This document shows, piece by piece, positions 1 through 64,000 of a DNA stretch of 64,000 nt (positions are counted from its first letter, which is position 1; each line of letters begins with the position of its first letter). This stretch comes from Novosphingobium sp. 9U (GTDB taxonomy: Bacteria > Pseudomonadota > Alphaproteobacteria > Sphingomonadales > Sphingomonadaceae). The stretch covers positions 1,305,001 to 1,369,000 of the forward strand of contig NZ_LR732469.1 of NCBI RefSeq assembly GCF_902506425.1, read 5' to 3'. The position numbers and the translations under genes are program-made. A model generated the notes under the pieces. It saw only the letters and a program-made list of their open reading frames with translations, searched no databases and was not told where the DNA came from.

Positions 1-552
1 GTCGGCCAGCAGCTTGCCGCCGTAGAGCCCCTGCTCCTCACCAGAGAGCACGGCGTAGACGATGGTGGTCGGGAACTTGCGCTTGGACAGCATGCGCGCT
101 GCCTCCAGCACCAGCGACACGCCTGAGCCGTCGTCGTTAGCACCCGGCGCATCCTTGGTCGCGTCCATGACACCGCTGACGCGGCTGTCGATATGGCCCT
201 GCACGATCACAACCTCGTCGGGGCGCTCGCTACCGCGCTGGATCGCAATGACGTCGGCCAAGCGCACGGGCGTGGGGATGCGTGTGCCGCTGACTGTGGT
301 CTCGGGCCGCGCGATCGTCAGGCAGCCGCCGCACGCCTTGGCAGAGCGGCGGAACTCGCCCTCCGCCCAGTTCAGCGCCGCGCCGATGCCGCGCTTGGGA
401 TCGGTCTGTGAGGATAGCGTGTGGCGCGTGCCGAAGCTGACCAGCTTTTCGATGTCGGCATGCTGGCGCGCTTCGGAGACCTGAGCCTCCTGCGCCAGGG
501 CTGGGGTGGTGAGAAGCGCGCCGGCGACGAAGGGAATCAGGGACTTGTGCAT
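1..552 (-). CDS. M28-family zinc aminopeptidase (N-terminal part, runs off window)
   Basis: The 184 codons visible begin with a classic signal peptide (basic MHKS start, hydrophobic core, cleavage near ALAQE), so the enzyme is exported. The M28 metal and catalytic residues are readable: a His in GHIDSR (about residue 122), the bridging Asp in NDDGSG (about 142) and the Glu pair in SGEEQGLYG (about 174). This is the usual order in bacterial M28 peptidases that trim N-terminal residues with two zinc ions. The rest of the catalytic domain lies beyond base 1. The start ATG at 552 is chosen because it directly opens the signal peptide. The gene follows proS on the same strand, separated by a hairpin. 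Confidence 0.85.
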   Translation of the reverse strand, partial: MHKSLIPFVAGALLTTPALAQEAQVSEARQHADIEKLVSFGTRHTLSSQTDPKRGIGAALNWAEGEFRRSAKACGGCLTIARPETTVSGTRIPTPVRLADVIAIQRGSERPDEVVIVQGHIDSRVSGVMDATKDAPGANDDGSGVSLVLEAARMLSKRKFPTTIVYAVLSGEEQGLYGGKLLAD

Positions 553-603
553 GCCCGCAGGTTTGCCGCGTCCGCTTCCGAACGCAAGGGCGCTGAAGGA
601 CTA

Positions 604-632
604 CGTCGACCCGGGCTCGCCTCGGGTCGACG
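604..632 (-). terminator. hairpin between proS and the M28 peptidase gene
   Basis: A perfect 9-bp inverted repeat (CGTCGACCC / GGGTCGACG) with an 11-base loop starts 5 bases after the proS stop codon. There is no clear T-run on the minus strand, so it is either a weak terminator or a processing or attenuation hairpin. Confidence 0.4.
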
Positions 633-636
633 ATAC

Positions 637-2184
637 TTAATAAGACCGCGCCACGTAGATCCGCTCCACCGCGGGCTCGCTGGTGAACACGCACGCCCCG
701 CTCACCGCCTCGCCGCCGAGTGGCGTGTTGCGGATCGTCAGCTTGAGTGCCTTCAACCGCTGCACCACGCCGTCCAGAGCCTCGCCGGTCGGCCGCGACC
801 AGACGACTTCGGCCCAGCCGGGATAGCGCTTGTCTTCGGAGAAGAACGCAGCGAGCGCCTCGAAGCTGTCGACTTGCGCGATCTGCGCGTCGCGGCGAGC
901 CTTGGCTTCGGCGTAGAGGGCCTCCTGGAACGCCTCCAGATCCGAGACAGCGCGCGCGACGAACTCGTCCTTGGCCAGCGCCACGAAGTTGGCCTTTGCC
1001 GCCTGGTTCCACAGCTGATCGCGGCGCAACATCGATACCTGGCCGTTGGCCGCGTCGCGCCCGCCGATCTCCAGGATGAGGGGCACGCCCTTCTTGACCC
1101 AGGCCCAGCGCTTCTGAGTGGCCTTGCCAGGCCGCTTGTCGAGCAGCACGCGCACCGGCTCGCCGAAGGCGGAGAGCCCGCTGAGCGCCTTGGTCAGCTC
1201 CGCGCAATAGGCGAGCAGCGCCTCGTCCTCGGCGTTGTCGCGCAGCATCGGCAGCACGACGATCTGGTGTGGCGCCACGATCGGCGGCACCCGCAAGCCA
1301 TCGTCGTCGCCATGGGTCATGATCAGCCCGCCGATCATACGCGTCGAGGTGCCCCAGCTAGTGGTATGGGCATACTGCTGCGTGCCCTCCTTGTCCTGGT
1401 ACTGGATCCCCGCCGCCTGCGCGAAGCCGGTGCCGAGATAGTGCGAGGTGCCCGCCTGCAGCGCCTTGCCGTCCTGCATCATGGCTTCGATTGAGTAGGT
1501 CGCGACGGCGCCGGGAAAGCGCTCGTTTTCCGGCTTCTCGCCCGCGACCACGGGCATCGCCAGCTCGGTCTCGGCGAAGTCGCGGTACATTTCGAGGGCG
1601 CGCAGCGTCTCTTCCATGGCGTCGTCGCGGTCGGCGTGGGCGGTGTGGCCCTCCTGCCACAGGAACTCGCTGGTGCGCAGGAACATGCGCGTGCGCATTT
1701 CCCAGCGCACGACGTTGGCCCATTGGTTGGTCATTAGCGGCAGGTCGCGCCAGGACTGCACCCAGCGCGCCATCGCGGCGCCGATCACCGTCTCCGAGGT
1801 CGGCCGCACGATCAGCGGCTCTTCCAGCTTGGCCTCGGGATCGGGGACCAGCCCGCCGTTCGGCCCTGCGATCAGGCGATGGTGGGTGACCACGGCCATC
1901 TCCTTGGCGAAGCCTTCGACGTGATCAGCCTCCTTGGCGAAGTAGGAGAGCGGGATGAACAGCGGGAAATAGCAGTTCTGCACGCCGGCCGCCTTGATGC
2001 GGTCGTCCATGCGGCGCTGGATGCGCTCCCAGATGCCGTAGCCCCATGGCTTGATCACCATGCACCCGCGCACGCCCGACTCCTCTGCCATCTCGGCTTC
2101 GGAGATCACCTCCTGGTACCACTGGGCGAAGTCGTCCTGGCGCTTGATGGTCAGGGCATGGCGGATCTGAGCGGGCTGATTCAT
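637..2184 (-). CDS. proS: prolyl-tRNA synthetase, archaeal/eukaryotic-like short type
   Basis: Charges tRNA-Pro with proline in the cytoplasm. The 515-residue protein has class II synthetase motifs: motif 1 region around VQNCYFPLFIPLS (about residues 68-80), motif 2 as VVRWEMRTRMFLRTSEFLWQEG (about 158-178, paraphrased position), and an anticodon-binding domain from about residue 290. It lacks the roughly 180-residue editing insertion of E. coli-type ProRS and ends in a C-terminal Tyr (...RSY), as archaeal and eukaryotic-type enzymes do. The start MNQPAQIRHALTIK fits the family. It is single-copy in this window. Confidence 0.93.
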   Translation of the reverse strand: MNQPAQIRHALTIKRQDDFAQWYQEVISEAEMAEESGVRGCMVIKPWGYGIWERIQRRMDDRIKAAGVQNCYFPLFIPLSYFAKEADHVEGFAKEMAVVTHHRLIAGPNGGLVPDPEAKLEEPLIVRPTSETVIGAAMARWVQSWRDLPLMTNQWANVVRWEMRTRMFLRTSEFLWQEGHTAHADRDDAMEETLRALEMYRDFAETELAMPVVAGEKPENERFPGAVATYSIEAMMQDGKALQAGTSHYLGTGFAQAAGIQYQDKEGTQQYAHTTSWGTSTRMIGGLIMTHGDDDGLRVPPIVAPHQIVVLPMLRDNAEDEALLAYCAELTKALSGLSAFGEPVRVLLDKRPGKATQKRWAWVKKGVPLILEIGGRDAANGQVSMLRRDQLWNQAAKANFVALAKDEFVARAVSDLEAFQEALYAEAKARRDAQIAQVDSFEALAAFFSEDKRYPGWAEVVWSRPTGEALDGVVQRLKALKLTIRNTPLGGEAVSGACVFTSEPAVERIYVARSY

Positions 2185-2269
2185 GCGCGCGCTGTTAGCC
2201 GGAGTCGCGGGTGCGGCAAAGGGCAGTGTGGCCGGATCGAGCCTTTCGGAGCTTACCAGCCGAGCTGCG

Positions 2270-2932
2270 TCACTGCGACGGTGTCGCCTTGGCTGCCTTG
2301 TTCGCGGCTACCAGCGAGTCCCAGGTTGCCCAATCGATCGAGCGGCCCGGATAGGCCACTTTGGCGAACGGCCAGTCCTTGCGCACCCACTCGACAACCC
2401 ACTTGTAGAGCTTGGCCTCGAAGCCGCTGTCGAAGTCGGCCTTTGTCACCCACAGCCTGACCATGGCATCGTAGCCCGGCACCGGGCTGGGCGAGACGTA
2501 CACGCTGCCACGCTCGCGCTTGCCGTCGGGCGTCAGCACGCCGTAGGCAAAGGAGGTGCGGTTGCGGAACCTGCCTGCTTCGCCTTGCATGTCCTTCATC
2601 GCATCCTCGGACGTGATGCCGGCAGTCGGCCAGTTTTTGCTGCGCGAGAAGGTCTTCTGGAGGTGCTCGATCGACGACATGTAGGCGTCGTAATCGACCT
2701 GGACCAAGTCAGGCCCGAGCGGCACGAGCTTGAACCCCGGCCCTTTCGCCGCGACCGGAACCTTGAACCCGGGTGCGACGAGCGGCGGGCGCTTTGCCGG
2801 TGCCGTCGAGGCGACAGCAGGCGCCGCAGTGCCTGTGGCGGCGATGGTCTTAGGCGCTTGTGCCACGGCCGAGGCAGCCGGTATCGTGGACGCCACAAGT
2901 GCCAGCGCTGTGCGTGCCATCGATCGCTTCAT
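2270..2932 (-). CDS. exported GNAT-like protein
   Basis: A 220-residue protein. The start ATG at 2932 is chosen because GAGGA lies about 9 bases upstream and because it opens a signal peptide (MKRSMARTALALVAS... ending near AVAQA). An Ala/Pro/Thr-rich linker of about 45 residues follows, then a compact domain with GNAT-like strands (DYDAYMSSIEHLQKTF, FAYGVLTPDGKRERGSVYV, VRLWVTKADFDSGFEAKLY). Sphingomonads carry cytoplasmic homologues of this acetyltransferase-like fold; an exported version with an Ala-rich linker is less usual. No acetyl-CoA loop can be named with certainty, so substrate and activity are unknown. Confidence 0.7.
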   Translation of the reverse strand: MKRSMARTALALVASTIPAASAVAQAPKTIAATGTAAPAVASTAPAKRPPLVAPGFKVPVAAKGPGFKLVPLGPDLVQVDYDAYMSSIEHLQKTFSRSKNWPTAGITSEDAMKDMQGEAGRFRNRTSFAYGVLTPDGKRERGSVYVSPSPVPGYDAMVRLWVTKADFDSGFEAKLYKWVVEWVRKDWPFAKVAYPGRSIDWATWDSLVAANKAAKATPSQ

Positions 2933-2984
2933 CACGAGTTCCTCAGGGCTAGGTTGGTGAGACGCCATCCACGCGCGGCGGCTC

Positions 2985-3440
2985 TCATGCGAGCAGGTCG
3001 ACCAGGTCTTCCGGGTACCAGAGCTCATCGAGCGCCGCGAGCTCCGCCCGGTCGAACCAGCGCCAACTGCGCATGACGCTGCGCTCGAGATCGGTATGGC
3101 CACCGGTGTCGATCGCTGCGCCGGGAGGCAGCGTGACGCGGAAGTAGCGTTCGTCCGCGATCACCGGGACCCCTTCGAGGGTCAGGAACTCGGCGGTCTT
3201 GCGCGCGATCTGCTCACCCGGCTCCGCGACGATGCCGGTCTCCTCGCGCAGTTCGCGGCGGGCAGCATCCTCGTAACTTTCGCCGGGATCGACGGCACCG
3301 CCGGGCGTGCACCAGAATGGCGGGCGATCGGCAGGGTCGAAGCGAAACAGCAGCACGCGGCCCGCCTCGTCCTGAAGCACGATCCGAGCCGCCGGCCGCG
3401 CGACCCGGACGACCTCGCCCGCCGATACGCTGCCGTCCAT
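2985..3440 (-). CDS. Nudix hydrolase
   Basis: A 151-residue protein with a full Nudix box between about residues 47 and 69: GGAVDPGE, seven residues, then RELREETGI, matching GX5EX7REUXEEXGU. Such enzymes hydrolyse nucleoside diphosphates linked to another group with Mg2+ held by the REXXEE glutamates. The substrate cannot be read from sequence. The gene starts 3 bases after the phaR stop codon, so the two are probably co-transcribed. Confidence 0.9.
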   Translation of the reverse strand: MDGSVSAGEVVRVARPAARIVLQDEAGRVLLFRFDPADRPPFWCTPGGAVDPGESYEDAARRELREETGIVAEPGEQIARKTAEFLTLEGVPVIADERYFRVTLPPGAAIDTGGHTDLERSVMRSWRWFDRAELAALDELWYPEDLVDLLA

Positions 3441-3443
3441 CAG

Positions 3444-4001
3444 CTACTTGCCGAGCGAGTCGAGCCGCTTCTGGATCTCGGCCATCTGGTCGCGCAGCGC
3501 CGACAAGTCGTCCGCCCCAGGCGCGGGCGCGGCCGGCGGCGGCTCTGGCTTTTCCGAGCCGGGCATGAACGCAGCCGCGGCAGCCTTGAACATCGCCATG
3601 TTCTGCTCTGCCAGCTTGGCCAGCGGGTTGTTGCCCAGGCTGTCCTCGAACGCCTTGTGCAGCTTGGCCTGGTTGGCGCGGAAATTGTCCATCGAGGCTT
3701 CGAGATAGTGCGGGATCAGCGACTGCATCGAATTGCCGTACATTCCGATCAGTTCGCGCAGGAAGTTCACCGGCAGCATCTGCTCACCATTGGACTCCTC
3801 CTCCATGATGATCTGGGTCAGGATCGTATGGGTGATGTCGTTGCCGGACTTGGCATCCAGGACTTTGTAGTTGATGCCTTCGCGCGTCATCGCAGCGAGG
3901 TGATCGAGCGTGATGTAGCTCGACGAGCGGGTGTTATAGAGCCGCCGATTGGCGTATTTCTTGATGATTACGGTATCGTCGTCGCTCGCCGCTTCAGCCA
4001 T
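3444..4001 (-). CDS. phaR: polyhydroxyalkanoate synthesis repressor PhaR
   Basis: A 185-residue protein with the PHB/PHA accumulation regulator DNA-binding domain at the N terminus (IIKKYANRRLYNTRSSSYITL, about residues 12-32) followed by the accumulation regulatory domain (ILTQIIMEEE region). The C terminus is Pro/Ala-rich and ends in a short coiled segment (LRDQMAEIQKRLDSLGK). PhaR binds phasin and PHA-gene promoters and is released by PHA granules. ATG 4001 is chosen because MAEAASDDDTVIIKK matches the usual N-terminus; longer in-frame starts add unrelated residues. No PHA synthase or phasin gene lies next to it here. Confidence 0.92.
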   Translation of the reverse strand: MAEAASDDDTVIIKKYANRRLYNTRSSSYITLDHLAAMTREGINYKVLDAKSGNDITHTILTQIIMEEESNGEQMLPVNFLRELIGMYGNSMQSLIPHYLEASMDNFRANQAKLHKAFEDSLGNNPLAKLAEQNMAMFKAAAAAFMPGSEKPEPPPAAPAPGADDLSALRDQMAEIQKRLDSLGK

Positions 4002-4066
4002 CGCACTGTCCCATCTTTTTCTCTGTCGTGCGAAGCTACCAGCGAAACGCTGCAGTGCAACAACTT

Positions 4067-4078
4067 TGCTGCGCAGCA
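4067..4078. promoter_or_regulatory. TGC-rich palindrome upstream of phaR (candidate autoregulatory site)
   Basis: A perfect 12-base palindrome TGCTGCGCAGCA lies 66 bases upstream of the phaR ATG, and further TGC/GCA units lie on both sides (4050-4090). PhaR of Paracoccus is known to bind CTGC/GCAG-type repeats, including its own promoter, so this is a plausible autoregulatory site. This is inference from motif similarity only. Confidence 0.4.
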
Positions 4079-4099
4079 TGACTGCAAAAAGCGAGGAAA

Positions 4100-5152
4100 T
4101 CAGCGGCCGAAGCGCCTGCCCAGCAACGTCAGCAGTTCATATTGGGACAATCCGGACGCGCTTGCAGCGTCGGCTAAGTGGTACTGCGTAGTGACCCAGT
4201 CACCCTCGCCCAGGTCCGGAGCTTCGCTGAGGTCGATGACGGTCATGTCCATGCTCACGCGGCCCAGGACGGGCAGCGCTTGGCCGCCCGCTTGCATCAG
4301 TCCCTTGCCCGACCAGCAGCGCAAATAGCCGTCCGCATAACCGAGTGCGATCGTGCCGACCCGCATCGTCGTGGGCGCGGTGAACGTGGCGTTGTAGCCG
4401 ACTGTGTCGCCCGGCTGGATCGTGCGAACCTGCATGATCGCGGCTTCGGGACGCACGACCTGTTGGATGCTCCCCGCCAATTCCTCGCACGGAATGCCGC
4501 CGTAGAGCGCCAGGCCAGGACGCGTGAGCGCGCCGTGGTAGTCGGGCCCAAGCGCGATCCCTGCGCTGTTGGCAAGGCTGGCCCTGGCGTGCGGCACCTG
4601 CGCGCAAGCCTCCTGCCAGCGCGCCAGCTGTAGCGCGTTCAGCGGCGAGACCTCTTCAGCCGAGGCGAGATGCGAGAGCAGCACATCAATTCGGAGGGCG
4701 CGTATCACTTCGTCACCGAGGTCCCGCATCGGCAGACCCAGGCGATTGATGCCGGTGTCCACCATCAAGTCGCATGAGCCGCCCCCCGTGGCCGTCCAGC
4801 GACGCGCCTGCTCCAGAGAGTTGATCACCGGCTTTACCCCGAGCGCGCGCAGCCATGCGGCATCTTGGTCACGCAAGGGGCCGTGCAGCACGCTGACCTG
4901 CGAAGGTTCGACCATGGCGGCAACCTCGCGAGCCTCAAGCGGGTGCGCCACGAAGAAGTCGCGGCATCCCGCCACCGCCAGTTCCGGCACCGCGACCGAC
5001 GTGCCGACGCCATAGGCATTGGCCTTGACCGCGGCGCCGGCCCGCGCGCTGCCGGACAGTCGATCGAGCGCCTGCCAGTTGCCGCGCAGCGCCTCACGGT
5101 CGATCGCCAATCGCAGCGCCGGGGATGGCGCCGCCGGGTCAGTCTCAGGCAT
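4100..5152 (-). CDS. alr: alanine racemase
   Basis: PLP-dependent interconversion of L- and D-alanine for peptidoglycan. The 350-residue protein has the PLP-binding lysine at K43 in AVKANAYGVG, the barrel motif MVDTGINRLG (about 130-140), the catalytic tyrosine in DTVGYNATF (about 255), and the C-terminal VLGRVSMDMTVIDL segment. ATG 5152 overlaps the end of the upstream transporter gene by 8 bases, which supports this start and suggests translational coupling. The family is usually 350-380 residues. Whether it is the housekeeping or a catabolic (dadX-type) enzyme cannot be told; no D-amino-acid dehydrogenase is adjacent. Confidence 0.92.
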   Translation of the reverse strand: MPETDPAAPSPALRLAIDREALRGNWQALDRLSGSARAGAAVKANAYGVGTSVAVPELAVAGCRDFFVAHPLEAREVAAMVEPSQVSVLHGPLRDQDAAWLRALGVKPVINSLEQARRWTATGGGSCDLMVDTGINRLGLPMRDLGDEVIRALRIDVLLSHLASAEEVSPLNALQLARWQEACAQVPHARASLANSAGIALGPDYHGALTRPGLALYGGIPCEELAGSIQQVVRPEAAIMQVRTIQPGDTVGYNATFTAPTTMRVGTIALGYADGYLRCWSGKGLMQAGGQALPVLGRVSMDMTVIDLSEAPDLGEGDWVTTQYHLADAASASGLSQYELLTLLGRRFGR

Positions 5153-6803
5153 CGTCTTCGAATTCTCGCGGCGGTCCGCCCTTGAGGCCCCACCAAGCCA
5201 CCACCAGCGCCACCAGCACCACCGCCCAGGTGTACCATAGACCGGAGTAGGCATTGCCGGTCTTGGCGACGATGTAGCTGGCGATCAGCGGCAGGAACCC
5301 GCCAAGGTAGCCTGCGCCAATATGGTAGGGGATCGACATCGAACTGTAGCGGATCTTGGCCGGAAACATCTCCGTGAGCAGCGCCGCGACCGACGCATAA
5401 GTCAGCGCCGAAAGAGCGCCAAGCACGCACAACAGCCCGCCGATCAGCACGAGGCTGCCAAGCGGCGGCGTCTGCTTGGCGAAGTTGTAGCCAGCGCGTT
5501 CGAGCAGTCCTTTCAAGGTCTCGGTGCGTGCCTTCTTGTCGGCCCAGATTGCCGCCGTCGGTCCGCCGAGCTGATAACCACGACTGCCGATGGTAAGGCC
5601 CACCTCACGTTGATTGCCGTCCCGCACCAGATCGTAGCTCACGCCCAGAGCCGTCAAATCGGAAAGCAGCTTGCCGCAGTTCGTCGGTTGCTCGGAGGCG
5701 AAGGGATCGTAGGCGCAGTCGGGCCCGGCCACGGACACCGGCTCGCGTCGCGCCGCCTCGGCAAGGGCAGGGTTCGCGTAGTGGCCGATGCCCCAGAACA
5801 GCGGGAACAACAGCAGAAGCGTCAATGCATTGCCCCAGATGATCGGTTTCTTGCGCCCGACCTTGTCGGACAGCGCTCCGACGAACACGTAGAACCCCAT
5901 GGCGACCAAGCCCGCGAGCCCGACGGTGATCTCGGCGGTGGTCTCGTCCACCCGCATCGGGCCTTTCAGGAACGAAAGGCTCGAGAAGAAGGCGGTGTAC
6001 CAGATCGTCGTCAGGCCGCCCGTCACGCCGAACAAGGCGACGAAGATGCGCTTCTTGTTGCCGGGATAGGTGAAGCTCTCGACGAACGGATTGCCCGCGA
6101 TCTCGCCCGCGGCCCTCATCGCCTTGAACACCGGGCTCTCGTTCAGCTTCAGACGCATGTAGAGCGACACCGCGAGGAGTGCGAGGCTGAGCACGAAGGG
6201 CAGGCGCCAGCCCCAATCGGCGAAGACGTCCGCGGGGATTAGGTAGCGGCATGCAAGTACGACGATCACGCTCAGCACGAAGCCGCCGACGACGCTCGCC
6301 TGTATGTAGCCTGTGTAGTAGCCGCGCTTGTTGGGCGGAGCGTGCTCGGCCACGTAGATCGCGGCGCCGCCATACTCACCGCCGAGCGCCAGGCCTTGCA
6401 GGATCCGCAGCAGGATGATGATCAGCGGCGCGGCGACGCCGATGCTGGCGGCAGAGGGGATCAGGCCGACGCCGGCCGTGGCGATGCCCATCAGTGTGAC
6501 GGTGACGAGGAAGGTGTACTTGCGGCCGAGCTTGTCGCCCCAGTAGCCGAACAGGATCGCACCAAGCGGACGGAAGCCGAAGCCGACGGCGAAGCCCGCC
6601 CACACCAGCAGCAGCTGCAGCGTCTCGCTATCGGCGGGAAAGAAGGTCTTGCCGATGATCGAGGCGAGCGTGCCGTAGATGAAGAAGTCGTACCACTCGA
6701 AGATCGTGCCGGCCGAGGAGGCGGCGATCACCAGGCGGATGTCGGAGGCGCTGGGCTCCCCATGCGCTTGCACGTGCGCGCCGCCGGCGGCTGCTTCGAC
6801 CAT
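5145..6803 (-). CDS. MHS-family MFS transporter with a large central loop
   Basis: A 552-residue major facilitator of the metabolite:H+ symporter group. It shows the N-terminal TIFEWYDFFIYG signature (about residues 35-46), the loop 2-3 motif GYWGDKLGRKYTF, RILQGLALGGEYGGA in helix 4 and a repeated motif ALSDKVGRKKP after helix 7. About 110 soluble residues separate the second-half helices (roughly 375-485, with two cysteines in DCAYDPF and TNCGKLL); this is far longer than in typical 430-residue MHS proteins. ATG 6803 follows GGGGGAC; a start at 6836 is possible. The substrate is unknown (family members carry dicarboxylates, osmolytes and aromatic acids). Confidence 0.85.
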   Translation of the reverse strand: MVEAAAGGAHVQAHGEPSASDIRLVIAASSAGTIFEWYDFFIYGTLASIIGKTFFPADSETLQLLLVWAGFAVGFGFRPLGAILFGYWGDKLGRKYTFLVTVTLMGIATAGVGLIPSAASIGVAAPLIIILLRILQGLALGGEYGGAAIYVAEHAPPNKRGYYTGYIQASVVGGFVLSVIVVLACRYLIPADVFADWGWRLPFVLSLALLAVSLYMRLKLNESPVFKAMRAAGEIAGNPFVESFTYPGNKKRIFVALFGVTGGLTTIWYTAFFSSLSFLKGPMRVDETTAEITVGLAGLVAMGFYVFVGALSDKVGRKKPIIWGNALTLLLLFPLFWGIGHYANPALAEAARREPVSVAGPDCAYDPFASEQPTNCGKLLSDLTALGVSYDLVRDGNQREVGLTIGSRGYQLGGPTAAIWADKKARTETLKGLLERAGYNFAKQTPPLGSLVLIGGLLCVLGALSALTYASVAALLTEMFPAKIRYSSMSIPYHIGAGYLGGFLPLIASYIVAKTGNAYSGLWYTWAVVLVALVVAWWGLKGGPPREFEDDA

Positions 6804-6842
6804 CGTTTCACGTCCCCCGCGAGTTGCCTTTGACAAAAGGCC

Positions 6843-7277
6843 TTAGCTTGCGTCCTTCGCAGAGGGAAGCAGTTGCAGGACGGCGGTCCACGGCAGCATC
6901 AGCGCACCGTGGCGGCCAGGATAGTCGCGCGCGACGGCGATGGTGGTGAGGCCGGGCCACTCGGGCATCGGCCCCTCACTCGCTACCCAGCGTGCCATCT
7001 CGCGTGCCGTTCGCGCCAGTTCCTCGCCGCTCTGGCCTTGCGCGGCTTGCGCGAAGATCGCGGCGGAGGCCTGCCCGATCGCGCAGGCCTGGCTGCGCAA
7101 GCCGACGCGGGTGACCTTGCCCTCGCCGTCGAGCGCGAGGCCTAGCGTCAGGGTACTTCCGCAACTGCGCGAACGGGCCTCGGTCCGCAGCGTCAGTCCG
7201 TCGTCCAGGCGATAGGCGGCGAGCCCTGTCGCGAGCGCCAGGACTTCGGGCGAGTAGAGAACCGCGGCGGAAGCCAT
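6843..7277 (-). CDS. Fe-S cluster scaffold-like protein (NifU/SufU N-terminal fold) with an altered third ligand
   Basis: A 144-residue protein. Two of the scaffold cysteine motifs are present: SRSCGSTL (about residue 35) and SQACAIGQASAA (about 60). The third region, normally RxxCAxLPW in SufU-like proteins, reads GRHGALMLPW, so the last Cys is absent and only a neighbouring His could act as ligand. It may still be a scaffold or carrier, or may bind another metal. It begins 4 bases after the cvpA stop codon, in line with radA-cvpA-this gene as one transcript. ATG 7277 opens the conserved LYSPEVLALA start. Confidence 0.75.
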   Translation of the reverse strand: MASAAVLYSPEVLALATGLAAYRLDDGLTLRTEARSRSCGSTLTLGLALDGEGKVTRVGLRSQACAIGQASAAIFAQAAQGQSGEELARTAREMARWVASEGPMPEWPGLTTIAVARDYPGRHGALMLPWTAVLQLLPSAKDAS

Positions 7278-7281
7278 CGCG

Positions 7282-7833
7282 CTATTCGCCGTCGCTGTCG
7301 GCGGAGGCGGTGGAGGTCGGCGCTGCGGCGGCAGCTGCCGCGGCACGGCGGCGTTCACCGATCATCTCGACCAGCGATTTGCTTGCGGCATCAATGAAGG
7401 GATAGGTGCGCGCCTGCGTGATCCAGGTCGGCCGGCCACCGACGCCCCAGACGGTGTCGTAGCCCAGCACCAGCACCGAGAAGCCGAGGACGACGATGAT
7501 CACGCCCTTGACGCCGCCGAATCCGAAGCCGAGCACGCGGTCGATCGGGCCCAGCACCGAGCTGCGGCTCTTCTGACCGGCCCACTTGGCGATCATCTTC
7601 ATCACGCCGTAGGGCACGATCAGCAGCAACCCGAAGGCGAGTACCGCGGCGCCGGACGAGGTGCCGATATGCGGCGTCAGCCAGGCGGCGAGTGGCGTGT
7701 GCAGGAGCCGGATCGCAAACACCGCGGCGATCCACGCGACGAGTGCCAGGATCTCGTGCACGAAGCCGCGCAGGAAGCCGGTGACGGCGCCCAGGCCCAC
7801 GATCAGCAGCACTGCAATATCGAAACCGGTCAT
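7282..7833 (-). CDS. cvpA: CvpA family membrane protein
   Basis: A 183-residue inner-membrane protein with four hydrophobic segments and the CvpA signature GFLRGFVHEILALVAWIAA near residues 20-40. CvpA is tied to colicin V export and to envelope stress tolerance, with molecular role unclear. The C terminus carries a run of alanines after GERRR. ATG 7833 (MTGFDIAVLL) is the usual family start. Located directly after radA (10 bases), as in many alphaproteobacteria. Confidence 0.88.
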   Translation of the reverse strand: MTGFDIAVLLIVGLGAVTGFLRGFVHEILALVAWIAAVFAIRLLHTPLAAWLTPHIGTSSGAAVLAFGLLLIVPYGVMKMIAKWAGQKSRSSVLGPIDRVLGFGFGGVKGVIIVVLGFSVLVLGYDTVWGVGGRPTWITQARTYPFIDAASKSLVEMIGERRRAAAAAAAAPTSTASADSDGE

Positions 7834-7843
7834 CCTCCGGCAT

Positions 7844-9214
7844 CTAGGAAGCTGACAGAACCCGGTCAACGAGGTTCGGCAGCAAGGTCAGCCCGTCGTA
7901 GCGCAAGCCCTTCTCCGTGCTGGTGCCGGCGCTGGCCGGACCGTAGCCACGCCCAAAGCCCAGCTTCGCCGCCTCGCGCTGGCGAATGCCGGCATGGGCG
8001 ACCGGGCGGATTTCGCCCGCCAGCGACACTTCGCCGAACCATACCGCATCCTTGGGCAGCGGCTTGTCGCCTAGCGCCGAGACCAACGCAGCAGCGACCG
8101 CCAGATCCGCGGCAGGGTCGGCCAAACGGTAGCCGCCCGCTACGTTGAGGTAGACTTCAGCGCTGGAGAAGTTGAGCCCGCAGCGCGCCTCCAGCACGGC
8201 CAGCAGCATGGCGAGGCGGCCGGAATCCCAGCCCACCACCGCGCGGCGCGGGGTTGCGCCGCTCTGTAGCCGCACGATCAGCGCCTGGATCTCGACCAGC
8301 ACGGGGCGCGTGCCTTCCATCGCCGGGAACACGGCGCTGCCCGCCATCGGCTCCTCGCGGCCCGATAGGAACAGCAGCGAGGGATTGCCGACTTCGGCCA
8401 GCCCCGCGCCTTCCATGGCGAAGACGCCGATCTCGTCGACGGGTCCGAAGCGGTTCTTGATCGAGCGCAGGATGCGGTACTGGTGGCTGCGCTCGCCCTC
8501 GAAGCTCATCACCACGTCGACCATATGCTCCAGCACGCGCGGGCCGGCGATCGAGCCATCCTTGGTGACGTGACCGACCAGCACCAGCGTGACGCCGTTC
8601 TCCTTGGCGTAGCGGATCAGCTCGAACGCACAGCCGCGCACCTGGCTGACGGTGCCGGGCGCGCCCTCGATCTGGTCGGAGTGCATGGTCTGGATTGAGT
8701 CGATCACCAGCAGCGCCGGCGGATCCATGGTGCCCAGCGTGGTCAGGATATCGCGCACCGAAGTCGCCGCCGCCAGGTTCAGCGGCGCGTTGGATAGCCC
8801 GAGCCGCTCGGCCCGCAGCCGCACCTGCCCTGCCGCCTCCTCGCCGCTGACGTAGACCGCCGATGCGCCAGAGTTGGCGACGTTGGCCGAGGCCTGGAGC
8901 AGCAGCGTCGATTTGCCGATACCGGGATCGCCGCCCATCAGGATCGCCGAGCCGGGCACCAGACCTCCGCCGAGCGCACGGTCGAACTCGCCCAAACCGC
9001 TGGTGCGGCGAACCAGCCTCTCGCCCGGCGCATCCAGCGGCTCGAAGCGGATCGGGCGGCCGCCGGAAGACAAGTCGTGCTTGGCCGAGAACACCGTTTG
9101 CGGCGCTTCCTCGGCCAGCGTGTTCCACTCGCCGCAGTCGGCGCACTGGCCCTGCCAGCGGTTGGTGACGCTGCCGCAGGCTTGGCAGACATATTTGCGT
9201 TTGGGCTTCGCCAT
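7844..9214 (-). CDS. radA: DNA repair protein RadA
   Basis: A RecA-related ATPase and branch-migration helicase that works with RecA in recombination repair. The 456-residue protein has a C4 zinc finger (CQAC ... CADC, residues 10-28), Walker A in GGDPGIGKST (about 93-102), the RadA-specific KNRFG motif (about 253) and a C-terminal Lon-protease-like domain. Length matches the family. A LexA-type box lies 17 bases upstream of the start ATG. It heads the probable unit radA-cvpA-scaffold. Confidence 0.96.
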   Translation of the reverse strand: MAKPKRKYVCQACGSVTNRWQGQCADCGEWNTLAEEAPQTVFSAKHDLSSGGRPIRFEPLDAPGERLVRRTSGLGEFDRALGGGLVPGSAILMGGDPGIGKSTLLLQASANVANSGASAVYVSGEEAAGQVRLRAERLGLSNAPLNLAAATSVRDILTTLGTMDPPALLVIDSIQTMHSDQIEGAPGTVSQVRGCAFELIRYAKENGVTLVLVGHVTKDGSIAGPRVLEHMVDVVMSFEGERSHQYRILRSIKNRFGPVDEIGVFAMEGAGLAEVGNPSLLFLSGREEPMAGSAVFPAMEGTRPVLVEIQALIVRLQSGATPRRAVVGWDSGRLAMLLAVLEARCGLNFSSAEVYLNVAGGYRLADPAADLAVAAALVSALGDKPLPKDAVWFGEVSLAGEIRPVAHAGIRQREAAKLGFGRGYGPASAGTSTEKGLRYDGLTLLPNLVDRVLSAS

Positions 9215-9230
9215 GCGGCGGGCTTAGCGG

Positions 9231-9245
9231 GAACATTGCAGGAAC
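9231..9245 (-). promoter_or_regulatory. LexA (SOS) box upstream of radA
   Basis: On the minus strand the site reads GTTCCTGCAATGTTC, a perfect GTTC-N7-GTTC alphaproteobacterial LexA operator, ending 17 bases before the radA ATG. Its spacer shares C at position 1 and AT at positions 6-7 with the imuA and prophage boxes in this window. Confidence 0.75.
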
Positions 9246-9292
9246 GCAAATGCGTGTTTGGGCTGGTTCTGAGAGGTGGGCTGGCCACTCGC

Positions 9293-10870
9293 CTACCCCC
9301 ACATACCCTGCAGGAACCACTCGGGCATGCCGCCGCGACCATCACCGACAAGGCCGCTGCGGTAAACCCAGTAGCGGCACCCTTCGTCATCCTCGATGCG
9401 GTAATAATCCCGCAGGCGGGTGGTCGAGCGTTCGCGCCACCATTCCGGGGCGATCCGCTCCGGCCCCTCGGCCCGCGCCACCATGTGCGCCGCGCCGCGC
9501 CAACGGAAGGTGCGCGGCAGGCCGTCAGGCGTTTCGTAGATCACCTCGATCCGCTCAGGCTGGTCGAGCAGCTTCAAGGGACGGGCATGAAACTCCAGTT
9601 CGCCTTGCGCGGTCTTTTCCGGTTCCAGCGGCCCTTGCCATACCTGTGCACGCTCCGGGATGTAGCTGGCGCGCGGGACCGGGCGGCGCACCGCATCGGC
9701 GCCGAGGCGCACGGTCAGGCGGTCGATGCAGGCAGCGAGGCTGGTGCCGTGGTTCTCCGCGGACGCATCGAAGTCACGTTGCGCCAGGGTGAGCGGCTCC
9801 GTCCACGATGCGCGCAGGCGCACCATCTCGATCCCGAACCCGGCATCGATGCCGTCGAGCTTGCGGCCCAACAGATCGGCGAGGTGCGCCGGATCGCGGC
9901 TGGATTGCGAGACCTCCAGGCGGCGCACGATCACCTCGTTATCGACCTTCCACATGCCCAATTCGAGCCGCCGCGCGCCGAGCGCCTGCCCTTCCAGCAC
10001 GCGCGCCATGTCGCTGCACAGATCGGCGACCACGCGCTCGAGCAGTTCGCGGTGGCGGATCGGCTCCATTAGCCGGCGCTGCACCAGCGGGGCTTCGGTG
10101 GCGAGCACCGGCAGCAGCGGTTCGGGCACGCGGCCGAGCAGCTGGTCCATGCGGATCAGCGGATTGGCGGCAGCCGAGCGACGATTGCGGAAGCGGCGTA
10201 CCAGCGCATCACGATGCACGCCGTGCAAGTCGCCCAGACGCTTGAGGCCCAGGCGCTTGAGCAGCGTCAAGGTGTCATCATCGAGCCGTAGCGCGGCGAC
10301 CGGCAAATGCGCCAAGCGCTGCGCCGGATCATCGGCGGAAGGCAGCACTGCGTCGGCCGGACCATGATGCGCCAGAGCCCAAGCAGCGCCCGCCGTAGGA
10401 GCAATGGCCAGCCGCACCGAGAGCCGTCGCCGCGTGAAGATCGCCCGCGCATCCGCCAGCAGGCCGGCCTCGCCGCCGAACAAGTGCGCAGCGCCGGTGA
10501 CGTCCACGATCACGCCGTCAGGTGGGTCGAGCGCACTCCACGGTGCCCAGCGCTGGGACCATACGGCCAGTTTCTCCAGGAACGCGAGGTCGCCCGCAGG
10601 ATCGGCAGGTGCGACCGCTAGCTGAGGACACAATGTCCGCGCATCCGCCAGCATGGTGCCGGGCTGTGCGCCGGCGGCGAGCCCGGCGGTGTTGGCAGCG
10701 GTAATGCGCGGCCCGTGCGCGGTCTCGGTGATCAGCGCGAGCGGCGCGGCATCGATGCCTTCACCTTCGGTCACCCCTTGCACCAGGCGCCATCGATCGA
10801 TGGCCAAGCGGGCGCACCATATGGCCAGAACGCGGCGGAGGGGTGTGGGCGTAGGGGTAAGAGTAGGCAT
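9293..10870 (-). CDS. imuB: ImuB, catalytically inactive Y-family polymerase
   Basis: A 525-residue Y-family DNA polymerase homologue that acts as the adaptor of the ImuA-ImuB-DnaE2 mutasome, linking it to the sliding clamp. The palm region aligns with DinB, but the catalytic Asp-Glu motif (SIDEAYLD in Pol IV) is replaced by LDPPDGVIVDVTGAAHLFGG (about residues 116-135), and the first catalytic Asp region reads AIWCARLAID. Both changes are typical of ImuB. The helix-hairpin-helix region is near LKRLGLKRLGDLHGV. It lies 54 bases after imuA and should share its LexA-controlled promoter. Confidence 0.9.
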   Translation of the reverse strand: MPTLTPTPTPLRRVLAIWCARLAIDRWRLVQGVTEGEGIDAAPLALITETAHGPRITAANTAGLAAGAQPGTMLADARTLCPQLAVAPADPAGDLAFLEKLAVWSQRWAPWSALDPPDGVIVDVTGAAHLFGGEAGLLADARAIFTRRRLSVRLAIAPTAGAAWALAHHGPADAVLPSADDPAQRLAHLPVAALRLDDDTLTLLKRLGLKRLGDLHGVHRDALVRRFRNRRSAAANPLIRMDQLLGRVPEPLLPVLATEAPLVQRRLMEPIRHRELLERVVADLCSDMARVLEGQALGARRLELGMWKVDNEVIVRRLEVSQSSRDPAHLADLLGRKLDGIDAGFGIEMVRLRASWTEPLTLAQRDFDASAENHGTSLAACIDRLTVRLGADAVRRPVPRASYIPERAQVWQGPLEPEKTAQGELEFHARPLKLLDQPERIEVIYETPDGLPRTFRWRGAAHMVARAEGPERIAPEWWRERSTTRLRDYYRIEDDEGCRYWVYRSGLVGDGRGGMPEWFLQGMWG

Positions 10871-10924
10871 GGGCTCAGGCCTGACTACGATCCTCTCAAT
10901 GCGGGGAAGATCGAGGCAGCATCG

Positions 10925-11701
10925 CTATTGCCGGGGTGATCGGTCGAACGGATAGACGCTGGCTGGAGAAAGCGGTTCACCCACCCTCTCCCGCTCCAGA
11001 CCTTGAGGCCGCTCCGCCACCAGCTTGCCGTCATCACGCAGCACCCAGGTGCCCGGCGGATGGCGCCGCGCGCGAAAGAGTTCGGCCCGCCAGCTTGGCA
11101 CGCCCGGCGCGGCAGGGTTCCAGCGCGGTTCGGGCGAGGCGGCGGCGCGCACGTCCCAGCGCTGGCGAGCAGACGACAAGTCGCGCTTGGCATCGAGCCG
11201 CACCAGCCAAAACGGCACACCATGCTTCTCCGCAGCCAGCCCCAGGCGGCGTGAGGCGGTCATATCGAGCGCCCGCGGATTGCCGGTGAGCTCACCGATG
11301 ACAAACGCCAGTTCGCGGCAACGCAGGCCTTCCTCCAAAGCGAACAGCGCATCCTCTGGAGTGCGGGTGGCGACGTGGATCAGGCGGTGGCGCAAGCCGC
11401 GGGGCAGGCCGGGGCGATAGGGCCTGCCGGTACGCCGCAAGGCCTCACGGTCCTGCACCCACAGCCAGGGCCGCTCGTCCGGCGTGTCGGCCAGTGGATC
11501 GGGCACGCTCGCGCCCAAATGGTCGAGCGCGAAGGCGAGTGAAGCGGCAGCCCCGGAGGCATTGTCGGCAGGGGCGAATATCTCGCCATGGATGGGCCCT
11601 GATGGAGCCAGACCAGGGCTCCATTCGGCTGCCTGCGACGGGTGCAGAACCTGTGACGCGCGGATCAGGTCAGGCGGATCGGCAGGATTGGTAATGGACA
11701 T
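10925..11701 (-). CDS. imuA: ImuA, SOS mutagenesis RecA-like protein
   Basis: A 258-residue RecA/SulA-related protein of the damage-induced mutasome. It shows the family pattern GEIFAPADNASGAAASLAFAL near residue 40, WLWVQDREALRRTGRPYRPGL (about 80-100), the helix LFALEEGLRCRELAFVIGEL (about 120-140) and ASRRLGLAAEKHGVPFWLVRL. ATG 11701 sits 25 bases downstream of a perfect LexA box, which argues against the longer start at 11764 because that would translate through the operator. imuB follows; dnaE2, usually third in the cassette, is missing. Confidence 0.88.
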   Translation of the reverse strand: MSITNPADPPDLIRASQVLHPSQAAEWSPGLAPSGPIHGEIFAPADNASGAAASLAFALDHLGASVPDPLADTPDERPWLWVQDREALRRTGRPYRPGLPRGLRHRLIHVATRTPEDALFALEEGLRCRELAFVIGELTGNPRALDMTASRRLGLAAEKHGVPFWLVRLDAKRDLSSARQRWDVRAAASPEPRWNPAAPGVPSWRAELFRARRHPPGTWVLRDDGKLVAERPQGLERERVGEPLSPASVYPFDRSPRQ

Positions 11702-11725
11702 CGAATCGCTTCCGACTGCAAGAAC

Positions 11726-11740
11726 GTTCCTATTATGTTC
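11726..11740 (+). promoter_or_regulatory. LexA (SOS) box upstream of imuA
   Basis: GTTCCTATTATGTTC is a perfect GTTC-N7-GTTC operator located 25 bases upstream of the imuA start codon. imuAB-dnaE2 cassettes are known LexA targets in alphaproteobacteria, so motif and gene agree. Confidence 0.88.
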
Positions 11741-11818
11741 TTGTCGGAAAGCGAGTGCAAGCATGCCCCTGTGGACAGGCCAGGGGATAAGCTGAGGATT
11801 CGGGCTCCTGGCGCACTG

Positions 11819-11846
11819 GGAGGCACTCGCAACGGCGAGTGCCTCC
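11819..11846 (-). terminator. strong hairpin after the amino-acid permease
   Basis: A perfect 12-bp stem (GGAGGCACTCGC / GCGAGTGCCTCC) with a 4-base loop AACG begins 7 bases after the permease stop codon. No T-run follows on the minus strand, so termination may need a factor. Confidence 0.6.
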
Positions 11847-11853
11847 GCAATGA

Positions 11854-13416
11854 TCAGGCAGCGGTACCCGGCGGGGGCGGGAAGTCCGCGTCATCCTCAT
11901 GCACATCGACCAGCCCGCGGCCGACGTGGCTCTTGCGGTAGCCGTAGGCGAAATAGAGGACCAGCCCGATCGCGCCCCAGATCGGCAGCACCATCTTGGC
12001 CTCGTAGGGCAAGTTCCAGAACAGGAAGACGCAGCCGAACGCCGAGATCGGCGCGACCACCCACACGATCGGGGTGCGGAACGGCCGCACGCGGTTCGGA
12101 TCGCGCACGCGCAGGATCAGCACCGCTAGCGACACCATGAAGAATGCGAACAGCGTGCCCGAATTCGAGATGTCGGCCAGCTGCCCCACCGGCAGCAGCG
12201 CCGCCGCGATCGCGACGAACACGCCGGTGATCAGGGTGACGATGTGCGGCGTCTTCCACTTGGGATGCACGGTCGCCAGCTTTTCAGGCAGCAGGCCATC
12301 GCGTGCCATGACGAAGAAGATACGCGTCTGGCCGTAGAGCATCATCAGGATGACAGAGGGCAGTGCGAGGTTGGCGGCCAAGCCGATGAGATCGCCTGCC
12401 CAGGTGTAGTTGATCGCGCGCAGCACATGCGCCAGCGCTTCGTTCGAGCAGACTAGCGGCTGCTGGCCCTGCTGCACCAATGCAGCACACTGCGCCGCGA
12501 ACTCGGGCGAGCCGGGCTGGACACCTAGCGATGTCGGCTGCGCGCCGATCGCTCCGATCGCACCGGCGGCCACGAGCAGGTAGAACACGGTGCAGATGCC
12601 AAGGCTGCCGATCAGGCCGATCGGCACGTTGCGCTGCGGGTTCTTGGTTTCCTCCGCCGCGGTCGAAACCGCATCGAACCCGACGTAAGCAAAGAAGATC
12701 GAGGCCGCTGCGCCGACGATTCCCATACCGCTGGTGCCGGCGGGACCGAACCAGCCGTTCGGCGCGAAAGGCGCGAAGTGCTCGCCCTGAATGGCAGGCA
12801 GCGTCAGGATCACGAACATGGTCAGTGCCGCGACCTTGATCGCCACCAGGACCGCGTTGAACGTGGCGCTTTCCTTGGTGCCGCGCATCAGCAGCAGCGT
12901 CACGGCGAGCGCCACCACGATGGCGGGCACGTTGATGACGCCGGCGCTGAAATCGACTCCGTTCAACGACCAGGCCGGGCCGGCGGAAAGCGCCGCCGGT
13001 AATTGGAACCCCGTCAGACTTTTCAGCAGTCCCATGAAGTAGCCGGACCAGCCGACCGACACCGCGGAGGCTGCGACGGCATACTCCAGGATTAGAGCCC
13101 AGCCGACCATCCAGGCCAGCACTTCACCGACCACGGCGTAAGTATAAGTATAAGCCGACCCCGAGACCGGGACCATTGAAGCAAGCTCGGAATAGCAAAG
13201 CGCCGCGACTGCGCAGACGAAGCCTGCGATCACGAAGCTCCACATCATGCCGGGCCCCGCCTTCTGCGCGGCCGCGGCGGTGAGAACGAAGATACCCGTG
13301 CCGATGATGGCTCCGACACCCAGCAGCGTCAGCTGCACGGGGCCAAGCGAGCGATGAAGCGATTTCTTTTCCGCTGTCGCCAAAATGGCATCAAGCGGCT
13401 TTACGCGACCGAACAT
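11854..13416 (-). CDS. APC-superfamily amino-acid permease
   Basis: A 520-residue inner-membrane transporter with about 12 helices. It has the APC consensus GVGAIIGTGIFVLT in helix 1 (about residues 33-46), PVSGSAYTYTYAVVGE after helix 2 and FFAYVGFDAVSTAAEETKNP (about 245-264) in helix 6, which place it with the cationic amino-acid type permeases. The long periplasmic loop near residue 310 holds two cysteines (QCAAL, LVCSN). ATG 13416 follows GGGGGTC at good spacing; the upstream in-frame extension is not membrane-like. Divergent from panB. Substrate not determined. Confidence 0.88.
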   Translation of the reverse strand: MFGRVKPLDAILATAEKKSLHRSLGPVQLTLLGVGAIIGTGIFVLTAAAAQKAGPGMMWSFVIAGFVCAVAALCYSELASMVPVSGSAYTYTYAVVGEVLAWMVGWALILEYAVAASAVSVGWSGYFMGLLKSLTGFQLPAALSAGPAWSLNGVDFSAGVINVPAIVVALAVTLLLMRGTKESATFNAVLVAIKVAALTMFVILTLPAIQGEHFAPFAPNGWFGPAGTSGMGIVGAAASIFFAYVGFDAVSTAAEETKNPQRNVPIGLIGSLGICTVFYLLVAAGAIGAIGAQPTSLGVQPGSPEFAAQCAALVQQGQQPLVCSNEALAHVLRAINYTWAGDLIGLAANLALPSVILMMLYGQTRIFFVMARDGLLPEKLATVHPKWKTPHIVTLITGVFVAIAAALLPVGQLADISNSGTLFAFFMVSLAVLILRVRDPNRVRPFRTPIVWVVAPISAFGCVFLFWNLPYEAKMVLPIWGAIGLVLYFAYGYRKSHVGRGLVDVHEDDADFPPPPGTAA

Positions 13417-13571
13417 GCGGTGACCCCCAATAAATTCATCGCAAATGTGTTTCACTGCGCATTTTGCGCATGGATAACCGGACGCTAGCGGCAAGCCGTC
13501 GCTTGGCAAGAACAAAGGCGTGCATGTACCCGCCTTTGCGTCCGCAAGGTGCCGGCGCTAGAAGGCGCGTC

Positions 13572-14441
13572 ATGTCCACGACCTTCCAGCTCGACACCGC
13601 GACCAGTCGCGCCAACCCCACTCCGACACCGATGAAGCGGCTGACCGTGCCGGCGATCCAGCGCCGCAAGAAGGACGGCGTCACACCTGAGCCGCTGGTG
13701 ATGCTCACCGCCTACACCGCCCGCCAGGCGCAGCTGCTCGACCCGCACTGCGACTTGCTGCTGGTCGGAGATTCGCTGGGTCAGGTGATCTATGGCCTGC
13801 CCTCCACCCTGCCGGTCACGCTGGAGATGATGATCGCCCACGGGGCAGCAGTGGTGCGCGGCAGTTATCACTCGGTGGTGATCGTCGACATGCCCTTCGG
13901 CTCGTATGAGGCGAGCCCGCAAGCGGCGTTCGCATCCGCCAGCCGGATCATGGCCGAAACCGGCGCGGCCGGGGTGAAGCTGGAAGGCGGCGTTGCCATG
14001 GCCGAGACGATCGCCTTCCTGACCCAGCGCGGCATTCCGGTCATGGCGCATATCGGCCTCACCCCCCAGGCGGTAAACGCGCTGGGTGGCTATGCCGCAC
14101 GTGGGCGCAGCGAGGCCGAGCATGCCAAGATCGTCGCCGATGGCGAGGCAGTGGCACACGCGGGGGCTTTTGCCGTTGTGATCGAAGGCGTGGTCGAGCC
14201 GATCGCGATCGCGCTGACGCAGACGTTGGCGATCCCCACCATCGGCATCGGCGCCTCGGCGCAGTGCGACGGGCAAGTCCTGGTGACCGAGGACATGCTG
14301 GGCATGTTCGAGCGGGTGCCGCGCTTCGTGAAGCGCTATGGCGACATCGCCGGCATGATCGGCGAGACCGCCGCGAAATACGCCGAGGAGGTGCGCGCGC
14401 GCAGCTTTCCCGGCGAGGAGCAGACGTACCAGCCGAAGTGA
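13572..14441 (+). CDS. panB: 3-methyl-2-oxobutanoate hydroxymethyltransferase
   Basis: First step of pantothenate synthesis: transfers a hydroxymethyl group from 5,10-methylene-THF to alpha-ketoisovalerate. The 289-residue protein has the PanB signatures [25 protein letters not shown] (metal-binding Asp, about residues 56-70), [21 protein letters not shown] and [11 protein letters not shown], and ends in the usual [13 protein letters not shown] tail. ATG 13572 is preceded by GAAGG at 7 bases. panC is not adjacent. Confidence 0.96.
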
Positions 14442-14451
14442 GCCATGTCGT

Positions 14452-14552
14452 CTCGGACTCGATCCGGGACCGATTTCGGCAGAGACGAGCCTCACGCCAT
14501 TACTCGCCAGGGAACTCGGGTGATGGCGGAAGCGGTCCCGGGTCAAGCCCGG
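14452..14552. repeat. palindrome pair, family A (REP-like)
   Basis: Two inverted arms (14452-14472 and 14533-14552) share the core CTYGAYCCGGGACCG. They lie between the convergent panB and TPR genes. The same core, again as an inverted pair, occurs at 21365-21468. The layout resembles REPIN-type doublets; it may also serve as a bidirectional terminator. Confidence 0.7.
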
Positions 14553-14561
14553 CGCGACGCC

Positions 14562-16382
14562 TTACCCCTCGCGGTTCAGCCGCACGCGGGCCTCGGCCAG
14601 AAGCGGATTGTCGCCCAGCATGCGCCGGGCCTTGTCGAGCAGCGCCACCGCCGCACCGCGGTGGATGGAGAGCGTTGCATAGCTGAGCGCCAGCGCTTGG
14701 GCGGCCGTCGGGCTGGCGCGCTGCAGGCGATATGCCTGGCCCGCCGCATCGGCTGCGGCATCGGGCGCGCCGGTGCCGAGCCGGACCAGCGCGAGGTCGG
14801 TCAGCAGCTGCACGTCCTGTTCGGATCCCGTGCGGCGCAAGTAGTCGAGGATCGCCGCTGCCCGTGCCGCATCGCCGGCCCGCGCTGCCAATCCTGCCTG
14901 CAGCCGCAGCGCGGTACGGCTGCCCGGGTTCTGGAGCAGGTAGCCTGCAACCATCTCCGCAGCGCCGCGCAAGTCGTTCACCGCGCCGTAGGCCTCGAAA
15001 CGGCGTAGCAGCAGGCTTTCGGGCAAGCGCACCCGCGCCGCCGCCGCGTAGCGTTGCTGTGCGGCACCGGCATTGCCCAGGGCGAGCTGCACGTCTCCCG
15101 CCAGCGACTGGTTGTCGTAAGAACCCGGTTCGGCCTCCACCGCGCGGCTCGCTACAGCAACCGCCTCCTGCGAACGGCCCTGCGCCATCAGCGATCCGAT
15201 CGCATTCCCCTGCCCGACGATACGTACGCCCGCACGTTCGGGCATGGCGGCACGGTCGAGCAAGGCGCCGGCCTGCACACGATCGCCCAGGATCTCGAAA
15301 CTGCGCGCGGCCAAGGTCAGAATGTATGGCGAGGCGTCGGCACGCGCGATCTCGTCACGGAAGCGGATCGTCAGGTAGCGGTATTGCCCGCCCTCGAACA
15401 ATGCGCGCGCCAGCAGAGGTCCGGCACGCTGGTTTTGCGGCTGGCGCTCTAGAACTTGCTCGCACAGTTCGGAGGCCGTCTGCTCGTTGCCGGCGGCAAG
15501 CTCCAGCACCGCTTCCAGCATCAGCGTCGAAGGCTGGTTATCGAGCTTGCCCCGGGTGCGTGCCAGCAGCCCGCGTGCCAGCTCATAGCGACCGGCACGT
15601 GCGGCAAGGACGGCTTGCAGGTAGTAGGCACGAGGGTTGCCGCCGCTGATCTTCAGCATGCGCCGGGTGACTGCGAGCATGTCGCTGCCCCGGCCCAGTT
15701 CGCCCAGCGTTGCCGCGTACTCGCCCAGCACCGACAGGTCTTCCGGCGCCTGTGCCAATGCCGCCTCGAACCAGGGGATTGCCGCGAGCAGGCCATAGCG
15801 GTCGCGCACCAATTGGCCGCGGAACTCCAAGGCGCGGACGTTGCGCGGATCGAGCGCGATGGCGTGATCGGCCGCCTCGATCGCAGCGATGTGCTCGCCG
15901 CCTCGGTAGCGCATCCGCCCGATCTCGACCCACAGACCGGCATCCCTGGGCGTGACTTGCAGCGCGCGATCATAGGCGTGGTCGGCGGCTGCGAGGTGGC
16001 CCTCGCTCAGCTCCAGTTGGGCCAGCACGCGAAAACCCTCGGCGGCGCTGTCCCGTGTGAAGGCGGCCGGAGCCAGCCACTTGCGCGCCCTCGCCCGGTC
16101 GCCCTGGCGCAAGTAGGCGCTGCCCAGGTACGCTGCGACCTGTTCGCGCGAGGCACCCCGCGCCAGCGCGCGCCGCAGCTTCATCTCGGCGTCGATGCCA
16201 TCGTTGCGCACCAGGGCCTCTCGCGCCGAGGCGATCAGCGCCGCGCGCGGCTCCCCCTCGGCATGGCTCGCCAGCGGCATCAGCGAGAGCGCGACCGGCG
16301 CCAGCAGGGCGGCCAGCCAGCGACTCCAGCGGAGGCGCGCGCGCGGCCTAGCCGTGCAGGTCGTACTGCTTGAGCAGATCAT
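14562..16382 (-). CDS. tetratricopeptide-repeat protein of the EPS regulatory operon
   Basis: A protein of about 606 residues with a predicted signal peptide or N-terminal membrane anchor (WLAALLAPVALSLMPLASHAEG) followed by many TPR-like helical pairs, clearest at ADHAYDRALQVTPRDAGLWVEIGRMRYRGG (about 125-155, positions only) and ADHAIALDPRNVRALEFRG. It should be exported and act as a protein-interaction scaffold. The start is uncertain: ATG 16382 lies inside the end of prsR (35-base overlap) and no other ATG or GTG precedes the signal peptide. Position after prsK-prsR suggests a role in exosortase-linked polysaccharide assembly, but it is shorter than typical PrsT. Confidence 0.75.
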   Translation of the reverse strand: MICSSSTTCTARPRARLRWSRWLAALLAPVALSLMPLASHAEGEPRAALIASAREALVRNDGIDAEMKLRRALARGASREQVAAYLGSAYLRQGDRARARKWLAPAAFTRDSAAEGFRVLAQLELSEGHLAAADHAYDRALQVTPRDAGLWVEIGRMRYRGGEHIAAIEAADHAIALDPRNVRALEFRGQLVRDRYGLLAAIPWFEAALAQAPEDLSVLGEYAATLGELGRGSDMLAVTRRMLKISGGNPRAYYLQAVLAARAGRYELARGLLARTRGKLDNQPSTLMLEAVLELAAGNEQTASELCEQVLERQPQNQRAGPLLARALFEGGQYRYLTIRFRDEIARADASPYILTLAARSFEILGDRVQAGALLDRAAMPERAGVRIVGQGNAIGSLMAQGRSQEAVAVASRAVEAEPGSYDNQSLAGDVQLALGNAGAAQQRYAAAARVRLPESLLLRRFEAYGAVNDLRGAAEMVAGYLLQNPGSRTALRLQAGLAARAGDAARAAAILDYLRRTGSEQDVQLLTDLALVRLGTGAPDAAADAAGQAYRLQRASPTAAQALALSYATLSIHRGAAVALLDKARRMLGDNPLLAEARVRLNREG

Positions 16383-17724
16383 AAAGGGTCGGACGGCTGA
16401 TCCCGAGCATCTTGGCGGTGCTGGAAATGTTGCCTTCGCTGCGCGCCAGCGCATGGCGGATCACCTTGCGGTCGGCCGCTTCGCGCGCGGTCTTGAGGTT
16501 CAATGCGTTGAGCGCCTGTTCGTCGGGCCGTGCCAGGTCGAGGTCGGCGGCGTGGACCAGCTTCTCGTCGGCCATGATCACCGCGCGCTTCACGCGGTTC
16601 TCCAGTTCGCGCACGTTGCCCGGCCAGCCCCAACCGTCAATGGCCGCAAGCGCGTCGGCGGCAAACCCGCGCACGCTGGGGTTCATCTCCTTAGCGAAAC
16701 GAGTCAGGAAGGTCTTGGCCAGCAGCGTGGCATCGCCCGGCCGCTCGGCCAGGCTGGGGATACGCACGACGATCTCAGCCAGGCGATAGTACAAGTCCTC
16801 GCGGAAGCGGCCTTGCGTGATCATCGCTTCCAGGTCCTGGTGAGTGGCGCAGACCACGCGCGTGTCGACCGGGATCGAAGTGCGCGAGCCGACCCGTTCG
16901 ATCACCCGCTCCTGCAGGAAGCGCAGCAGCTTGACCTGGAGCTGGAGGGGGATGTCACCCACTTCGTCGAGGAACAGCGTGCCGCCCGCCGCCTGCTCGA
17001 TCTTGCCCTCGGTGGTCTTGATCGCGCCCGTGAAGGCGCCCTTCTCGTGCCCAAACAGCTCGCTTTCGAGCAGGTTCTCAGGGATCGCCGCGCAGTTGAT
17101 GGCGACGAAGGCGCCACCGGCACGGTCGCTCGCCTCGTGCAGCCCGCGCGCCAGCAGTTCCTTGCCGGTGCCGCTGGCGCCCAGCAGCATGACCGATACC
17201 TTGGTGTTGGCGACGCGCTCGATCGTGCGCGCCACCTTCAGCATCTCCGGCGCAGCGGTAATCATGCGGCCGAGCACCTTCTCGCCCTTCTCGACCCTGG
17301 CCGCCAATCGACGGTTCTCGTCCTCCAGCCGGTGCAGCTGCAGCGCACGGCGGACGATCAGGCCGAGCGCGTCGATGTCGACCGGCTTCTGGTAGAAGTC
17401 GTAGGCCCCGCGCGCGATCGCCTGCAGCGCGCTCTCCCGCGCGCCGTGACCCGACGCGACGATGACCTTGGTATCAGGCTTGAGCGCCATGATCTCGTCG
17501 AGCACGGCGAAGCCTTCGGTCACGCCGTCGGGATCGGGCGGAAGACCCAGGTCGAGCGTGACCACGTCCGGCGCCTCGGAGCGCAGCAGCGCCAGTGCGG
17601 AGGCGCGGTCGCCCGCGATCAGCACTTCGAAATCCTCGTAGGACCACTTCAGCTGCGCCTGCAGCCCGGCATCATCCTCGACGATGAGCAGCTTGGGCAG
17701 CGATGGGGTCTTGTCGTTGCTCAT
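16348..17724 (-). CDS. prsR: sigma-54-dependent response regulator PrsR
   Basis: A 458-residue NtrC-type activator. The receiver domain has the acidic pair D17-D18 and phosphoacceptor D58 in VVTLDLGLP; the AAA+ domain has Walker A GASGTGKE (about 178), the sigma-54 contact loop GAFTGA (about 238) and the ELENRVKRAVIMA region; the C-terminal Fis-type helix-turn-helix reads NISSTAKMLGISRPTLYDLLKQY. Similarity of layout and its place after PrsK identify it as the PEP-CTERM/XrtA system regulator. Its ATG overlaps the prsK stop as ATGA, so the pair is translationally coupled. Confidence 0.9.
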   Translation of the reverse strand: MSNDKTPSLPKLLIVEDDAGLQAQLKWSYEDFEVLIAGDRASALALLRSEAPDVVTLDLGLPPDPDGVTEGFAVLDEIMALKPDTKVIVASGHGARESALQAIARGAYDFYQKPVDIDALGLIVRRALQLHRLEDENRRLAARVEKGEKVLGRMITAAPEMLKVARTIERVANTKVSVMLLGASGTGKELLARGLHEASDRAGGAFVAINCAAIPENLLESELFGHEKGAFTGAIKTTEGKIEQAAGGTLFLDEVGDIPLQLQVKLLRFLQERVIERVGSRTSIPVDTRVVCATHQDLEAMITQGRFREDLYYRLAEIVVRIPSLAERPGDATLLAKTFLTRFAKEMNPSVRGFAADALAAIDGWGWPGNVRELENRVKRAVIMADEKLVHAADLDLARPDEQALNALNLKTAREAADRKVIRHALARSEGNISSTAKMLGISRPTLYDLLKQYDLHG

Positions 17725-19832
17725 GCTACCTCCGTCCGGACCATGTCGGCGCCGCTGGTCTTGAGCGGCAGGCGCACGATGAAGCGCGAGCCGATGCCCT
17801 CGCGCGAGTCGACGTCGAGCCGCCCGCGCATCGCCCGCACCAGCTCGCGCGCCTCGAAGGCACCAATGCCGAAGCCGCCGCTCTTCGTGGAGACGAACGG
17901 CTTGAACAGGCGATTACGAACGAACTCGGGCGACATGCCCACGCCCGAATCGACCACCTCGATGCGTGCCTGCCCGTCCTGCGCCACCAGCGAGAGGAAC
18001 ACCGGGCTTCCCGGAGGACTGGCATCGAGCGCGTTCTGGACCAAGTGCGTGAGGACTTGCTCCAGCGAATGGCGACTGGCCGATGCGCGCAAGCGCTGGC
18101 ACTCGGCCAAGCGCACCTGCGGGTTTCCGGCGAACCGCGCGACCACCGCCTGCGCGACTTCGTCGACAGCGATCTCCTCGATCCGGTCGACGCCGGTGCC
18201 ATAGCGCGAGAGGCGGGCGATGAGCGCGTTCAGCTTCTCGGACGAGCTGCGCAGCGTCACCAGCATATCGTCGCGGAAGGCCTTCTTCTCGGCATGCAGC
18301 TCGGCATTGCGGGCAAGCAGGCTGAACTGGCTGGCCAGGTTCTTGATGTCGTGCATGACAAAGGCGATGCGGCGGTTGAAGTCGTCGAAGCGGCCAGCCT
18401 CGGCCAGCGCCTCCTGGCTGGCATTCTCGGCAAGGTAGCTGGCGAGCTGCTGGCCGATGACCCTCAGCAAGTCGAAGTCCTCCCAGTCGAGCTTGCGCTG
18501 GAACAACGGCCGGGCGAGCACCACGACGGCAACGAGACGATCATAGTGGATCAGCGGCACCAGCGCCCAGGCGCGTGGATCGTCGAGCAGCCAGGCCGGT
18601 GGGCGGGGACGTTCGGCCCTGGCGCCCCGCGCCTGGCGCATGTCGTCCAGTTCGGCGATGAAATTCTCGCGCTCCAGAAAAGTCGCGAAGTCGGGAGAGA
18701 GCGCCGCAGGGCTCTCCACCTCCATCCAGTTCCAACGCGCTGCCAGCGAAGGCTCGGCATTGTCGTCGCTGACCAGCAGCAGACCGGCGGGGCTGCCGGT
18801 CACGTCCGCCAAAGCCTTGATCACGCGCTCACCCAGTGGCGCAGCTTCGGAACCGGTCGTGCCAATCGTGCGGGTGAAGCGCAACCACTCCTGCCGGTAG
18901 TCGTAACGGTGCTGGAACAAGTGCTTCGTAATCACGACCTTGAGCCAGCTGCGCATGCGCCGCGATGGCAGCGCCAGAAGCGCGACGGCGCTCGCCACCG
19001 TGAGGAAGCACAGCTCGATCAGCCGCGCGAAGTCGCCGCCGACGTAGGACAGCCACTGCGCGATCAGCACCATCGCCACCAGGTAAACGCCGATCAGCAG
19101 CAGCGAGAACGTCTGGAAGGTCACCGCGCGCGAGGGGCGAAGCCGCAGCGCCTCACGGCCATGGGTGGCGCCGATCGCCAGCAAGCTGACGAGCCCGATG
19201 GTCGCTGCCCCACGCAGCGCAGCCATCTCGCGCGGCCAGCCCTGGGCCAGGTACGCGACGGTGTAGAGGTTCAGCTCGAACACCCACAGCACCGCGAGCG
19301 CGGCCGCCGACCACCGCAGCGACAGGCGGGCTTCGCGAGCCGCGCCGCCATAAAGATTGTGCACCAGCACCAGTGCGCCGACCGTGACCAGCAGGTGGAG
19401 CATGACGCCAAGGCTCCGCGCGACGGTGACGAGCTCGATCTCGGCGGAGAACTGCCCGATGACCAGATCGATGCCGAGCACCATCAGCTCCACGAACACC
19501 AGCGCCAGCAGGACGGGTCTGATCGGGGCGACACTGTCGTGGCGTCCATCGTCGGCGAACAGGCGGTAGATGACGGTCAGCCAGCCCAGATCGCGAGCCA
19601 CTTGCAGCACGGTGGTAATCATGGTGTCGCGCAGTTCCAGCGCCTCTGCCAACGACCACAGCGCGGTTGCCAGCAGCGCAGCGACCGTCGCGGTGCCCGC
19701 GGTGCCCAGGCGCGCACTACGCGGCCGCAGCCAGATTGCCAGCGTCGCCGCCGCGATCGCCGCGGTGACGTGGAGCAGGAGCGCGATCACGCTCCAGAAA
19801 TCGGCCGGAGCACCCGGACTGAGCTGCGGCAT
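17721..19832 (-). CDS. prsK: XrtA/PEP-CTERM system sensor histidine kinase PrsK
   Basis: A 703-residue membrane kinase. About eight hydrophobic helices fill residues 10-300, a GAF-like domain follows (about 320-490), then the kinase core: His in AFVMHDIKNLASQ (about 505), N box HLVQNALDAS (about 605), G1 box VVDSGVGMS (about 635) and FGIGAFEAR (about 660). This is the PrsK arrangement. The start ATG shares one base with the stop of the sugar transferase (TGATG), and its own stop overlaps prsR (ATGA). It probably senses envelope or polysaccharide state and phosphorylates PrsR. Confidence 0.88.
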   Translation of the reverse strand: MPQLSPGAPADFWSVIALLLHVTAAIAAATLAIWLRPRSARLGTAGTATVAALLATALWSLAEALELRDTMITTVLQVARDLGWLTVIYRLFADDGRHDSVAPIRPVLLALVFVELMVLGIDLVIGQFSAEIELVTVARSLGVMLHLLVTVGALVLVHNLYGGAAREARLSLRWSAAALAVLWVFELNLYTVAYLAQGWPREMAALRGAATIGLVSLLAIGATHGREALRLRPSRAVTFQTFSLLLIGVYLVAMVLIAQWLSYVGGDFARLIELCFLTVASAVALLALPSRRMRSWLKVVITKHLFQHRYDYRQEWLRFTRTIGTTGSEAAPLGERVIKALADVTGSPAGLLLVSDDNAEPSLAARWNWMEVESPAALSPDFATFLERENFIAELDDMRQARGARAERPRPPAWLLDDPRAWALVPLIHYDRLVAVVVLARPLFQRKLDWEDFDLLRVIGQQLASYLAENASQEALAEAGRFDDFNRRIAFVMHDIKNLASQFSLLARNAELHAEKKAFRDDMLVTLRSSSEKLNALIARLSRYGTGVDRIEEIAVDEVAQAVVARFAGNPQVRLAECQRLRASASRHSLEQVLTHLVQNALDASPPGSPVFLSLVAQDGQARIEVVDSGVGMSPEFVRNRLFKPFVSTKSGGFGIGAFEARELVRAMRGRLDVDSREGIGSRFIVRLPLKTSGADMVRTEVA

Positions 19833-21217
19833 CAGCGCGCGCCTTCGCTCCACAGCACCACCCGCAGCGTCTGCAGCAGGATCAGCAGGTCGAGGAAGGG
19901 GGTGTAGTTCTTGGCGTAATAGAGATCGTACTCGAGTTTGTTGCGCGAATCGTCGATCGAGGCGCCGTAGGGATAGTTGATCTGCGCCCAGCCGGTGATG
20001 CCCGGCTTCACCATGTGCCGCTCAGCATAATACGGCAGATGCTCTTCCAGGTCGGCGACGAACTCGGGCCGTTCAGGGCGCGGGCCGACGAAGCTCATCT
20101 CGCCCTTCAGCACCGTCCAGGTCTGCGGCAGCTCGTCGATACGGACCTTGCGGATGAAATTGCCGATGCGAGTGACGCGCGGGTCATCCTTGCTGGCCCA
20201 CTGTGCGCCCGCCGCTTCCGCATCGGTGCGCATGGAGCGCAGCTTGATGACATCGAAGCTCTGACCGAACAGCCCGACACGCTTCTGGCGGTAGAAAGCG
20301 GGACCCTTGCTGTCGAGCTTCACCAGGATTGCGAAGATCAGGATCACCGGTGCGGTGATCACCAGCAGCAGCGCGCTCGCGCCGATGTCGAACACGCGCT
20401 TCGCCGCGCTCGAGATCATCCGGCCGGACGAGAAACCGTCGGAGAAGATCAGCCAGCTGGGGTTCACGGTGCCTAGGTCGACGCGGCCGGTCTCACGCTC
20501 CAGGAAGCTGGAGAACTCATTGACGTGAACGCCTGCGGTCTTGATCCGCAGCAAGTCCTTAAGCGGCAGCGCGTTGCGGCGCTCTTCCAGGGCGAGCACC
20601 ACTTCGCTAACGCCCAGGTTCTCGACATAGCGGGTCAGGTTGTGGATCGCGACGCGCGGGATCGCCTCTTCGATCACGGGTGCCGCCTCGCTCATGCCCA
20701 CATAGCCCACAATGGCAAAGCCACTTTCCGGACGATCGCCGAGCTCGCGCAGGCGCTGCGCGCGGTTGCCGGCGCCCAGCACCAGCACGCGCCGGCGGAA
20801 GGCGGAAGTGCCCAGAAAGCCGCCCAGGATCAGGCGATCGGCGATCAGCAGGCAGAACGCGATCGCCATCGAGTAGGCCAGCGTCGAGCGCCAGAAGGTC
20901 TGCCCACCGATCAGGAAGTCCAGGAACGACAACGCGATGACGCCCAGAGAGATCGCCACCAGCAGCCGCGCGGCGGCAAATCGCATCGAACGCAGCGCGT
21001 CCGCGCCGTAGACGCCCACCGCGATCATGGCCGTGACCACCATCGCCGCAAAGCCGAAGTGCGCCCAGGCTCGATCCGTCATCGAGCCGATCTCGATCCC
21101 GATCTGCCCGGCGCGCAGGCGCCACGACATCTCGTTCGCAGCCACGAGCATCGCCAGGTCGACCAGCCAGAGCAGGACCACGGCATGCGGGATGTAGTGT
21201 TTGAACAAGCGGATCAT
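19832..21217 (-). CDS. PEP-CTERM/XrtA-system sugar transferase (undecaprenyl-phosphate priming type)
   Basis: A 461-residue membrane protein: about five N-terminal helices, a Rossmann-like middle domain ([18 protein letters not shown], about residues 140-158), and a C-terminal bacterial sugar-transferase domain with [18 protein letters not shown], the [10 protein letters not shown] motif (about 325) and [24 protein letters not shown] (about 365-388, positions only). This enzyme class loads the first sugar phosphate onto the lipid carrier for exopolysaccharide. It is the first gene of the overlapping set with prsK and prsR, matching exosortase-associated EPS loci. Confidence 0.9.
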
Positions 21218-21364
21218 CGGTGAACGTCGATCTTCCCGGTCCGGGATAGGACAGGACGCTTACCTAGGTGAAAGGCGTAAAATGTCGGTTACGCTGACAG
21301 GTGCTTGAAGCGAAAAAGGCGAATTTGCGCAAAAGTGTCAGCAGGAGCTTACAGCCAAGCGTTG

Positions 21365-21468
21365 TTCCGGACTTGATCCGGGACCGGTTGCGGCAATGCA
21401 AGCAGGCTTTCGTGAAGCGTCTCGCGGAGAGGATCGTCACTGGGGAAACCGGTCCCGGATCAAGTTCG
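21365..21468. repeat. palindrome pair, family A (REP-like)
   Basis: Arms at 21365-21389 and 21447-21468 are inverted copies sharing 19 identical bases (ACTTGATCCGGGACCGGTT). The element lies between the EPS operon start and tRNA-Leu and is the cleanest copy of family A in the window. Confidence 0.75.
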
Positions 21469-21498
21469 TGACGAGGTGGCCCTTCGACCTCGATCGCG

Positions 21499-21582
21499 TG
21501 GTGCCCCTGGCCCGACTCGAACGGGCACGTCTTTCGACAATCGATTTTGAGTCGATCGCGTCTACCATTCCACCACAGGGGC
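21499..21582 (-). tRNA. tRNA-Leu (anticodon CAA)
   Basis: The minus strand folds into a complete tRNA: acceptor GCCCCTG / CAGGGGC with discriminator A and encoded CCA, anticodon stem ATCGA / TCGAT with loop CTCAAAA giving anticodon CAA, a long variable arm typical of tRNA-Leu, and T arm GCCCG-TTCGAGT-CGGGC. Confidence 0.96.
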
Positions 21583-21633
21583 ACTGTGCGTGAGCCACCG
21601 CTTAGCGAGGTGCGCGCGCGGGTTCAAGCGTGC

Positions 21634-21960
21634 TTAGAAGTTCCAGTCCACACGAACATGGGCGAGCTTGGGCGAGCCCTTGCGGCCTCCGCCCAGCGCG
21701 CCGAGTTCGACGGAGGGTCCACCGTCGATCGGGCTATAGGTCCACTCAGGCTTGACCTTCTCGTCCCTGAAGCGCGGGGTGCGGTCGGACTGGCCCAGGC
21801 GAAAGCGCCGCTCGCGACCATGATTGCGCAACGTCTGCGCCAGATCGAAGTCGGCCGCAGCCGCGAACTCAGGCGCGGGTCGCGCGATCGCAAGGGGTGC
21901 GACGCCAGGTAATGCCGCGCCGCACAAGGAGCCGAGAATCAGGAAGGTGCGTGCCATCAT
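21634..21960 (-). CDS. small exported protein of unknown function
   Basis: A 108-residue protein opening with a signal peptide (MMARTFLILGSLCGAALPGVAPLAIA). The mature part is basic and Gly/Arg-rich with no domain that I recognise (FDLAQTLRNHGRERRFRLGQ ... LAHVRVDWNF). GGGATGGG precedes the ATG at 21960; an in-frame ATG at 21966 is possible. Codon use and the secretion signal support a real gene. Confidence 0.6.
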   Translation of the reverse strand: MMARTFLILGSLCGAALPGVAPLAIARPAPEFAAAADFDLAQTLRNHGRERRFRLGQSDRTPRFRDEKVKPEWTYSPIDGGPSVELGALGGGRKGSPKLAHVRVDWNF

Positions 21961-22034
21961 GCCCATCCCGAACGACCAAACCTGCGAGAGGTTTCAGTCC
22001 GATCCGGACGATACGCACCTGATGCGCCGCCCGC

Positions 22035-22853
22035 TCATTCCTTGATGGCGGCGGCCAGCAATTTGTGCAAGCGCGAATGGAGCGCGTCATTTCCGGCGAG
22101 CACTTCCACGTCGCAGATCGGCGCCGAGCGGCCGCGGAAGTCGGAGACGAAGCCGCCCGCCTCGCGCACCAGCAGGCAGCCCGCAGCGCTGTCCCACGGC
22201 TTCAGCCCCTGCTCCCAGAACCCCTCGTAGCGTCCCGCCGCGACCCAGGCGAGATCGAGCGCGGCCGAGCCGAAGCGGCGGATGCCCGCCACTTGGGGCC
22301 CGATCGCGGCGTAGATCTTCATCCACTGCTGGGTGTCGCCGTGGCCCGCGAACGGGATGCCCGTCGCGATCAGCGCTTCATCGAGGTGCCGCCGCCCCGA
22401 GACGCGCAGGCGCCGGTCGTGCAGCCACGCGCCGCGGGTCTTCTCGGCCCAGAAGGTCTCGTCGGTGATCGGCTGGTAGACGACCCCGGCGGTGACCTCT
22501 CCCCAGCCCGAGCCGTCGAGCTTGGGCTCCTGCGCCGCGATCGAGATCGCAAAGTGCGGGATGCCGTGCAGGAAGTTGCTGGTGCCGTCGAGCGGATCGA
22601 CGATGAAGCGCGGCTTGTCAGGCTCGCCCTCGATCACGCCGCCTTCTTCCATCACGAAGCCCCAATCGGGACGCGCCGCGCGCAACTCGTCCCAGATCGT
22701 GCGCTCGGCCGCGAGGTCCGCTTTGGACACGAAATCGGCAGGACCTTTCCGCGAAGCCTGCAGATGCTCGACTTCGCCGAAGTCGCGGCGCAGGCGCTGG
22801 CCGGCCTTGCGGGCCGCCTTTTCCATGACGCGGATGAGACCGGAGAGGGCCAT
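22035..22853 (-). CDS. suhB: inositol monophosphatase family protein (SuhB-like)
   Basis: A 272-residue Mg2+-dependent sugar-phosphatase fold. The two family motifs are clear: FIVDPLDGTSNFLHGIPHF (about residues 82-100, metal-binding DPLDGT) and KPWDSAAGCLLVREAGG (about 220-236). The Glu of the first metal site lies in VMEEGG (about 68). Family members hydrolyse inositol phosphates or related substrates; SuhB also takes part in rRNA transcription. It lies downstream of efp and the small exported protein, 42 bases after the latter, so it is probably in the same unit. Confidence 0.92.
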   Translation of the reverse strand: MALSGLIRVMEKAARKAGQRLRRDFGEVEHLQASRKGPADFVSKADLAAERTIWDELRAARPDWGFVMEEGGVIEGEPDKPRFIVDPLDGTSNFLHGIPHFAISIAAQEPKLDGSGWGEVTAGVVYQPITDETFWAEKTRGAWLHDRRLRVSGRRHLDEALIATGIPFAGHGDTQQWMKIYAAIGPQVAGIRRFGSAALDLAWVAAGRYEGFWEQGLKPWDSAAGCLLVREAGGFVSDFRGRSAPICDVEVLAGNDALHSRLHKLLAAAIKE

Positions 22854-22895
22854 GTTCTTCCTTGTATTGCGGCGGCGGCATCTCAGCCGCGCGCC

Positions 22896-23324
22896 TTACC
22901 TGCCCGCTGGGGCTTTGCTGGGAGTTGCCGCGGGACCTGCTGGCGCAGTGGCACCAGGCGCGCCGGCCGGGCGATAGCCGCAGACCGCCGCCAGGGCGCT
23001 GAGCACCTGGTTGGGTTCCTCGCGGCTGACCTTGCCCGGGTTCTCGGCGATCAGCTTGTCCATCGACTCGGTGATCTTGCCGAGCGAGTTGTTGTACAGG
23101 CAACCCACCAGGGCGCCCTTGACCGGCTGCTCCACTTTGTCCGACTGCAGCGCGCTGATCAGCACCTTGAGGTACAGCATCGCGTCCTGCACTTCGGCAG
23201 GCGCCTTGGCAGCCCCGGCGGGCGCCGCGACCGCAGGCTTGGCGGCCGTCTTCACGGGCTTTGCGGCCAGAGCCGGAGTGGCCGCCAGCGCGGCGCCGGC
23301 AGCAATCAGGGAAACGATACGCAT
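22896..23324 (-). CDS. exported Ala/Pro-rich protein of unknown function
   Basis: A 142-residue protein with a signal peptide ([20 protein letters not shown]), an Ala/Lys/Pro linker, a central helical domain (about residues 45-110; DAMLYLKVLISALQSDKVEQ ... CGYRP) containing two cysteines that could form a periplasmic disulfide, and an Ala/Pro tail. The ATG overlaps the efp stop by one base (TGATG), which fixes the start and implies coupling to efp. No function is assigned. Confidence 0.75.
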   Translation of the reverse strand: MRIVSLIAAGAALAATPALAAKPVKTAAKPAVAAPAGAAKAPAEVQDAMLYLKVLISALQSDKVEQPVKGALVGCLYNNSLGKITESMDKLIAENPGKVSREEPNQVLSALAAVCGYRPAGAPGATAPAGPAATPSKAPAGR

Positions 23325-23887
23325 CAATCAGCCTTTCGAACGTAGGCCTTCTCGTAGACATCGACGACGATCCGCGTGCCGCTCTCAATGTGAGGGGGCA
23401 CCATCACGCGCACGCCGTTGTCGAGAACGGCCGGCTTGTAGCTCGACGAAGCGGTCTGCCCTTTGACCACCGCGTCGGCCTCAACGATGGTGGCCTCGAC
23501 CTGCTCGGGCAACTGCACGGAGATGGGACGTTCCTCCCACAGTTCGAGCAGAACCTGCATGCCGTCCTGCAGGAACGCGGCGGCGTCGCCGAGGAGGTCG
23601 GCGGGCAGATTGATCTGGTCGTAGTTCTCGGTGTCCATAAACACCAGGTCCTCGCCTTCGGCATAGAGGAACTGGAAGTCCTTGGTATCGAGACGCACCT
23701 TCTCCACCGTGTCGGCGCTGCGAAAGCGGACGTTGGTCTTGCGGCCATCGATCAGGTTCTTCATCTCGACCTGCATGAACGCGCCGCCCTTGCCGGGCTG
23801 GGTGTGCTGGGTCTTGGCGACCTTCCAGATACCCTTCTCGTATTCGAGGATGTTGCCGGGGCGAATGTCGACGCCGCTGATCTTCAT
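23324..23887 (-). CDS. efp: translation elongation factor P
   Basis: Relieves ribosome stalling at polyproline. The 187-residue protein begins [12 protein letters not shown], has the KOW-like domain I with the loop [12 protein letters not shown] (about residues 28-39; the modifiable lysine is the K in PGKGGA), and OB domains II/III ending [17 protein letters not shown] 23887 matches the family; the upstream frame is unrelated. It heads the unit efp-exported protein-suhB. Confidence 0.97.
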
Positions 23888-23996
23888 GGGATGAGCCTTA
23901 CGGTGGAAAGAGCGATGCTGTTCGGTGAAGAACGGGGCCCTTAGCGCCTGCGCGCGGCTGTGGCAATTCCCCCGCGCGGGTGCTAGCGAGAGGGCC

Positions 23997-24404
23997 ATGC
24001 CACGCGCCCTCTCCGTCTCCCGTCTCTCCGCTTATCTGGCGCCGGCCTTCCTGCTGGCTGGCGCTCCGTCAGCTTATGCCGCCAAGGCGCCGCCGCCGGT
24101 GCCGGGTGGGCTGATCGGCACGCTCGAACAGGGTAAGTACGCATGCGAGCTGCCCGGCGATGCCAGCGGACCGATCCGCGTTCAGGCCAGCGAGTTCGAC
24201 TTCACGATCATCCACGGCTCCAGTTATCGCTCGGCCGGCCGGCGCGGCAGCTACCTGCTTACCGGCGACGTCGTGCAGATGACGGGCGGCAAGCTGAAGG
24301 GGCTGAAGCTCCACCGCATCTCCGACGGCTTTCTCCGCCGTATCGAGGCGGATGGGCAGGACGGTGAGATGCGCTGCGTGCTGGGAACTCCGGGCAACAG
24401 TTAA
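23997..24404 (+). CDS. exported protein of unknown function
   Basis: A 135-residue protein divergent from efp. It has a signal peptide ([20 protein letters not shown]) and a small beta-rich mature part ([15 protein letters not shown] ... [20 protein letters not shown] ... [10 protein letters not shown]) with two cysteines likely paired in the periplasm. GAGAGG lies just before ATG 23997. The pattern recurs as a hypothetical protein in sphingomonads as far as I recall; no function is known to me. Confidence 0.7.
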
Positions 24405-24499
24405 GCGCATCGCCTGCGTTCCGGGGTACGATCATCGCCCCCGCGGATTGCCGCTCGGGTAACTGGCTCTAAGCTCCCGCATCGAGAGGAGCGCCAGGC

Positions 24500-25312
24500 A
24501 TGCAGTTGCACTTGAGCGGGAAAGTAGCGGTGATCACCGGAGCGACGGCGAACATCGGCCGTGCCATCACGCTCGAACTCGCCCGCGAGGGGGCGAAGAT
24601 CGTCGCAATCGGTCGGGACGCGGAAGCCGGCGCCCGCTTGGTCGAAGACTGCCGTCAGGCCGGCGCGCCCGAGGCGGTGTTCGTTGCGGCAGACCTGCTC
24701 GATCCAACCGCGCCGCAGCAAATCCTGTCCCAGGCACAAGCGCTTGGCCCCATCGAGGTGCTGGTCAACAACGTGGGCGGCAACGTCGACCAGGGTCTGT
24801 TCGTCGACTCCGATCCCGCCAAGTGGATGGCCGACATCGACCTCAACTTCGGCACCGTGCTGCGCATGACCCATGCGGTGCTGCCCGGCATGGTCGAGCG
24901 CAAGAGCGGCGCGGTGGTCAACGTCGGCTCGACCGCTGCTTTGGTGGGCGATTACATGCTGCCGGTCTACTCGGCGGCGAAAGGCGCGGTGCACAGCTTT
25001 ACCGTGGTGCTGGCCAAGGAAGTGGGCCAGCACGGCATCCGCGTGAACGCGATCGCCCCTTACGCGACGATCTCCACCGATCCTGCGGCCTTCAGCACAG
25101 GCAGCCGCTTCCATCCGGAGTCCGGCGTGTTCAGCGGAGGCGGAGAGAGCGTGAGCGAGGCGGATCGCGCCCTACGCCTGCGCCGCACCTTCGTAGGCAA
25201 GCCGTTCGCCGCGCCAGAAGAGCTCTCCGGGCTCGTCGCCTTCCTCGCGTCCCCGCGGGCAAGCTTCATCACCGGGCAGGTCTACCCCATCGATGGCGGC
25301 GCACTGCTGTAG
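24500..25312 (+). CDS. short-chain dehydrogenase/reductase
   Basis: A 270-residue NAD(P)-dependent SDR of the classical type: nucleotide motif VITGATANIGRA (about residues 11-22, atypical TGATANIG in place of TGXXXGIG), NNVGGN (about 90), catalytic Ser in VGSTAALVG and YSAAK (about 160-164). The C terminus ITGQVYPIDGGALL is typical. GAGGAG precedes the ATG. It opens a three-gene set with the SnoaL-like and substrate-binding-type proteins, pointing to catabolism of an unknown compound. Confidence 0.9.
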   Translation: MQLHLSGKVAVITGATANIGRAITLELAREGAKIVAIGRDAEAGARLVEDCRQAGAPEAVFVAADLLDPTAPQQILSQAQALGPIEVLVNNVGGNVDQGLFVDSDPAKWMADIDLNFGTVLRMTHAVLPGMVERKSGAVVNVGSTAALVGDYMLPVYSAAKGAVHSFTVVLAKEVGQHGIRVNAIAPYATISTDPAAFSTGSRFHPESGVFSGGGESVSEADRALRLRRTFVGKPFAAPEELSGLVAFLASPRASFITGQVYPIDGGALL

Positions 25313-25366
25313 GACATGCCTTCAAGCACCGGCAGCCCGCAACGTGGCGCCGATACGGGAGAGACA

Positions 25367-25894
25367 ATGATGGACACTGGCGCGCTGCAGACGCTGATCG
25401 ACAAGGAAGCGATCCGCGAGTTGGTGCTGCTTTATTCGCGCGCGATCGACCGGCAGGACGTCGCACTACTGCGCGACCTCTACACCGCGGACGCGACCGA
25501 CACGCATGGCGACAGCTTCGACGGGCCGGCCAGCGCCTATTGCGACTTTATCGAAAAATCGCTGCCCTACATGCCGTACAGCGGGCACCACGTGTGCAAC
25601 CATCTGGTCAGCGTCGAGGGCGATACCGCCAATGGCGAGGTCTACGCGCTCGCCTACCACGTGATCCCCGGCAGCGACGGCGGGCGGCAGGAAGACTTCA
25701 TGGCAGTGCGCTACATCGACAACTACCGCCGCTGCGAGGACGGACGGTGGCGCTTCTCCAAGCGTGTGGTCACTTACGACCTTAAGATCCGGAGGCCATT
25801 CGACGGCGGAGGCCTGTTGGGGCAAGGGGCGGCCGATCCCAGCTATGCCGAACTCGATCAGCGGCTCTTCGCCCGCGGGGCACGCGCAACTTAA
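25367..25894 (+). CDS. SnoaL/NTF2-like protein
   Basis: A 175-residue protein with the SnoaL-like cone fold typical of small hydratases, isomerases and ring-hydroxylase beta subunits: LIDKEAIRELVLLYSRAIDRQD (about residues 7-28, positions only), then LRDLYTADATDTHG and the strands RYIDNYRRCEDGRWRFSKR. Acid and His residues line the expected cavity (DATDTHGD, YSGHHVCNH), but activity cannot be inferred. ATG 25367 follows GGGAGAG; ATG 25370 is equally possible. 54 bases after the SDR. Confidence 0.82.
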   Translation: MMDTGALQTLIDKEAIRELVLLYSRAIDRQDVALLRDLYTADATDTHGDSFDGPASAYCDFIEKSLPYMPYSGHHVCNHLVSVEGDTANGEVYALAYHVIPGSDGGRQEDFMAVRYIDNYRRCEDGRWRFSKRVVTYDLKIRRPFDGGGLLGQGAADPSYAELDQRLFARGARAT

Positions 25895-25998
25895 CCGAAA
25901 TCAGCATGGAGCCTGGTCGGCCGTGCAGCTTTCGCAGCGGTCGATCATTCTCCTGCGCGGCGGCAGCGATGATGCGATGGCCCGCCGGGGAGATCCCA

Positions 25999-27048
25999 AT
26001 GCCGGACACCGTGCGTGTGGGCGTGCTCAACGACATGGCGGATCTCGGCCCGGGGCCGGGCGACATGACGGACTGGCTTGAGCGCGAGGTCGAACGGCTG
26101 GGCGCGCGGGGCCGCATCACCGCTCCGGTCGAGTTCGTGCACGCCTATGGCCTGGGACTGCCCTCCGGCACCGCCGAGGCCATCGAGAAGGCGTACCAGG
26201 AGTTGGTCGATCAGGATGTGGTGCTGATCGTCGGCCCCGCGATCGGCGATAACGCGCTGATCGCAGCGCCGCTGGCCGAGCGTGCGCGGGTGCCGACCAT
26301 CAACTGGGCCGGAGCCGAGCGCGCGCGGAGCCGCTACATGTTCCAGCTGCAGGTCGGCAGCCACGAGGACGAGTCGCTGGTGATCGCGCGGCACCTCGCC
26401 CGTTCCGGCGCGCAGCGGATTGCCGTCGTCTACGACAACTCACCGATCGGCACGCGGCACCTCAAGCACCTGGATGACGAAGCCGCGATCCTGGGGCTAC
26501 AGGTCGTGGCGCGCGCCGACATTTCGCCGCTCGCACACGAGGCGGAGCAGCAGGTCACGGCTGCGCTTGGCGGCGGGCCAGACGGCTTCGTCTACCTGGG
26601 CCTGGGTGTCTCGGCCCCGCCGGTGGCACAGGCGCTGACCCGTTCGGGCTGGACCGGGCCGCGGATCATGAACACGGCGGGCTTGCGCGGCTATCATGGC
26701 GACTTCGCCCAAGTGTGCGACGGCTGGATCTATGTCGACATGCACTCGGACGAAAACCGGACCTTGCAGGCGCTGAGGCAGGAAATGGGCCTGTCGGCCA
26801 GTGAGGCGCTGGCCGCTGCCAAGGGGCACGATCTCGGCCGCCTAGTCGCCGAAGGCATCGCCCGCGCCCGGGACATCAGCCGCGAAGGCTTGCGCGTCGG
26901 GCTAGAACAAGTGAAATGGCTGCCCGCCGCCGAGGGCGAGGAAGGCACTCTACTCGGCTTCGGCATCCAAGACCGCGGCGCCCTGCACGGCCGTTATCTC
27001 GTCGTGCGCCAGTGGGTTGATGGGCGCAGTATCGAGGTCGGCCCGTAG
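25999..27048 (+). CDS. periplasmic-binding-protein-like (LivJ type) protein without signal peptide
   Basis: A 349-residue type I periplasmic-binding fold (Leu/Ile/Val-binding family): VRVGVLNDMADLG at the N terminus, VVLIVGPAIGDNALIAAPLAERARVPTINW (about residues 75-104, positions only), RIAVVYDNSPIGTRHLKHL (about 145-163) and the second lobe. The best start, ATG 25999 behind GGGGAGA, gives no signal peptide, and no ABC permease or ATPase gene is near. The protein may therefore be a cytoplasmic ligand sensor, or the true export signal may be lost. The 30 upstream in-frame residues do not make a convincing signal either. Confidence 0.8.
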   Translation: MPDTVRVGVLNDMADLGPGPGDMTDWLEREVERLGARGRITAPVEFVHAYGLGLPSGTAEAIEKAYQELVDQDVVLIVGPAIGDNALIAAPLAERARVPTINWAGAERARSRYMFQLQVGSHEDESLVIARHLARSGAQRIAVVYDNSPIGTRHLKHLDDEAAILGLQVVARADISPLAHEAEQQVTAALGGGPDGFVYLGLGVSAPPVAQALTRSGWTGPRIMNTAGLRGYHGDFAQVCDGWIYVDMHSDENRTLQALRQEMGLSASEALAAAKGHDLGRLVAEGIARARDISREGLRVGLEQVKWLPAAEGEEGTLLGFGIQDRGALHGRYLVVRQWVDGRSIEVGP

Positions 27049-27215
27049 GTTATCGGGAGCCAGATCGTGCGGTGGTCGGCTGTTTTCTCGGCGGTCGCTT
27101 GTTCCTTGAGCCAGAACAGCACACTATCCTGTTGGTAGATAGGCTCACAATGCCGCGGAAGAGCAATGGGCGGCACACCCCTGACGCAGCTAAATTCGAG
27201 AATGAACGACTGACA

Positions 27216-28019
27216 TCAGGACACATGCGGCGCCACGCCCCGTGTACCGACGATCACGCGCTGCAGGACTCGTTTGCCCACATGCTCCAGGTTGCCGCGC
27301 ATGTGCTGGAGCGCGATGTTGTCCCAGATGATCAGGTCGCCGGTGCGCCAGCGGTGTTCGAGCTGGCGCTCCGGCGCGTAGAACGCATGGAACACCCGGT
27401 GCAGAATGGCGCGGCCGCTGTCCGTATCGAACCCGTTGAGGCGGGCAGTCTGCAACTCGCTCACCCAAAGGCATGGTCGACCATTGTGCGGGTTCGTCAG
27501 CATGGTCGGCCGCGTGGCGCGGCGGAGCGCATCGGCATGCTCGCGATCGCAGGCGCGGCCCGAAAGTCGGGAGTAATGGGGCGAGACCATCTCCTGCTCG
27601 CCCTCTTCAAGGATCTCCTGAAGGTCTGGCGGGAGCGCCGCCCAGCCCTGCTGCGCGCTGACGAAGCGGGTCGAGGACGCACCGTCGACCACATCGATCG
27701 CGTGCAGCGACAAGGCGTCGAACGGGTGATCGGTATAGGCCGCATCGGCATGCCAGGCGAGCTCCGCAGCACTGGGTCCGCCGCCCTGGTTCGACATCGT
27801 CCCCGCCTCGCCCTCGCGCTCGAGAATGGGACCTAACAGCCCGCAGAGTTCGCGCTGGCGCGCCATGGACAGGGTCTGACCACGCGCCAGGATCAATCCG
27901 TGCGTCCGGAACAACTCGGCCAAGTGCCACGCCTCGGATGGGCCGAGCGGCGACGCGAGGTCACGCTCGATCTCGACGCCGAACGGCTGCAGCAGCCTGT
28001 GTGGCAGGGTGACGGCCAT
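27216..28019 (-). CDS. TauD/TfdA-family Fe(II)/2-oxoglutarate dioxygenase
   Basis: A 267-residue non-haem iron oxygenase. The facial triad is visible: His and Asp in LAWHADAAYTDHPFD (about residues 88-90) and the distal His in NIALQHMRG (about 238), followed by the Arg that binds 2-oxoglutarate in KRVLQRVIVGTRG. Family members oxidise taurine, 2,4-D, alkyl sulfates and others; the substrate here is unknown. ATG 28019 follows GGGAGAG. It converges on the binding-protein gene. Confidence 0.88.
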   Translation of the reverse strand: MAVTLPHRLLQPFGVEIERDLASPLGPSEAWHLAELFRTHGLILARGQTLSMARQRELCGLLGPILEREGEAGTMSNQGGGPSAAELAWHADAAYTDHPFDALSLHAIDVVDGASSTRFVSAQQGWAALPPDLQEILEEGEQEMVSPHYSRLSGRACDREHADALRRATRPTMLTNPHNGRPCLWVSELQTARLNGFDTDSGRAILHRVFHAFYAPERQLEHRWRTGDLIIWDNIALQHMRGNLEHVGKRVLQRVIVGTRGVAPHVS

Positions 28020-28199
28020 GGCTCTCTCCCGATTTTGGAGGCAGGCTACGCTGGCGCCGAACACACGGCAATCGAGTGGGGCAAGCATCGGCGAGACGAT
28101 AGCCGACAGATTTGAGGGCGGGAGCCGGTGCATCTGAACGAGCTAAGAAGGTGACGGTGCTCTAGCCACGGTCTTCCCCGCTGCACCGCTTGCTTGCTC

Positions 28200-28219
28200 C
28201 TCCTCCCTGAAGGGAGGAG
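28200..28219. repeat. short palindrome, family C (CCTCCC type)
   Basis: CTCCTCCCT-GA-AGGGAGGAG forms a perfect 9-bp hairpin. Related hairpins lie at 28273-28298, 32603-32621 and 48341-48368, always between genes. Confidence 0.6.
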
Positions 28220-28272
28220 GTTGGGAGGTGGGTGTACCCACGCCAGCGTGGACGCGCTTCCCGGCCGCATCG

Positions 28273-28298
28273 CTCCCCCTTCCCGCCGGGGAGGGGAG
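28273..28298. repeat. short palindrome, family C (CCTCCC type)
   Basis: CTCCCC ... TCCC-GCCG-GGGA ... GGGGAG pairs with a two-base bulge on one side. Third-family palindrome next to the copy at 28200. Confidence 0.5.
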
Positions 28299-28467
28299 AT
28301 GTGAGGTAGGCTGATCGCAGCTGCACTCCCAAGGTCGTGAAGGGTGCGTACGCTGCGTGTCACTGCTAGCTTTGCATCCCGCTCGACCGCCGCGCGAAGC
28401 CTTCGCCGCGCACTCCGCAGATCGCGGGACCCGGCTCTCGTCCTCGGTCGGTCGCCTTGAGAGCAGA

Positions 28468-29493
28468 TCAAGCCCCGACCGGAACGCTGGCGTCAGCCAC
28501 CTTGTACAACCTCTTGTGCCGCAGGCGTGAGGCAAAGCCATGCCGAAGCTCCCGCACGAACCGGCACCACAGCTCTGGCTTGCGAACCACGCGAGCAAGC
28601 AGTTCGGCCTTGCCGCACGTCGCCGTGTCGTGGCGGAAGGCGGAGTACTGCATCGCCATCTCGGTCGAGCGGCGACGCTGCAGCAGGAGCCGGCGCTCCG
28701 CGGGAGCGAGCGAGGTGTCCCGCGCCAGGATCTCGTCCACCGCATCCATCACGGACTGCCGATCCGCCACCGTGCGCGAATGAGGCGAACTGCGCCGCGA
28801 GATCGAGCCCAGGGGCTCGGTATAGAGGTACATCGCACGGTTCAGCAGCGCGAGCCGAGCACCGTGTCGCAGCAGGTCGTAGGCGAACAGGAAGTCCTCG
28901 CAATATCGGTACCGCGCCGAATAGCTGAGCCCGGTGCTACGCAGGGAGGCTGTGCGCATCACGAGCTTGACGAGCGAGATAGGCCGGTCCTCGCGCCAGA
29001 GCGCCTCCGCGACGCCGACGCGATAGGTCGTGGTGCGCAGATAGTCTTCCAGCGAGACCCGCTGAAGTCCCGGCTTCCTTGCATAGCCGCCCTCCCCCAC
29101 TTCCATCCCGGCCACGTCGTCGAACAACACGATGTCGTCGCCGATCGCGTCCAGATCGTGCTGCGTGCCAAGTGCGCATAGCCTCTCCAGGCGCTCTGGC
29201 CGGTACGCATCGTCGGCATCAAGCAGCGCTGTCCAAGTGCCTGTGGCTCGTGCCAGTCCGGCGTTGCGCGCGGCTGACGGCCCGCCGTTACGCTGCTGCT
29301 GCACCAGCTGGATACGATGGTCGGCAGCGGCGAGGCGGCGCACGACGGCACAGGTTTCGTCGAGCGATGCATCATCGACCACGATGATCTCGAAGTCCTG
29401 CAACGTCTGCGCCTGCACCGAGTGGATCGCGCGCGCGATGCAGTGAGCCGCATTGTAGGCCGGGATGACTACGGTGACCGTGGGCGCCGCCAT
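28468..29493 (-). CDS. family 2 glycosyltransferase
   Basis: A 341-residue GT-A fold transferase with the GT2 N terminus VTVVIPAYNAAHCIARAI, nucleotide-binding IIVVDDASLDET (about residues 33-44), RNGGPSAARNAGL (about 63-75) and the DXD-type LLDADDAYRP (about 86-95). The C-terminal half is rich in Arg and lacks a clear membrane helix. No other polysaccharide gene is next to it, so donor and acceptor are unknown. ATG 29493 opens the conserved strand; the longer start at 29535 adds 14 unconserved residues. Confidence 0.88.
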   Translation of the reverse strand: MAAPTVTVVIPAYNAAHCIARAIHSVQAQTLQDFEIIVVDDASLDETCAVVRRLAAADHRIQLVQQQRNGGPSAARNAGLARATGTWTALLDADDAYRPERLERLCALGTQHDLDAIGDDIVLFDDVAGMEVGEGGYARKPGLQRVSLEDYLRTTTYRVGVAEALWREDRPISLVKLVMRTASLRSTGLSYSARYRYCEDFLFAYDLLRHGARLALLNRAMYLYTEPLGSISRRSSPHSRTVADRQSVMDAVDEILARDTSLAPAERRLLLQRRRSTEMAMQYSAFRHDTATCGKAELLARVVRKPELWCRFVRELRHGFASRLRHKRLYKVADASVPVGA

Positions 29494-29664
29494 CACGCGC
29501 GACGCTCCACACACCGGCCCGGTAAGCACGACCATTCAACCGCAAGCGTCAGAGTCCTCCGCAAACTTCCGCACCTCCGCCGAGCCATGTGGCATGCGGC
29601 ATACCGGAGTCAGTCGGGGCACGGCGCGAAGATGCTTCGGAAACGGTGGCGTTCGAGCCGCAGC

Positions 29665-30468
29665 TTACATCGACGGCGCGTAGCCGCCGTTGAGCGGATA
29701 AGTCTGGCCGGTGATCCACTCCGACGCTTGCGAGCACAGGAACGTCACCAGCGCGGCAACGTCGGCCGACTTGCCGTAACGGCGGATCGTGTAGCGCGAG
29801 AGCTGCGCCTTGGCGTGATCGCTTGCCATCACCTCGGCCAGCTTCTCTTCAGGCATGTCGGGGATCAGCGACGACAGCGACACTGCATTGCAGGTCACGT
29901 TGTAGCGCCCGAGTTCCTTGGCGATCGAGCGCACGAAGCCTTGCGCGCCCGCCTTTGCCGAGGCGTAGACGGCCAGCTTCGGCTCGCCCGTGCGGCCCGA
30001 ATCCGAGACGATGGTGACGATCCGCCCGCGACGCGCCTCGACCATGTTCGGAATGAAGGCGTAGCAGCAGTTGTAGACACCATAGAGGTTGGTGCGCAGG
30101 TAGCGCTCCCAAGCGGAGGGATCCTCCTCCCAGAAATTGCGCGTGGGGCGCAGCGATCCGCCCGGGCCCGCCATGCCGGCGTTGTTGACCAGGATCGTCG
30201 CCGGGCCGAGCTTCGCCGTGATCGCCGCATCCGCCGCCTTGATCGCGTCGAGGTCGCCAACGTCGAAAGGGACGGCGATAGCAGGCACACCAATCGCCTC
30301 GATTTCGGCAGCAACTGCCTCTGCACGCTCGGCCACGAAGTCGTTCACCGCCACACCCCCGGCATTGTGCCGCGCGAGCTCCAGCGCAGTCGCGCGCCCG
30401 GCGTTCTGCCCAGCTCCGGTCACGATCGCCACCTGTCCGCCGAGATCGAGAAGGTCCTTGTCGCTCAT
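29665..30468 (-). CDS. short-chain dehydrogenase/reductase
   Basis: A 267-residue SDR: VAIVTGAGQNAGRATA (cofactor loop, about residues 12-27), LVNNAGMAGPGG (about 92), SDSGRTG with the catalytic Ser (about 146), YASAKAG (about 158-164), and the C terminus ITGQTYPLNGGYAPSM. The acidic residue NDF after strand 2 suggests NAD(H) rather than NADP(H). ATG 30468 follows GGGAGAG. An operator-like palindrome lies 30 bases upstream, between this gene and the divergent SDR. Confidence 0.9.
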   Translation of the reverse strand: MSDKDLLDLGGQVAIVTGAGQNAGRATALELARHNAGGVAVNDFVAERAEAVAAEIEAIGVPAIAVPFDVGDLDAIKAADAAITAKLGPATILVNNAGMAGPGGSLRPTRNFWEEDPSAWERYLRTNLYGVYNCCYAFIPNMVEARRGRIVTIVSDSGRTGEPKLAVYASAKAGAQGFVRSIAKELGRYNVTCNAVSLSSLIPDMPEEKLAEVMASDHAKAQLSRYTIRRYGKSADVAALVTFLCSQASEWITGQTYPLNGGYAPSM

Positions 30469-30497
30469 GTCTTGCTCTCCCAAGCTTGCTATGCTGT

Positions 30498-30519
30498 TTA
30501 GACAGTGAACACCATCTAA
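30498..30519. promoter_or_regulatory. 22-base operator-like palindrome between divergent SDR genes
   Basis: The outer arms TTAGA / TCTAA and the inner GTG / CAC are symmetric, with mismatches only at the sixth and seventh position pairs and at the two central bases. The site contains the half-site TGAACAC shared with other catabolic promoters here. Such 20-22 base palindromes are typical of TetR-family operators; no regulator gene is nearby. Confidence 0.5.
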
Positions 30520-30763
30520 GCAGAACCGGTCCTGCGTGCCAGCAGCCGAACGAGAGGACGTCGGATGAATCGTGCTTCCGATCCGCCATCCCCCACGCCG
30601 CTGGCCGCAACGCTGCGGGATACTCAAGGGGCAGTGAGAGGCTTTGCCAACAGCCGACAGCGCGACTTGCCCGGATATCGCGCCTACGTTTCCCGCCGGA
30701 TCGTGGCGCACCTGAGCTATCGCGCCGAGGGCGTCGCGCAGGACAGCACCATAGGAGATCACG

Positions 30764-31552
30764 ATGCTGGATGGATTTGATCTCAGCGGTCGGGTGGCCC
30801 TGGTCACCGGCGGCGGTACGGGCATCGGCAAGGCGATCGCGACCTTGCTGGCTCGCCGCGGGGCGGAGATCGCGATCGCCTCGCGCCGAGCCGACCGGCT
30901 CGAAGCGGCTGCTCAGGAGATCGCCGGCGCGACCGGCCGCACGGTGCGCGCCTTCCCGGCCGACGTAACCGACGCTGAAGCAGCGCGGACCATGGTCGAT
31001 GCCGTTGCGGCGGCATTCGGGCGCCTGGACATCCTGATCAACAACGCCGGCAAGTCGAGCTACGGGGGCTATTCCACCTTATCGCCCTCGATCTGGGACA
31101 AGGACGTGTCGCTGAACCTCAACGCCGCCTTCTACTGCTCGCAGGCGGCGGTCCCGCACCTCAAGGCCAGCGGGCGTGGCGCGATCGTGAACATCTCCTC
31201 TCAGGCCGGCATCTCGGGCACTGCCGGTTGCGGCGCCTACTCGGCAGCCAAGGCCGGCTTGCAGATGTTCACGCGGGTCGCGGCGATGGAGTGGGGCGGC
31301 TCCAACGTGAGGGTGAATGCTGTCGCGCCGGGGATGACTGCTACAGACCTTGCTCAGGCAAGCTGGGCCAAGACCGGTTTCGATGCGCTCGGCGCGGCAG
31401 AGACAGCCTTTGCCCTCAAGCGACCGGGTACACCCGAGGAAGTCGCGCAAGCCGTGGTCTTCCTAGCCAGCGATGCGGCCAGCTACATCACCGGCGAGAC
31501 CCTGGCGGTCAGTGGTGGGCCGGGGCAGAAGGGCATGATCGACGTCGACTGA
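30764..31552 (+). CDS. short-chain dehydrogenase/reductase
   Basis: A 262-residue classical SDR: VALVTGGGTGIGKAIA (about residues 9-24), LINNAGKSSYGG (about 88-99), NISSQAGISG with the catalytic Ser (about 143), YSAAKAG (about 156-162), and ITGETLAVSGGPG near the end. AGGAG precedes the ATG. Arg residues after strand 2 (ASRRADR) favour NADP(H). The CDF transporter gene converges on it, ending 6 bases away. Substrate unknown. Confidence 0.9.
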   Translation: MLDGFDLSGRVALVTGGGTGIGKAIATLLARRGAEIAIASRRADRLEAAAQEIAGATGRTVRAFPADVTDAEAARTMVDAVAAAFGRLDILINNAGKSSYGGYSTLSPSIWDKDVSLNLNAAFYCSQAAVPHLKASGRGAIVNISSQAGISGTAGCGAYSAAKAGLQMFTRVAAMEWGGSNVRVNAVAPGMTATDLAQASWAKTGFDALGAAETAFALKRPGTPEEVAQAVVFLASDAASYITGETLAVSGGPGQKGMIDVD

Positions 31553-31558
31553 AGCGGC

Positions 31559-32503
31559 TCAACCGATGAAGGCTTCCTCGCGCTTCTCGGGTCGGATGTA
31601 GATCGACGAGATCGCCGGCGAGAGGGCCTTCATGCGCTCTTCCAGCAGCTCGATCAGCGTCTCTGCCTCTCCCATCGAGAGGCTGTCCTGGAAGTCGGCA
31701 CTCACCGCGACGAAGACGCTCTCGGGCCCGGTGTGGACTGTGCGCACGTGGTTGACCGACTCGATCTGCGGGTGACCGTCGAGGACGGCGCGCAGTCGCT
31801 CGATCAGCACCGGATCGGCTGCCTCGCCGATGATCAGGCCTTTGGCTTCGCGCGCCAGCAACACCGCGACGCCTGCCAGCACTGCGCCAATGAGGATCGA
31901 GGCAGCCCCGTCGATGCGCGGATCGGCGAAGTGGATGCTGGCCCACACGCCGAGCGCGGCGATGGCCAGGCCGATCAAGGCCGCCGAATCCTCGAACAGG
32001 ACGATGAACCCTGGCGGGTCCTTTGAGCGGTGGATCGCCTGCCACCAGGTCTTGTTGCCAACATGCGCGCGGAACTCCTTTACCGCGATCGTCCATGAGC
32101 TTCCTTCGAGTACGAAGGCGATTGCGAGGACGATGTAGCTGATCGTAGGGTCCTCGATCGGGTGCGGGTCCTGGATGTGGACAATGCCCTCGTAGATCGA
32201 CACGCCGGCGCCGACGGCGAAGATCAGGATCGCGACGACGAAGGCCCAGAAGTACAGCTCCCGCCCATAGCCGAACGGGTGCGAGGCATCGGGCGGGCGG
32301 GCGGCGCGCTTCTGCCCGTAGAGCAGCAGGACCTGGTTGCCGCTGTCGACCAGGCTGTGCACGCCTTCCGTCGCCATCGAGGACGAACCGCTGATGCCGG
32401 CCGCTATGAACTTGGCGATGGCGATGCCCAGGTTCGCAGCGAGCGCGCCGTAAAGGACGATGTTCTTGCGGATATGCGCGAATGCGCCTGAGCTTTCGGC
32501 CAT
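31559..32503 (-). CDS. cation diffusion facilitator (CDF) family transporter
   Basis: A 314-residue inner-membrane divalent-metal/proton antiporter. Six helices occupy about residues 15-215; the CDF metal-site segment MATEGVHSLVDSGNQVLLLYG lies in helix 2 (about 43-63, with His48 and Asp52 as likely ligands) and HPFGYGRELYFWAF follows. The C-terminal cytoplasmic domain (about 225-310) is ferredoxin-like. Zn2+, Fe2+, Co2+ or Mn2+ are possible substrates. It does not fit the catabolic neighbours functionally. Confidence 0.9.
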   Translation of the reverse strand: MAESSGAFAHIRKNIVLYGALAANLGIAIAKFIAAGISGSSSMATEGVHSLVDSGNQVLLLYGQKRAARPPDASHPFGYGRELYFWAFVVAILIFAVGAGVSIYEGIVHIQDPHPIEDPTISYIVLAIAFVLEGSSWTIAVKEFRAHVGNKTWWQAIHRSKDPPGFIVLFEDSAALIGLAIAALGVWASIHFADPRIDGAASILIGAVLAGVAVLLAREAKGLIIGEAADPVLIERLRAVLDGHPQIESVNHVRTVHTGPESVFVAVSADFQDSLSMGEAETLIELLEERMKALSPAISSIYIRPEKREEAFIG

Positions 32504-32602
32504 GCGCGCTCAACGGGCGGCAGGGGTCAGGGTTGCGTGCTGGCGTGCAAACTCGCGCCGGTAAACCGCATGCTTGGCTGGCGTCAGTCCTGCGGACTGC
32601 CA

Positions 32603-32621
32603 CCTCCCCTTGCAGGGGAGG
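32603..32621. repeat. short palindrome, family C (CCTCCC type)
   Basis: CCTCCCCT-TGC-AGGGGAGG, a perfect 8-bp stem, between the acyl-CoA dehydrogenase end and the CDF gene. It may also act as a terminator for the acyl-CoA dehydrogenase pair. Confidence 0.6.
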
Positions 32622-32635
32622 ATCTTGGAAGGCGC

Positions 32636-33652
32636 TTAAGCCGCCAGTGCCGCCCGGCCCACGCGTTCGTTCCACAAGTCGGGTGAGCCGCACAGTTGCA
32701 GGTTCAGCATGGCGCGCTTCATGAACAAGTGGATCTGGTGCTCCTCGGTCAGGCCAATGCCGCCGTGGAACTGGATCGCCTCTTCCGTGACCCACTGGTA
32801 GGCCTCGGCTGCGTAGGTCTTCAGCCCGCCCATCTGCGCCGGAGTCACCGTCTCGGCCGCGGCGCCAGCCCGGCTCCACAGCAGAGCCTCGGCGGGCACG
32901 ATGCGGATCTTGCAGTCGGCCGCCCGGTGCTTGAGCGCCTGGAACATCGCGATCGGGCGGTCGAACTGCTTGCGCATCTTCATGTAGTCGACGCTCATGT
33001 CGAGCGCGGCGTTGGCGCCGCCGAGGCAGTCGGCCGCGACGGCAAGATGCGCCTCTGGCGAGATCGCATCGTGGATGGCAAGCGAGCCGGCAGGGTCTGC
33101 CAGCACCAGCGAGGGATCCGGCGCAAAGCCATCGAGCACCAGGTCGAACAGGCGCCGGCTCTTGTCCCAGATCGGACGCTCGACCAGGCTGACGCCTGCT
33201 GCATTGGTGGGAACGAGGGTGTAGCCGCCCGGCAAGTAGGCGATTACCGCCGCCGCCATGTCGCCCTCGAACACGCCCGACACGGTGCCGGACACTGCAC
33301 CGTCAGCCCCGGTCTGCAGCTTGGTCGACAGCATGTGCAGCGGCACGTATTCGCCGCCCGCGATCCGCTCCAGCCAATCCTCGCGGCCGGGCAGCGCCTC
33401 GGCTTCGAGGATCGCATGCAGGCCCAGCTGGGCCGGGATCAGCGGCGCTGCCGAGAGCACGCGACCCATCTCGAAGTGGATCGTGGTGGAGGCTTCGCGA
33501 CCCAGGCCAAGACCGCCCAGTTCCTCTGGGAGGCGGATCATCAGCCAGCCCATCTCGGCGGCGAGCGTCCAGGCGGCATCACGATCTGGGACCAGCTTGT
33601 CGGCCGGGAAGGCCTTGGTGGCGGCATCCTGCAGTTCGGAAAGTTCGATCAC
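32636..33652 (-). CDS. acyl-CoA dehydrogenase, small (beta-type) subunit
   Basis: A 338-residue acyl-CoA dehydrogenase homologue. The C-terminal helical domain is recognisable (DYMKMRKQFDRPIAMFQALKHRAADCKI, about residues 215-242, positions only; AYQWVTEEAIQFHGGIGLTEEHQIHLFMKRA). The middle FAD-contact motif (WCQGFSEPGAGSD in the partner) is lost, as in one subunit of heteromeric dehydrogenases. The GTG start at 33652 overlaps the partner's stop as GTGA; ATG 33661 is an alternative. With its partner it likely forms an alpha2beta2-type enzyme. Confidence 0.85.
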   Translation of the reverse strand: MIELSELQDAATKAFPADKLVPDRDAAWTLAAEMGWLMIRLPEELGGLGLGREASTTIHFEMGRVLSAAPLIPAQLGLHAILEAEALPGREDWLERIAGGEYVPLHMLSTKLQTGADGAVSGTVSGVFEGDMAAAVIAYLPGGYTLVPTNAAGVSLVERPIWDKSRRLFDLVLDGFAPDPSLVLADPAGSLAIHDAISPEAHLAVAADCLGGANAALDMSVDYMKMRKQFDRPIAMFQALKHRAADCKIRIVPAEALLWSRAGAAAETVTPAQMGGLKTYAAEAYQWVTEEAIQFHGGIGLTEEHQIHLFMKRAMLNLQLCGSPDLWNERVGRAALAA

Positions 33653-34854
33653 AGCTTCCATCCCTTGGGCTCGCGCGGCATGTCGAGCATGCGCTCGGCA
33701 ATGATGTTGCGCTGCACTTCCTCGCTGCCGCCGGCGATGGTCCAGGCGTAGGAGTTCATGAAGTCAGCCATCCAGTTGCCGGTGTTGAGATCGCCGAAGG
33801 TGATCGGCTTGACGTACTGCTCGGCCATGCCACCCAGGCGCACACCCAGCAGCGAGTAGGCGCGCAACGCACGGCTGTAGCTGTTCTTGACGATCGAGGC
33901 GTCGCCGGCGCGCTCCACGCCCTTGATGCGGTTGTCGAGGAAACGGTCGGCGATCGCGCAGGTCGCGTCGACTTGGCTGACGAGCGTACCGAAGTCGCGC
34001 AGCACGCCAGCGTCGTTCTCAAGGCCGTTGTCGCGGATCAGCTCGGCGACGCGCGAGAGCGCACCGCGCATGCGGTAAGCCAGCTCCATCAGCGTCAGGC
34101 CACGCTCCGACGACAGTGTCGCCTGCGCGTAAGCCCAACCATTGCCTTCCTCGCCGACCCGCTGCTCGACAGGGATCACCACGTTGTCGAGGAAGATCTC
34201 GGCGAATTCCTCGTCGCCCTGGATCTGGTGGATCGGGCTGACGGTGACGCCAGGCGTCTTCATGTCCATCAGCAGGTAGGTGATACCCGCCTGCTTGGCG
34301 CCTTCACTGGAGGTGCGCACCAGCAGCAGGCACATGTCGGCGAACTGGGCCATGGTCGACCAGACCTTCTGGCCGTTGACGACATAGACCTCCTTGCCAT
34401 CACGCGTCTCACGCACCGCCTTGCACTTGAGCGCGGCAAGGTCGGAGCCGGCGCCCGGCTCGGAGAAGCCCTGGCACCAGGTCTCCCCTTGCAGGATGCG
34501 CGGCATGTACTTCGCCTTCTGCTCGGGCGAGGCGCATTCGTGCAGCGTGGCGAAGGCGTGGTAGGTGGATACAAACGAGAGCAGCAGGCGCGGCGCATCA
34601 ACGCGCGCGAGTTCCTCGTAGATGACCTTCTGCTCGGCCAGCGTGCGCCCGCCGCCAGGATATTCGGCCGGCCAGTGCGGGATGGCGTAGCCGCCCTCGA
34701 CCAGCTTGGCGAACCAGTCGCGCTGGGTGCGCACGAAGTCTTGCTGGGTGCTGCTCGCCTCGCGCCAATTGCGCGGAGCGTTCGCTTCCATCCAGGCGCG
34801 AACTTGCGCGCGCAAGGCTTCGAGGTGGCCGTCGGGCGAGGCTATATCCGTCAT
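33649..34854 (-). CDS. acyl-CoA dehydrogenase, large (alpha-type) subunit
   Basis: A 401-residue acyl-CoA dehydrogenase with a complete FAD-binding middle domain: ETWCQGFSEPGAGSDLAALK (about residues 122-141) and YVVNGQKVWSTMA (about 150-162). The C-terminal segment IAGGSEEVQRNIIAERML replaces the YEG catalytic glutamate motif of MCAD-type enzymes, as in steroid or side-chain type dehydrogenases. ATG 34854 (MTDIASPDGH) is preferred; the longer reading frame runs into a repeat element. A TGAACAC-type site lies 22 bases upstream. Confidence 0.9.
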   Translation of the reverse strand: MTDIASPDGHLEALRAQVRAWMEANAPRNWREASSTQQDFVRTQRDWFAKLVEGGYAIPHWPAEYPGGGRTLAEQKVIYEELARVDAPRLLLSFVSTYHAFATLHECASPEQKAKYMPRILQGETWCQGFSEPGAGSDLAALKCKAVRETRDGKEVYVVNGQKVWSTMAQFADMCLLLVRTSSEGAKQAGITYLLMDMKTPGVTVSPIHQIQGDEEFAEIFLDNVVIPVEQRVGEEGNGWAYAQATLSSERGLTLMELAYRMRGALSRVAELIRDNGLENDAGVLRDFGTLVSQVDATCAIADRFLDNRIKGVERAGDASIVKNSYSRALRAYSLLGVRLGGMAEQYVKPITFGDLNTGNWMADFMNSYAWTIAGGSEEVQRNIIAERMLDMPREPKGWKL

Positions 34855-34876
34855 GCGCGGCTTCTTGCACGGGTGC

Positions 34877-34892
34877 TGAACACTCGTCCAGA
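34877..34892. promoter_or_regulatory. TGAACAC-type operator candidate upstream of acyl-CoA dehydrogenase pair 1
   Basis: TGAACACTCGTCCAGA, 22 bases upstream of the dehydrogenase ATG. It matches the 35602 site at 13 of 16 positions and shares AACACTCGT with the 40052 site. Confidence 0.4.
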
Positions 34893-34971
34893 CCTGCACG
34901 CGGGCAGACGCATCGCACGGGCGTGAAGTGAGGCCTGCATGCTCGTTTCGTGCATGAGCGCCGCATACACC

Positions 34972-35106
34972 GTCACCCTGAACTTGTTTCAGGGTCCATG
35001 CCTCAACGTAGGCCGGTGCGTCGCTTCGCCATCGGACGCCTCCGTTCAACCCGATAGGACCTCGAGCTTGGCGGCACGATGGACCCTGAAACAAGTTCAG
35101 GGTGAC
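34972..35106. repeat. palindrome pair, family B: 28-base perfect inverted arms
   Basis: Arms 34972-34999 and 35079-35106 are exact reverse complements over 28 bases, separated by 79 bases. Each arm is itself a hairpin (CCCTGAA ... TTCAGGG). This doublet structure is the hallmark of REPIN-like elements. It lies between the acyl-CoA dehydrogenase promoter and the Rieske gene end. Confidence 0.85.
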
Positions 35107-35149
35107 GAACGAGATAGCGAGGCGCTGGTTGTCTTCCGCCTTTGCCGCT

Positions 35150-35464
35150 TCAGACCGCGACTTCGATCGTATCGTCCACCACCCGCACCTCGAACGTGTC
35201 GATCGGCATCGAAGCCGGGGGGTTCATCGGCATACCCGTCTCCAGATCGAAGCGGGCGCCGTGGACCGGGCATGAGATCCAGCCGTTGCGCAGCCGGCCG
35301 CAGTCGAGCGCCTCGTAGGCATGGCTGCACAAGTTGCGCACGGCGAACACGCGATCCTTGGTGTTGCACAGCAGGATCTGGTTGCCGCCGGCCTCGACCA
35401 GCTTCTTGGCGCCGGCCGGCACTTCGTCGATCTTTGCCACGGCAACGAATGTCTTCTCGGTCAT
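35150..35464 (-). CDS. Rieske [2Fe-2S] ferredoxin
   Basis: A 104-residue Rieske protein. The cluster ligands are present as CSH (about residues 46-48) and CPVH (about 65-68), in NLCSHAYEAL and WISCPVHGARFDL. Such proteins pass electrons to ring-hydroxylating or steroid-type oxygenases, and the size equals the ferredoxin components of those systems. No oxygenase alpha subunit or reductase lies in the window. The ATG at 35464 gives the expected N terminus (MTEKTFVAVAKIDEV). Confidence 0.92.
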   Translation of the reverse strand: MTEKTFVAVAKIDEVPAGAKKLVEAGGNQILLCNTKDRVFAVRNLCSHAYEALDCGRLRNGWISCPVHGARFDLETGMPMNPPASMPIDTFEVRVVDDTIEVAV

Positions 35465-35601
35465 CGTCTCTTTCTGTCTCTTTACCTGCTCTTCCCATGC
35501 CGCAATCGCCGCGCCACGGCCAGCGCTACGGCATGAGTGTACCTGCGCGACGCACGCGCGATGCCTGCCGGGGCAGGCTCTCGCCGCCGCAAACCGCCCG
35601 C

Positions 35602-35617
35602 TGAACGCTTGTCCAGC
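35602..35617. promoter_or_regulatory. TGAACAC-type operator candidate between Rieske and acyl-CoA dehydrogenase pair 2
   Basis: TGAACGCTTGTCCAGC, in the divergent promoter region. It agrees with the 34877 site at 13 of 16 bases. Confidence 0.35.
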
Positions 35618-35651
35618 AGGGTTACTCTAGCTAACGCAAGCCGCAAGCTGT

Positions 35652-35667
35652 TCAACACGGCTGTTCA
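35652..35667. promoter_or_regulatory. TGAACAC-type palindrome upstream of acyl-CoA dehydrogenase pair 2
   Basis: TCAACACGGCTGTTCA is a near-palindrome of the form TNAACAC-N2-NTGTTCA and lies 14 bases before the ATG at 35682, where a bound repressor would block the leader. The 40052 site has the same form. Confidence 0.45.
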
Positions 35668-35681
35668 CTAGCGGGGATGCC

Positions 35682-36839
35682 ATGAACTTCGAATGGACGC
35701 AGGAGCAGGATGCATTTCGCCAGACCCTGCGCGATTTTTTGGCTGCCAACCTGCCCGATAACTGGGAGAAGTTTTCAGAGCATGGCCCCGCTTCGCCCGC
35801 GCTGACGGCCTTTGCGCGCGAGTTCTGCGCCAAGCTGGCGGACGTCGGCCTCCTCTTCCCGCACTGGCCGGTCGAGATGGGCGGCGAAGGTCTCGGCCCC
35901 TGGGAACAGCAGATCCTGGCCGAGGAGATGTGGATCGCCGGCGAGCCGCGGGGCGGCCAGTACATGAACGTCAACTGGATCGGCCCGACGCTGGTCAAGT
36001 ACGGCACGCAGGCGCAGCAGGACCGCTACCTGCAGCCGATCACCGAAGGCAAGTCGCTGTGGTGCCAAGGCTTCTCCGAGCCGGACGCGGGCTCCGACCT
36101 TGCTTCGCTGCGTACCCGCGCGACGCTCACGCCGAGTGAGTCCGGCGCCAACTACGTCATCAACGGCCAGAAGATCTGGACCTCCTACGCCGGCCTTGCC
36201 GACACCTGCTTCCTGCTCACCCGCACCAGCGACGATCGCAAGAAGGGCATCACCATCCTGCTGGTGCCGATGGACACGCCGGGCATCACCGTGCGGCAAA
36301 TCCCGTCGCTCATCGGCGAAGGTGACATCCACGAGGTGTTCTTCGATGACGTGACCGTGCCCGAGGGCGCCCGCTTCGGCGAAGAGGGCCAAGCATGGGA
36401 GATCATCGCCTACTCGCTGCGCAACGAGCGCCTCGGCATACCGCGCTTCACCCTGGCGCGCGCCGCGCTCGATCGCGCCGTGGCCATGCTCAAGGACGCG
36501 GGCGACTTCTCACGCGAGGCGGTGCGGATCGAAGCCGCGCGGTGCGCCAGCTTGTGCGAGGCGGCCGCGACCGCGAACTACGCCATCGTCCAGAAGCGCG
36601 TCGACGGCCTCGGCGTCGGGCCTGAATCAAGCTCCGCCCGCTTCGCCACCGTCATGTGCGAACGTGCTGTGTGCGAATTCGTGGTCGAGTTCGTGCCGGA
36701 GGCGCTTGCCGGCTCATCGCCCTATCTCAAGATGCACCACCAGCGCGGGATCGTCGCGGGCGTCGCCTCCGGCGCGGCGGAGATCCAGCTCAACATCATC
36801 GCGAGCGACGTGCTCGAACTGCCCAGGGAGCCGCGTTGA
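35682..36839 (+). CDS. acyl-CoA dehydrogenase, large (alpha-type) subunit
   Basis: A 385-residue acyl-CoA dehydrogenase. N-terminal helices (NFEWTQEQDAFRQTLRDFL), then LWCQGFSEPDAGSDLASL (about residues 126-143) and YVINGQKIWTSYAGLADT (about 160-177), the FAD and substrate segments. The C terminus AEIQLNIIASDVLELP lacks the YEG glutamate of MCAD, like the 33649 gene. The stop codon overlaps the next gene's start (TGATG). Parallel to pair 1, it implies two related heteromeric enzymes for one pathway or for two successive steps. Confidence 0.9.
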   Translation: MNFEWTQEQDAFRQTLRDFLAANLPDNWEKFSEHGPASPALTAFAREFCAKLADVGLLFPHWPVEMGGEGLGPWEQQILAEEMWIAGEPRGGQYMNVNWIGPTLVKYGTQAQQDRYLQPITEGKSLWCQGFSEPDAGSDLASLRTRATLTPSESGANYVINGQKIWTSYAGLADTCFLLTRTSDDRKKGITILLVPMDTPGITVRQIPSLIGEGDIHEVFFDDVTVPEGARFGEEGQAWEIIAYSLRNERLGIPRFTLARAALDRAVAMLKDAGDFSREAVRIEAARCASLCEAAATANYAIVQKRVDGLGVGPESSSARFATVMCERAVCEFVVEFVPEALAGSSPYLKMHHQRGIVAGVASGAAEIQLNIIASDVLELPREPR

Positions 36840-37756
36840 TGCAACTCTCGCTCAGCGAAGACCAGAGCCAAATCCTCGGGTTCCTGGATGGTCTCACCAA
36901 GCCTTATGCGTCCGTGCCGATGCACGACCACTCGCTGGCGCTGACCAGTGAATCGCTCGATGCGGAACTGGTCGAGGGCGCTTTCCTCGACGTCATGGCG
37001 GAGGAAGAGCTTGGGCCGGCAACCGCGGCCTTGGTGGTGGAGAAGCTGGCCCGCCTGCCGTTCGCCGTGGAAGCGGCCGCATCTGCCCTGGTACGCCCGC
37101 TCATCGATCCCGAACTGCCGCGGCCGCTTTGCCTGATCGAGGAAGGACAGCTGCGCAAACCCGTGCGCTTCCTGGCCGACGGAGCCACCGTCGTCGTCAT
37201 CGGACCGTCCAGCGTGCGTAGTTTCACGGCGAGCGCGGATCTGATCCGGGCGCCGCAGCAGGACACGCTCTACGCCTATCCGGTCGCCTTCCTCACGGGC
37301 TTGCCCACGACGCTGATTACCCACGATGTCGATGCGGCAGAGATTACCCGGGCGTGGCGCGTGGCGATCGCCGCCGAGGCCGCGGGCTTGCTGAGCGCGG
37401 CACTGCAAAGCGTGGTGACCTACGTGTCGGAACGTAAGCAGTTCGGCCGTCCGCTCGCGACCTTCCAGGCTATCCGCCATCGTCTGGCCGAGGACCAGGT
37501 CGTGACCAACGGCGTGTACTGGCTGGCGATCCGGGCGGCCGCGACGGGGTCGCATGCCGATGCGGCCCTGGCCGCGCTCCATGCGCAGGAAGCCGCCAAG
37601 CGGGTGACCTACGACTATCACCAATTTCTGGGCGGAATGGGCATGACGCTGGAGCATCCACTACACTTGTGGACGTACCGGCTGAAGCTGCTCACCGCCG
37701 AGCTCGGCGGCCGCGGGGCGAACGCGCTGGCCGCGGCGGATGCACTCTGGGGCTGA
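36839..37756 (+). CDS. acyl-CoA dehydrogenase, small (beta-type) subunit
   Basis: A 305-residue truncated acyl-CoA dehydrogenase homologue. The N-terminal and middle domains are short and degenerate; the C-terminal helical domain is kept (YVSERKQFGRPLATFQAIRHRLAEDQ, about residues 202-227, positions only; YDYHQFLGGMGMTLEHPLHLWTYRLK). ATG 36839 shares one base with the upstream stop, so the pair is coupled. It should associate with the 35682 product. Confidence 0.85.
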   Translation: MQLSLSEDQSQILGFLDGLTKPYASVPMHDHSLALTSESLDAELVEGAFLDVMAEEELGPATAALVVEKLARLPFAVEAAASALVRPLIDPELPRPLCLIEEGQLRKPVRFLADGATVVVIGPSSVRSFTASADLIRAPQQDTLYAYPVAFLTGLPTTLITHDVDAAEITRAWRVAIAAEAAGLLSAALQSVVTYVSERKQFGRPLATFQAIRHRLAEDQVVTNGVYWLAIRAAATGSHADAALAALHAQEAAKRVTYDYHQFLGGMGMTLEHPLHLWTYRLKLLTAELGGRGANALAAADALWG

Positions 37757-37896
37757 AGGCGGAGGGCAGCTGGCGGCTAGCAGCGGGCTCACGCGTCGAT
37801 GTCGGTGTGAATGTTGGCTACAGCGATGCTTACAGCTCGAGGGTTAGCGCTGTTCCCACACCGCTGACCAACACCGTCTATGCTAAGCCTATCTAA
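37757..37896 (+). pseudogene. fragment resembling an outer-membrane receptor domain
   Basis: In one frame about 46 codons read GSWRLAAGSRVDVGVNVGY ... VPTPLTNTVYAKPI then stop. This alternates like beta-barrel strands and recalls the middle of sphingomonad TonB-dependent receptors. There is no start codon of its own and no continuation, so it looks like a deletion scar. Identification is tentative. Confidence 0.35.
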
Positions 37897-37995
37897 GCAT
37901 CCCAGCTGCCGATGCATTCGATCCTGGTGCACTGACAATCAAAGGAGGACCCGCGCTACCGCGAGCCCTCCCTCAAGCTATAGCTCAAAAAGACT

Positions 37996-39018
37996 TCAGC
38001 CGATCGCGACGAGGCGCTTTGCCTCGGCGACGATCTCAGGAGGCTGCACAAGGAAGGCGTCCTCGAGCTTCTTGGCAAACGGCACCGAGCAGTACGGCGC
38101 ACCAAGGCGGCCCACAGGCGACTTGAGCTTGCCGAACAGAGACTCCTGAACCGTTGCCGCGATCTCTGCACCAGGACCGAAGTTGCGGCCGGCTTCGTGG
38201 ACCACCAGCAGGCGACCGGTCTTCTCCGCCGAAGCGAGGACGGTTTCCTTGTCCCACGGCGAAATCGTGCGCAGATCGACCACTTCAACCGAAACGCCCG
38301 CCTTGCCGAGTTCCTCGACCGCCTGCATCACGGTGAACATCATCTGCCCGTAGGAAACGATGGTCAGGTCAGTGCCGGGCATCACCACGTTGGCCTTGCC
38401 GATCGGGATCGGCCCCTGGTTGACCGGCGTGTCCATCGGCACGAACAGCGTCTTGCCGCTCTCGACGATGATGACCGGATCGGGATCCTGGATCGCCGAA
38501 AGGTAGAGCCCCTTGAAGTCTGCGGGTGTCCAGGGGATCACCACCTTGATGCCGGCGGTGTGGCAGAACCACGCCTCGTAGAAGTCGGCATGCTGGCCGG
38601 CGGTCTGGTTGCCCGCGCCGGTCAGGGTGCGGATCACCAGCGGTACCTGGCTCTGGCCGCCCGACATGAAGCGCAGCTTGGCTGCGTGGTTCACGATCAT
38701 GTCCATCGCCACGGTCGTGAAGTTCATCAGCATGATTTCGGCTACGGGCTTGTAGCCCGCCATCGCCGCGCCGATCGCCGCGCCCATGATCGCCTGCTCG
38801 GCGATCGGCGTGGACCGCACGCGCATGTCGCCGAACTTCGTCGAGAGGCCGCGCGTGACGCCGATGACACCGCCGCCCTCACGGTCGGCGATGTCCTCGC
38901 CGAGCACCAGGACCTTGGGATCGGCTTCCATCGCCTCCATCAGCGCGGCGTTGATGGCCTGCATGCCGTTCATCTTCACCGTTTCGACGGCGGGTGCTTC
39001 CAGAGTGTCGGTGCTCAT
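37996..39018 (-). CDS. 2-oxoacid dehydrogenase E1 component, beta subunit
   Basis: A 340-residue transketolase-like protein (pyrimidine-binding and C-terminal domains): MQAINAALMEAMEADPKVLVLGEDI (about residues 19-43, positions only, with the Glu that activates TPP), TPIAEQAIMGAAIGAAMAGYKPVAEIM (about 90-116) and GRLLVVHEAGRNFGPGAEIAATV. It pairs with the alpha subunit encoded upstream, whose stop overlaps this ATG (ATGA). Such E1 pairs belong to pyruvate, branched-chain or acetoin dehydrogenase complexes. E2 and E3 genes are absent here. Confidence 0.92.
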   Translation of the reverse strand: MSTDTLEAPAVETVKMNGMQAINAALMEAMEADPKVLVLGEDIADREGGGVIGVTRGLSTKFGDMRVRSTPIAEQAIMGAAIGAAMAGYKPVAEIMLMNFTTVAMDMIVNHAAKLRFMSGGQSQVPLVIRTLTGAGNQTAGQHADFYEAWFCHTAGIKVVIPWTPADFKGLYLSAIQDPDPVIIVESGKTLFVPMDTPVNQGPIPIGKANVVMPGTDLTIVSYGQMMFTVMQAVEELGKAGVSVEVVDLRTISPWDKETVLASAEKTGRLLVVHEAGRNFGPGAEIAATVQESLFGKLKSPVGRLGAPYCSVPFAKKLEDAFLVQPPEIVAEAKRLVAIG

Positions 39019-40013
39019 GCCGGAATCTCCTCGGCGAAGACGTCGCGACGCAGTTCGTCGTCCGACGGGTACTCACAAGCCATCGCGAACTCGATGGCGT
39101 CGTTGACCTCGGCCTCGATCTCGGCCGTCAGCTTGTCCAGTTCCTCGGCCGAGGCGACACCATCGTCGATCAGCTTCTGGCGGAAGCGTGGCAGCGGATC
39201 GGCCTCCATCGCAGCGGCTTTCTCTTCCTTGGTCATGTAACCGTCGGCGTCGCCGAAGACGTGGCCCATGAAGCGGAAGGTCTTGCATTCGAGCAAGGTC
39301 GGGCCCTGGCCCGCGCGGGCGCGCTCGATGGCAGCGTGAGCGTGGGCATAGACGTCGATCGGATCGTTGCCGTCGACGGTGTAGCCGGGCATGCCGTAAC
39401 CGATCGCGCGCTTGGAGATCAGGTCGACCGAAGTCCCGTTCTCATAGCGGGTGTGCTCGGCAAAGCCGTTGTTCTGGCAGACGAAGATCACCGGCAGCTT
39501 CCACACCGATGCCAGGTTCAGCGCCTCGTGGAAGGCACCGATGTTGCTGGCGCCATCACCAAAGTAGGCGACCGTGACCTGCTTGGTGCCATCCAGCAGC
39601 GCCGCCCAGCCAAAGCCATTGGCGATCGGCATCGACGAGCCGACGATCCCGGTGGTGACCATCACACCCGTCTCCGGGTGGGTCAGGTGCATCGGGCCGC
39701 CCTTGCCCTTGCACGTGCCGTCGACGCGGCCGCAGATCTCGGCCCAGAGCGGGCGCAGCGGCATGTTCTTGGCGACCATGTCGTGGATGCCGCGGTAGAT
39801 CGTGCAGATCTTGTCGTCATCGTTCAGCAGCGTGGAGATCGCCGAAGGAATGCACTCCTGCCCGCGTGCCGAGTAATACGGCGCGGTGATCCGGCCACGG
39901 CGGATCTGCGTGCGCGTGGCGTCGTCATTACGCTCGATACGGATCATCCGGCGATAGATGTCGAGCTGCGTGGCGGCATCGGGCGATGCCCTGTTGGTCA
40001 GCGTCTGGCTCAT
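39015..40013 (-). CDS. 2-oxoacid dehydrogenase E1 component, alpha subunit
   Basis: A 332-residue TPP-binding E1 subunit with the motif GDGASNIGAFHEALNLAS ... NNGFA (about residues 165-195), GKGGPMHLTHPE (about 118-129) and HEAL/TRYENG loop. It has no mitochondrial-type phosphorylation-loop features that would set it apart as pyruvate-specific; similarity of the whole is nearest to acetoin or generic 2-oxoacid E1. ATG 40013 follows GAGAGGGACC. A palindromic operator candidate lies 38 bases upstream. Confidence 0.92.
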   Translation of the reverse strand: MSQTLTNRASPDAATQLDIYRRMIRIERNDDATRTQIRRGRITAPYYSARGQECIPSAISTLLNDDDKICTIYRGIHDMVAKNMPLRPLWAEICGRVDGTCKGKGGPMHLTHPETGVMVTTGIVGSSMPIANGFGWAALLDGTKQVTVAYFGDGASNIGAFHEALNLASVWKLPVIFVCQNNGFAEHTRYENGTSVDLISKRAIGYGMPGYTVDGNDPIDVYAHAHAAIERARAGQGPTLLECKTFRFMGHVFGDADGYMTKEEKAAAMEADPLPRFRQKLIDDGVASAEELDKLTAEIEAEVNDAIEFAMACEYPSDDELRRDVFAEEIPA

Positions 40014-40051
40014 GGTCCCTCTCTCGATGGCCTCCGTCTCTAGAGCGGTGG

Positions 40052-40067
40052 TAAACACTCGTGTTCA
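40052..40067. promoter_or_regulatory. TGAACAC-type palindrome upstream of the E1 genes
   Basis: On the minus strand TGAACACGAGTGTTTA, symmetric at all but one base pair apart from the two-base centre, 38 bases before the E1 alpha ATG. This is the best-formed member of the shared motif. Confidence 0.55.
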
Positions 40068-40305
40068 TTAGCTGTAGCGCGTGACGCTGCAAGGGCAAGG
40101 GCGGCGGTTGCGCAGCCATCGCCGGTGCGGTTCGGTGGTCGGGGCGATTGTGCGGGCATAGCGCCCAGCGACACGAGGCAGATGGCGTTGAGGCAAGCAA
40201 GCGTGCCTCGCTGCATTGGGAGGCGAGCGCCTGGAGACCCGGCTCGGGTACGCATCGATTCGCATCAGCGCGATGACGCTCGACCATCGCTCCGGAAACG
40301 AGAAA

Positions 40306-40335
40306 CGCCGCATCTGCACGGGGGCAGATGCGGCG
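40306..40335 (-). terminator. terminator after the HU gene
   Basis: A perfect 12-bp stem (CGCCGCATCTGC / GCAGATGCGGCG) with a 6-base loop, followed on the minus strand by TTTCTCGTTT. Placed 67 bases after the HU stop codon. Confidence 0.75.
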
Positions 40336-40402
40336 CACTATCTCTATCATGGTCCTGTTCGTGGCGGGGGAGTGCCCGCGCCCTTCACTCAGACCGGCTC
40401 GA

Positions 40403-40675
40403 TCAGTTGACCGAGTCCTTCAGGCCCTTGCCGGCCTTAAACTTGGGCTGGCTCGAAGCCTTGATCTCCATGGCCTCGCCGGTGCGCGGATTGCGGCCGG
40501 TCGACGCCTTGCGCTTGGCAACCGAAAACGTGCCGAAACCGACCAGGCGCACTTCGTCGCCCTTCTTCAGAGCTTCGGAGATTGCGTCGAACACGCCTTC
40601 GACGGCCTTCACGGCGTCGTTGCGCGTCAAGCCGCTGGTGGTGGCGACAGCGCTGATGAGATCGTTCTTGTTCAT
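40403..40675 (-). CDS. hupB: DNA-binding protein HU
   Basis: A 90-residue nucleoid protein with the HU signature VGFGTFSVAKRKASTGRNPRTGE (about residues 45-67, positions only), including the intercalating-proline arm RNPRTG. It begins MNKNDLISAVATTSGL, the standard start. Monocistronic: own promoter candidate at 40754-40782 and hairpin terminator at 40306-40335. Confidence 0.96.
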   Translation of the reverse strand: MNKNDLISAVATTSGLTRNDAVKAVEGVFDAISEALKKGDEVRLVGFGTFSVAKRKASTGRNPRTGEAMEIKASSQPKFKAGKGLKDSVN

Positions 40676-40753
40676 TATGGGAACCCCCTAGCCTTTCAGT
40701 GGAAACCGCTCGTGGTGGTGAGAAACTTGGATTCGTCTTGCGAATGGGTCGGG

Positions 40754-40782
40754 AATTGAGCGTCTTTCCTGACCGGTGTCAA
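40754..40782 (-). promoter_or_regulatory. sigma-70-type promoter candidate for HU
   Basis: On the minus strand a perfect -35 TTGACA (40777-40782) is followed after 17 bases by TCAATT (40754-40759) as a weak -10. Start of transcription would give a leader of about 70 bases. Confidence 0.5.
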
Positions 40783-40944
40783 AGGCAAATGCCTCCCCAG
40801 ATTGGCGGTTTGGCGCGTTTTCTCGACGTTTTCGCGACGGATGGCGATTGTGCATCGCAGCGACGCGCCATCGCGACGCGGGAACATCCCACGCCGGCAT
40901 CGCAGCATTGCGGGCAGATGGAACTCGGTCGGAGACTCAAGTGA

Positions 40945-40974
40945 AAGGGGCCGGCACGCGAGTACCCGCCCCTT
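40945..40974 (-). terminator. terminator after rplS
   Basis: The stem AAGGGGC / GCCCCTT brackets a 16-base loop; on the minus strand TTTCACTTG follows. It lies 36 bases after the rplS stop codon and would end the ffh-to-rplS operon. Confidence 0.6.
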
Positions 40975-41010
40975 CCCTTGTCAGTCCAAACGCGCCGGCT
41001 TGAGGGTGCC

Positions 41011-41382
41011 TCAGGCTTCCTCGTTCCGGACGTCGCGACGCTCGGCGATGCGAGCGCGCTTACCGGTGCGGCCGCGCAGGTAATACAGCTTGGCGCGACG
41101 CACCACGCCCTTGCGGACGACGGTGATCGCGTCGAGGTTGGGCGAGTAGAGCGGGAACACGCGCTCCACGCCTTCGCCGAAGCTCATCTTGCGCACGGTG
41201 AAGTTGGAACCCATGCCGCGGTTCGAACGCGCGATGCACACGCCTTCGAAGTTCTGGACGCGGGTACGGGTGCCTTCGACGACCTTCACGCCGACGCGGA
41301 CGGTGTCGCCCGGACGGAACGTGGGGATCTCTTTCGCAGCCTTGGCGATTTCCTCGGCTTCAATCTGCTGAATCAGGTTCAC
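41011..41382 (-). CDS. rplS: 50S ribosomal protein L19
   Basis: A 123-residue ribosomal protein: [13 protein letters not shown] at the start, [18 protein letters not shown] (about residues 20-37), [16 protein letters not shown] (about 42-57) and [11 protein letters not shown]. The start codon is GTG at 41382, overlapping the trmD stop as GTGA, so translation is coupled to trmD. Confidence 0.97.
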
Positions 41383-42125
41383 TTGCCTGGTCCTTCGTCT
41401 GTTCGCTGCGCGCCAGAGGCAGACTGAACCCGAACGCCATTGTGACGCTCCCAAAGGTCCGGCCTGCGTGACCGTGTGTCGATCTCAGCCTGTTGCTTTC
41501 GCCAGGCCGCGATCTTCGCATGATCCCCCGATCGCAGCACTTGCGGGATCGTGCGCCCCTCCCATTCGACTGGTCGGGTATAGTGCGGGTATTCGAGCAG
41601 GCCGTCCTCGAACGACTCCTCGGCCCCGCTGGAAGGCGCGCCCATTACGCCGGGAAGCAGCCGAATGCAAGCATCCAGCAGCATCAGCGCCGCAGGTTCG
41701 CCGCCAGAAAGGACGATGTCGCCGACGGAGACCTCCTCCACTTGGCGCCCCTCGAAGATACGCTCATCGAAGCCCTCAAACCGGCCACACAGCACCGTGA
41801 CGCCCGGCCCTTGCGCCAGTTCCCGCACGCGTGCCTGCGTGATCGGCGTTCCGCGCGGCGTCATGGCGATGACGGGAGCCGCGGGGCTTAGCGAACGGGC
41901 GTGGTCGATGGCGGCCGCCAGCACGTCGGCCTTGAGCACCATACCGGCGCCCCCACCCGCGGGTGTGTCATCGACGGTGCGGTGCTTGTCGCTCGCGAAA
42001 TCACGAATGTGCACGGGGTTGAGCGACCACTTGCCCTCCGCCAGCGCCCTGCCCGCGAGCGAGAAGCCGAGCGGGCCGGGGAACATCTCGGGATAGAGCG
42101 TGAGGACGGTGGCTACGAAGGTCAT
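41379..42125 (-). CDS. trmD: tRNA (guanine37-N1)-methyltransferase
   Basis: Methylates G37 of tRNAs reading CNN codons, preventing +1 frameshifts. The 248-residue SPOUT enzyme shows [20 protein letters not shown] (about residues 8-27), [23 protein letters not shown] (about 42-64), the SAM-binding knot [13 protein letters not shown] ... [15 protein letters not shown] (about 110-145) and the C-terminal RRPDLWER. Its ATG is only 7 bases after the vapC stop codon, so its promoter supply is either the whole operon or the vapBC promoter. Confidence 0.96.
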
Positions 42126-42132
42126 GGCTTGC

Positions 42133-42516
42133 TCAGACGGTCCAATTCTCGACGAGCAGACCGGGCACGTCGGCGAAGTCGCTCTCGTTGTTGGTAACGA
42201 CGATCGCGCCGATACTCAGCGCGTGTGCAGCGAGCAACCGATCGAAGCGCGCGCGTTTGAACGGCAGGCGGGCGTAAGCACGGGCAGCCGCCTCGTCGAA
42301 AGGGAGAAGCGGAATTTGCGCCACGAACGCTTCTAGTATCTCAGGTGGAGGTGGCTTTCCGACGTACGTGCCATACGCCACTTCGGCATAGCTGATCACC
42401 GACATCGCGATCTCGCCCTCCTCACAGTCGGCGATGCGCGACACAAGACCATCATACCCGACGTCCATCGCGTACACGGCGGAATTGGCGTCGATCAGAT
42501 AGCGCGCATGGCTCAT
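42133..42516 (-). CDS. vapC: PIN-domain toxin VapC
   Basis: A 127-residue PIN-domain ribonuclease. The four acidic active-site residues can be read: D9 in YLIDAN, E45 in SYAEVAYG, D at about 94 in [13 protein letters not shown] and D at about 114 in NNESDFADV. VapC toxins cut tRNA or rRNA when free of antitoxin. ATG 42516 overlaps the vapB stop (ATGA). The odd point is the location inside the ribosomal operon, between rimM and trmD. Confidence 0.92.
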
Positions 42517-42788
42517 CCGGGATCAGCGATCTGCTGCTTCTTTGCTGCGATCGTACTTGGGCGCTCTTCGAAGTCTTCGCGCGGTGCCAGGCGGATGCCC
42601 GGCGCCTTGCCCGCAAATCCGCTAACATCGATCTTGCGCTTAGCAGCCGGCTTCCTGCGCAAATGCAGTTCGCCATCAACTTGTTCGACGAGCCATTCGC
42701 AGTCAGGCTCAACGCCCAACGCCGCCGGAATACGGATCGCGACCGAATTCCCGGACTTGAAGCTTTTGGCGGTGTATTCCTGACCCAT
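42513..42788 (-). CDS. vapB: AbrB-type antitoxin VapB
   Basis: A 91-residue antitoxin with an N-terminal swapped-hairpin AbrB fold (KSFKSGNSVAIRIPAALG, about residues 8-25; CEWLVEQVDGELHLRRK) and a flexible C-terminal tail (LAPREDFEERPS) that should thread into VapC. ATG 42788 lies 10 bases after a palindromic operator at 42799-42819. Translation is coupled to vapC. Confidence 0.9.
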   Translation of the reverse strand: MGQEYTAKSFKSGNSVAIRIPAALGVEPDCEWLVEQVDGELHLRRKPAAKRKIDVSGFAGKAPGIRLAPREDFEERPSTIAAKKQQIADPG

Positions 42789-42798
42789 GCCGACCTCC

Positions 42799-42819
42799 GT
42801 ATATACAGCAAGTATATAC
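42799..42819. promoter_or_regulatory. vapBC operator (twin GTATATAC)
   Basis: GTATATAC-AGCAA-GTATATAC: two copies of a self-complementary octamer, 10 bases upstream of the vapB ATG. VapBC complexes bind such AT-rich palindromes to repress themselves, and the octamers can also serve as a -10 region. It contrasts with the GC-rich surroundings and shows that vapBC has its own promoter inside the operon. Confidence 0.75.
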
Positions 42820-42910
42820 ATCCACTGCCCGCGTGGCAACGTGTCTAGTGCAAGGTCGTCTGATCGCTATGGATCGATAGACCACATCGCACATCGGCCC
42901 TGATGACGGA

Positions 42911-43423
42911 TCAATCCTCGGCGAAAGCAGCTGCGATGACCAGCCGTTGCCCATCCCAGTCGGGTACGGCGGCCGCATTCATCGGCACCATGAAGCGCTT
43001 ACGTTTGCCACTCTCGTCCGGCGGACGCTCGATCTCGAGCACGTCGCCGGCGCCGTAGTTCTCGACGGCGATGCAGGTGCCCAGCGCCTGCCCTTCCATC
43101 GAGATCGCCGGCAAGCCGATGAGGTCGGCGTGATAGTACTCGCCCTCGTCCGGGTCGGGCATCTGCGAGCGCGGTACGGTCAGCGCCGTCCCACGCAGCT
43201 TCTCCGCCGTATTGCGGTCGGTCACTTCGGCGAAGCGGGCGATCGCGCCGCCCTTGCCGTCGTCCTTCAGCTTCGCGAGCGTCAGGCCGCCATCGTTGAA
43301 GGCGCGGTAGCGCTTGAGCGCCGCCACGCCTTCTCCGAACAGCTTGAGGCGCACCTCGCCCGTTATCCCGTGCGCGCCGGACACGGCGGCAAGGGTAACG
43401 GGACGGTCAGGCGACAGAGCCAA
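42911..43423 (-). CDS. rimM: 16S rRNA maturation factor RimM
   Basis: A 170-residue 30S assembly factor that binds S19. The N-terminal domain has VSGAHGITGEVRLKLFGEG (about residues 14-32), and the PRC-barrel domain has EYYHADLIGLPAI (about 96-108), VENYGAGDVLEIE and FMVPMNAAAVPDWD. It starts 2 bases after the rpsP stop codon. A 122-base gap to vapB follows, unlike the tight spacing elsewhere in this operon. Confidence 0.95.
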   Translation of the reverse strand: MALSPDRPVTLAAVSGAHGITGEVRLKLFGEGVAALKRYRAFNDGGLTLAKLKDDGKGGAIARFAEVTDRNTAEKLRGTALTVPRSQMPDPDEGEYYHADLIGLPAISMEGQALGTCIAVENYGAGDVLEIERPPDESGKRKRFMVPMNAAAVPDWDGQRLVIAAAFAED

Positions 43424-43425
43424 GA

Positions 43426-43896
43426 TCAGCCCTCAGCGGGAGCCTCGCTGCTCTCCACACGGGGCTCTTCTGCGCCCGGGTTCTCGGCGCCTTCAGCCGG
43501 AGCTTCGGCCGAGGGAGCCTGTGCGGCGGCAGCAGCGGCGGCTGCGGCTTCTTCAGCCTCGGCGGCCTTGGCAGCCTTGTCTTCGGCGCGCTCCTTGGCC
43601 TTCTTGCCGGGCTCGGCCTTGTTCGGGTTGTTGGAAGCGGGACGCTCCTTGATGCCAGCCTTGTCGAGCAGGCGAGCAACACGGTCGGTCGGCTGCGCGC
43701 CGACGCCCAGCCAGTAGCGCACGCGGTCCTCGACCAGCTTCACGCGGTTCTCGTCATCCTTGGCGAGCACCGGGTTGTAGGTACCCAGCTGCTCAAGGTA
43801 CTTACCATCGCGGGGCGAACGCGAGTTGGTGACGACGATACGGTAGTACGGACGCTTCTTGGCGCCACCGCGCGAGAGACGGATTGCTACGGACAT
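43426..43896 (-). CDS. rpsP: 30S ribosomal protein S16 with long acidic/alanine tail
   Basis: Residues 1-80 are canonical S16: [22 protein letters not shown], then [13 protein letters not shown], and [16 protein letters not shown]. From about residue 88 there is an extra tail of about 68 residues made of Lys, Ala and Glu ([28 protein letters not shown]), roughly doubling the normal 80-90 length. Such tails occur in several alphaproteobacteria; the role is unknown. Confidence 0.96.
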
Positions 43897-43926
43897 TGCT
43901 TCAACCTTCCTTCTAGATTCTGATGC

Positions 43927-45363
43927 TTACTTCTTGAATTTGCTCATGTCGGGCAGGCTGCCGACGCCGCCACCCATTCCGCCGAGCGCATTGCCGAGGC
44001 CGGGCATCGCGCCCTCAAGGCCGCCCTTGCCGAACATCGCGGCCAGGCCCTTCAGGCCGCCCATCTTTTTGATCTGCTTCATCGCCTTGCCCATTTCCTG
44101 GTGCATCTTGAGCAGCTTGTTCACGTCCTGGACTTGTGTGCCCGAGCCCTTGGCGACGCGGATCTTGCGCTTGGCGTTGAGCAGCGCCGGGTTGACACGC
44201 TCCTTGATCGTCATCGAGCCGATGATCGCGTCCATGCGCAGCAGCACGCGCTCGTCCATGCCCGAGGCTGCCATCGCCGCCTTGGCCTTCTTCATGCCCG
44301 GCATCATGCCCGCGAGCGCGCCCAAGCCGCCCATGTTCTGCATCTGCTTCAGCTGCATGCGCAGGTCGTTCATGTCGAACTTGCCCTGCTCCATGCGCTT
44401 GGCGAGCGCTTCGGCGTCCTCCAGCTTGACCGTCTCGGCCGCCTTCTCGACGAGGCTGACGATGTCACCCATGCCGAGGATCCGGTTGGCGACCCGGGCG
44501 GGCTGGAACACCTCGATCGCGTCGAGCTTCTCGCCCGTGCCCGCAAACTTGATCGGCTTGCCGGTAACGGCACGCATCGACAGCGCCGCACCGCCGCGCG
44601 CATCGCCGTCCATCCGTGTCAGCACGACGCCGGTGAGGTCAACCTGCCCAGCGAACGACTGCGCGACGTTGACCGCGTCCTGGCCGGTCAGCGAGTCGAC
44701 CACCAGCAGCACTTCGCGCGGGGTCGAGATGGCGGAAACCGCCTTCATCTCGTCCATCAACTGCTGGTCGACGTGGAGGCGGCCAGCGGTGTCGAGCAGC
44801 AGCACGTCGATAGCCTGCAGCTTGGCCGACTGCAGCGCGCGAGTGGCGATCTCGGTGGGCTGCTGCCCGGCGATGATGGGCAGGGTGGCAACGCCGACTT
44901 GCTCGCCGAGCACCTTCAGCTGCTCCTGCGCCGCCGGACGATTGACGTCCAGCGATGCCATCATCGCCTTCTTGCCGTGCTTCTCCTTTAGGAGCTTGGC
45001 GATCTTGGCGGTGCTGGTGGTCTTGCCCGAGCCCTGCAGGCCGACCATCATGATGACGACCGGCGGGCTGGCGTTCAGGTCGAGCTCGGGCGTGGTCTCG
45101 CCGCCCAGCGTCTCGATCAGGGCATCGTTGACGATCTTGATGACCTGCTGGCCCGGCGTGACCGAGCGCAGCACGTCCTGGCCTACGGCCTTCTCGGTGA
45201 CCTGGTCGACGAAGCGTCGCACCACCGGCAGCGCCACGTCGGCTTCGAGAAGCGCGATTCGCACCTCGCGCATGGCATCGCGAACGTCCTGCTCCTTGAG
45301 CGCACCGCGCCCACGCAGCTTGTCGAACACACCACCGAGACGATCGGACAGGCTGTCGAACAT
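43927..45363 (-). CDS. ffh: signal recognition particle protein Ffh
   Basis: A 478-residue SRP54 GTPase that guides membrane proteins to FtsY and the translocon. N domain about 1-95; G domain with GLQGSGKTTS (about 108-117), DVNRPAAQEQL, DTAGRLHVDQQLMDEM (about 190-205) and TRMDGDARGGAAL (about 248-260); the Met-rich M domain binds 4.5S RNA (MKQIKKMGGLKGLAAMFGKGG). It is the first gene of the ffh-rpsP-rimM-(vapBC)-trmD-rplS cluster. Confidence 0.97.
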   Translation of the reverse strand: MFDSLSDRLGGVFDKLRGRGALKEQDVRDAMREVRIALLEADVALPVVRRFVDQVTEKAVGQDVLRSVTPGQQVIKIVNDALIETLGGETTPELDLNASPPVVIMMVGLQGSGKTTSTAKIAKLLKEKHGKKAMMASLDVNRPAAQEQLKVLGEQVGVATLPIIAGQQPTEIATRALQSAKLQAIDVLLLDTAGRLHVDQQLMDEMKAVSAISTPREVLLVVDSLTGQDAVNVAQSFAGQVDLTGVVLTRMDGDARGGAALSMRAVTGKPIKFAGTGEKLDAIEVFQPARVANRILGMGDIVSLVEKAAETVKLEDAEALAKRMEQGKFDMNDLRMQLKQMQNMGGLGALAGMMPGMKKAKAAMAASGMDERVLLRMDAIIGSMTIKERVNPALLNAKRKIRVAKGSGTQVQDVNKLLKMHQEMGKAMKQIKKMGGLKGLAAMFGKGGLEGAMPGLGNALGGMGGGVGSLPDMSKFKK

Positions 45364-45485
45364 GAGCAGTCCACTCCAGTTGCCGCGAGCGAAAACCCGC
45401 GAAACGCCAAAAACGCCGGCGGACGAAACCTCGTCAGCCAGCGTCTAAATAGTCACCCCCTCACAGCCCAAAAAAGCGCCGCGAA

Positions 45486-45626
45486 GGTATGGTGAGATTT
45501 GGTTCAGGCCGGAGCGAGAATGGTGGCCTTCCGAGAACCGGAGCGGAGCGACCTTCATGGTCGTGAGCACCGGAAGCGCAGGAGGCTGCCGTTCGCAGCC
45601 CGGCATGGACCAAATATCGCCATACC
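45486..45626. repeat. 141-base near-complete palindrome (long hairpin or MITE-like element)
   Basis: The ends GGTATGGTGAGATTTGGTTC (45486-45505) and its inverted copy (45607-45626) match at 17 of 20 bases. Inside, 45514-45530 and 45580-45594 pair again (GAATGGTGGCCTTCC with GGAGGCTGCCGTTC, with G-U pairs), and GACC-TTCAT-GGTC forms the tip. Several mismatches are G-U or paired changes, which points to a selected structure. It lies between ffh and tRNA-Ala. Confidence 0.7.
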
Positions 45627-45633
45627 GAAAGAA

Positions 45634-45709
<76 letters not shown>

Positions 45710-45817
45710 GTTCCATTCGACCAGACCAACCCTGGGAGGCCGATCCGCCCCGAGGTCCAGCCCCGGGAGGCCGCCCCTCTAAGAGCGGTTCCCAAGGTTG
45801 GCAAGGGGGAAATTTCA

Positions 45818-45844
45818 GGAGCGGTCAGCCAAGGCGACCGCTCC
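45818..45844 (-). terminator. terminator after the FYDLG protein gene
   Basis: Perfect 9-bp stem GGAGCGGTC / GACCGCTCC with a 9-base loop, then TGAAATTTCC on the minus strand; it begins 8 bases after the stop codon. Confidence 0.7.
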
Positions 45845-45852
45845 CGAAGTGA

Positions 45853-46173
45853 TCACGTATCGTGCTCGTCCTCGGTCTCTGCGCCCGGGATGCCGAGATC
45901 GTCGTCGCCGCCAAGGTCCACATCGTTGTCCGGCGAATCGCCGTCCTCGTCGATGTCCAGATCCTCCTCGGCGAGATCGGAATCCTCCTCCTCGACGACT
46001 TCCTTCTTCTGCACTTCCTCGAACTGCACGGGCTGCTTGGACTTGAGCACAGGCTCAGGGTTCCACTGGTTGCCGCACTCGATGCAGGTGACGGGGTCAT
46101 CCTTGCCGAGGTCGTAGAACCGCGTGCCGCACTTCGGGCAGCCGTGCTTGGCGCCCCATTCCGGGTTGACCAT
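45853..46173 (-). CDS. FYDLG-type zinc-ribbon protein with acidic tail (TIGR02300-like)
   Basis: A 106-residue protein. The first 40 residues form a zinc ribbon: [22 protein letters not shown] (cysteines at about 12, 15, 30 and 33) with the alphaproteobacterial FYDLG signature. The remainder is strongly acidic ([19 protein letters not shown]) and probably unstructured. Its role is unknown; it is widely conserved in alphaproteobacteria and often lies next to aroA, as here (divergent). ATG 46173 is the family start ([15 protein letters not shown]). Confidence 0.88.
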
Positions 46174-46356
46174 GAAAATTCCTCGTCTGGCGGGTCCAGG
46201 AAGGCCCGCGCTGAAAATCTTGTACTTGATGGGTTGGCCCCGCTGCGAAATCAAGCAGCGCTGACCGCATCAGGGCGCGCGCCTTGCCATAGCCGGTGCC
46301 CCCTGTCAAAAGCCCGCCGCTCACCTGCCATCCAGCTTGCCACGAAAGAGCGACCT

Positions 46357-47730
46357 GTGACCGCCCACTCCTCTGCCGCCCACAGCATGACTGGCATGCG
46401 TCCTCGGCGCTTCCTGCCCAACGGAGCGCTGCGGGGCCGCGTGCGCGTGCCGGGCGACAAGTCGATCAGCCACCGCGCGATCATGCTCTCCTCGCTCGCG
46501 GTGGGCGAGAGCCGCATCACCGGCCTGCTCGAAGGCGAGGACGTCCTGGCGACGGCGGCCGCTATGCGGGCGATGGGCGCGCATGTCGAGCGGACCGGAT
46601 CCGGCGAGTGGCGGGTCAACGGCGTCGGCGTCGGTGCGCTGCTCCAGCCCGAGCAGGCGCTCGACATGGGCAACTCGGGCACTTCGACGCGGCTGCTGAT
46701 GGGGCTCATCGCCAGTCATCCGATCCAGGCGACGTTTGTCGGCGACGGCAGCTTGTCGAAACGTCCGATGGGGCGCGTGATCGAGCCGCTCTCACTCATG
46801 GGCGCCGATGTCACCTCCACTGTCGGCGGCCGCCTGCCGCTGATCCTGCGTGGCGCATCGCCCGCGGTGCCGATCCGCTACCGCCTCCCGGTCGCCTCCG
46901 CCCAGGTGAAGAGCGCGGTGCTGCTGGCCGGCCTCAACACGCCCGGGATCACCACGGTGGTCGAGCCGGTGCCGACGCGCGATCATTCCGAGCGCATGCT
47001 GCGAGGCTTCGGCGCGGACCTGAACGTCGAAGTGGACGATGACGGCGCGCGCGTGATCACTGTGCGCGGCGAGGCGGAACTGCGCCCGCAGGTGATCGAC
47101 GTACCGGGCGACCCCTCCTCGGCCGCATTCTTCGTGGTGGCCGCGCTGCTGGTCGAGGGCTCCGACCTGACGATCGAGAACGTCGGCCTCAATCCCACTC
47201 GCGCCGCGCTGTTCGACGTGCTGCGCCAGATGGGCGGCAGCATCGAGGAAGTTAACCGCCGCGAAGTCGGTGGCGAGCCGGTCGCCGACTTGCTCGTGCG
47301 TCACTCGGCGTTGCGCGGTATCGAGGTCGACCCGTCGGTCGCACCCAGCATGATCGACGAATTCCCGATCCTGTTTGTCGCGGCCGCAATGGCGCAGGGC
47401 CGCACGACGACCAGCGGGCTCGACGAACTGCGGGTTAAGGAATCCGACCGGCTCGCCGTCATGGCCACCGCCCTTTCGGCTGCCGGCGCTCGCGTAGAGG
47501 AACGCGAGGATGGCCTGGTGATCGAAGGCACTGGCGGCGAGCTGCTGCGTGGCGGATCAAACCACCCCGTCGCAACCCACCTCGACCATCGCATCGCCAT
47601 GAGCATGGCCGTCGCCGGGCTCGTCAGCCGCAGCGGTGTCGAGATCGATGATACTCGCCCGATCGCCACCAGCTTTCCCACGTTCGAAGGGTTGCTCGAC
47701 GGCGCGGCGATCAGCGAAGCGCGCGCATGA
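46357..47730 (+). CDS. aroA: 3-phosphoshikimate 1-carboxyvinyltransferase (EPSP synthase)
   Basis: Sixth step of the shikimate pathway. The 457-residue two-domain protein has [16 protein letters not shown] (about residues 29-44), [20 protein letters not shown] (about 104-123), [14 protein letters not shown] and the C-terminal [16 protein letters not shown] and [12 protein letters not shown] segment ([12 protein letters not shown]). I chose GTG 46357 because GAAAGAG lies 7 bases upstream; ATG 46387 is the alternative. The LMGLIASHP sequence at the glyphosate-binding loop resembles class II, natively tolerant enzymes. The stop overlaps cmk (ATGA). Confidence 0.95.
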
Positions 47731-48341
47731 TCATCGCCGTCGATGGCCCGACCGCGTCGGGCAAGGGCACCATCGCCAAGGCCCTCTCGGTGCACTTCGG
47801 CCTGCCACACCTCGACACGGGCCTGCTCTATCGTGCGGTCGGCCGGCAATGCTTCCTGGATGACGGCAATCCGGACGACGGCGGCGACGCTCTGGCGGCG
47901 ACAAGCTTCCCCGATGCACTGCTGGACGATCCCGAATTGCGCTCCGAAGCGAGCGGTGGGCTGGCGAGCCGCGTCTCGATCCACCCGTCCGTCCGCCAGG
48001 CCCTGTTCGACCGCCAGCGCAGCTTCGCGCTGCAAGCTGGCGGCGCCGTGCTCGACGGCCGTGACATCGGCACTGTCATCGCCCCTGACGCCGACGTGAA
48101 GCTGTTCGTCACCGCCAGCGTCGAAGCGCGTGCGCGCCGGCGCTACCTGGAGATGCAGGCACAAGGCCGCGATGTATCGCTCGACGACATCGCCGCCGAT
48201 CTTGCGGCGCGGGATGCGCGCGACACGCAGCGCAAGGATGCGCCGCTGGTCGCGGCGGCCAATGCCGTGGTGCTGGATACGTCCGACCTCGACCGCGACG
48301 AAGCGGTCGCCGCAGCGATCGCCCTGGTACAAGGACGCTGA
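47727..48341 (+). CDS. cmk: cytidylate kinase
   Basis: Phosphorylates CMP and dCMP. The 204-residue P-loop kinase has [19 protein letters not shown] (about residues 2-20), [11 protein letters not shown] (about 30-40), the lid segment and [25 protein letters not shown] (about 108-132, positions only). ATG overlaps the aroA stop codon. aroA-cmk-rpsA is a conserved order in proteobacteria. Confidence 0.97.
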
Positions 48342-48368
48342 TCCTCCTCGCCCCGCTGGGGAGAGGAT
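48341..48368. repeat. short palindrome, family C, behind cmk
   Basis: ATCCTC ... CCCC-GCT-GGGG ... GAGGAT directly at the cmk stop codon. It may act as a terminator between cmk and rpsA. Confidence 0.5.
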
Positions 48369-48592
48369 GCTAGCGCCCAGCCCCCCAATCTCCTTGCTTT
48401 TCGCGACCCACAGGCATAAGGGCCGCCGGTCTAGCGGGGCGCAAACCTCGCCAGGCGCCGCGAACGGTATCCGGCCGCCGCGGCAGTTCGGCCCTTTTTG
48501 GCCCGCTTACGCAATGGTGCGGAAGGCGGAGGAAAGACCGGCGGAAACAACCGCCTGGCCGGAATACCAAACTCGAGAGAGACAACTCATTT

Positions 48593-50323
48593 ATGGCCAC
48601 TATGGCAAATCCCACTCGCGATGATTTCGCGAAAATGCTCGACGAGCAGCTCGGCGGCGCCGGCGAAGAAGGCTTCGAAGGTCGCGTCGTCAAGGGCACC
48701 ATCACCGCGATCGAGAACGACAAGGCTGTCATCGACGTCGGTCTCAAGAGCGAAGGCCGCGTGCCGCTGCGCGAGTTCGCGCGCGGTGAAAACGGCGAGC
48801 ACGGCCTGAAGGTCGGCGACGAAGTCGAAGTCTATGTGGACCGCGTCGAGAATGCCGACGGCGAAGCGATGCTGTCGCGCGACCGCGCTCGCCGCGAAGC
48901 CGCATGGGACAAGCTCGAGAGCGAGTTCGGCGAAGGCAAGCGCGTCGACGGCGTGATCTTCGGCCGCGTCAAGGGCGGCTTCACCGTTGACCTCGACGGC
49001 GCCGTGGCGTTCCTGCCCGGCTCGCAGGTCGATATCCGCCCGGTCCGCGACGTCGGCCCGCTGATGGACATCCCGCAGCCGTTCCAGATCCTCAAGATGG
49101 ATCGCCGCCGCGGCAACATCGTCGTGTCGCGTCGCGCCGTTCTGGAAGAGACCCGCGCCGAGCAGCGCAGCGAGCTGATCGACAAGCTGACCGAAGGTCA
49201 GGTGATCGAGGGCGTGGTCAAGAACATCACCGACTACGGTGCGTTCGTCGACCTCGGCGGCATCGATGGCCTGCTCCATGTCACCGACATGAGCTACAAG
49301 CGCGTCAACCACCCGAGCGAGGTCATCAACATCGGTGACACCGTGAAGGTGCAGATCATCCGCATCAACTCGGAAACCCAGCGCATCAGCCTCGGCATGA
49401 AGCAGCTGGAAAGCGATCCTTGGGAAGGCGCAGCAGTCAAGTACCCCGTTGGCGCCAAGCTGCACGGCACCGTCACCAACATCACCGAATACGGCGCCTT
49501 CGTGGAGCTGGAAGCCGGGATCGAGGGTCTGGTCCACGTTTCGGAAATGTCCTGGACCAAGAAGAACGTCCATCCCGGCAAGATCGTCTCGACCTCGCAG
49601 GAAGTCGACGTGGTCGTGCTCGAGGTCGACTCCGAGAAGCGCCGCATCAGCCTTGGCCTCAAGCAGGCCATCGGCAATCCCTGGGAAGACTTCGCGGCTA
49701 ACCACCCGGTCGGCAGCCAGGTCGAGGGCGAAGTCAAGAACGCCACCGAGTTCGGCCTGTTCATCGGCTTGGACGGCGACGTCGATGGCATGGTCCACAT
49801 GTCCGACATCGCGTGGGGCATCTCGGGCGAGGACGCGCTGGCTCTGCACCGCAAGGGCGAGCAGGTCTCGGCCATCGTTCTCGACGTCGACATCGAGAAG
49901 GAGCGCATCAGCCTCGGCATGAAGCAGCTTGAGCGTGGTGCTCCGGCTGCGGGCGGCGGCGCGACGGCAGCAGCCGGCGGCGCGGGTGCCGGCGGTCTGC
50001 GCCGTGGTGAAGTCACCACCGTCACCGTGCTCGAAGTTCGCGACGGCGGCCTCGAAGTGCAGGCTGGCGACGATGGCGCCACCGGCTTCATCAAGCGCTC
50101 GGACCTCGGTCGCGATCGCGACGAGCAGCGTCCCGATCGTTTCCAGGTCGGCCAGAAGCTCGATGCGATGGTCATCGGCTTCGACCGCTCCAAGAAGCCC
50201 AACTTCTCGGTCAAGGCGCGTCAGCTCGCCGAAGAGAAGGAAGCGGTGGAGCAGTACGGTTCGTCCGACTCGGGTGCGTCGCTCGGCGACATCCTGGGCG
50301 AAGCGCTCAAGGGTCGTAGCTGA
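48593..50323 (+). CDS. rpsA: 30S ribosomal protein S1
   Basis: A 576-residue mRNA-binding ribosomal protein with six S1 (OB) domains: clear copies start near residues 36, 122 (VDGVIFGRVKGGFTVDL), 206 (GVVKNITDYGAFVDLGG), 291 (GTVTNITEYGAFVELEAG), 378 (GEVKNATEFGLFIGLDG) and 478. A Gly/Ala stretch (GGGATAAAGGAGAGG, about 450-465) links domains 5 and 6. ATG 48593 is used; ATG 48602 would also fit. Confidence 0.96.
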   Translation: MATMANPTRDDFAKMLDEQLGGAGEEGFEGRVVKGTITAIENDKAVIDVGLKSEGRVPLREFARGENGEHGLKVGDEVEVYVDRVENADGEAMLSRDRARREAAWDKLESEFGEGKRVDGVIFGRVKGGFTVDLDGAVAFLPGSQVDIRPVRDVGPLMDIPQPFQILKMDRRRGNIVVSRRAVLEETRAEQRSELIDKLTEGQVIEGVVKNITDYGAFVDLGGIDGLLHVTDMSYKRVNHPSEVINIGDTVKVQIIRINSETQRISLGMKQLESDPWEGAAVKYPVGAKLHGTVTNITEYGAFVELEAGIEGLVHVSEMSWTKKNVHPGKIVSTSQEVDVVVLEVDSEKRRISLGLKQAIGNPWEDFAANHPVGSQVEGEVKNATEFGLFIGLDGDVDGMVHMSDIAWGISGEDALALHRKGEQVSAIVLDVDIEKERISLGMKQLERGAPAAGGGATAAAGGAGAGGLRRGEVTTVTVLEVRDGGLEVQAGDDGATGFIKRSDLGRDRDEQRPDRFQVGQKLDAMVIGFDRSKKPNFSVKARQLAEEKEAVEQYGSSDSGASLGDILGEALKGRS

Positions 50324-50326
50324 GCC

Positions 50327-50436
50327 AGGCTATTAGGCGACGTTTGCGCAGCAAACGGTAGCCTAGCCGCCGATCAGGCGAAGCTCGGCCGGCGGGTCGA
50401 AGAACCCGTCCGACGTCATGGGGTGCAAACCCCATG
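50327..50436 (+). other. chain of hairpins in the rpsA 3' region (structured RNA candidate)
   Basis: Three hairpins follow the rpsA stop codon: (1) 50327-50364, outer AGGCTA / TAGCCT around CGTTTGC-GCA-GCAAACG; (2) about 50393-50407, CGGGT / ACCCG; (3) 50417-50436, CATGGGGT-GCAA-ACCCCATG, a perfect 8-bp stem with a GNRA-type loop. They end just before a strong terminator. This could be a 3'-UTR RNA or a processed small RNA. Confidence 0.5.
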
Positions 50437-50460
50437 GCGGCTGAGCCAAGCACCGAACAG

Positions 50461-50500
50461 AAAAGCCCGCCCGGCACTCAGCCGCGGCGGGCTTTTTCTT
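50461..50500 (+). terminator. intrinsic terminator of the rpsA transcript
   Basis: AAAAGCCCGCC pairs perfectly with GGCGGGCTTTT, followed by T-rich sequence (TTTTTCTT). The strongest Rho-independent terminator in the window. Confidence 0.92.
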
Positions 50501-50573
50501 GACCTCCGTTCGTGTCGAAGAAGGGGTGACATGCTCGGAGCACGCCGTAGATGGTAGCGCGAGGAGACCGCCC

Positions 50574-51332
50574 ATGCTCGAAGTGCACCAGTTCCCCTGC
50601 CTGTCCGACAACTATGGCTTCCTGCTCCACGATCCGGTGAGCCTGGAAACAGCCTGCATCGACACGCCGGATGCCGACGCCTACTTGCGCGAGGCCGCCG
50701 GAAGAGGCTGGCAGATCACGCAGATCTGGAACACGCATTGGCATCCCGATCACGCCGGCGGCAATGCCGCGATCAAGGCCGCGACTGGCTGCGTCGTCGT
50801 TGCACCCGAAGTCGATGCCTCGAAGATCGAGGCGATCGATCGCATGGTGAAGCATGGCGATGTGGTGAGCCTGGGCGGCTACTCGGCGCAGATGATCGAT
50901 GTCGGCGGCCACACCAAAGGGCACGTCGCCTACCATGTCCCGGAAGCAGGCATGGCTTTCGTAGGTGATGCTCTCTTTGCGCTAGGCTGCGGCCGAATGT
51001 TCGAAGGCACTGCACCGCAGTTCTGGGCCAGTCTCTTGCGCCTCAAGGCCCTCCCGCCGCAAACCATGCTCTACTGCGCGCACGAGTACACCGCCTCAAA
51101 CGCTCGCTTCGCGCTACACGCCGATCCCGACAACCGCGAACTCGCTGCCTACGCCGAAGAGATCGCCACTCGCCGAGCCAAGGACCAGCCGACGGTCCCG
51201 ACCAAGTTGGACCGCGAATTAGCCGCAAACCCGTTCCTGCGAGCCGACGATCTTATGCTACAAACACGCTGGGGCGGCGGAGATGCGATCGCGACCTTTG
51301 CTGCGCTCAGGGCTGCAAAGGACACGTTTTAG
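50574..51332 (+). CDS. gloB: hydroxyacylglutathione hydrolase (glyoxalase II)
   Basis: Releases lactate from S-lactoylglutathione in methylglyoxal detoxification. The 252-residue metallo-beta-lactamase-fold enzyme has the metal motif THWHPDHAGG (about residues 55-64), a His in GGHTKGHVAY (about 110), the bridging Asp in FVGDALFALGCGRMFEGT (about 130) and the C-terminal His in CAHEYTASNARFA (about 167). GAGGAG precedes ATG 50574. Confidence 0.94.
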   Translation: MLEVHQFPCLSDNYGFLLHDPVSLETACIDTPDADAYLREAAGRGWQITQIWNTHWHPDHAGGNAAIKAATGCVVVAPEVDASKIEAIDRMVKHGDVVSLGGYSAQMIDVGGHTKGHVAYHVPEAGMAFVGDALFALGCGRMFEGTAPQFWASLLRLKALPPQTMLYCAHEYTASNARFALHADPDNRELAAYAEEIATRRAKDQPTVPTKLDRELAANPFLRADDLMLQTRWGGGDAIATFAALRAAKDTF

Positions 51333-51538
51333 AAAAGCTTACTAGCGCACCGCGCATGAGCGAGCAGACAGATTGGCGATAAGCCTTCCCGCGCTCGGCT
51401 CGCCAGTAATCCCCGTAATTCGCGCCGCGCAGCTGATGATCGTGTGGCACATAACCACGTCGCCATACTGGATTGCCGAAGCGCCCAGGTGACGGCCACC
51501 GGCTCCTTCACATCAGCCCCCGAGCGCCGCAAACGAAA

Positions 51539-51560
51539 ACCCCCGCACGATGGCGGGGGT
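51539..51560 (-). terminator. terminator of the F0 ATP synthase operon
   Basis: ACCCCCGC / GCGGGGGT, a perfect 8-bp stem with a 6-base loop, followed on the minus strand by TTTTCGTTT; located 28 bases after the atpF stop. Confidence 0.85.
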
Positions 51561-51588
51561 CTGTAAGCTCAGCCTTGGACCGAAGCGA

Positions 51589-52179
51589 TCAAATCGCGCC
51601 GATGGACTGGTCCACCAGCGCGCGGTCGGCGTCGGCGGAGTAGTTGTTGCGGATGAGGCCTTTCGCCGCCTCGGCCGCCGCGCGCGCAGCCTTGGTGCGC
51701 AAGTCGGCGACCGCGGAACGCTCGGCAGCGCCGATCTTGTCCTGCGCCATCTTCTCACGACGGGCGATCACCTCGGTGGTGTCGGCCTCTGCCTTGGCGA
51801 CGATCGCTTCGGCTTCGTGGCGTGCATGCTCGATCACCGATGCCGCATCCTTTTCGGCATTGGCGATCTTGTCGGCGTACTCCTGACGGAGTGCCTCGGC
51901 TTCAGCGCGGAGCGACTTGGCCTGTTCGAGCTGGCTCTTGATGTCGGCGATCTTCGCATCGAGGCCGGAGGTGACCAGCTTGGGCACACCCTTCCACAAC
52001 GCGATCAGGATCAGCACGATCATGGAGGTGCTGACGATGGCCACCGGCGGGGCAACGCCCAGCAACATCGGCTCGGCATGCTCCGTGCCGGCGTGGGTTA
52101 CGGCATGGGCGCCAGCATCGGGCGCGTCGCCGGGAAGTCCGGAGACGTCCTGAGCTTCGGAGAGCGGTGCATCAGCCAT
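51589..52179 (-). CDS. atpF: F0 ATP synthase subunit b
   Basis: Peripheral stalk subunit. The 196-residue protein has an Ala/His-rich N-terminal extension (about 45 residues), one membrane helix (VAIVSTSMIVLILIALW, about 50-66) and a long charged helix (AKIADIKSQLEQAKSLRAEAEALRQEY and onward). The start overlaps the atpF' stop by 8 bases. The b versus b' assignment follows the gene order of alphaproteobacteria and is less certain than the family. Confidence 0.9.
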   Translation of the reverse strand: MADAPLSEAQDVSGLPGDAPDAGAHAVTHAGTEHAEPMLLGVAPPVAIVSTSMIVLILIALWKGVPKLVTSGLDAKIADIKSQLEQAKSLRAEAEALRQEYADKIANAEKDAASVIEHARHEAEAIVAKAEADTTEVIARREKMAQDKIGAAERSAVADLRTKAARAAAEAAKGLIRNNYSADADRALVDQSIGAI

Positions 52180-52666
52180 GAGCGAGCTTCTCCTTCACGA
52201 CCGAGCGGGCGGCGCCGTCATCGACGGTTATACCAGCAACCCGGGCCACCACGTCACGCGCAGCGTCGGTGGCGACGTTCTCGATCTCGGCGCTGGCAGA
52301 GGCGAGTGCTTCGGCGATGCGCGCCTCCGCTGCGGCGATCTTGGCGTCGAGTCCGCGCTGGGTCTCCGCCAACCGCCCTTCGGTGGCGAGAGCCGCCTTG
52401 GAGCGTGCGTCGGCAATCACGCCTTGCGCTTCGGCGCGGCGCGCGTTGTCACGCGCACGCCAGGCCTCTTCCTGGACGTCGGCTTCGCGACGGGCCTGTT
52501 CGGCCGCCGCGAAATCGTCCGAGATCTGCTTGTCGCGGTGCGCAACGGTGTCCATCACCTTGGGCACCATGCCGCGCCCGACGATGAAAAAGGCAAGGCC
52601 GAAGAACACGACCAGCCAGAAGATCTGACTGGCGTAGAACTCGCCCAGCTGTGCGATCTGTGGCAT
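52172..52666 (-). CDS. atpF': F0 ATP synthase subunit b'
   Basis: A 164-residue stalk subunit: MPQIAQLGEFYASQIFWLVVFFGL membrane segment (about residues 10-28), then GRGMVPKVMDTVAHRDKQI and a long Ala/Glu/Arg helix. The MPQ-start and GRGMVPKV motif mark the b' type of photosynthetic and alphaproteobacterial enzymes. Lies between atpE and atpF. Confidence 0.9.
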   Translation of the reverse strand: MPQIAQLGEFYASQIFWLVVFFGLAFFIVGRGMVPKVMDTVAHRDKQISDDFAAAEQARREADVQEEAWRARDNARRAEAQGVIADARSKAALATEGRLAETQRGLDAKIAAAEARIAEALASASAEIENVATDAARDVVARVAGITVDDGAARSVVKEKLAHG

Positions 52667-52767
52667 TCGTCAGCCCCGTTCCCTGATCTGCGTCTCAATG
52701 ACTATCGTAAGTGCCGCGATGGCCGGAAGCGCCGCGAGGACGCTCCGACCTCAACGGCAGCGTGCGA

Positions 52768-52992
52768 TCAGGCGAATATCAGCAGCGCGGCAACGACGAA
52801 CGAGAGCAGGCCCAGAAGCTCGGCACCGGCGAAGCCGATGAACAGGCGGCCCTGCTGCGCGTCGGCAGCACCGGGGTTGCGCAGCGCGCCTTCGAGGAAC
52901 TTGGCGAAAACCGAGCCCACGCCGATCGATGCGAGACCGCAACCGATTGCAGCGAGACCGGCTCCGAGCAGCTTTGCAGCATCTGCGTCCAT
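52768..52992 (-). CDS. atpE: F0 ATP synthase subunit c
   Basis: A 74-residue hairpin of two membrane helices forming the proton-carrying ring. The polar loop is ALRNPGA (about residues 36-42) and the proton-binding Glu is in GFAGAELLGLLSF (about 57). ATG 52992 is preceded by AGGGAG. Confidence 0.97.
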   Translation of the reverse strand: MDADAAKLLGAGLAAIGCGLASIGVGSVFAKFLEGALRNPGAADAQQGRLFIGFAGAELLGLLSFVVAALLIFA

Positions 52993-53036
52993 TTTGAAAA
53001 CTCCCTTTGGTAAATCAGTGGTCGTGGAAAGGATGA

Positions 53037-53825
53037 TCAGTGCAGGTTCTCGGCGTCGTTCAAATAGACGCAGGTGAGAAGCGCGAAGACGTAGGCCTGG
53101 ATACCGGCGACGAGCAGCTCGAGCGCGCAGATTCCGACCATCAGGACGAAGCTGGGCAGTCCGGCGATGGCGAACAGGCCGATGTTGGCGTTGCCGGTGC
53201 TGATCACGAAGCTGGAGAGCACTTCGAGCAGCACGTGGCCGGCCATCATGGCGACGAACAGTCGCAGGCCGAGGCTGAACGGGCGCACCAGGAACGAGAT
53301 CAGCTCCACGCAGAAGATCAGCGGGATCATGACCACCGGAGTGCCGTGCGGCACGAACAGCGAGAAGAAGTGGAAGCCGTGCTTGGCGAAGCCGACGATG
53401 ATGACGATCGCGAAGGTCACGACCGCGAGGACGCCCGTGGCCGAGAAGTGGCTTGTGAAGGTGAAGGCGTGCAGGCCAACGACGCCGAGCGGCAGCAGGC
53501 CCAGGAAGTTCGCGAACAGGATGAACATGAACAGCGTGAACATGTAGGGCACGTACTTCTTGCCTGCGGGACCGACGTTGGCCGCGAGCAGCCCGTCGAT
53601 GAAGCCGGTGAAGCTTTCCACCGCCATCTGCCAGCGGCCGGGCACGAGCTGACGCTTCATGCCACCGGCGACGAACACCAGCATCAGCAAGGACGCCAGC
53701 GCCATCCACAGCGCGGAGTTGGTAAACGGAATATGGTAGCCCGCGATCTGCCAGCCATCGGTGCCGAACAACGGCTCGATGGTGAACTGGTGCATCGGAT
53801 CGACTTTGCCCGCCTCGGCTGCCAC
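53037..53825 (-). CDS. atpB: F0 ATP synthase subunit a
   Basis: A 262-residue membrane stator subunit. The proton-path Arg lies in PFSLGLRLFVAMMAGHVLL (about residue 187); FLGLLPLG and GAELL-type partner contacts are present. The start is GTG at 53825 (VAAEAGKVDPMHQF); an internal ATG at about residue 11 is the alternative. Lies 44 bases upstream of atpE. Confidence 0.96.
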   Translation of the reverse strand: MAAEAGKVDPMHQFTIEPLFGTDGWQIAGYHIPFTNSALWMALASLLMLVFVAGGMKRQLVPGRWQMAVESFTGFIDGLLAANVGPAGKKYVPYMFTLFMFILFANFLGLLPLGVVGLHAFTFTSHFSATGVLAVVTFAIVIIVGFAKHGFHFFSLFVPHGTPVVMIPLIFCVELISFLVRPFSLGLRLFVAMMAGHVLLEVLSSFVISTGNANIGLFAIAGLPSFVLMVGICALELLVAGIQAYVFALLTCVYLNDAENLH

Positions 53826-53899
53826 GTCTGCCCTCTTTACCTGTCTCTACATGCGCGACCAGCGCCCCTTCATGGTCCCTACGGCTTGAAGCCGAAGGA

Positions 53900-54235
53900 T
53901 CAGTCAGGGCGCCGGTTGGACATCCGGATGATGTTCCTGAAGGCGACGAAGATTCCGAGGAACAACATCACCAACAGACCCCAGGGGCGCGTGGCGGGGA
54001 TGAATTGCTGAACAACCCACCCCAGAAACGCGCCGCCCACGATACCCCCGAGCAAGTCGGCGAGGACGCGGTTGCCGGCGCGATAGTTCGCATCGGCCTC
54101 CCCGCCCGCCACCGGCTTGGTGCGCTGCTCTTCCTGCTCGCGTGCGGCGCGGAGCCGCTCATCGAGCGCGTCGAGACGCGCATCCTCGCCCGAAGGGTCT
54201 CGTGCGTCAGGTTCGTCGTTCACGTCAGCCCCCAT
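53900..54235 (-). CDS. atpI: ATP synthase assembly protein AtpI
   Basis: A 111-residue protein with a charged N terminus (DALDERLRAAREQEEQR) and two membrane helices (NRVLADLLGGIVGGAFLGW and WGLLVMLFLGIFVAFRNI). AtpI helps c-ring assembly and Mg2+ handling. First gene of the F0 operon, with a promoter candidate at 54289-54317. Confidence 0.9.
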   Translation of the reverse strand: MGADVNDEPDARDPSGEDARLDALDERLRAAREQEEQRTKPVAGGEADANYRAGNRVLADLLGGIVGGAFLGWVVQQFIPATRPWGLLVMLFLGIFVAFRNIIRMSNRRPD

Positions 54236-54288
54236 TTAGCGCAGGAACTTGCGACACGCTCGACGGCCTGCCCGCCGTAGGCATCGGC

Positions 54289-54317
54289 GCCTTAGGGTGG
54301 GGGCAATTTCGTGTCAA
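54289..54317 (-). promoter_or_regulatory. sigma-70-type promoter candidate for the F0 operon
   Basis: Minus strand: TTGACA (54312-54317), 17-base spacer, TAAGGC (54289-54294) as a weak -10, about 54 bases upstream of the atpI ATG. Confidence 0.5.
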
Positions 54318-54362
54318 CCGGTGCGGTTATGTTGCACGGCCTTATGCCCGGAGAGGCTCACC

Positions 54363-54764
54363 TCAGGGACAACGCGGATCTCTCTGCGGTGCGCCAGCGC
54401 CGCGGGTCTGCCAGCTGCCGTCGGGCGCCTGGTACTTCTCTCCCGCCGCGGTGCGCTGGATCAGGACGCAGCCTTGCGTGAAGGCGTACTCCTCGACCGT
54501 GGCGTTCTGCGAGGCCGCACGCTCGGTATAGTTGGCGCGGCGCTGGATGTTGATCTTGTCGGCAAGTGCCCGGACGTCGCCGCCACCGCCGATAACGCCG
54601 AGATAGCCATCAGTCTTTTCGCCCACCTGCCCCGAAGCGCGTGCCGCAGCGTAGGCGGGATCCCGGTCGGCCCAGGCCGGCGCGGCCACGCCCGCCAGCG
54701 CCAGCGCAAAGGCAGGCCCGGCGAGGGTCCAGGAGCGGATCAGAGTGCGTGCAGTCATGGTCAT
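54363..54764 (-). CDS. ydbL: YdbL family protein (DUF1318)
   Basis: A 133-residue exported protein (signal peptide RSWTLAGPAFALALAGVAAPAWA). The DUF1318 core is ARASGQVGEKTDGYLGVI ... VRALADKINIQRRANYTERA. It works with YdbH and YnbE in lipid transport between membranes in E. coli, where YdbL modulates the other two. ATG 54764 overlaps the ynbE stop by one base; ATG 54758 is also possible. Confidence 0.88.
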   Translation of the reverse strand: MTMTARTLIRSWTLAGPAFALALAGVAAPAWADRDPAYAAARASGQVGEKTDGYLGVIGGGGDVRALADKINIQRRANYTERAASQNATVEEYAFTQGCVLIQRTAAGEKYQAPDGSWQTRGAGAPQRDPRCP

Positions 54765-55033
54765 CAGAAAATGTCCGGGTTGGCTTCGATGTTCTGCTTC
54801 ACGTCTTCGGCGAGGCGATAGATCACCTCCTGCTTAATGTTGATGTTCAGCTCTATCACGATCGGCTTGTCGGGTGCGTTCACTGAGATGCACCCGGCGA
54901 GACCCGTCGTCCCAAGCATCAACATCGCCAGCGCGGTAAGTCTACGCCGACCCGACCGGCCTGCTCCTTCGCTAGCCTGCATATCGAAGCTTGTTGCAGG
55001 CGAGACAAAGGCAGTCAATCGTGAGGACGTCAT
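54764..55033 (-). CDS. ynbE: YnbE family outer-membrane lipoprotein
   Basis: A small lipoprotein with lipobox LAGC (Cys at about residue 47) and the YnbE core IVIELNINIKQEVIYRLAEDV. It forms a bridge with YdbH across the periplasm. ATG 55033 overlaps the ydbH stop (ATGA) and is listed, but the resulting signal peptide is unusually long; ATG 54982 would give a normal 29-residue lead and a 72-residue precursor. Confidence 0.85.
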   Translation of the reverse strand: MTSSRLTAFVSPATSFDMQASEGAGRSGRRRLTALAMLMLGTTGLAGCISVNAPDKPIVIELNINIKQEVIYRLAEDVKQNIEANPDIF

Positions 55034-58000
55034 GGCATAGTCTCGCTTGCGGCAGGCTGAACGGAGTGTTTTGTGGGATCAACCGATTTCAGAGGTAAGC
55101 TCGGGTGAGGCAGCGCGCGCCCGTTCGCGTCGATCAGGCCGAGCGTGCGCGGATCGCGGACGAAGGCAGGATCGTACAGCGACTTGAACGAGGTCACGAG
55201 CTGGAAGAACGGAGCGCGTAGGTTCACGTTAAATTGGATTGGCAGCTTGGCGATGCGGCGGGTGAGAAAGTTCTTCGAAGCCCCCTGCCCTTGGGTCACG
55301 CCCGAGAAGCTGAGGCGCGTGACGATCTCACCTTCTAGGGCGCCGTTCATGCCGATGCTCATCTGCCGGTAGTCGAGCGATCGGAGAGTATCGAAGGCGA
55401 AGTTCGCCATCGTCGACAGGTCCTTGTACGTCAGCTCGCCCACGTAAGACACGTTACCACCCGGGGGGCGGGATTTGAGCAGCCCCCCTTCGATGCGGCC
55501 GCCGTTCTGGTCGAAGATCAAGGGAAGCGTGCCGTCGAACGTGCCGGTGGCGTTGAGATTCGCAAGCTCGAGCCGCTGCACGAACAGCGCAGCGTCGGCG
55601 CCGGTCACCTCCAGCGTGTAGTTCTGCACCGCGTCGGTGCCCACCGCCATGCGCGTCGGCAGCAGGCGCAGGGTGCCGCCGACGAAGGGCCAGGTACCGC
55701 CGTTCACCGCGATGACCAGGCCGGGCTGCAAGGCATAGGTGATCACGCCGTCGTTGACCTCGATGCCAGGGTTGATCGAGGCGACGCGCAGCTGCTGGTC
55801 GGGCGCGGTGACGAGGCCGAGCAGGTCGGTGAAGCGGATCGTACCGGCCACACCCTGCACCGGGCCGAACGCGGCGGCAAAGTCGAGCTTGTCGGTGGTA
55901 AAGCTGCCGGTGCTGGTGACGCCTGCGGCATCCCAGTCGATCCGACCGCTCCCGCGCACCGTGCCGCGGGTGTTGGCGACGACGCCGAGCGCGAGCCGGG
56001 TCAGCGTTTCCGGCTGCACCTTCTCATCGAAGGTAATGTCTTGGACGGCCAGGTCTGCATGTCCGCTGCCGCGTGACAGGTCGTGGCGGATAGTCGCGAG
56101 CACCACCGCGCGGTCGCTCGCCGGTTCACGCATGAGCGCAACGGCATCGATGACGTTGTTCCTGAGAGTCAGCGTGGCATCGCGGGCGATCACCGGCTGG
56201 AACCGGTCGACTTGCTCGCGATCCTCCAGGCGGAACGATCCCTGGCCCAGCGACAGCACGCCGCCGGCATAGCGCCAGGCGCCGCGCACCTCATGCAAAT
56301 CGAGCGGCACGGCGTAGAGCGACACGTCCGAGCCGTCGAAAGTGCCGGCGATATCGCGCCCAGCGCGGGCGTTCAGATTGGCGATGCGGAAGTGCGAGGC
56401 AGTGGCCGCGGGCCCGAGCAGCACGTCGATGCCGCGCGCGGTGATAACGCCGGGATAGGCAAAACCGACGGGGCCGCTCGCCAGGCGAATCGGTGTGGCG
56501 CCCAGCCGCCCGGCAAGGTCGAGCGACGCCAAGCCGCCGGCGATGCTCAGACGACCATCGGCCAGGCGCAGCATCGGCCGGCCCCGCGCGGGGCAAAGCG
56601 TCAGCTGCCGCCGATCGATCGACAGCGAGGCCAGCGCCAGTTCGTCGAAGCGCACCTCGGCGCATGAGCGCCAGAGTTCGATCGTGTCGTCGTTCCAACG
56701 GCCGTCCACCGGCACCAGCAGGTTGCGCGCGCTGCCACCCGGCAGCGCTCCGCTCGCGAGGATACTTCCGGTGAAGCCGATCGCACCCGAGCGCGCCTGG
56801 ACCACGGCCATTTGTGGCATCGCCAGGCTGGCGTCGCCTGCGCGGTACTCGGGCATCTGCGCACGCAAGACCAGGCTGCCGTCGTTCGCGCGCTCCATGC
56901 GCCCGCCAATGCGCGGCAGACCATCCCCGCCGGTGACGAAGTTGCCGCTGATCCGCGGCAGGCCCTGCGCGCGGGCGAGCACCTGAACCCGCGAAACTGC
57001 CAGTAGCGACTGCCCGCTGGTTCCCTGCAACGCTGCGCGCGGCACGACGACAGAGATCCCTTCCGAACCGCGGCGGGCCAGGAAGGCACCTTCGAGCGTG
57101 CTGGCGCGGGTCTCGCGCGCAAAGGCGCCGCGCATCCGGGCTAGCAGCGGCGCGACCAGCGTGCCCTCAGCACTTGCTTGCGCTCGCGCCAGCGCGCGAT
57201 CGAGCATGGGACCGCCTGATAGCCCCGATCCCTTCACGTCACCTTCGACCTGAATGTTGGCGAAGTCCTGAGCCGAACGCAGCCGGCCGCTCACGGCAAG
57301 GCGCTCGGCCCTCGCTTGCGCGGCGGCGAGGCGACGCGCCTCCAACTCGAAGCGGGTGTTGAGTGCATGTGCGCGATAGGTGAAGGTCGCCTCGCCGTTC
57401 AAAGCGCCTTGCGCGCCTTGCGGCAACGCCCCGGCGCCGGTCACGAGCTGCAACTTACCCTCGCCACCGTCCAGCGCACGGTCGAACGTGATGTCGGTCG
57501 CCATTGCCGTCCGTTCCAGCCTTCCGCCCCGCTGCGGACAGGAAGCACGCGCCAGCCGCAGCGGGCCGACAAAGCGCGGCCGCTCGGACGCGACAGTCAG
57601 CCGGCCATAGATGCTCGCCTTCTCCACCGCGCAGCCCGCGACATCAAGGCGTGGAGCGATCGCCGCCAGTTCGCCGTCAAAGCCACCGCGCAGCTGGCCC
57701 TTGCCGTCAACCTTGATCCCGACCGGACCGAAATCAGTACGGATCAGCGCGCGGCCGTCCTGGATGCCAAGGTCGAGATCGGGCAGGCGGAACGGCGCCT
57801 TGCTGCCGGTGAACAGCACTTTGTCGAGGCTGCCGAAGCTGGGCTTGCCGCCATGCACACGACCGTAGAGCCTTGGACGCACCAGCGTGATGCGTCCGAT
57901 GCCAGGGAAGCCAAATCGCAGGCGCGTCCTGACATGCACTTCCGCCACGGTCAGGTCGGGCCGCTCTTTCGGGCCGACGACCAGGTTGCGAATGACCTGC

Positions 58001-58227
58001 TCGTCCGGGCCGATCGCGGCGACTTCGTAGGTCGCAGGCAGGTCCATCTGCTCAAGCTGCGCAGCGATATAGTTGTCCGCGATCGACTTGCGCGTGACCC
58101 ATACGTAGGCCAGCGCCAGCACGAGCACTGCGACCAGGCACGCAGCAGCGACGCGCCACCCGCGACGGGCCGGGCGCAAGGCGCTATCGTCTGCCGGCTG
58201 TTCGTCGTGCTGCACCATCGGTAGCAT
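55030..58227 (-). CDS. ydbH: YdbH family intermembrane lipid-transport protein (AsmA-like)
   Basis: A protein of 1065 residues: one N-terminal inner-membrane helix (WRVAAACLVAVLVLALAYVWV, about residues 23-43), then a long periplasmic region of AsmA/TamB-like repeating beta-groove units, and a conserved C-terminal segment (GTFDGTLPLIFDQNGGRIEGG ... YKDLSTMANFAFDTLRSLDYR; positions about 885-960). It belongs to the bridge-like proteins that carry phospholipids to the outer membrane. It heads ydbH-ynbE-ydbL, each pair overlapping by a few bases. Start uncertain: ATG 58227, ATG 58218 or GTG 58230. Confidence 0.9.
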   Translation of the reverse strand: MLPMVQHDEQPADDSALRPARRGWRVAAACLVAVLVLALAYVWVTRKSIADNYIAAQLEQMDLPATYEVAAIGPDEQVIRNLVVGPKERPDLTVAEVHVRTRLRFGFPGIGRITLVRPRLYGRVHGGKPSFGSLDKVLFTGSKAPFRLPDLDLGIQDGRALIRTDFGPVGIKVDGKGQLRGGFDGELAAIAPRLDVAGCAVEKASIYGRLTVASERPRFVGPLRLARASCPQRGGRLERTAMATDITFDRALDGGEGKLQLVTGAGALPQGAQGALNGEATFTYRAHALNTRFELEARRLAAAQARAERLAVSGRLRSAQDFANIQVEGDVKGSGLSGGPMLDRALARAQASAEGTLVAPLLARMRGAFARETRASTLEGAFLARRGSEGISVVVPRAALQGTSGQSLLAVSRVQVLARAQGLPRISGNFVTGGDGLPRIGGRMERANDGSLVLRAQMPEYRAGDASLAMPQMAVVQARSGAIGFTGSILASGALPGGSARNLLVPVDGRWNDDTIELWRSCAEVRFDELALASLSIDRRQLTLCPARGRPMLRLADGRLSIAGGLASLDLAGRLGATPIRLASGPVGFAYPGVITARGIDVLLGPAATASHFRIANLNARAGRDIAGTFDGSDVSLYAVPLDLHEVRGAWRYAGGVLSLGQGSFRLEDREQVDRFQPVIARDATLTLRNNVIDAVALMREPASDRAVVLATIRHDLSRGSGHADLAVQDITFDEKVQPETLTRLALGVVANTRGTVRGSGRIDWDAAGVTSTGSFTTDKLDFAAAFGPVQGVAGTIRFTDLLGLVTAPDQQLRVASINPGIEVNDGVITYALQPGLVIAVNGGTWPFVGGTLRLLPTRMAVGTDAVQNYTLEVTGADAALFVQRLELANLNATGTFDGTLPLIFDQNGGRIEGGLLKSRPPGGNVSYVGELTYKDLSTMANFAFDTLRSLDYRQMSIGMNGALEGEIVTRLSFSGVTQGQGASKNFLTRRIAKLPIQFNVNLRAPFFQLVTSFKSLYDPAFVRDPRTLGLIDANGRALPHPSLPLKSVDPTKHSVQPAASETMP

Positions 58228-58271
58228 CACTTGCGCTGGCGAATCTTGAAAGGCAATGAATTCCCCCGACG

Positions 58272-58727
58272 ATGGCCGACGATCCCTGCCTGTTCGGCGC
58301 CGCTGCGGCGCCCGCCTCTAAGCCCAACGTCGGGAACGATCCGTCCGGCCACCGCAGCCGGCTGCGCCAGCGATTGCTGGAAGGCAACGACGATGCCTTG
58401 CGCGACCACGAGGTGATTGAATTGCTGCTCATGCAGGCGGTGCCACGCCGTGACATGAAGCCGGTCGCCCGCACGCTGATCGATCGCTTCGGCTCGCTGG
58501 CCGCGGTGCTGACGGCGGACCCGCGCACCCTCGCCGCGCATCCCGGCATGGGTGAGGCGACCGCGGCGGCGCTCAAGATCGTGGTCTTGGCCGCGCGCCG
58601 GCTCGCCCGCCAGAAGGTGCGCGAGGCGCCGGTGATCGGATCGTGGCAGACGCTGATCGACTACCTGACGATCGACATGGCGCACCTCACCCGCGAGCGG
58701 GTCCGGGTCCTTTATCTTAACAGATGA
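58272..58727 (+). pseudogene. radC: radC, 5' part only (cut by prophage integration)
   Basis: Reads as the N-terminal UPF0758/RadC half: HRSRLRQRLLEGNDDALRDHEVIELLL (about residues 27-53, positions only), helix-hairpin-helix AAHPGMGEATAAALKIVVLA, then the first strand of the JAB-like domain LTRERVRVLYLN. It stops at codon 152 with ...LNR-stop, exactly where the catalytic HXHX-D part (HNHPSGDP in intact RadC) should begin. The 3' half is absent and a serine recombinase gene follows 41 bases later. Confidence 0.88.
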
Positions 58728-58735
58728 AATATGGT
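58700..58735. other. attachment site (attL/attR) of the prophage in radC
   Basis: Homology to RadC ends at about 58720 (codons for VLYLN), after which AT-rich sequence begins. The recombination core of a serine integrase should lie in this interval. The exact crossover dinucleotide cannot be fixed without the other end of the element. Confidence 0.6.
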
Positions 58736-58768
58736 TGTATGGATATGGCTCCGTTATAGGGCGTCACC

Positions 58769-60418
58769 ATGCAAGCCATTTGTTATCATCGATATAGCTC
58801 GAAGCGCCAAGACCGAGGCTCGTCCATCGAGCGGCAAGTGGAGCGCACTGGCGACCTGTGCGCCCGCAAGGGATGGGACATTATCGAGACCATCGAAGAT
58901 CGCGGGCAGTCGGCATGGAAGGGAGATCACCTTTCCGTTGGCAATCTTGGAAAGCTGCGCGCTCGGATCGATGCCGGGTTGATCTCACCGGGCACGATCT
59001 TGGTTGTCGAAAACATCGATCGCCTGTCGCGGCAAGATTATCGAACGGCTCGCCGATGGATTGAGGACGTGACCGATAGAGACATCATCGTGGCGGTCCA
59101 CTCACCCGAGCTTATCCTTGACCGACATGCGATGTCGGGGGCGAATATAGGCGCGATGCTCCAGCACCTTTTGGAAGCGAACCGGGCCACAGCGGAGGGG
59201 AACCGCAAATCCTCGATGCAGAAAGCCACCATCGAAAAAGGATTGAAGCTGGCGCGCGAAGGCGTGGTCTACTCGCCGCGAGCGCCAGCGTGGCTGATCG
59301 CGAAAAAAGGTGAGGCCTTCCGCCTGAACGAAGATCGAGTGGCGACAATAAACTCGATCTACGAGTGGTCGGCGGCGGGCTTGGGCTACGAGACAATCAC
59401 CAAGCGCCTGAACGCGACTGTGCCGCCTTGGACTCAAGGATGGAAGGACGGCGCTTCAAAATGGCGGATAGGTTATGTCCGCGACATCCTGTCATCGCCT
59501 GCCGTCGAGGGTGAATACCATGTCAGAACGGGACCGGGCCGCAAGCCCACCGGTGAAGTCATTCGGTCCTATTACCCGCGCATAGTCGAGGCCGAACTCG
59601 TAGAGCGCGCACGAGCGGCGATCAGGACGCGGATGGGTAGTGGTGGGGCTAAGTCTGGTGAGGCGCAAAACCTTTTCGGCGGTATCGCCTCCTGCTCCGT
59701 CTGTAAGGGCAGCGTGGGGCGCACGCTCACGGGAAACGGGCGCGGGAGGCGCTATGCCTACCTCGAATGCAGGAACGCCCGCTATGGCATTTGTAAGGCC
59801 AAAGGGAAGATACGCTACGATCACGTCGAAGCGTCTGTGCTTGAGAAGCTTCTTCATCTGGCGCTTGATGACACACACTTCATCGCCCCCGATGATGTTG
59901 CGCCACTGGCTTCGCGGCTGGCGAATGCTCGCAAACGTGCTGAAGAACTCACTCAGGAAGCCGCTAACCTTATTGCAGTATTGCGGAAGCTACCGGAAAG
60001 CGCCGCAACGTTGACGGCCTTGGCCGACATAGAGGCAGAGAAAGCCGCCACCGTTGCCGAGATATCGAAGGCCGAGATCGAACTTGATATCGCACGCGGC
60101 AAGGTGTCGCCGGGTGAGCACCTGATCCGAGTGAACGACGTGCGCGATTTGCTCACCGCCGAAGACGATGAGGCACGGTTCGCGGCACGGCTTCGAGTGA
60201 AAGCTGCCTTTCAAAACCTGATTGACGGGATCGAGTTCGATCCGCTTCGGGGCGTTGCGACGGTCAGATTGGTGAGCGGATTGGGCGCGATGCATATCAC
60301 TTCGGACGGTCGGGCGGGCTTTCTCGATCTCGTGCGTGAAGGCCGCGACTACTCCGACACTCCCCTCGCCAAGGACTTCATTCGCCGTCGCGATGCGAAA
60401 AAGCCGCGAGCGCGGTAG
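58769..60418 (+). CDS. large serine recombinase (phage integrase)
   Basis: A 549-residue site-specific recombinase. The N-terminal resolvase domain has HRYSSKRQDRGSSIERQ (about residues 7-23; catalytic Ser in YSS) and ENIDRLSRQDYRTARRW (about 76-92). The recombinase domain spans about 165-290, then a zinc ribbon (CSVCKGSVGRT ... LECRNARYGIC, about 310-350) and a coiled-coil near residue 400-460. It catalyses integration through a covalent seryl-DNA link. Base composition is lower in GC than the flanking host genes. Its location directly behind truncated radC makes it the agent of that insertion. Confidence 0.94.
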   Translation: MQAICYHRYSSKRQDRGSSIERQVERTGDLCARKGWDIIETIEDRGQSAWKGDHLSVGNLGKLRARIDAGLISPGTILVVENIDRLSRQDYRTARRWIEDVTDRDIIVAVHSPELILDRHAMSGANIGAMLQHLLEANRATAEGNRKSSMQKATIEKGLKLAREGVVYSPRAPAWLIAKKGEAFRLNEDRVATINSIYEWSAAGLGYETITKRLNATVPPWTQGWKDGASKWRIGYVRDILSSPAVEGEYHVRTGPGRKPTGEVIRSYYPRIVEAELVERARAAIRTRMGSGGAKSGEAQNLFGGIASCSVCKGSVGRTLTGNGRGRRYAYLECRNARYGICKAKGKIRYDHVEASVLEKLLHLALDDTHFIAPDDVAPLASRLANARKRAEELTQEAANLIAVLRKLPESAATLTALADIEAEKAATVAEISKAEIELDIARGKVSPGEHLIRVNDVRDLLTAEDDEARFAARLRVKAAFQNLIDGIEFDPLRGVATVRLVSGLGAMHITSDGRAGFLDLVREGRDYSDTPLAKDFIRRRDAKKPRAR

Positions 60419-60644
60419 AGCCTTCATTCGCTTGCACCACAGGACATAACTGAAGCGGCAGCATCATCTGACGAGCGTCTCGACAAGGCGGATCGGGAGC
60501 GTCGAGGTGCGAGTAGACCAGCGTGGCAAGCTCATCGGCGGCACGCTCCCGTAAACGCTCATCTGGCGCGGTCAGGCCAGCGCGACACCATCCGGGTGAC
60601 TCTAAGAGTAGAAGCTCTGCGATGCGTTCTTGGCTGATGATCAT
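60378..60644 (-). CDS. small prophage protein resembling DUF6771, LexA-controlled
   Basis: An 88-residue protein: ISQERIAELLLLESPGW, then RAGLTAPDERLRERAADELATLVYSHL, a pattern I associate with the DUF6771 family of sphingomonads and their phages. No catalytic motif. It converges with the recombinase gene and overlaps its end by 41 bases. A perfect LexA box lies 24 bases upstream of the ATG, so it should be expressed during DNA damage. Confidence 0.7.
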   Translation of the reverse strand: MIISQERIAELLLLESPGWCRAGLTAPDERLRERAADELATLVYSHLDAPDPPCRDARQMMLPLQLCPVVQANEGSTALAAFSHRDGE

Positions 60645-60668
60645 GCGAATCCCCGTTCGACCTGATTA

Positions 60669-60683
60669 GAACATAACGGGAAC
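60669..60683 (-). promoter_or_regulatory. LexA (SOS) box in the prophage
   Basis: On the minus strand GTTCCCGTTATGTTC, a perfect GTTC-N7-GTTC operator 24 bases before the DUF6771-like gene. Its spacer (CCGTTAT) resembles that of the imuA box (CTATTAT). Confidence 0.72.
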
Positions 60684-60784
60684 GATTCAAACCCTCTAAC
60701 AGCTTCGTTAAAAACGCATCGGATCGCGGGATCGCGGGTTGAAGGGATGACAGAACGTGCAAACGGCTCTGTTCATGAGGTGCG

Positions 60785-60964
60785 ATGATGGACGAGCAGA
60801 CAACCAAACAGGTCAAGATATTTGCGGAAGCTGGTGCGCTAAAGTCGGCACTTTTCGTGTCGGCGCTCGCACAGTTGCGGCAATTCCCTTGGAGCAGGAT
60901 GCTCGCTGGCACGATAACGGCTTTGGCAGCAGCGAAGGCCACCCTTCCCCTACTTGTTAGGTAG
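60785..60964 (+). CDS. small prophage protein with one hydrophobic helix
   Basis: A 59-residue reading frame with a good ribosome site (GAGGTG 4 bases before ATGATG). Residues 1-20 are charged (MMDEQTTKQVKIFAEAGALK), residues 38-58 hydrophobic (MLAGTITALAAAKATLPLLV). It is too small for family assignment; a holin-like or membrane role is only a guess. Location between the LexA-controlled gene and the tail cluster. Confidence 0.4.
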   Translation: MMDEQTTKQVKIFAEAGALKSALFVSALAQLRQFPWSRMLAGTITALAAAKATLPLLVR

Positions 60965-60979
60965 CCTCATGATCTCCGC

Positions 60980-61495
60980 TCAAGCTGCCGTCACATCACT
61001 CCAGTCGATGCCGATGGCAACCGCGATCTCGGCGAGGTTAGAGGCAGTGCCGAGCGCGGCCTTTGCACCCATTCGCCGACCTTCGATCCGCGAGCCGATC
61101 ATCGTCCATTGCTCGACCATCGCCATGACTTCGTGCGCCAGCGCGGCAACGGTCATGTCACGAGCGCTCGCTTCAGCCGATAGGAATGGGACAGCAGAGG
61201 AGTTATCGGCGATGTAGGCCCGCGCTTCCGCTGCCTTCGTGGTATAAGTTAGCATCTGCGCCGCCCCATCGCTGACAAAGCGTAGACGGACCATCTCGGC
61301 GGCGCGATCCACCTGCTTGGCGGCAAGAGCTTTGATCATCTCAATATCGAGATCAGCCCCCCGCAGCGCCCCTTGCGGGACTACCATCGTGGCGAGTCCG
61401 TCGTCGAGAACTTGGATTGCGGCAGAGCCCTCGGGCCCTTGTCCGCGCCATTTTACATCACCCGAAGCGTTGTCGAAAACTACATAATATTCCAT
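60980..61495 (-). CDS. prophage tail-fibre accessory protein (DUF4376-like)
   Basis: A 171-residue protein directly downstream (20 bases) of the tail-tip gene. The C-terminal half has alternating Ala-rich helices ending in SRIEGRRMGAKAALGTA ... AIGIDWSDV, a pattern seen in phage tail-fibre assembly or DUF4376 proteins. The N terminus MEYYVVFDNASGDVKWRGQG recalls the phage-tail pattern for the fibre-associated beta region. Assignment rests mainly on position. Confidence 0.6.
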   Translation of the reverse strand: MEYYVVFDNASGDVKWRGQGPEGSAAIQVLDDGLATMVVPQGALRGADLDIEMIKALAAKQVDRAAEMVRLRFVSDGAAQMLTYTTKAAEARAYIADNSSAVPFLSAEASARDMTVAALAHEVMAMVEQWTMIGSRIEGRRMGAKAALGTASNLAEIAVAIGIDWSDVTAA

Positions 61496-61515
61496 TGTCC
61501 ATTTAGGTGTCCAAC

Positions 61516-64000
61516 TTAACGCTTAAATTCTTTAATGATGATTGTGCAGTCGATGAATCCGGGACCATCTTGGCTGGTTCCGTCCTGCCGGGTATCAAAA
61601 ACGACGGTGACCGGAGATGAAGACCCACCAGCAAGGCGAGTTAGACTGTAGGTGTTCGACTGGTTATTTTTACCCAAGCGAATGCCTCCCGCAATCATAT
61701 AATTGCCGATATAAAGATCGCCAAGTGCCCGTATCGATGTCCCTGCCGGAACATCGGCGATGCCCGATATCGTGACTTCCAGCAAAGACTCTGCGCTTCT
61801 TGGCTGATGGGACAGAGAAAACGATATTGGGAAGTTGCCGGAGCTTGTCATGGTGCTGGCGGCAGTGATGCCATTCTGCTGGATAGCTCCCGTAAGAACA
61901 CTACCGCTGACAAGCACATTTCCAGAGACAGAAAGATCACCGATGATGTCCACACCAGAGGCGAGGTTCCCATTATTGTCGTAGGCATACACAGTAAGCT
62001 GAGCCCTGCCGTTTCCGGCAGTGGCCTCCTTGGACCATCTCGCGCCGCTCACCCGATCGAGCGCCGTCGCCGCGACTTGCTCGACAGTATTAAGCCGTGA
62101 GGTTTGCCCACCAGTCGTGGCCTCAAGATTATCCAGCCGTTGCGCTACAGCTTGGTTCGCGCTGGCAGCGGCTTCCTCGACTTGGCTGATCCTCGCGCTG
62201 GCATCGTTGGCGTATGACGCTGATAGTGACGCGCTTGTAGATGCCTGCGACGCCTTTTCAGTCGCAACGGCAGCCGCACCGGACGCAGTTGAGGCGGAGT
62301 TCTCTGCGTCGCCCGCCCGAATGCTCGCTGTGTTGGCGTGACCGGATGCCGCCGAGGCGTAGCTGCCCGCCTCACCAGCCTTGATCTCCGCATTGGAGTA
62401 GCTCGTGCTTGCCGCATCGGCAAAATCCTTAGCGCGACGCTCGGCTGTGATGTCTTCAATCCGAATGGATCGCCAGTTTACCCCGTGATCGCTCGCGTCC
62501 CATGGTCCATCCGACTGGAGGAAAGGTCGGGCGGCGACAGCACCCTGTGGCACGACGATTTCGCCGGAAAAATCAGCATAGCCCGCGTAGGGACCGCCCG
62601 CTGGGACCAGCGGATAGCGATGGCTACCATCAGGCATGAGACACTGAAGGCCAGCGCGTCCGATATAGGCTCCAAACGCGGCGGCATTACCAGAAACACG
62701 GAAGCGTCGATCCGACCAGTCGCCGGGGATGAACTCACCTTCGAAGACGTCACGGTTGGTTTGTTGCAGGACATAGAAGCCGCCCGCGCCGTCATCTCGT
62801 AGAACCTGTGCTTGTCCGTCCCACGAGCCACGGCCACGCTCGTCAAAGGCGCTACGGCCCACAATGTTATTGGTTGCACGTCCAGCCGCATCAAGGGCGA
62901 AGGTAGAAGCTCGCACCTGAGAAGTCTGTGCCGCCGATGCAGCGATTCCTGCATCATTGGCTTTTGCCGATGCTGTGCCCGCCGACGTGTTCGCAGCCGA
63001 TGCGGCATTCTCAGCAGTTGTCCGGGCACTGGCGGCAAGATTGGCTTGCTCGCTTGCGGTCGCTGCCGAACCCGAAGCGTTGGCAGCAAAGGTGCTCGCC
63101 TGATTGCGGAAAGTCTCAGCCTGCCCCGCCTGAGTGAAGGAGCTTTGGTAAGCGCCCTCTGCCGCACTGCGAGCCGCGTCCGCGTTCTGCGCCGCTGTCT
63201 GCGCGTTCGCATCATGTTGTGCCGCTGAACTGGCGCTTGCTGCGGCAGATGCGGTAGTCCCATACACGCCAACAAGATCATTGATCGAACTCGTGAGCGA
63301 AGTCGTTAGGGTATTGATGCCGCCAATCGCCGCATGAGCTTGCTCGATCCGCTGAACGACCAAGTTGCCGGTGCTGGTCCCCACCACGGTATCGCCGGGT
63401 GCGCCAACCGTAGCGTTATCCTCGGGCTTCTTGTCACCGTAGACGCCGTTCCAGCTATTGAGATTGTTCGTGCTGGTGATGACATCGGAATTCGACCACG
63501 GCCCACGAACACCATTGTCCATGACATAGCGGGCACGAACATTGATCGCCGCGCCGCCGACTTCCGCGCTGAACAGATAGGTGCCCGTGTTCTCGATCCT
63601 GCCGCCCTGCTCCGTCCAGACATTGGAAGTCGCGAGCTTGGTGTTGATCTCAACTTCCGAGACGCGCGCGGACGTTGATGGCGTCCAAGTCACTTGAACA
63701 AAGGATGTCGTTACTCCGTTCGCGCCTTCCTGATTGAGCGTCGAAAGCGAGAGGCCCATCACGACTTCCGCAAGGGCAGGATCATATTCTTCGTTCAGCA
63801 GGTTCGCGGGTGGCGGTGTATACTCCTGTGAGTCCCACGCATAGATTTCACTATCGTCTTCGCGCAGCGACATCTGGAAGATCAGATCATGAGCTTCGCT
63901 CTGGCTGATGACGCGAAAGCGCTTGTTGTTCCAGCCATGGCGCGGGTGGGAAAGGGTGACGATATCGCCGACTTGGACCGCAAAAGCTCTTGGGCCGAAC
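61516..64000 (-). CDS. prophage tail tip / host-specificity protein (gpJ-like, C-terminal part; runs off window)
   Basis: The reading frame stays open to base 64000, giving at least 827 residues; the ATG at 63873 is internal because coding sequence (FAVQVGDIVTLSHPRHGW) continues upstream. A fibronectin-type region (VTTSFVQVTWTPSTSARVSEVEI) is followed by about 300 residues of Ala/Ser-rich coiled-coil heptads (ASAAASASSAAQ, ANASGSAATASEQAN), then a carbohydrate-binding-like domain (VFEGEFIPGDWSDRRFRVSG) and a C-terminal beta region. This order is that of lambda-like tip attachment proteins that bind the host receptor. Confidence 0.82.
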   Translation of the reverse strand, partial: FGPRAFAVQVGDIVTLSHPRHGWNNKRFRVISQSEAHDLIFQMSLREDDSEIYAWDSQEYTPPPANLLNEEYDPALAEVVMGLSLSTLNQEGANGVTTSFVQVTWTPSTSARVSEVEINTKLATSNVWTEQGGRIENTGTYLFSAEVGGAAINVRARYVMDNGVRGPWSNSDVITSTNNLNSWNGVYGDKKPEDNATVGAPGDTVVGTSTGNLVVQRIEQAHAAIGGINTLTTSLTSSINDLVGVYGTTASAAASASSAAQHDANAQTAAQNADAARSAAEGAYQSSFTQAGQAETFRNQASTFAANASGSAATASEQANLAASARTTAENAASAANTSAGTASAKANDAGIAASAAQTSQVRASTFALDAAGRATNNIVGRSAFDERGRGSWDGQAQVLRDDGAGGFYVLQQTNRDVFEGEFIPGDWSDRRFRVSGNAAAFGAYIGRAGLQCLMPDGSHRYPLVPAGGPYAGYADFSGEIVVPQGAVAARPFLQSDGPWDASDHGVNWRSIRIEDITAERRAKDFADAASTSYSNAEIKAGEAGSYASAASGHANTASIRAGDAENSASTASGAAAVATEKASQASTSASLSASYANDASARISQVEEAAASANQAVAQRLDNLEATTGGQTSRLNTVEQVAATALDRVSGARWSKEATAGNGRAQLTVYAYDNNGNLASGVDIIGDLSVSGNVLVSGSVLTGAIQQNGITAASTMTSSGNFPISFSLSHQPRSAESLLEVTISGIADVPAGTSIRALGDLYIGNYMIAGGIRLGKNNQSNTYSLTRLAGGSSSPVTVVFDTRQDGTSQDGPGFIDCTIIIKEFKR

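Follow-up and report, generated by a model that had tools for sequence, protein, structure and literature searches.

A VapBC toxin-antitoxin module at a variable site between rimM and trmD in Sphingomonadaceae and its possible control of trmD-rplS

Introduction

The persistence of toxin-antitoxin modules on bacterial chromosomes has long called for an explanation. The Novosphingobium locus described here raises this question in a specific form: a vapBC module lies inside the ffh-rpsP-rimM-trmD-rplS operon, and it has to be asked how the module came to occupy this position and whether it governs the essential genes downstream. The window, i.e. the whole stretch of DNA that was analysed, comprises 64,000 nucleotides. 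Within one family, the same address and the same operator occur in a natural series, which ranges from empty sites to sites with the module alone, with the module plus cargo and with a divergent gene that parts the module from the upstream operon. With this series, one can test whether modules of this kind endure because they take over the expression of essential genes next to them. A textbook example of a conserved operon is thus open to insertion at one junction, mostly with translation into trmD kept.

Genome sets

The family sample consists of 138 relatives, spread evenly by genus across Sphingomonadaceae (96 genera including that of the window). The distance between rimM and trmD was measured in the 125 relatives with both genes on one contig and strand; the 13 relatives left out comprise three without a trmD match at the threshold, seven with the genes on different contigs or strands and three with the genes far apart. 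A larger set of 118 vapBC loci, in which close kin remain, combines 64 loci from named genomes (chosen by VapC), 27 from the family sample, 26 from the genus and the window.

Gene order and identity of the module

Based on Pfam and NCBIfam matches and on the open reading frames, the gene order on the minus strand of the window is ffh-rpsP-rimM-vapB-vapC-trmD-rplS (Table 1). SRP54/Ffh, S16, RimM, the PIN-domain VapC, TrmD and L19 all pass the Pfam cut-offs. Compared to the canonical cluster, every gene is kept in the same order and on one strand, and an additional operon segment is found between rimM and trmD. The profile matches and coordinates confirm the position of vapB-vapC given by the initial annotation, and also the start of trmD 7 bases after vapC. 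The span of 42125..42910 assigned to the module does contain it, but vapB starts at 42788, and positions 42789-42910 form a 122-bp spacer between rimM and vapB that holds the operator and the -35 element. The trmD stop and the rplS start overlap by 4 nt (GTGA). The vapC stop and the trmD start of the window do not overlap, which places the window among the looser cases of docking. A terminator scan of positions 40600-45600 on the minus strand yielded no site.

Table 1 Features of the locus in the window
Feature	Position	Strand	Evidence or remark
ffh (SRP protein), start of the conserved cluster	43927..45363	-	PF00448, PF02978, PF02881
rpsP, ribosomal protein S16	43426..43896	-	PF00886, TIGR00002
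rimM, ribosome maturation factor	42911..43423	-	PF01782, TIGR02273
-35-like element TTGCCA, starting 20 nt upstream of the operator	42834..42839	-	promoter scan; TTGA in the same register in relatives
Operator GTATATAC-N5-GTATATAC, two perfect copies of a self-complementary octamer	42799..42819		sequence
-10-like element TATACT, within the operator	42811..42816	-	promoter scan
vapB, antitoxin, 91 aa, MazE/AbrB-like N terminus (sub-threshold)	42513..42788	-	4-nt overlap with vapC
vapC, PIN-domain toxin, 127 aa	42133..42516	-	PF01850, E 1.3e-9
trmD, tRNA m1G37 methyltransferase	41379..42125	-	PF01746, NF000648, TIGR00088
rplS, ribosomal protein L19, GTG start	41011..41382	-	PF01245, TIGR01024

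The acidic residues D9, E45 and D92 of VapC occur in all 118 aligned loci and D116 in 115 of them, and they are intact in the window; we take them to be the catalytic four of a PIN-domain toxin. Comparison of the window's vapC with that of four relatives gave dN/dS values of 0.07-0.09 (at dS above 1.3; a fifth was not computable), and four other pairs yielded 0.02, 0.18, 0.22 and 0.39. Since all values are below 1, vapC is likely under purifying selection, the strength of which appears uneven. The antitoxin is less clear-cut, scoring 14.5 bits against PF04014 (MazE, cut-off 24.7) and 22.9 bits against the NCBIfam MazE/PemI model (cut-off 50). Among antitoxins at the same position, that of locus L219 exceeds the PF04014 cut-off with 30.8 bits and that of L082 has no match. 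The 4-nt overlap of vapB and vapC recurs in 96 of 117 loci. Judged from the toxin and the layout, the module is a complete-looking type II VapBC system.

The solved chains that match best are mostly named tRNA(fMet)-specific VapC. Models for this specificity were missed (NF047863, 72.3 bits against 140; NF010285, 45.2 against 143); scores below the cut-off indicate relationship only, so the VapC of the window is not filed as tRNA(fMet)-specific. The enteric VapBC of Shigella flexneri (MvpAT) contains a related PIN toxin (PDB 3tnd and others, E ~1e-11 to 1e-12) and resembles the window in its antitoxin, there a VapB of the SpoVT/AbrB type and here a putative MazE/AbrB-like one, as well as in an operator sequence overlapping the promoter. 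Shigella vapBC is plasmid-borne, and one of its two operator sites covers the -10, the other the -35 (PMC3384007). Unlike that system, the window has one pair of GTATATAC on the -10, and its module is chromosomal and inside an essential operon. A chromosomal toxin-antitoxin system with one fixed site that varies between relatives is also found in E. coli ccdO157, between folA and apaH, a site that is not known to belong to a translation operon. The vapBC module described here differs in that it spans a bacterial family and that, in many species, stop and start codons overlap where it meets an essential gene.

Putative operator and promoter of vapB

The palindromic operator noted initially was confirmed and overlaps the -10 of the vapB promoter, which reads TTGCCA-17-TATACT with the -10 within GTATATACTTGCTGTATATAC. 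In the 4.6 Mb genome of the strain it is the single site at up to two mismatches, with none for the reversed pattern; on this ground, a wider VapB regulon was rejected. An operator site was found in 31 of 139 family genomes (reversed pattern: one of 139), and 29 of these 31, including the strain's own, are at a trmD-linked vapBC. Conversely, five of the 33 linked family loci lack the operator at up to one mismatch and three at up to two. Among the 118 vapBC loci it is exact in 88 and has one mismatch in 17 (105 loci taken together), two in three and three in one; eight have none and one has no vapB match. In one of the eight (L168), the spacing of the two octamers is 4 bases rather than 5. The operator persists even where VapB is only about 36% identical to that of the window: L125 and L091 keep it exactly, L099 with one mismatch. 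An additional copy with one mismatch was observed at position 2801 of locus L340 (G203 C145), where another vapBC (VapC 37-41% identical) lies away from trmD.

The -35 of the window is imperfect, and the promoter scan of the window returned one promoter-like site against 0.5 expected. The same scan recovered the vapB site in L190 (one against 0.9 expected); in L192 this crude scan showed no vapB site and reported only a weak one downstream of trmD. In 46 loci operator and rimM are fused, such that the stop codon TAG of rimM supplies with its G the first base of GTATATAC, and 39 of these have TTGA at -22 from the operator. Among the 55 loci with the operator away from rimM, TTGA occurs 36 times at -22 to -18, compared to about one expected by chance assuming even base use. 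Because these operators stand away from rimM, its coding sequence cannot explain TTGA in the -35 register.

Distribution of the module in the family

In the family sample, vapC adjoins trmD in 33 of 138 relatives: 31 in the rimM-trmD gap on the trmD strand (125 pairs) and two, G265 and G282, on rearranged or fragmentary contigs. In G265, rimM is on a separate contig and vapBC still accompanies trmD; a same-strand amidase-like gene upstream may feed trmD there. These 33 are part of 42 VapC places in total. All 29 matches with at least 43% identity are trmD-linked; the 13 matches below 43% comprise four linked (39-41%) and nine unlinked ones (33-42%).

A search of named genomes by VapC alone gave 174 relatives, and in 79 of the best 80 trmD lies downstream on the same strand. 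In all 70 of these best 80 loci that also show rimM, vapC lies between rimM and trmD. The best 80 belong to Sphingopyxis, Novosphingobium, Sphingobium, Sphingomonas, Blastomonas, Croceibacterium and other genera. A protein search with VapC returned 2766 proteins at E ≤1e-20. Among 337 class-level genomes, four outside the family have a VapC at E ≤1e-15 (36-46% identity), none of which adjoins trmD, and the same address beyond the family was rejected on this basis. In the open-licence PMC literature, the titles and abstract beginnings among the matches listed do not describe vapBC at rimM-trmD. The one locus of the best 80 without trmD downstream is L203, an apparent escapee with a 65% identical VapC, an exact operator and no trmD on a 6-kb contig labelled Burkholderiales; it nests among trmD-linked alleles in a VapC tree (125 columns for 124 rows) that is poorly resolved, has long branches and was used only for this placement.

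The rimM-trmD junction as a cargo site

The module is one of many occupants of the interval. The gap between the rimM and trmD matches is below 100 bp in 27, 100-500 bp in 12, 500-2000 bp in 65 and above 2000 bp in 21 of the 125 family genomes, i.e. at least 100 bp in 98. In other families of the order it does not exceed 237 bp in 54 measured genomes (of 59; five had no usable rimM or trmD match). The junction is thus a variable cargo site in Sphingomonadaceae. Clustering of the cargo reading frames after codon-scored calling revealed LysR regulators, beta-lactamase-family proteins, FAD oxidoreductases, metallophosphatases and unclassified small hydrophobic proteins of about 100 aa. The operon seems to be broken in some lineages of the family: rimM and trmD are far apart, in another order or on other strands in G154, G174, G262 and G273, and are separated by contig in G165, G172, G182, G187, G228 and G265, where draft breaks are possible.

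The small hydrophobic proteins are very diverse and lie directly upstream of trmD, ending on ATGA, with or without vapBC (L061, L063, L065, L089, L100, L114, L123, L159, L183, L213 and others). A second kind of small reading frame before trmD (L070, L142, L166, L193, L195, L256) has the look of an acyl-carrier type and presumably resembles DUF1493, with no confident Pfam match. Of 59 small proteins before trmD that were scanned, including six acyl-carrier-like ones, none had a Pfam match better than E 0.0026. A known structured RNA near trmD was rejected: in 20 loci, cmscan at the gathering threshold returned a single match, to the ffh sRNA family in L159, where it lies upstream of rimM.

Occupants are often docked onto trmD in a similar manner. 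Of 26 empty sites, 18 show a 4-nt overlap between rimM and trmD (8/8 and 10/18, the latter count covering 18 of the 27 short-gap genomes). A 4-nt overlap of vapC and trmD is present in 20 of the 33 family loci and absent from 13; in the larger set, which overlaps the family set, it is present in 44 of 118. Among 88 family loci (those of the 98 with an NTGA start), the frame that has the TGA of trmD's ATGA as its stop stays open over 60 codons or more in 61, compared to 4 and 13 for the other frames; in loci without vapC the numbers are 37 of 60, against 4 and 10. This suggests that translation running into trmD is favoured, which would limit the cargo that can be inserted. Of 87 gap loci, 43 have 200-450 bp between vapC and trmD, a stretch that may contain a further promoter.

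Of 79 loci examined, 11 have a divergent gene immediately upstream of vapB, and five of these (L161, L190, L192, L210, L218) combine it with a 4-nt vapC-trmD overlap. In these joined layouts, the intergenic DNA closest to trmD on its upstream side is the vapB promoter region. Since the divergent gene parts vapBC from rimM, upstream readthrough into trmD is unlikely in these five loci.

These observations bear on the strongest alternative, according to which the junction is merely a tolerant insertion site and vapBC one passenger of many, with its own promoter and no meaningful effect on trmD-rplS, the latter being read from the rpsP promoter or from promoters within the cargo. The many unrelated genes in the same interval, the 27 of 125 family genomes with a gap below 100 bp and the 50 of 75 Novosphingobium loci without the module are in line with it. 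However, vapBC in many genera often occupies the position nearest trmD, joined to it by 4 nt, and a divergent gene between vapBC and rimM makes readthrough from upstream unlikely in five of 79 loci. We regard this alternative as rather unlikely.

Gain, loss and exchange of the module

Presence and absence of vapBC change at least 14 times on the Novosphingobium tree of 75 loci with both full proteins (shuffles average 21; well-supported branches alone force 7), so the module is clustered but unstable in this genus. Locus L082 has the module and L132 does not, with flanks that are 95-97% identical. The border falls in the stretch from the stop codon of the preceding gene to the trmD start; no target duplication was seen in this one pair by eye. 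Pfam matches of 36 of the 47 cargo clusters, from loci other than L222-L321, covered 25 of 26 families, and no integrase or transposase was among these.

Modules and flanking genes have different relationships. In 107 of the 118 loci, Spearman correlations of identity were 0.27 for VapC-TrmD, 0.65 for RimM-TrmD and 0.76 for VapB-VapC. Fast change of VapC may account for part of the low first value, but not for the 224 of 6903 pairs in which VapC is more similar than TrmD. By their flanks, the window and L092 are sister loci, with DNA identities of 74% for both vapB and vapC, 80% for rimM and 88% for trmD. In L104 and L125 the flanks are 91-92% identical and the modules 56-59%. The modules of L119 and L068 show 93-97% identity, with flanks at 81% and 92%. 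These patterns point to a module that was gained, lost and apparently also swapped between genera at one address. The earlier suggestion that its place in the operon makes the module impossible to lose therefore fails across species.

All 1899 plasmid and 5 phage matches (72,556 and 50,697 records searched) were below 60% identity, and a plasmid or phage vector was rejected. The best plasmid match is an 880-kb S. parapaucimobilis record, which itself carries ffh-rpsP-rimM-vapBC-trmD-rplS in the divergent-gene layout with an exact operator. As no plasmid or phage relative reaches 60%, recombination through the flanking core genes is our best guess for the vehicle.

A second alternative assumes a functional link between the two enzymes. 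TrmD modifies position 37 of tRNA, and m1G37 might alter which tRNAs are cut by VapC, with selection keeping the genes together. The near-exclusive co-location for close VapC relatives is in line with this, as is cleavage of initiator tRNA in the anticodon region by a Shigella VapC (PMC3384007). Against it stand the naming of the best-matching solved chains, VapC relationships that do not track TrmD and the unrelated cargo at the same site. Initiator tRNA, tRNA(fMet), is not known to be a substrate of TrmD. A link via the tRNA substrates of TrmD is a weak candidate, and we consider it very improbable. A chance insertion or an artefact confined to this assembly, for which no supporting evidence was found, is practically discounted and was rejected, because the operon comparison in related genomes revealed the same arrangement in many of them, with a conserved operator and conserved catalytic residues. 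Rather than a single insertion, the module is a common occupant of a variable site, being linked to trmD in 33 of 138 family relatives.

Predicted control of trmD-rplS

The original observation holds and is larger than first described. The explanation we prefer, and consider probable, is that a mobile VapBC module became fitted to the rimM-trmD junction and brought an autoregulated promoter in front of trmD-rplS. This reading is drawn from the sequences, which show a shared address, a conserved operator and -35 register, overlapping stop and start codons and repeated change between presence and absence, as well as modules with relationships that differ from those of the flanking genes. The module would act as a ready-made operon segment, consisting of a sigma-70-like promoter with its operator, vapB and vapC, followed by trmD, which in many species is abutted or overlapped by 4 nt. 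VapB-VapC would repress the vapB promoter by binding GTATATAC-N5-GTATATAC, and vapBC, trmD and rplS would be on common transcripts. Under stress, degradation of the antitoxin should lead to derepression and raise trmD-rplS along with vapBC, with VapC presumably cutting initiator tRNA. Exchange of alleles would proceed through homologous recombination within the conserved genes on either side.

Control of trmD by VapBC is suggested by the anatomy of the locus, with a conserved operator and promoter oriented towards trmD-rplS, no terminator site from the scan of the minus strand and the 4-nt overlap of vapC and trmD in 20 of 33 family loci. Such regulation of trmD-rplS is likely where the layout is of the joined type and possible in the window; there, the rpsP-rimM transcript from upstream can serve trmD as well. 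A more far-reaching version, which concerns Sphingomonadaceae with vapC joined to trmD, is put forward tentatively: a selfish module would have turned into the regulated promoter of essential translation genes and would move between genera without an integrase, with the conserved operon genes serving as arms for recombination and trmD's ATGA for docking. If this captured promoter exists, activation of the toxin would by itself increase the amounts of TrmD and L19 available for recovery, and deletion of the module would remove the trmD-rplS promoter, which would amount to a third kind of addiction.

Length variation of TrmD

TrmD is longer than 262 aa in 40 of 247 proteins (37 of 231 distinct ones), with loci including L070, L109, L112, L127, L137, L140, L159, L163, L170, L187, L196 and L202. 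In 14 examined cases, the surplus residues are near positions 75-82 (e.g. GRGT...GPPPR, FPRRRES...DPRFRGDD) and look to us like translated palindromic repeats, as if repeat elements kept entering one loop of this essential enzyme in frame.
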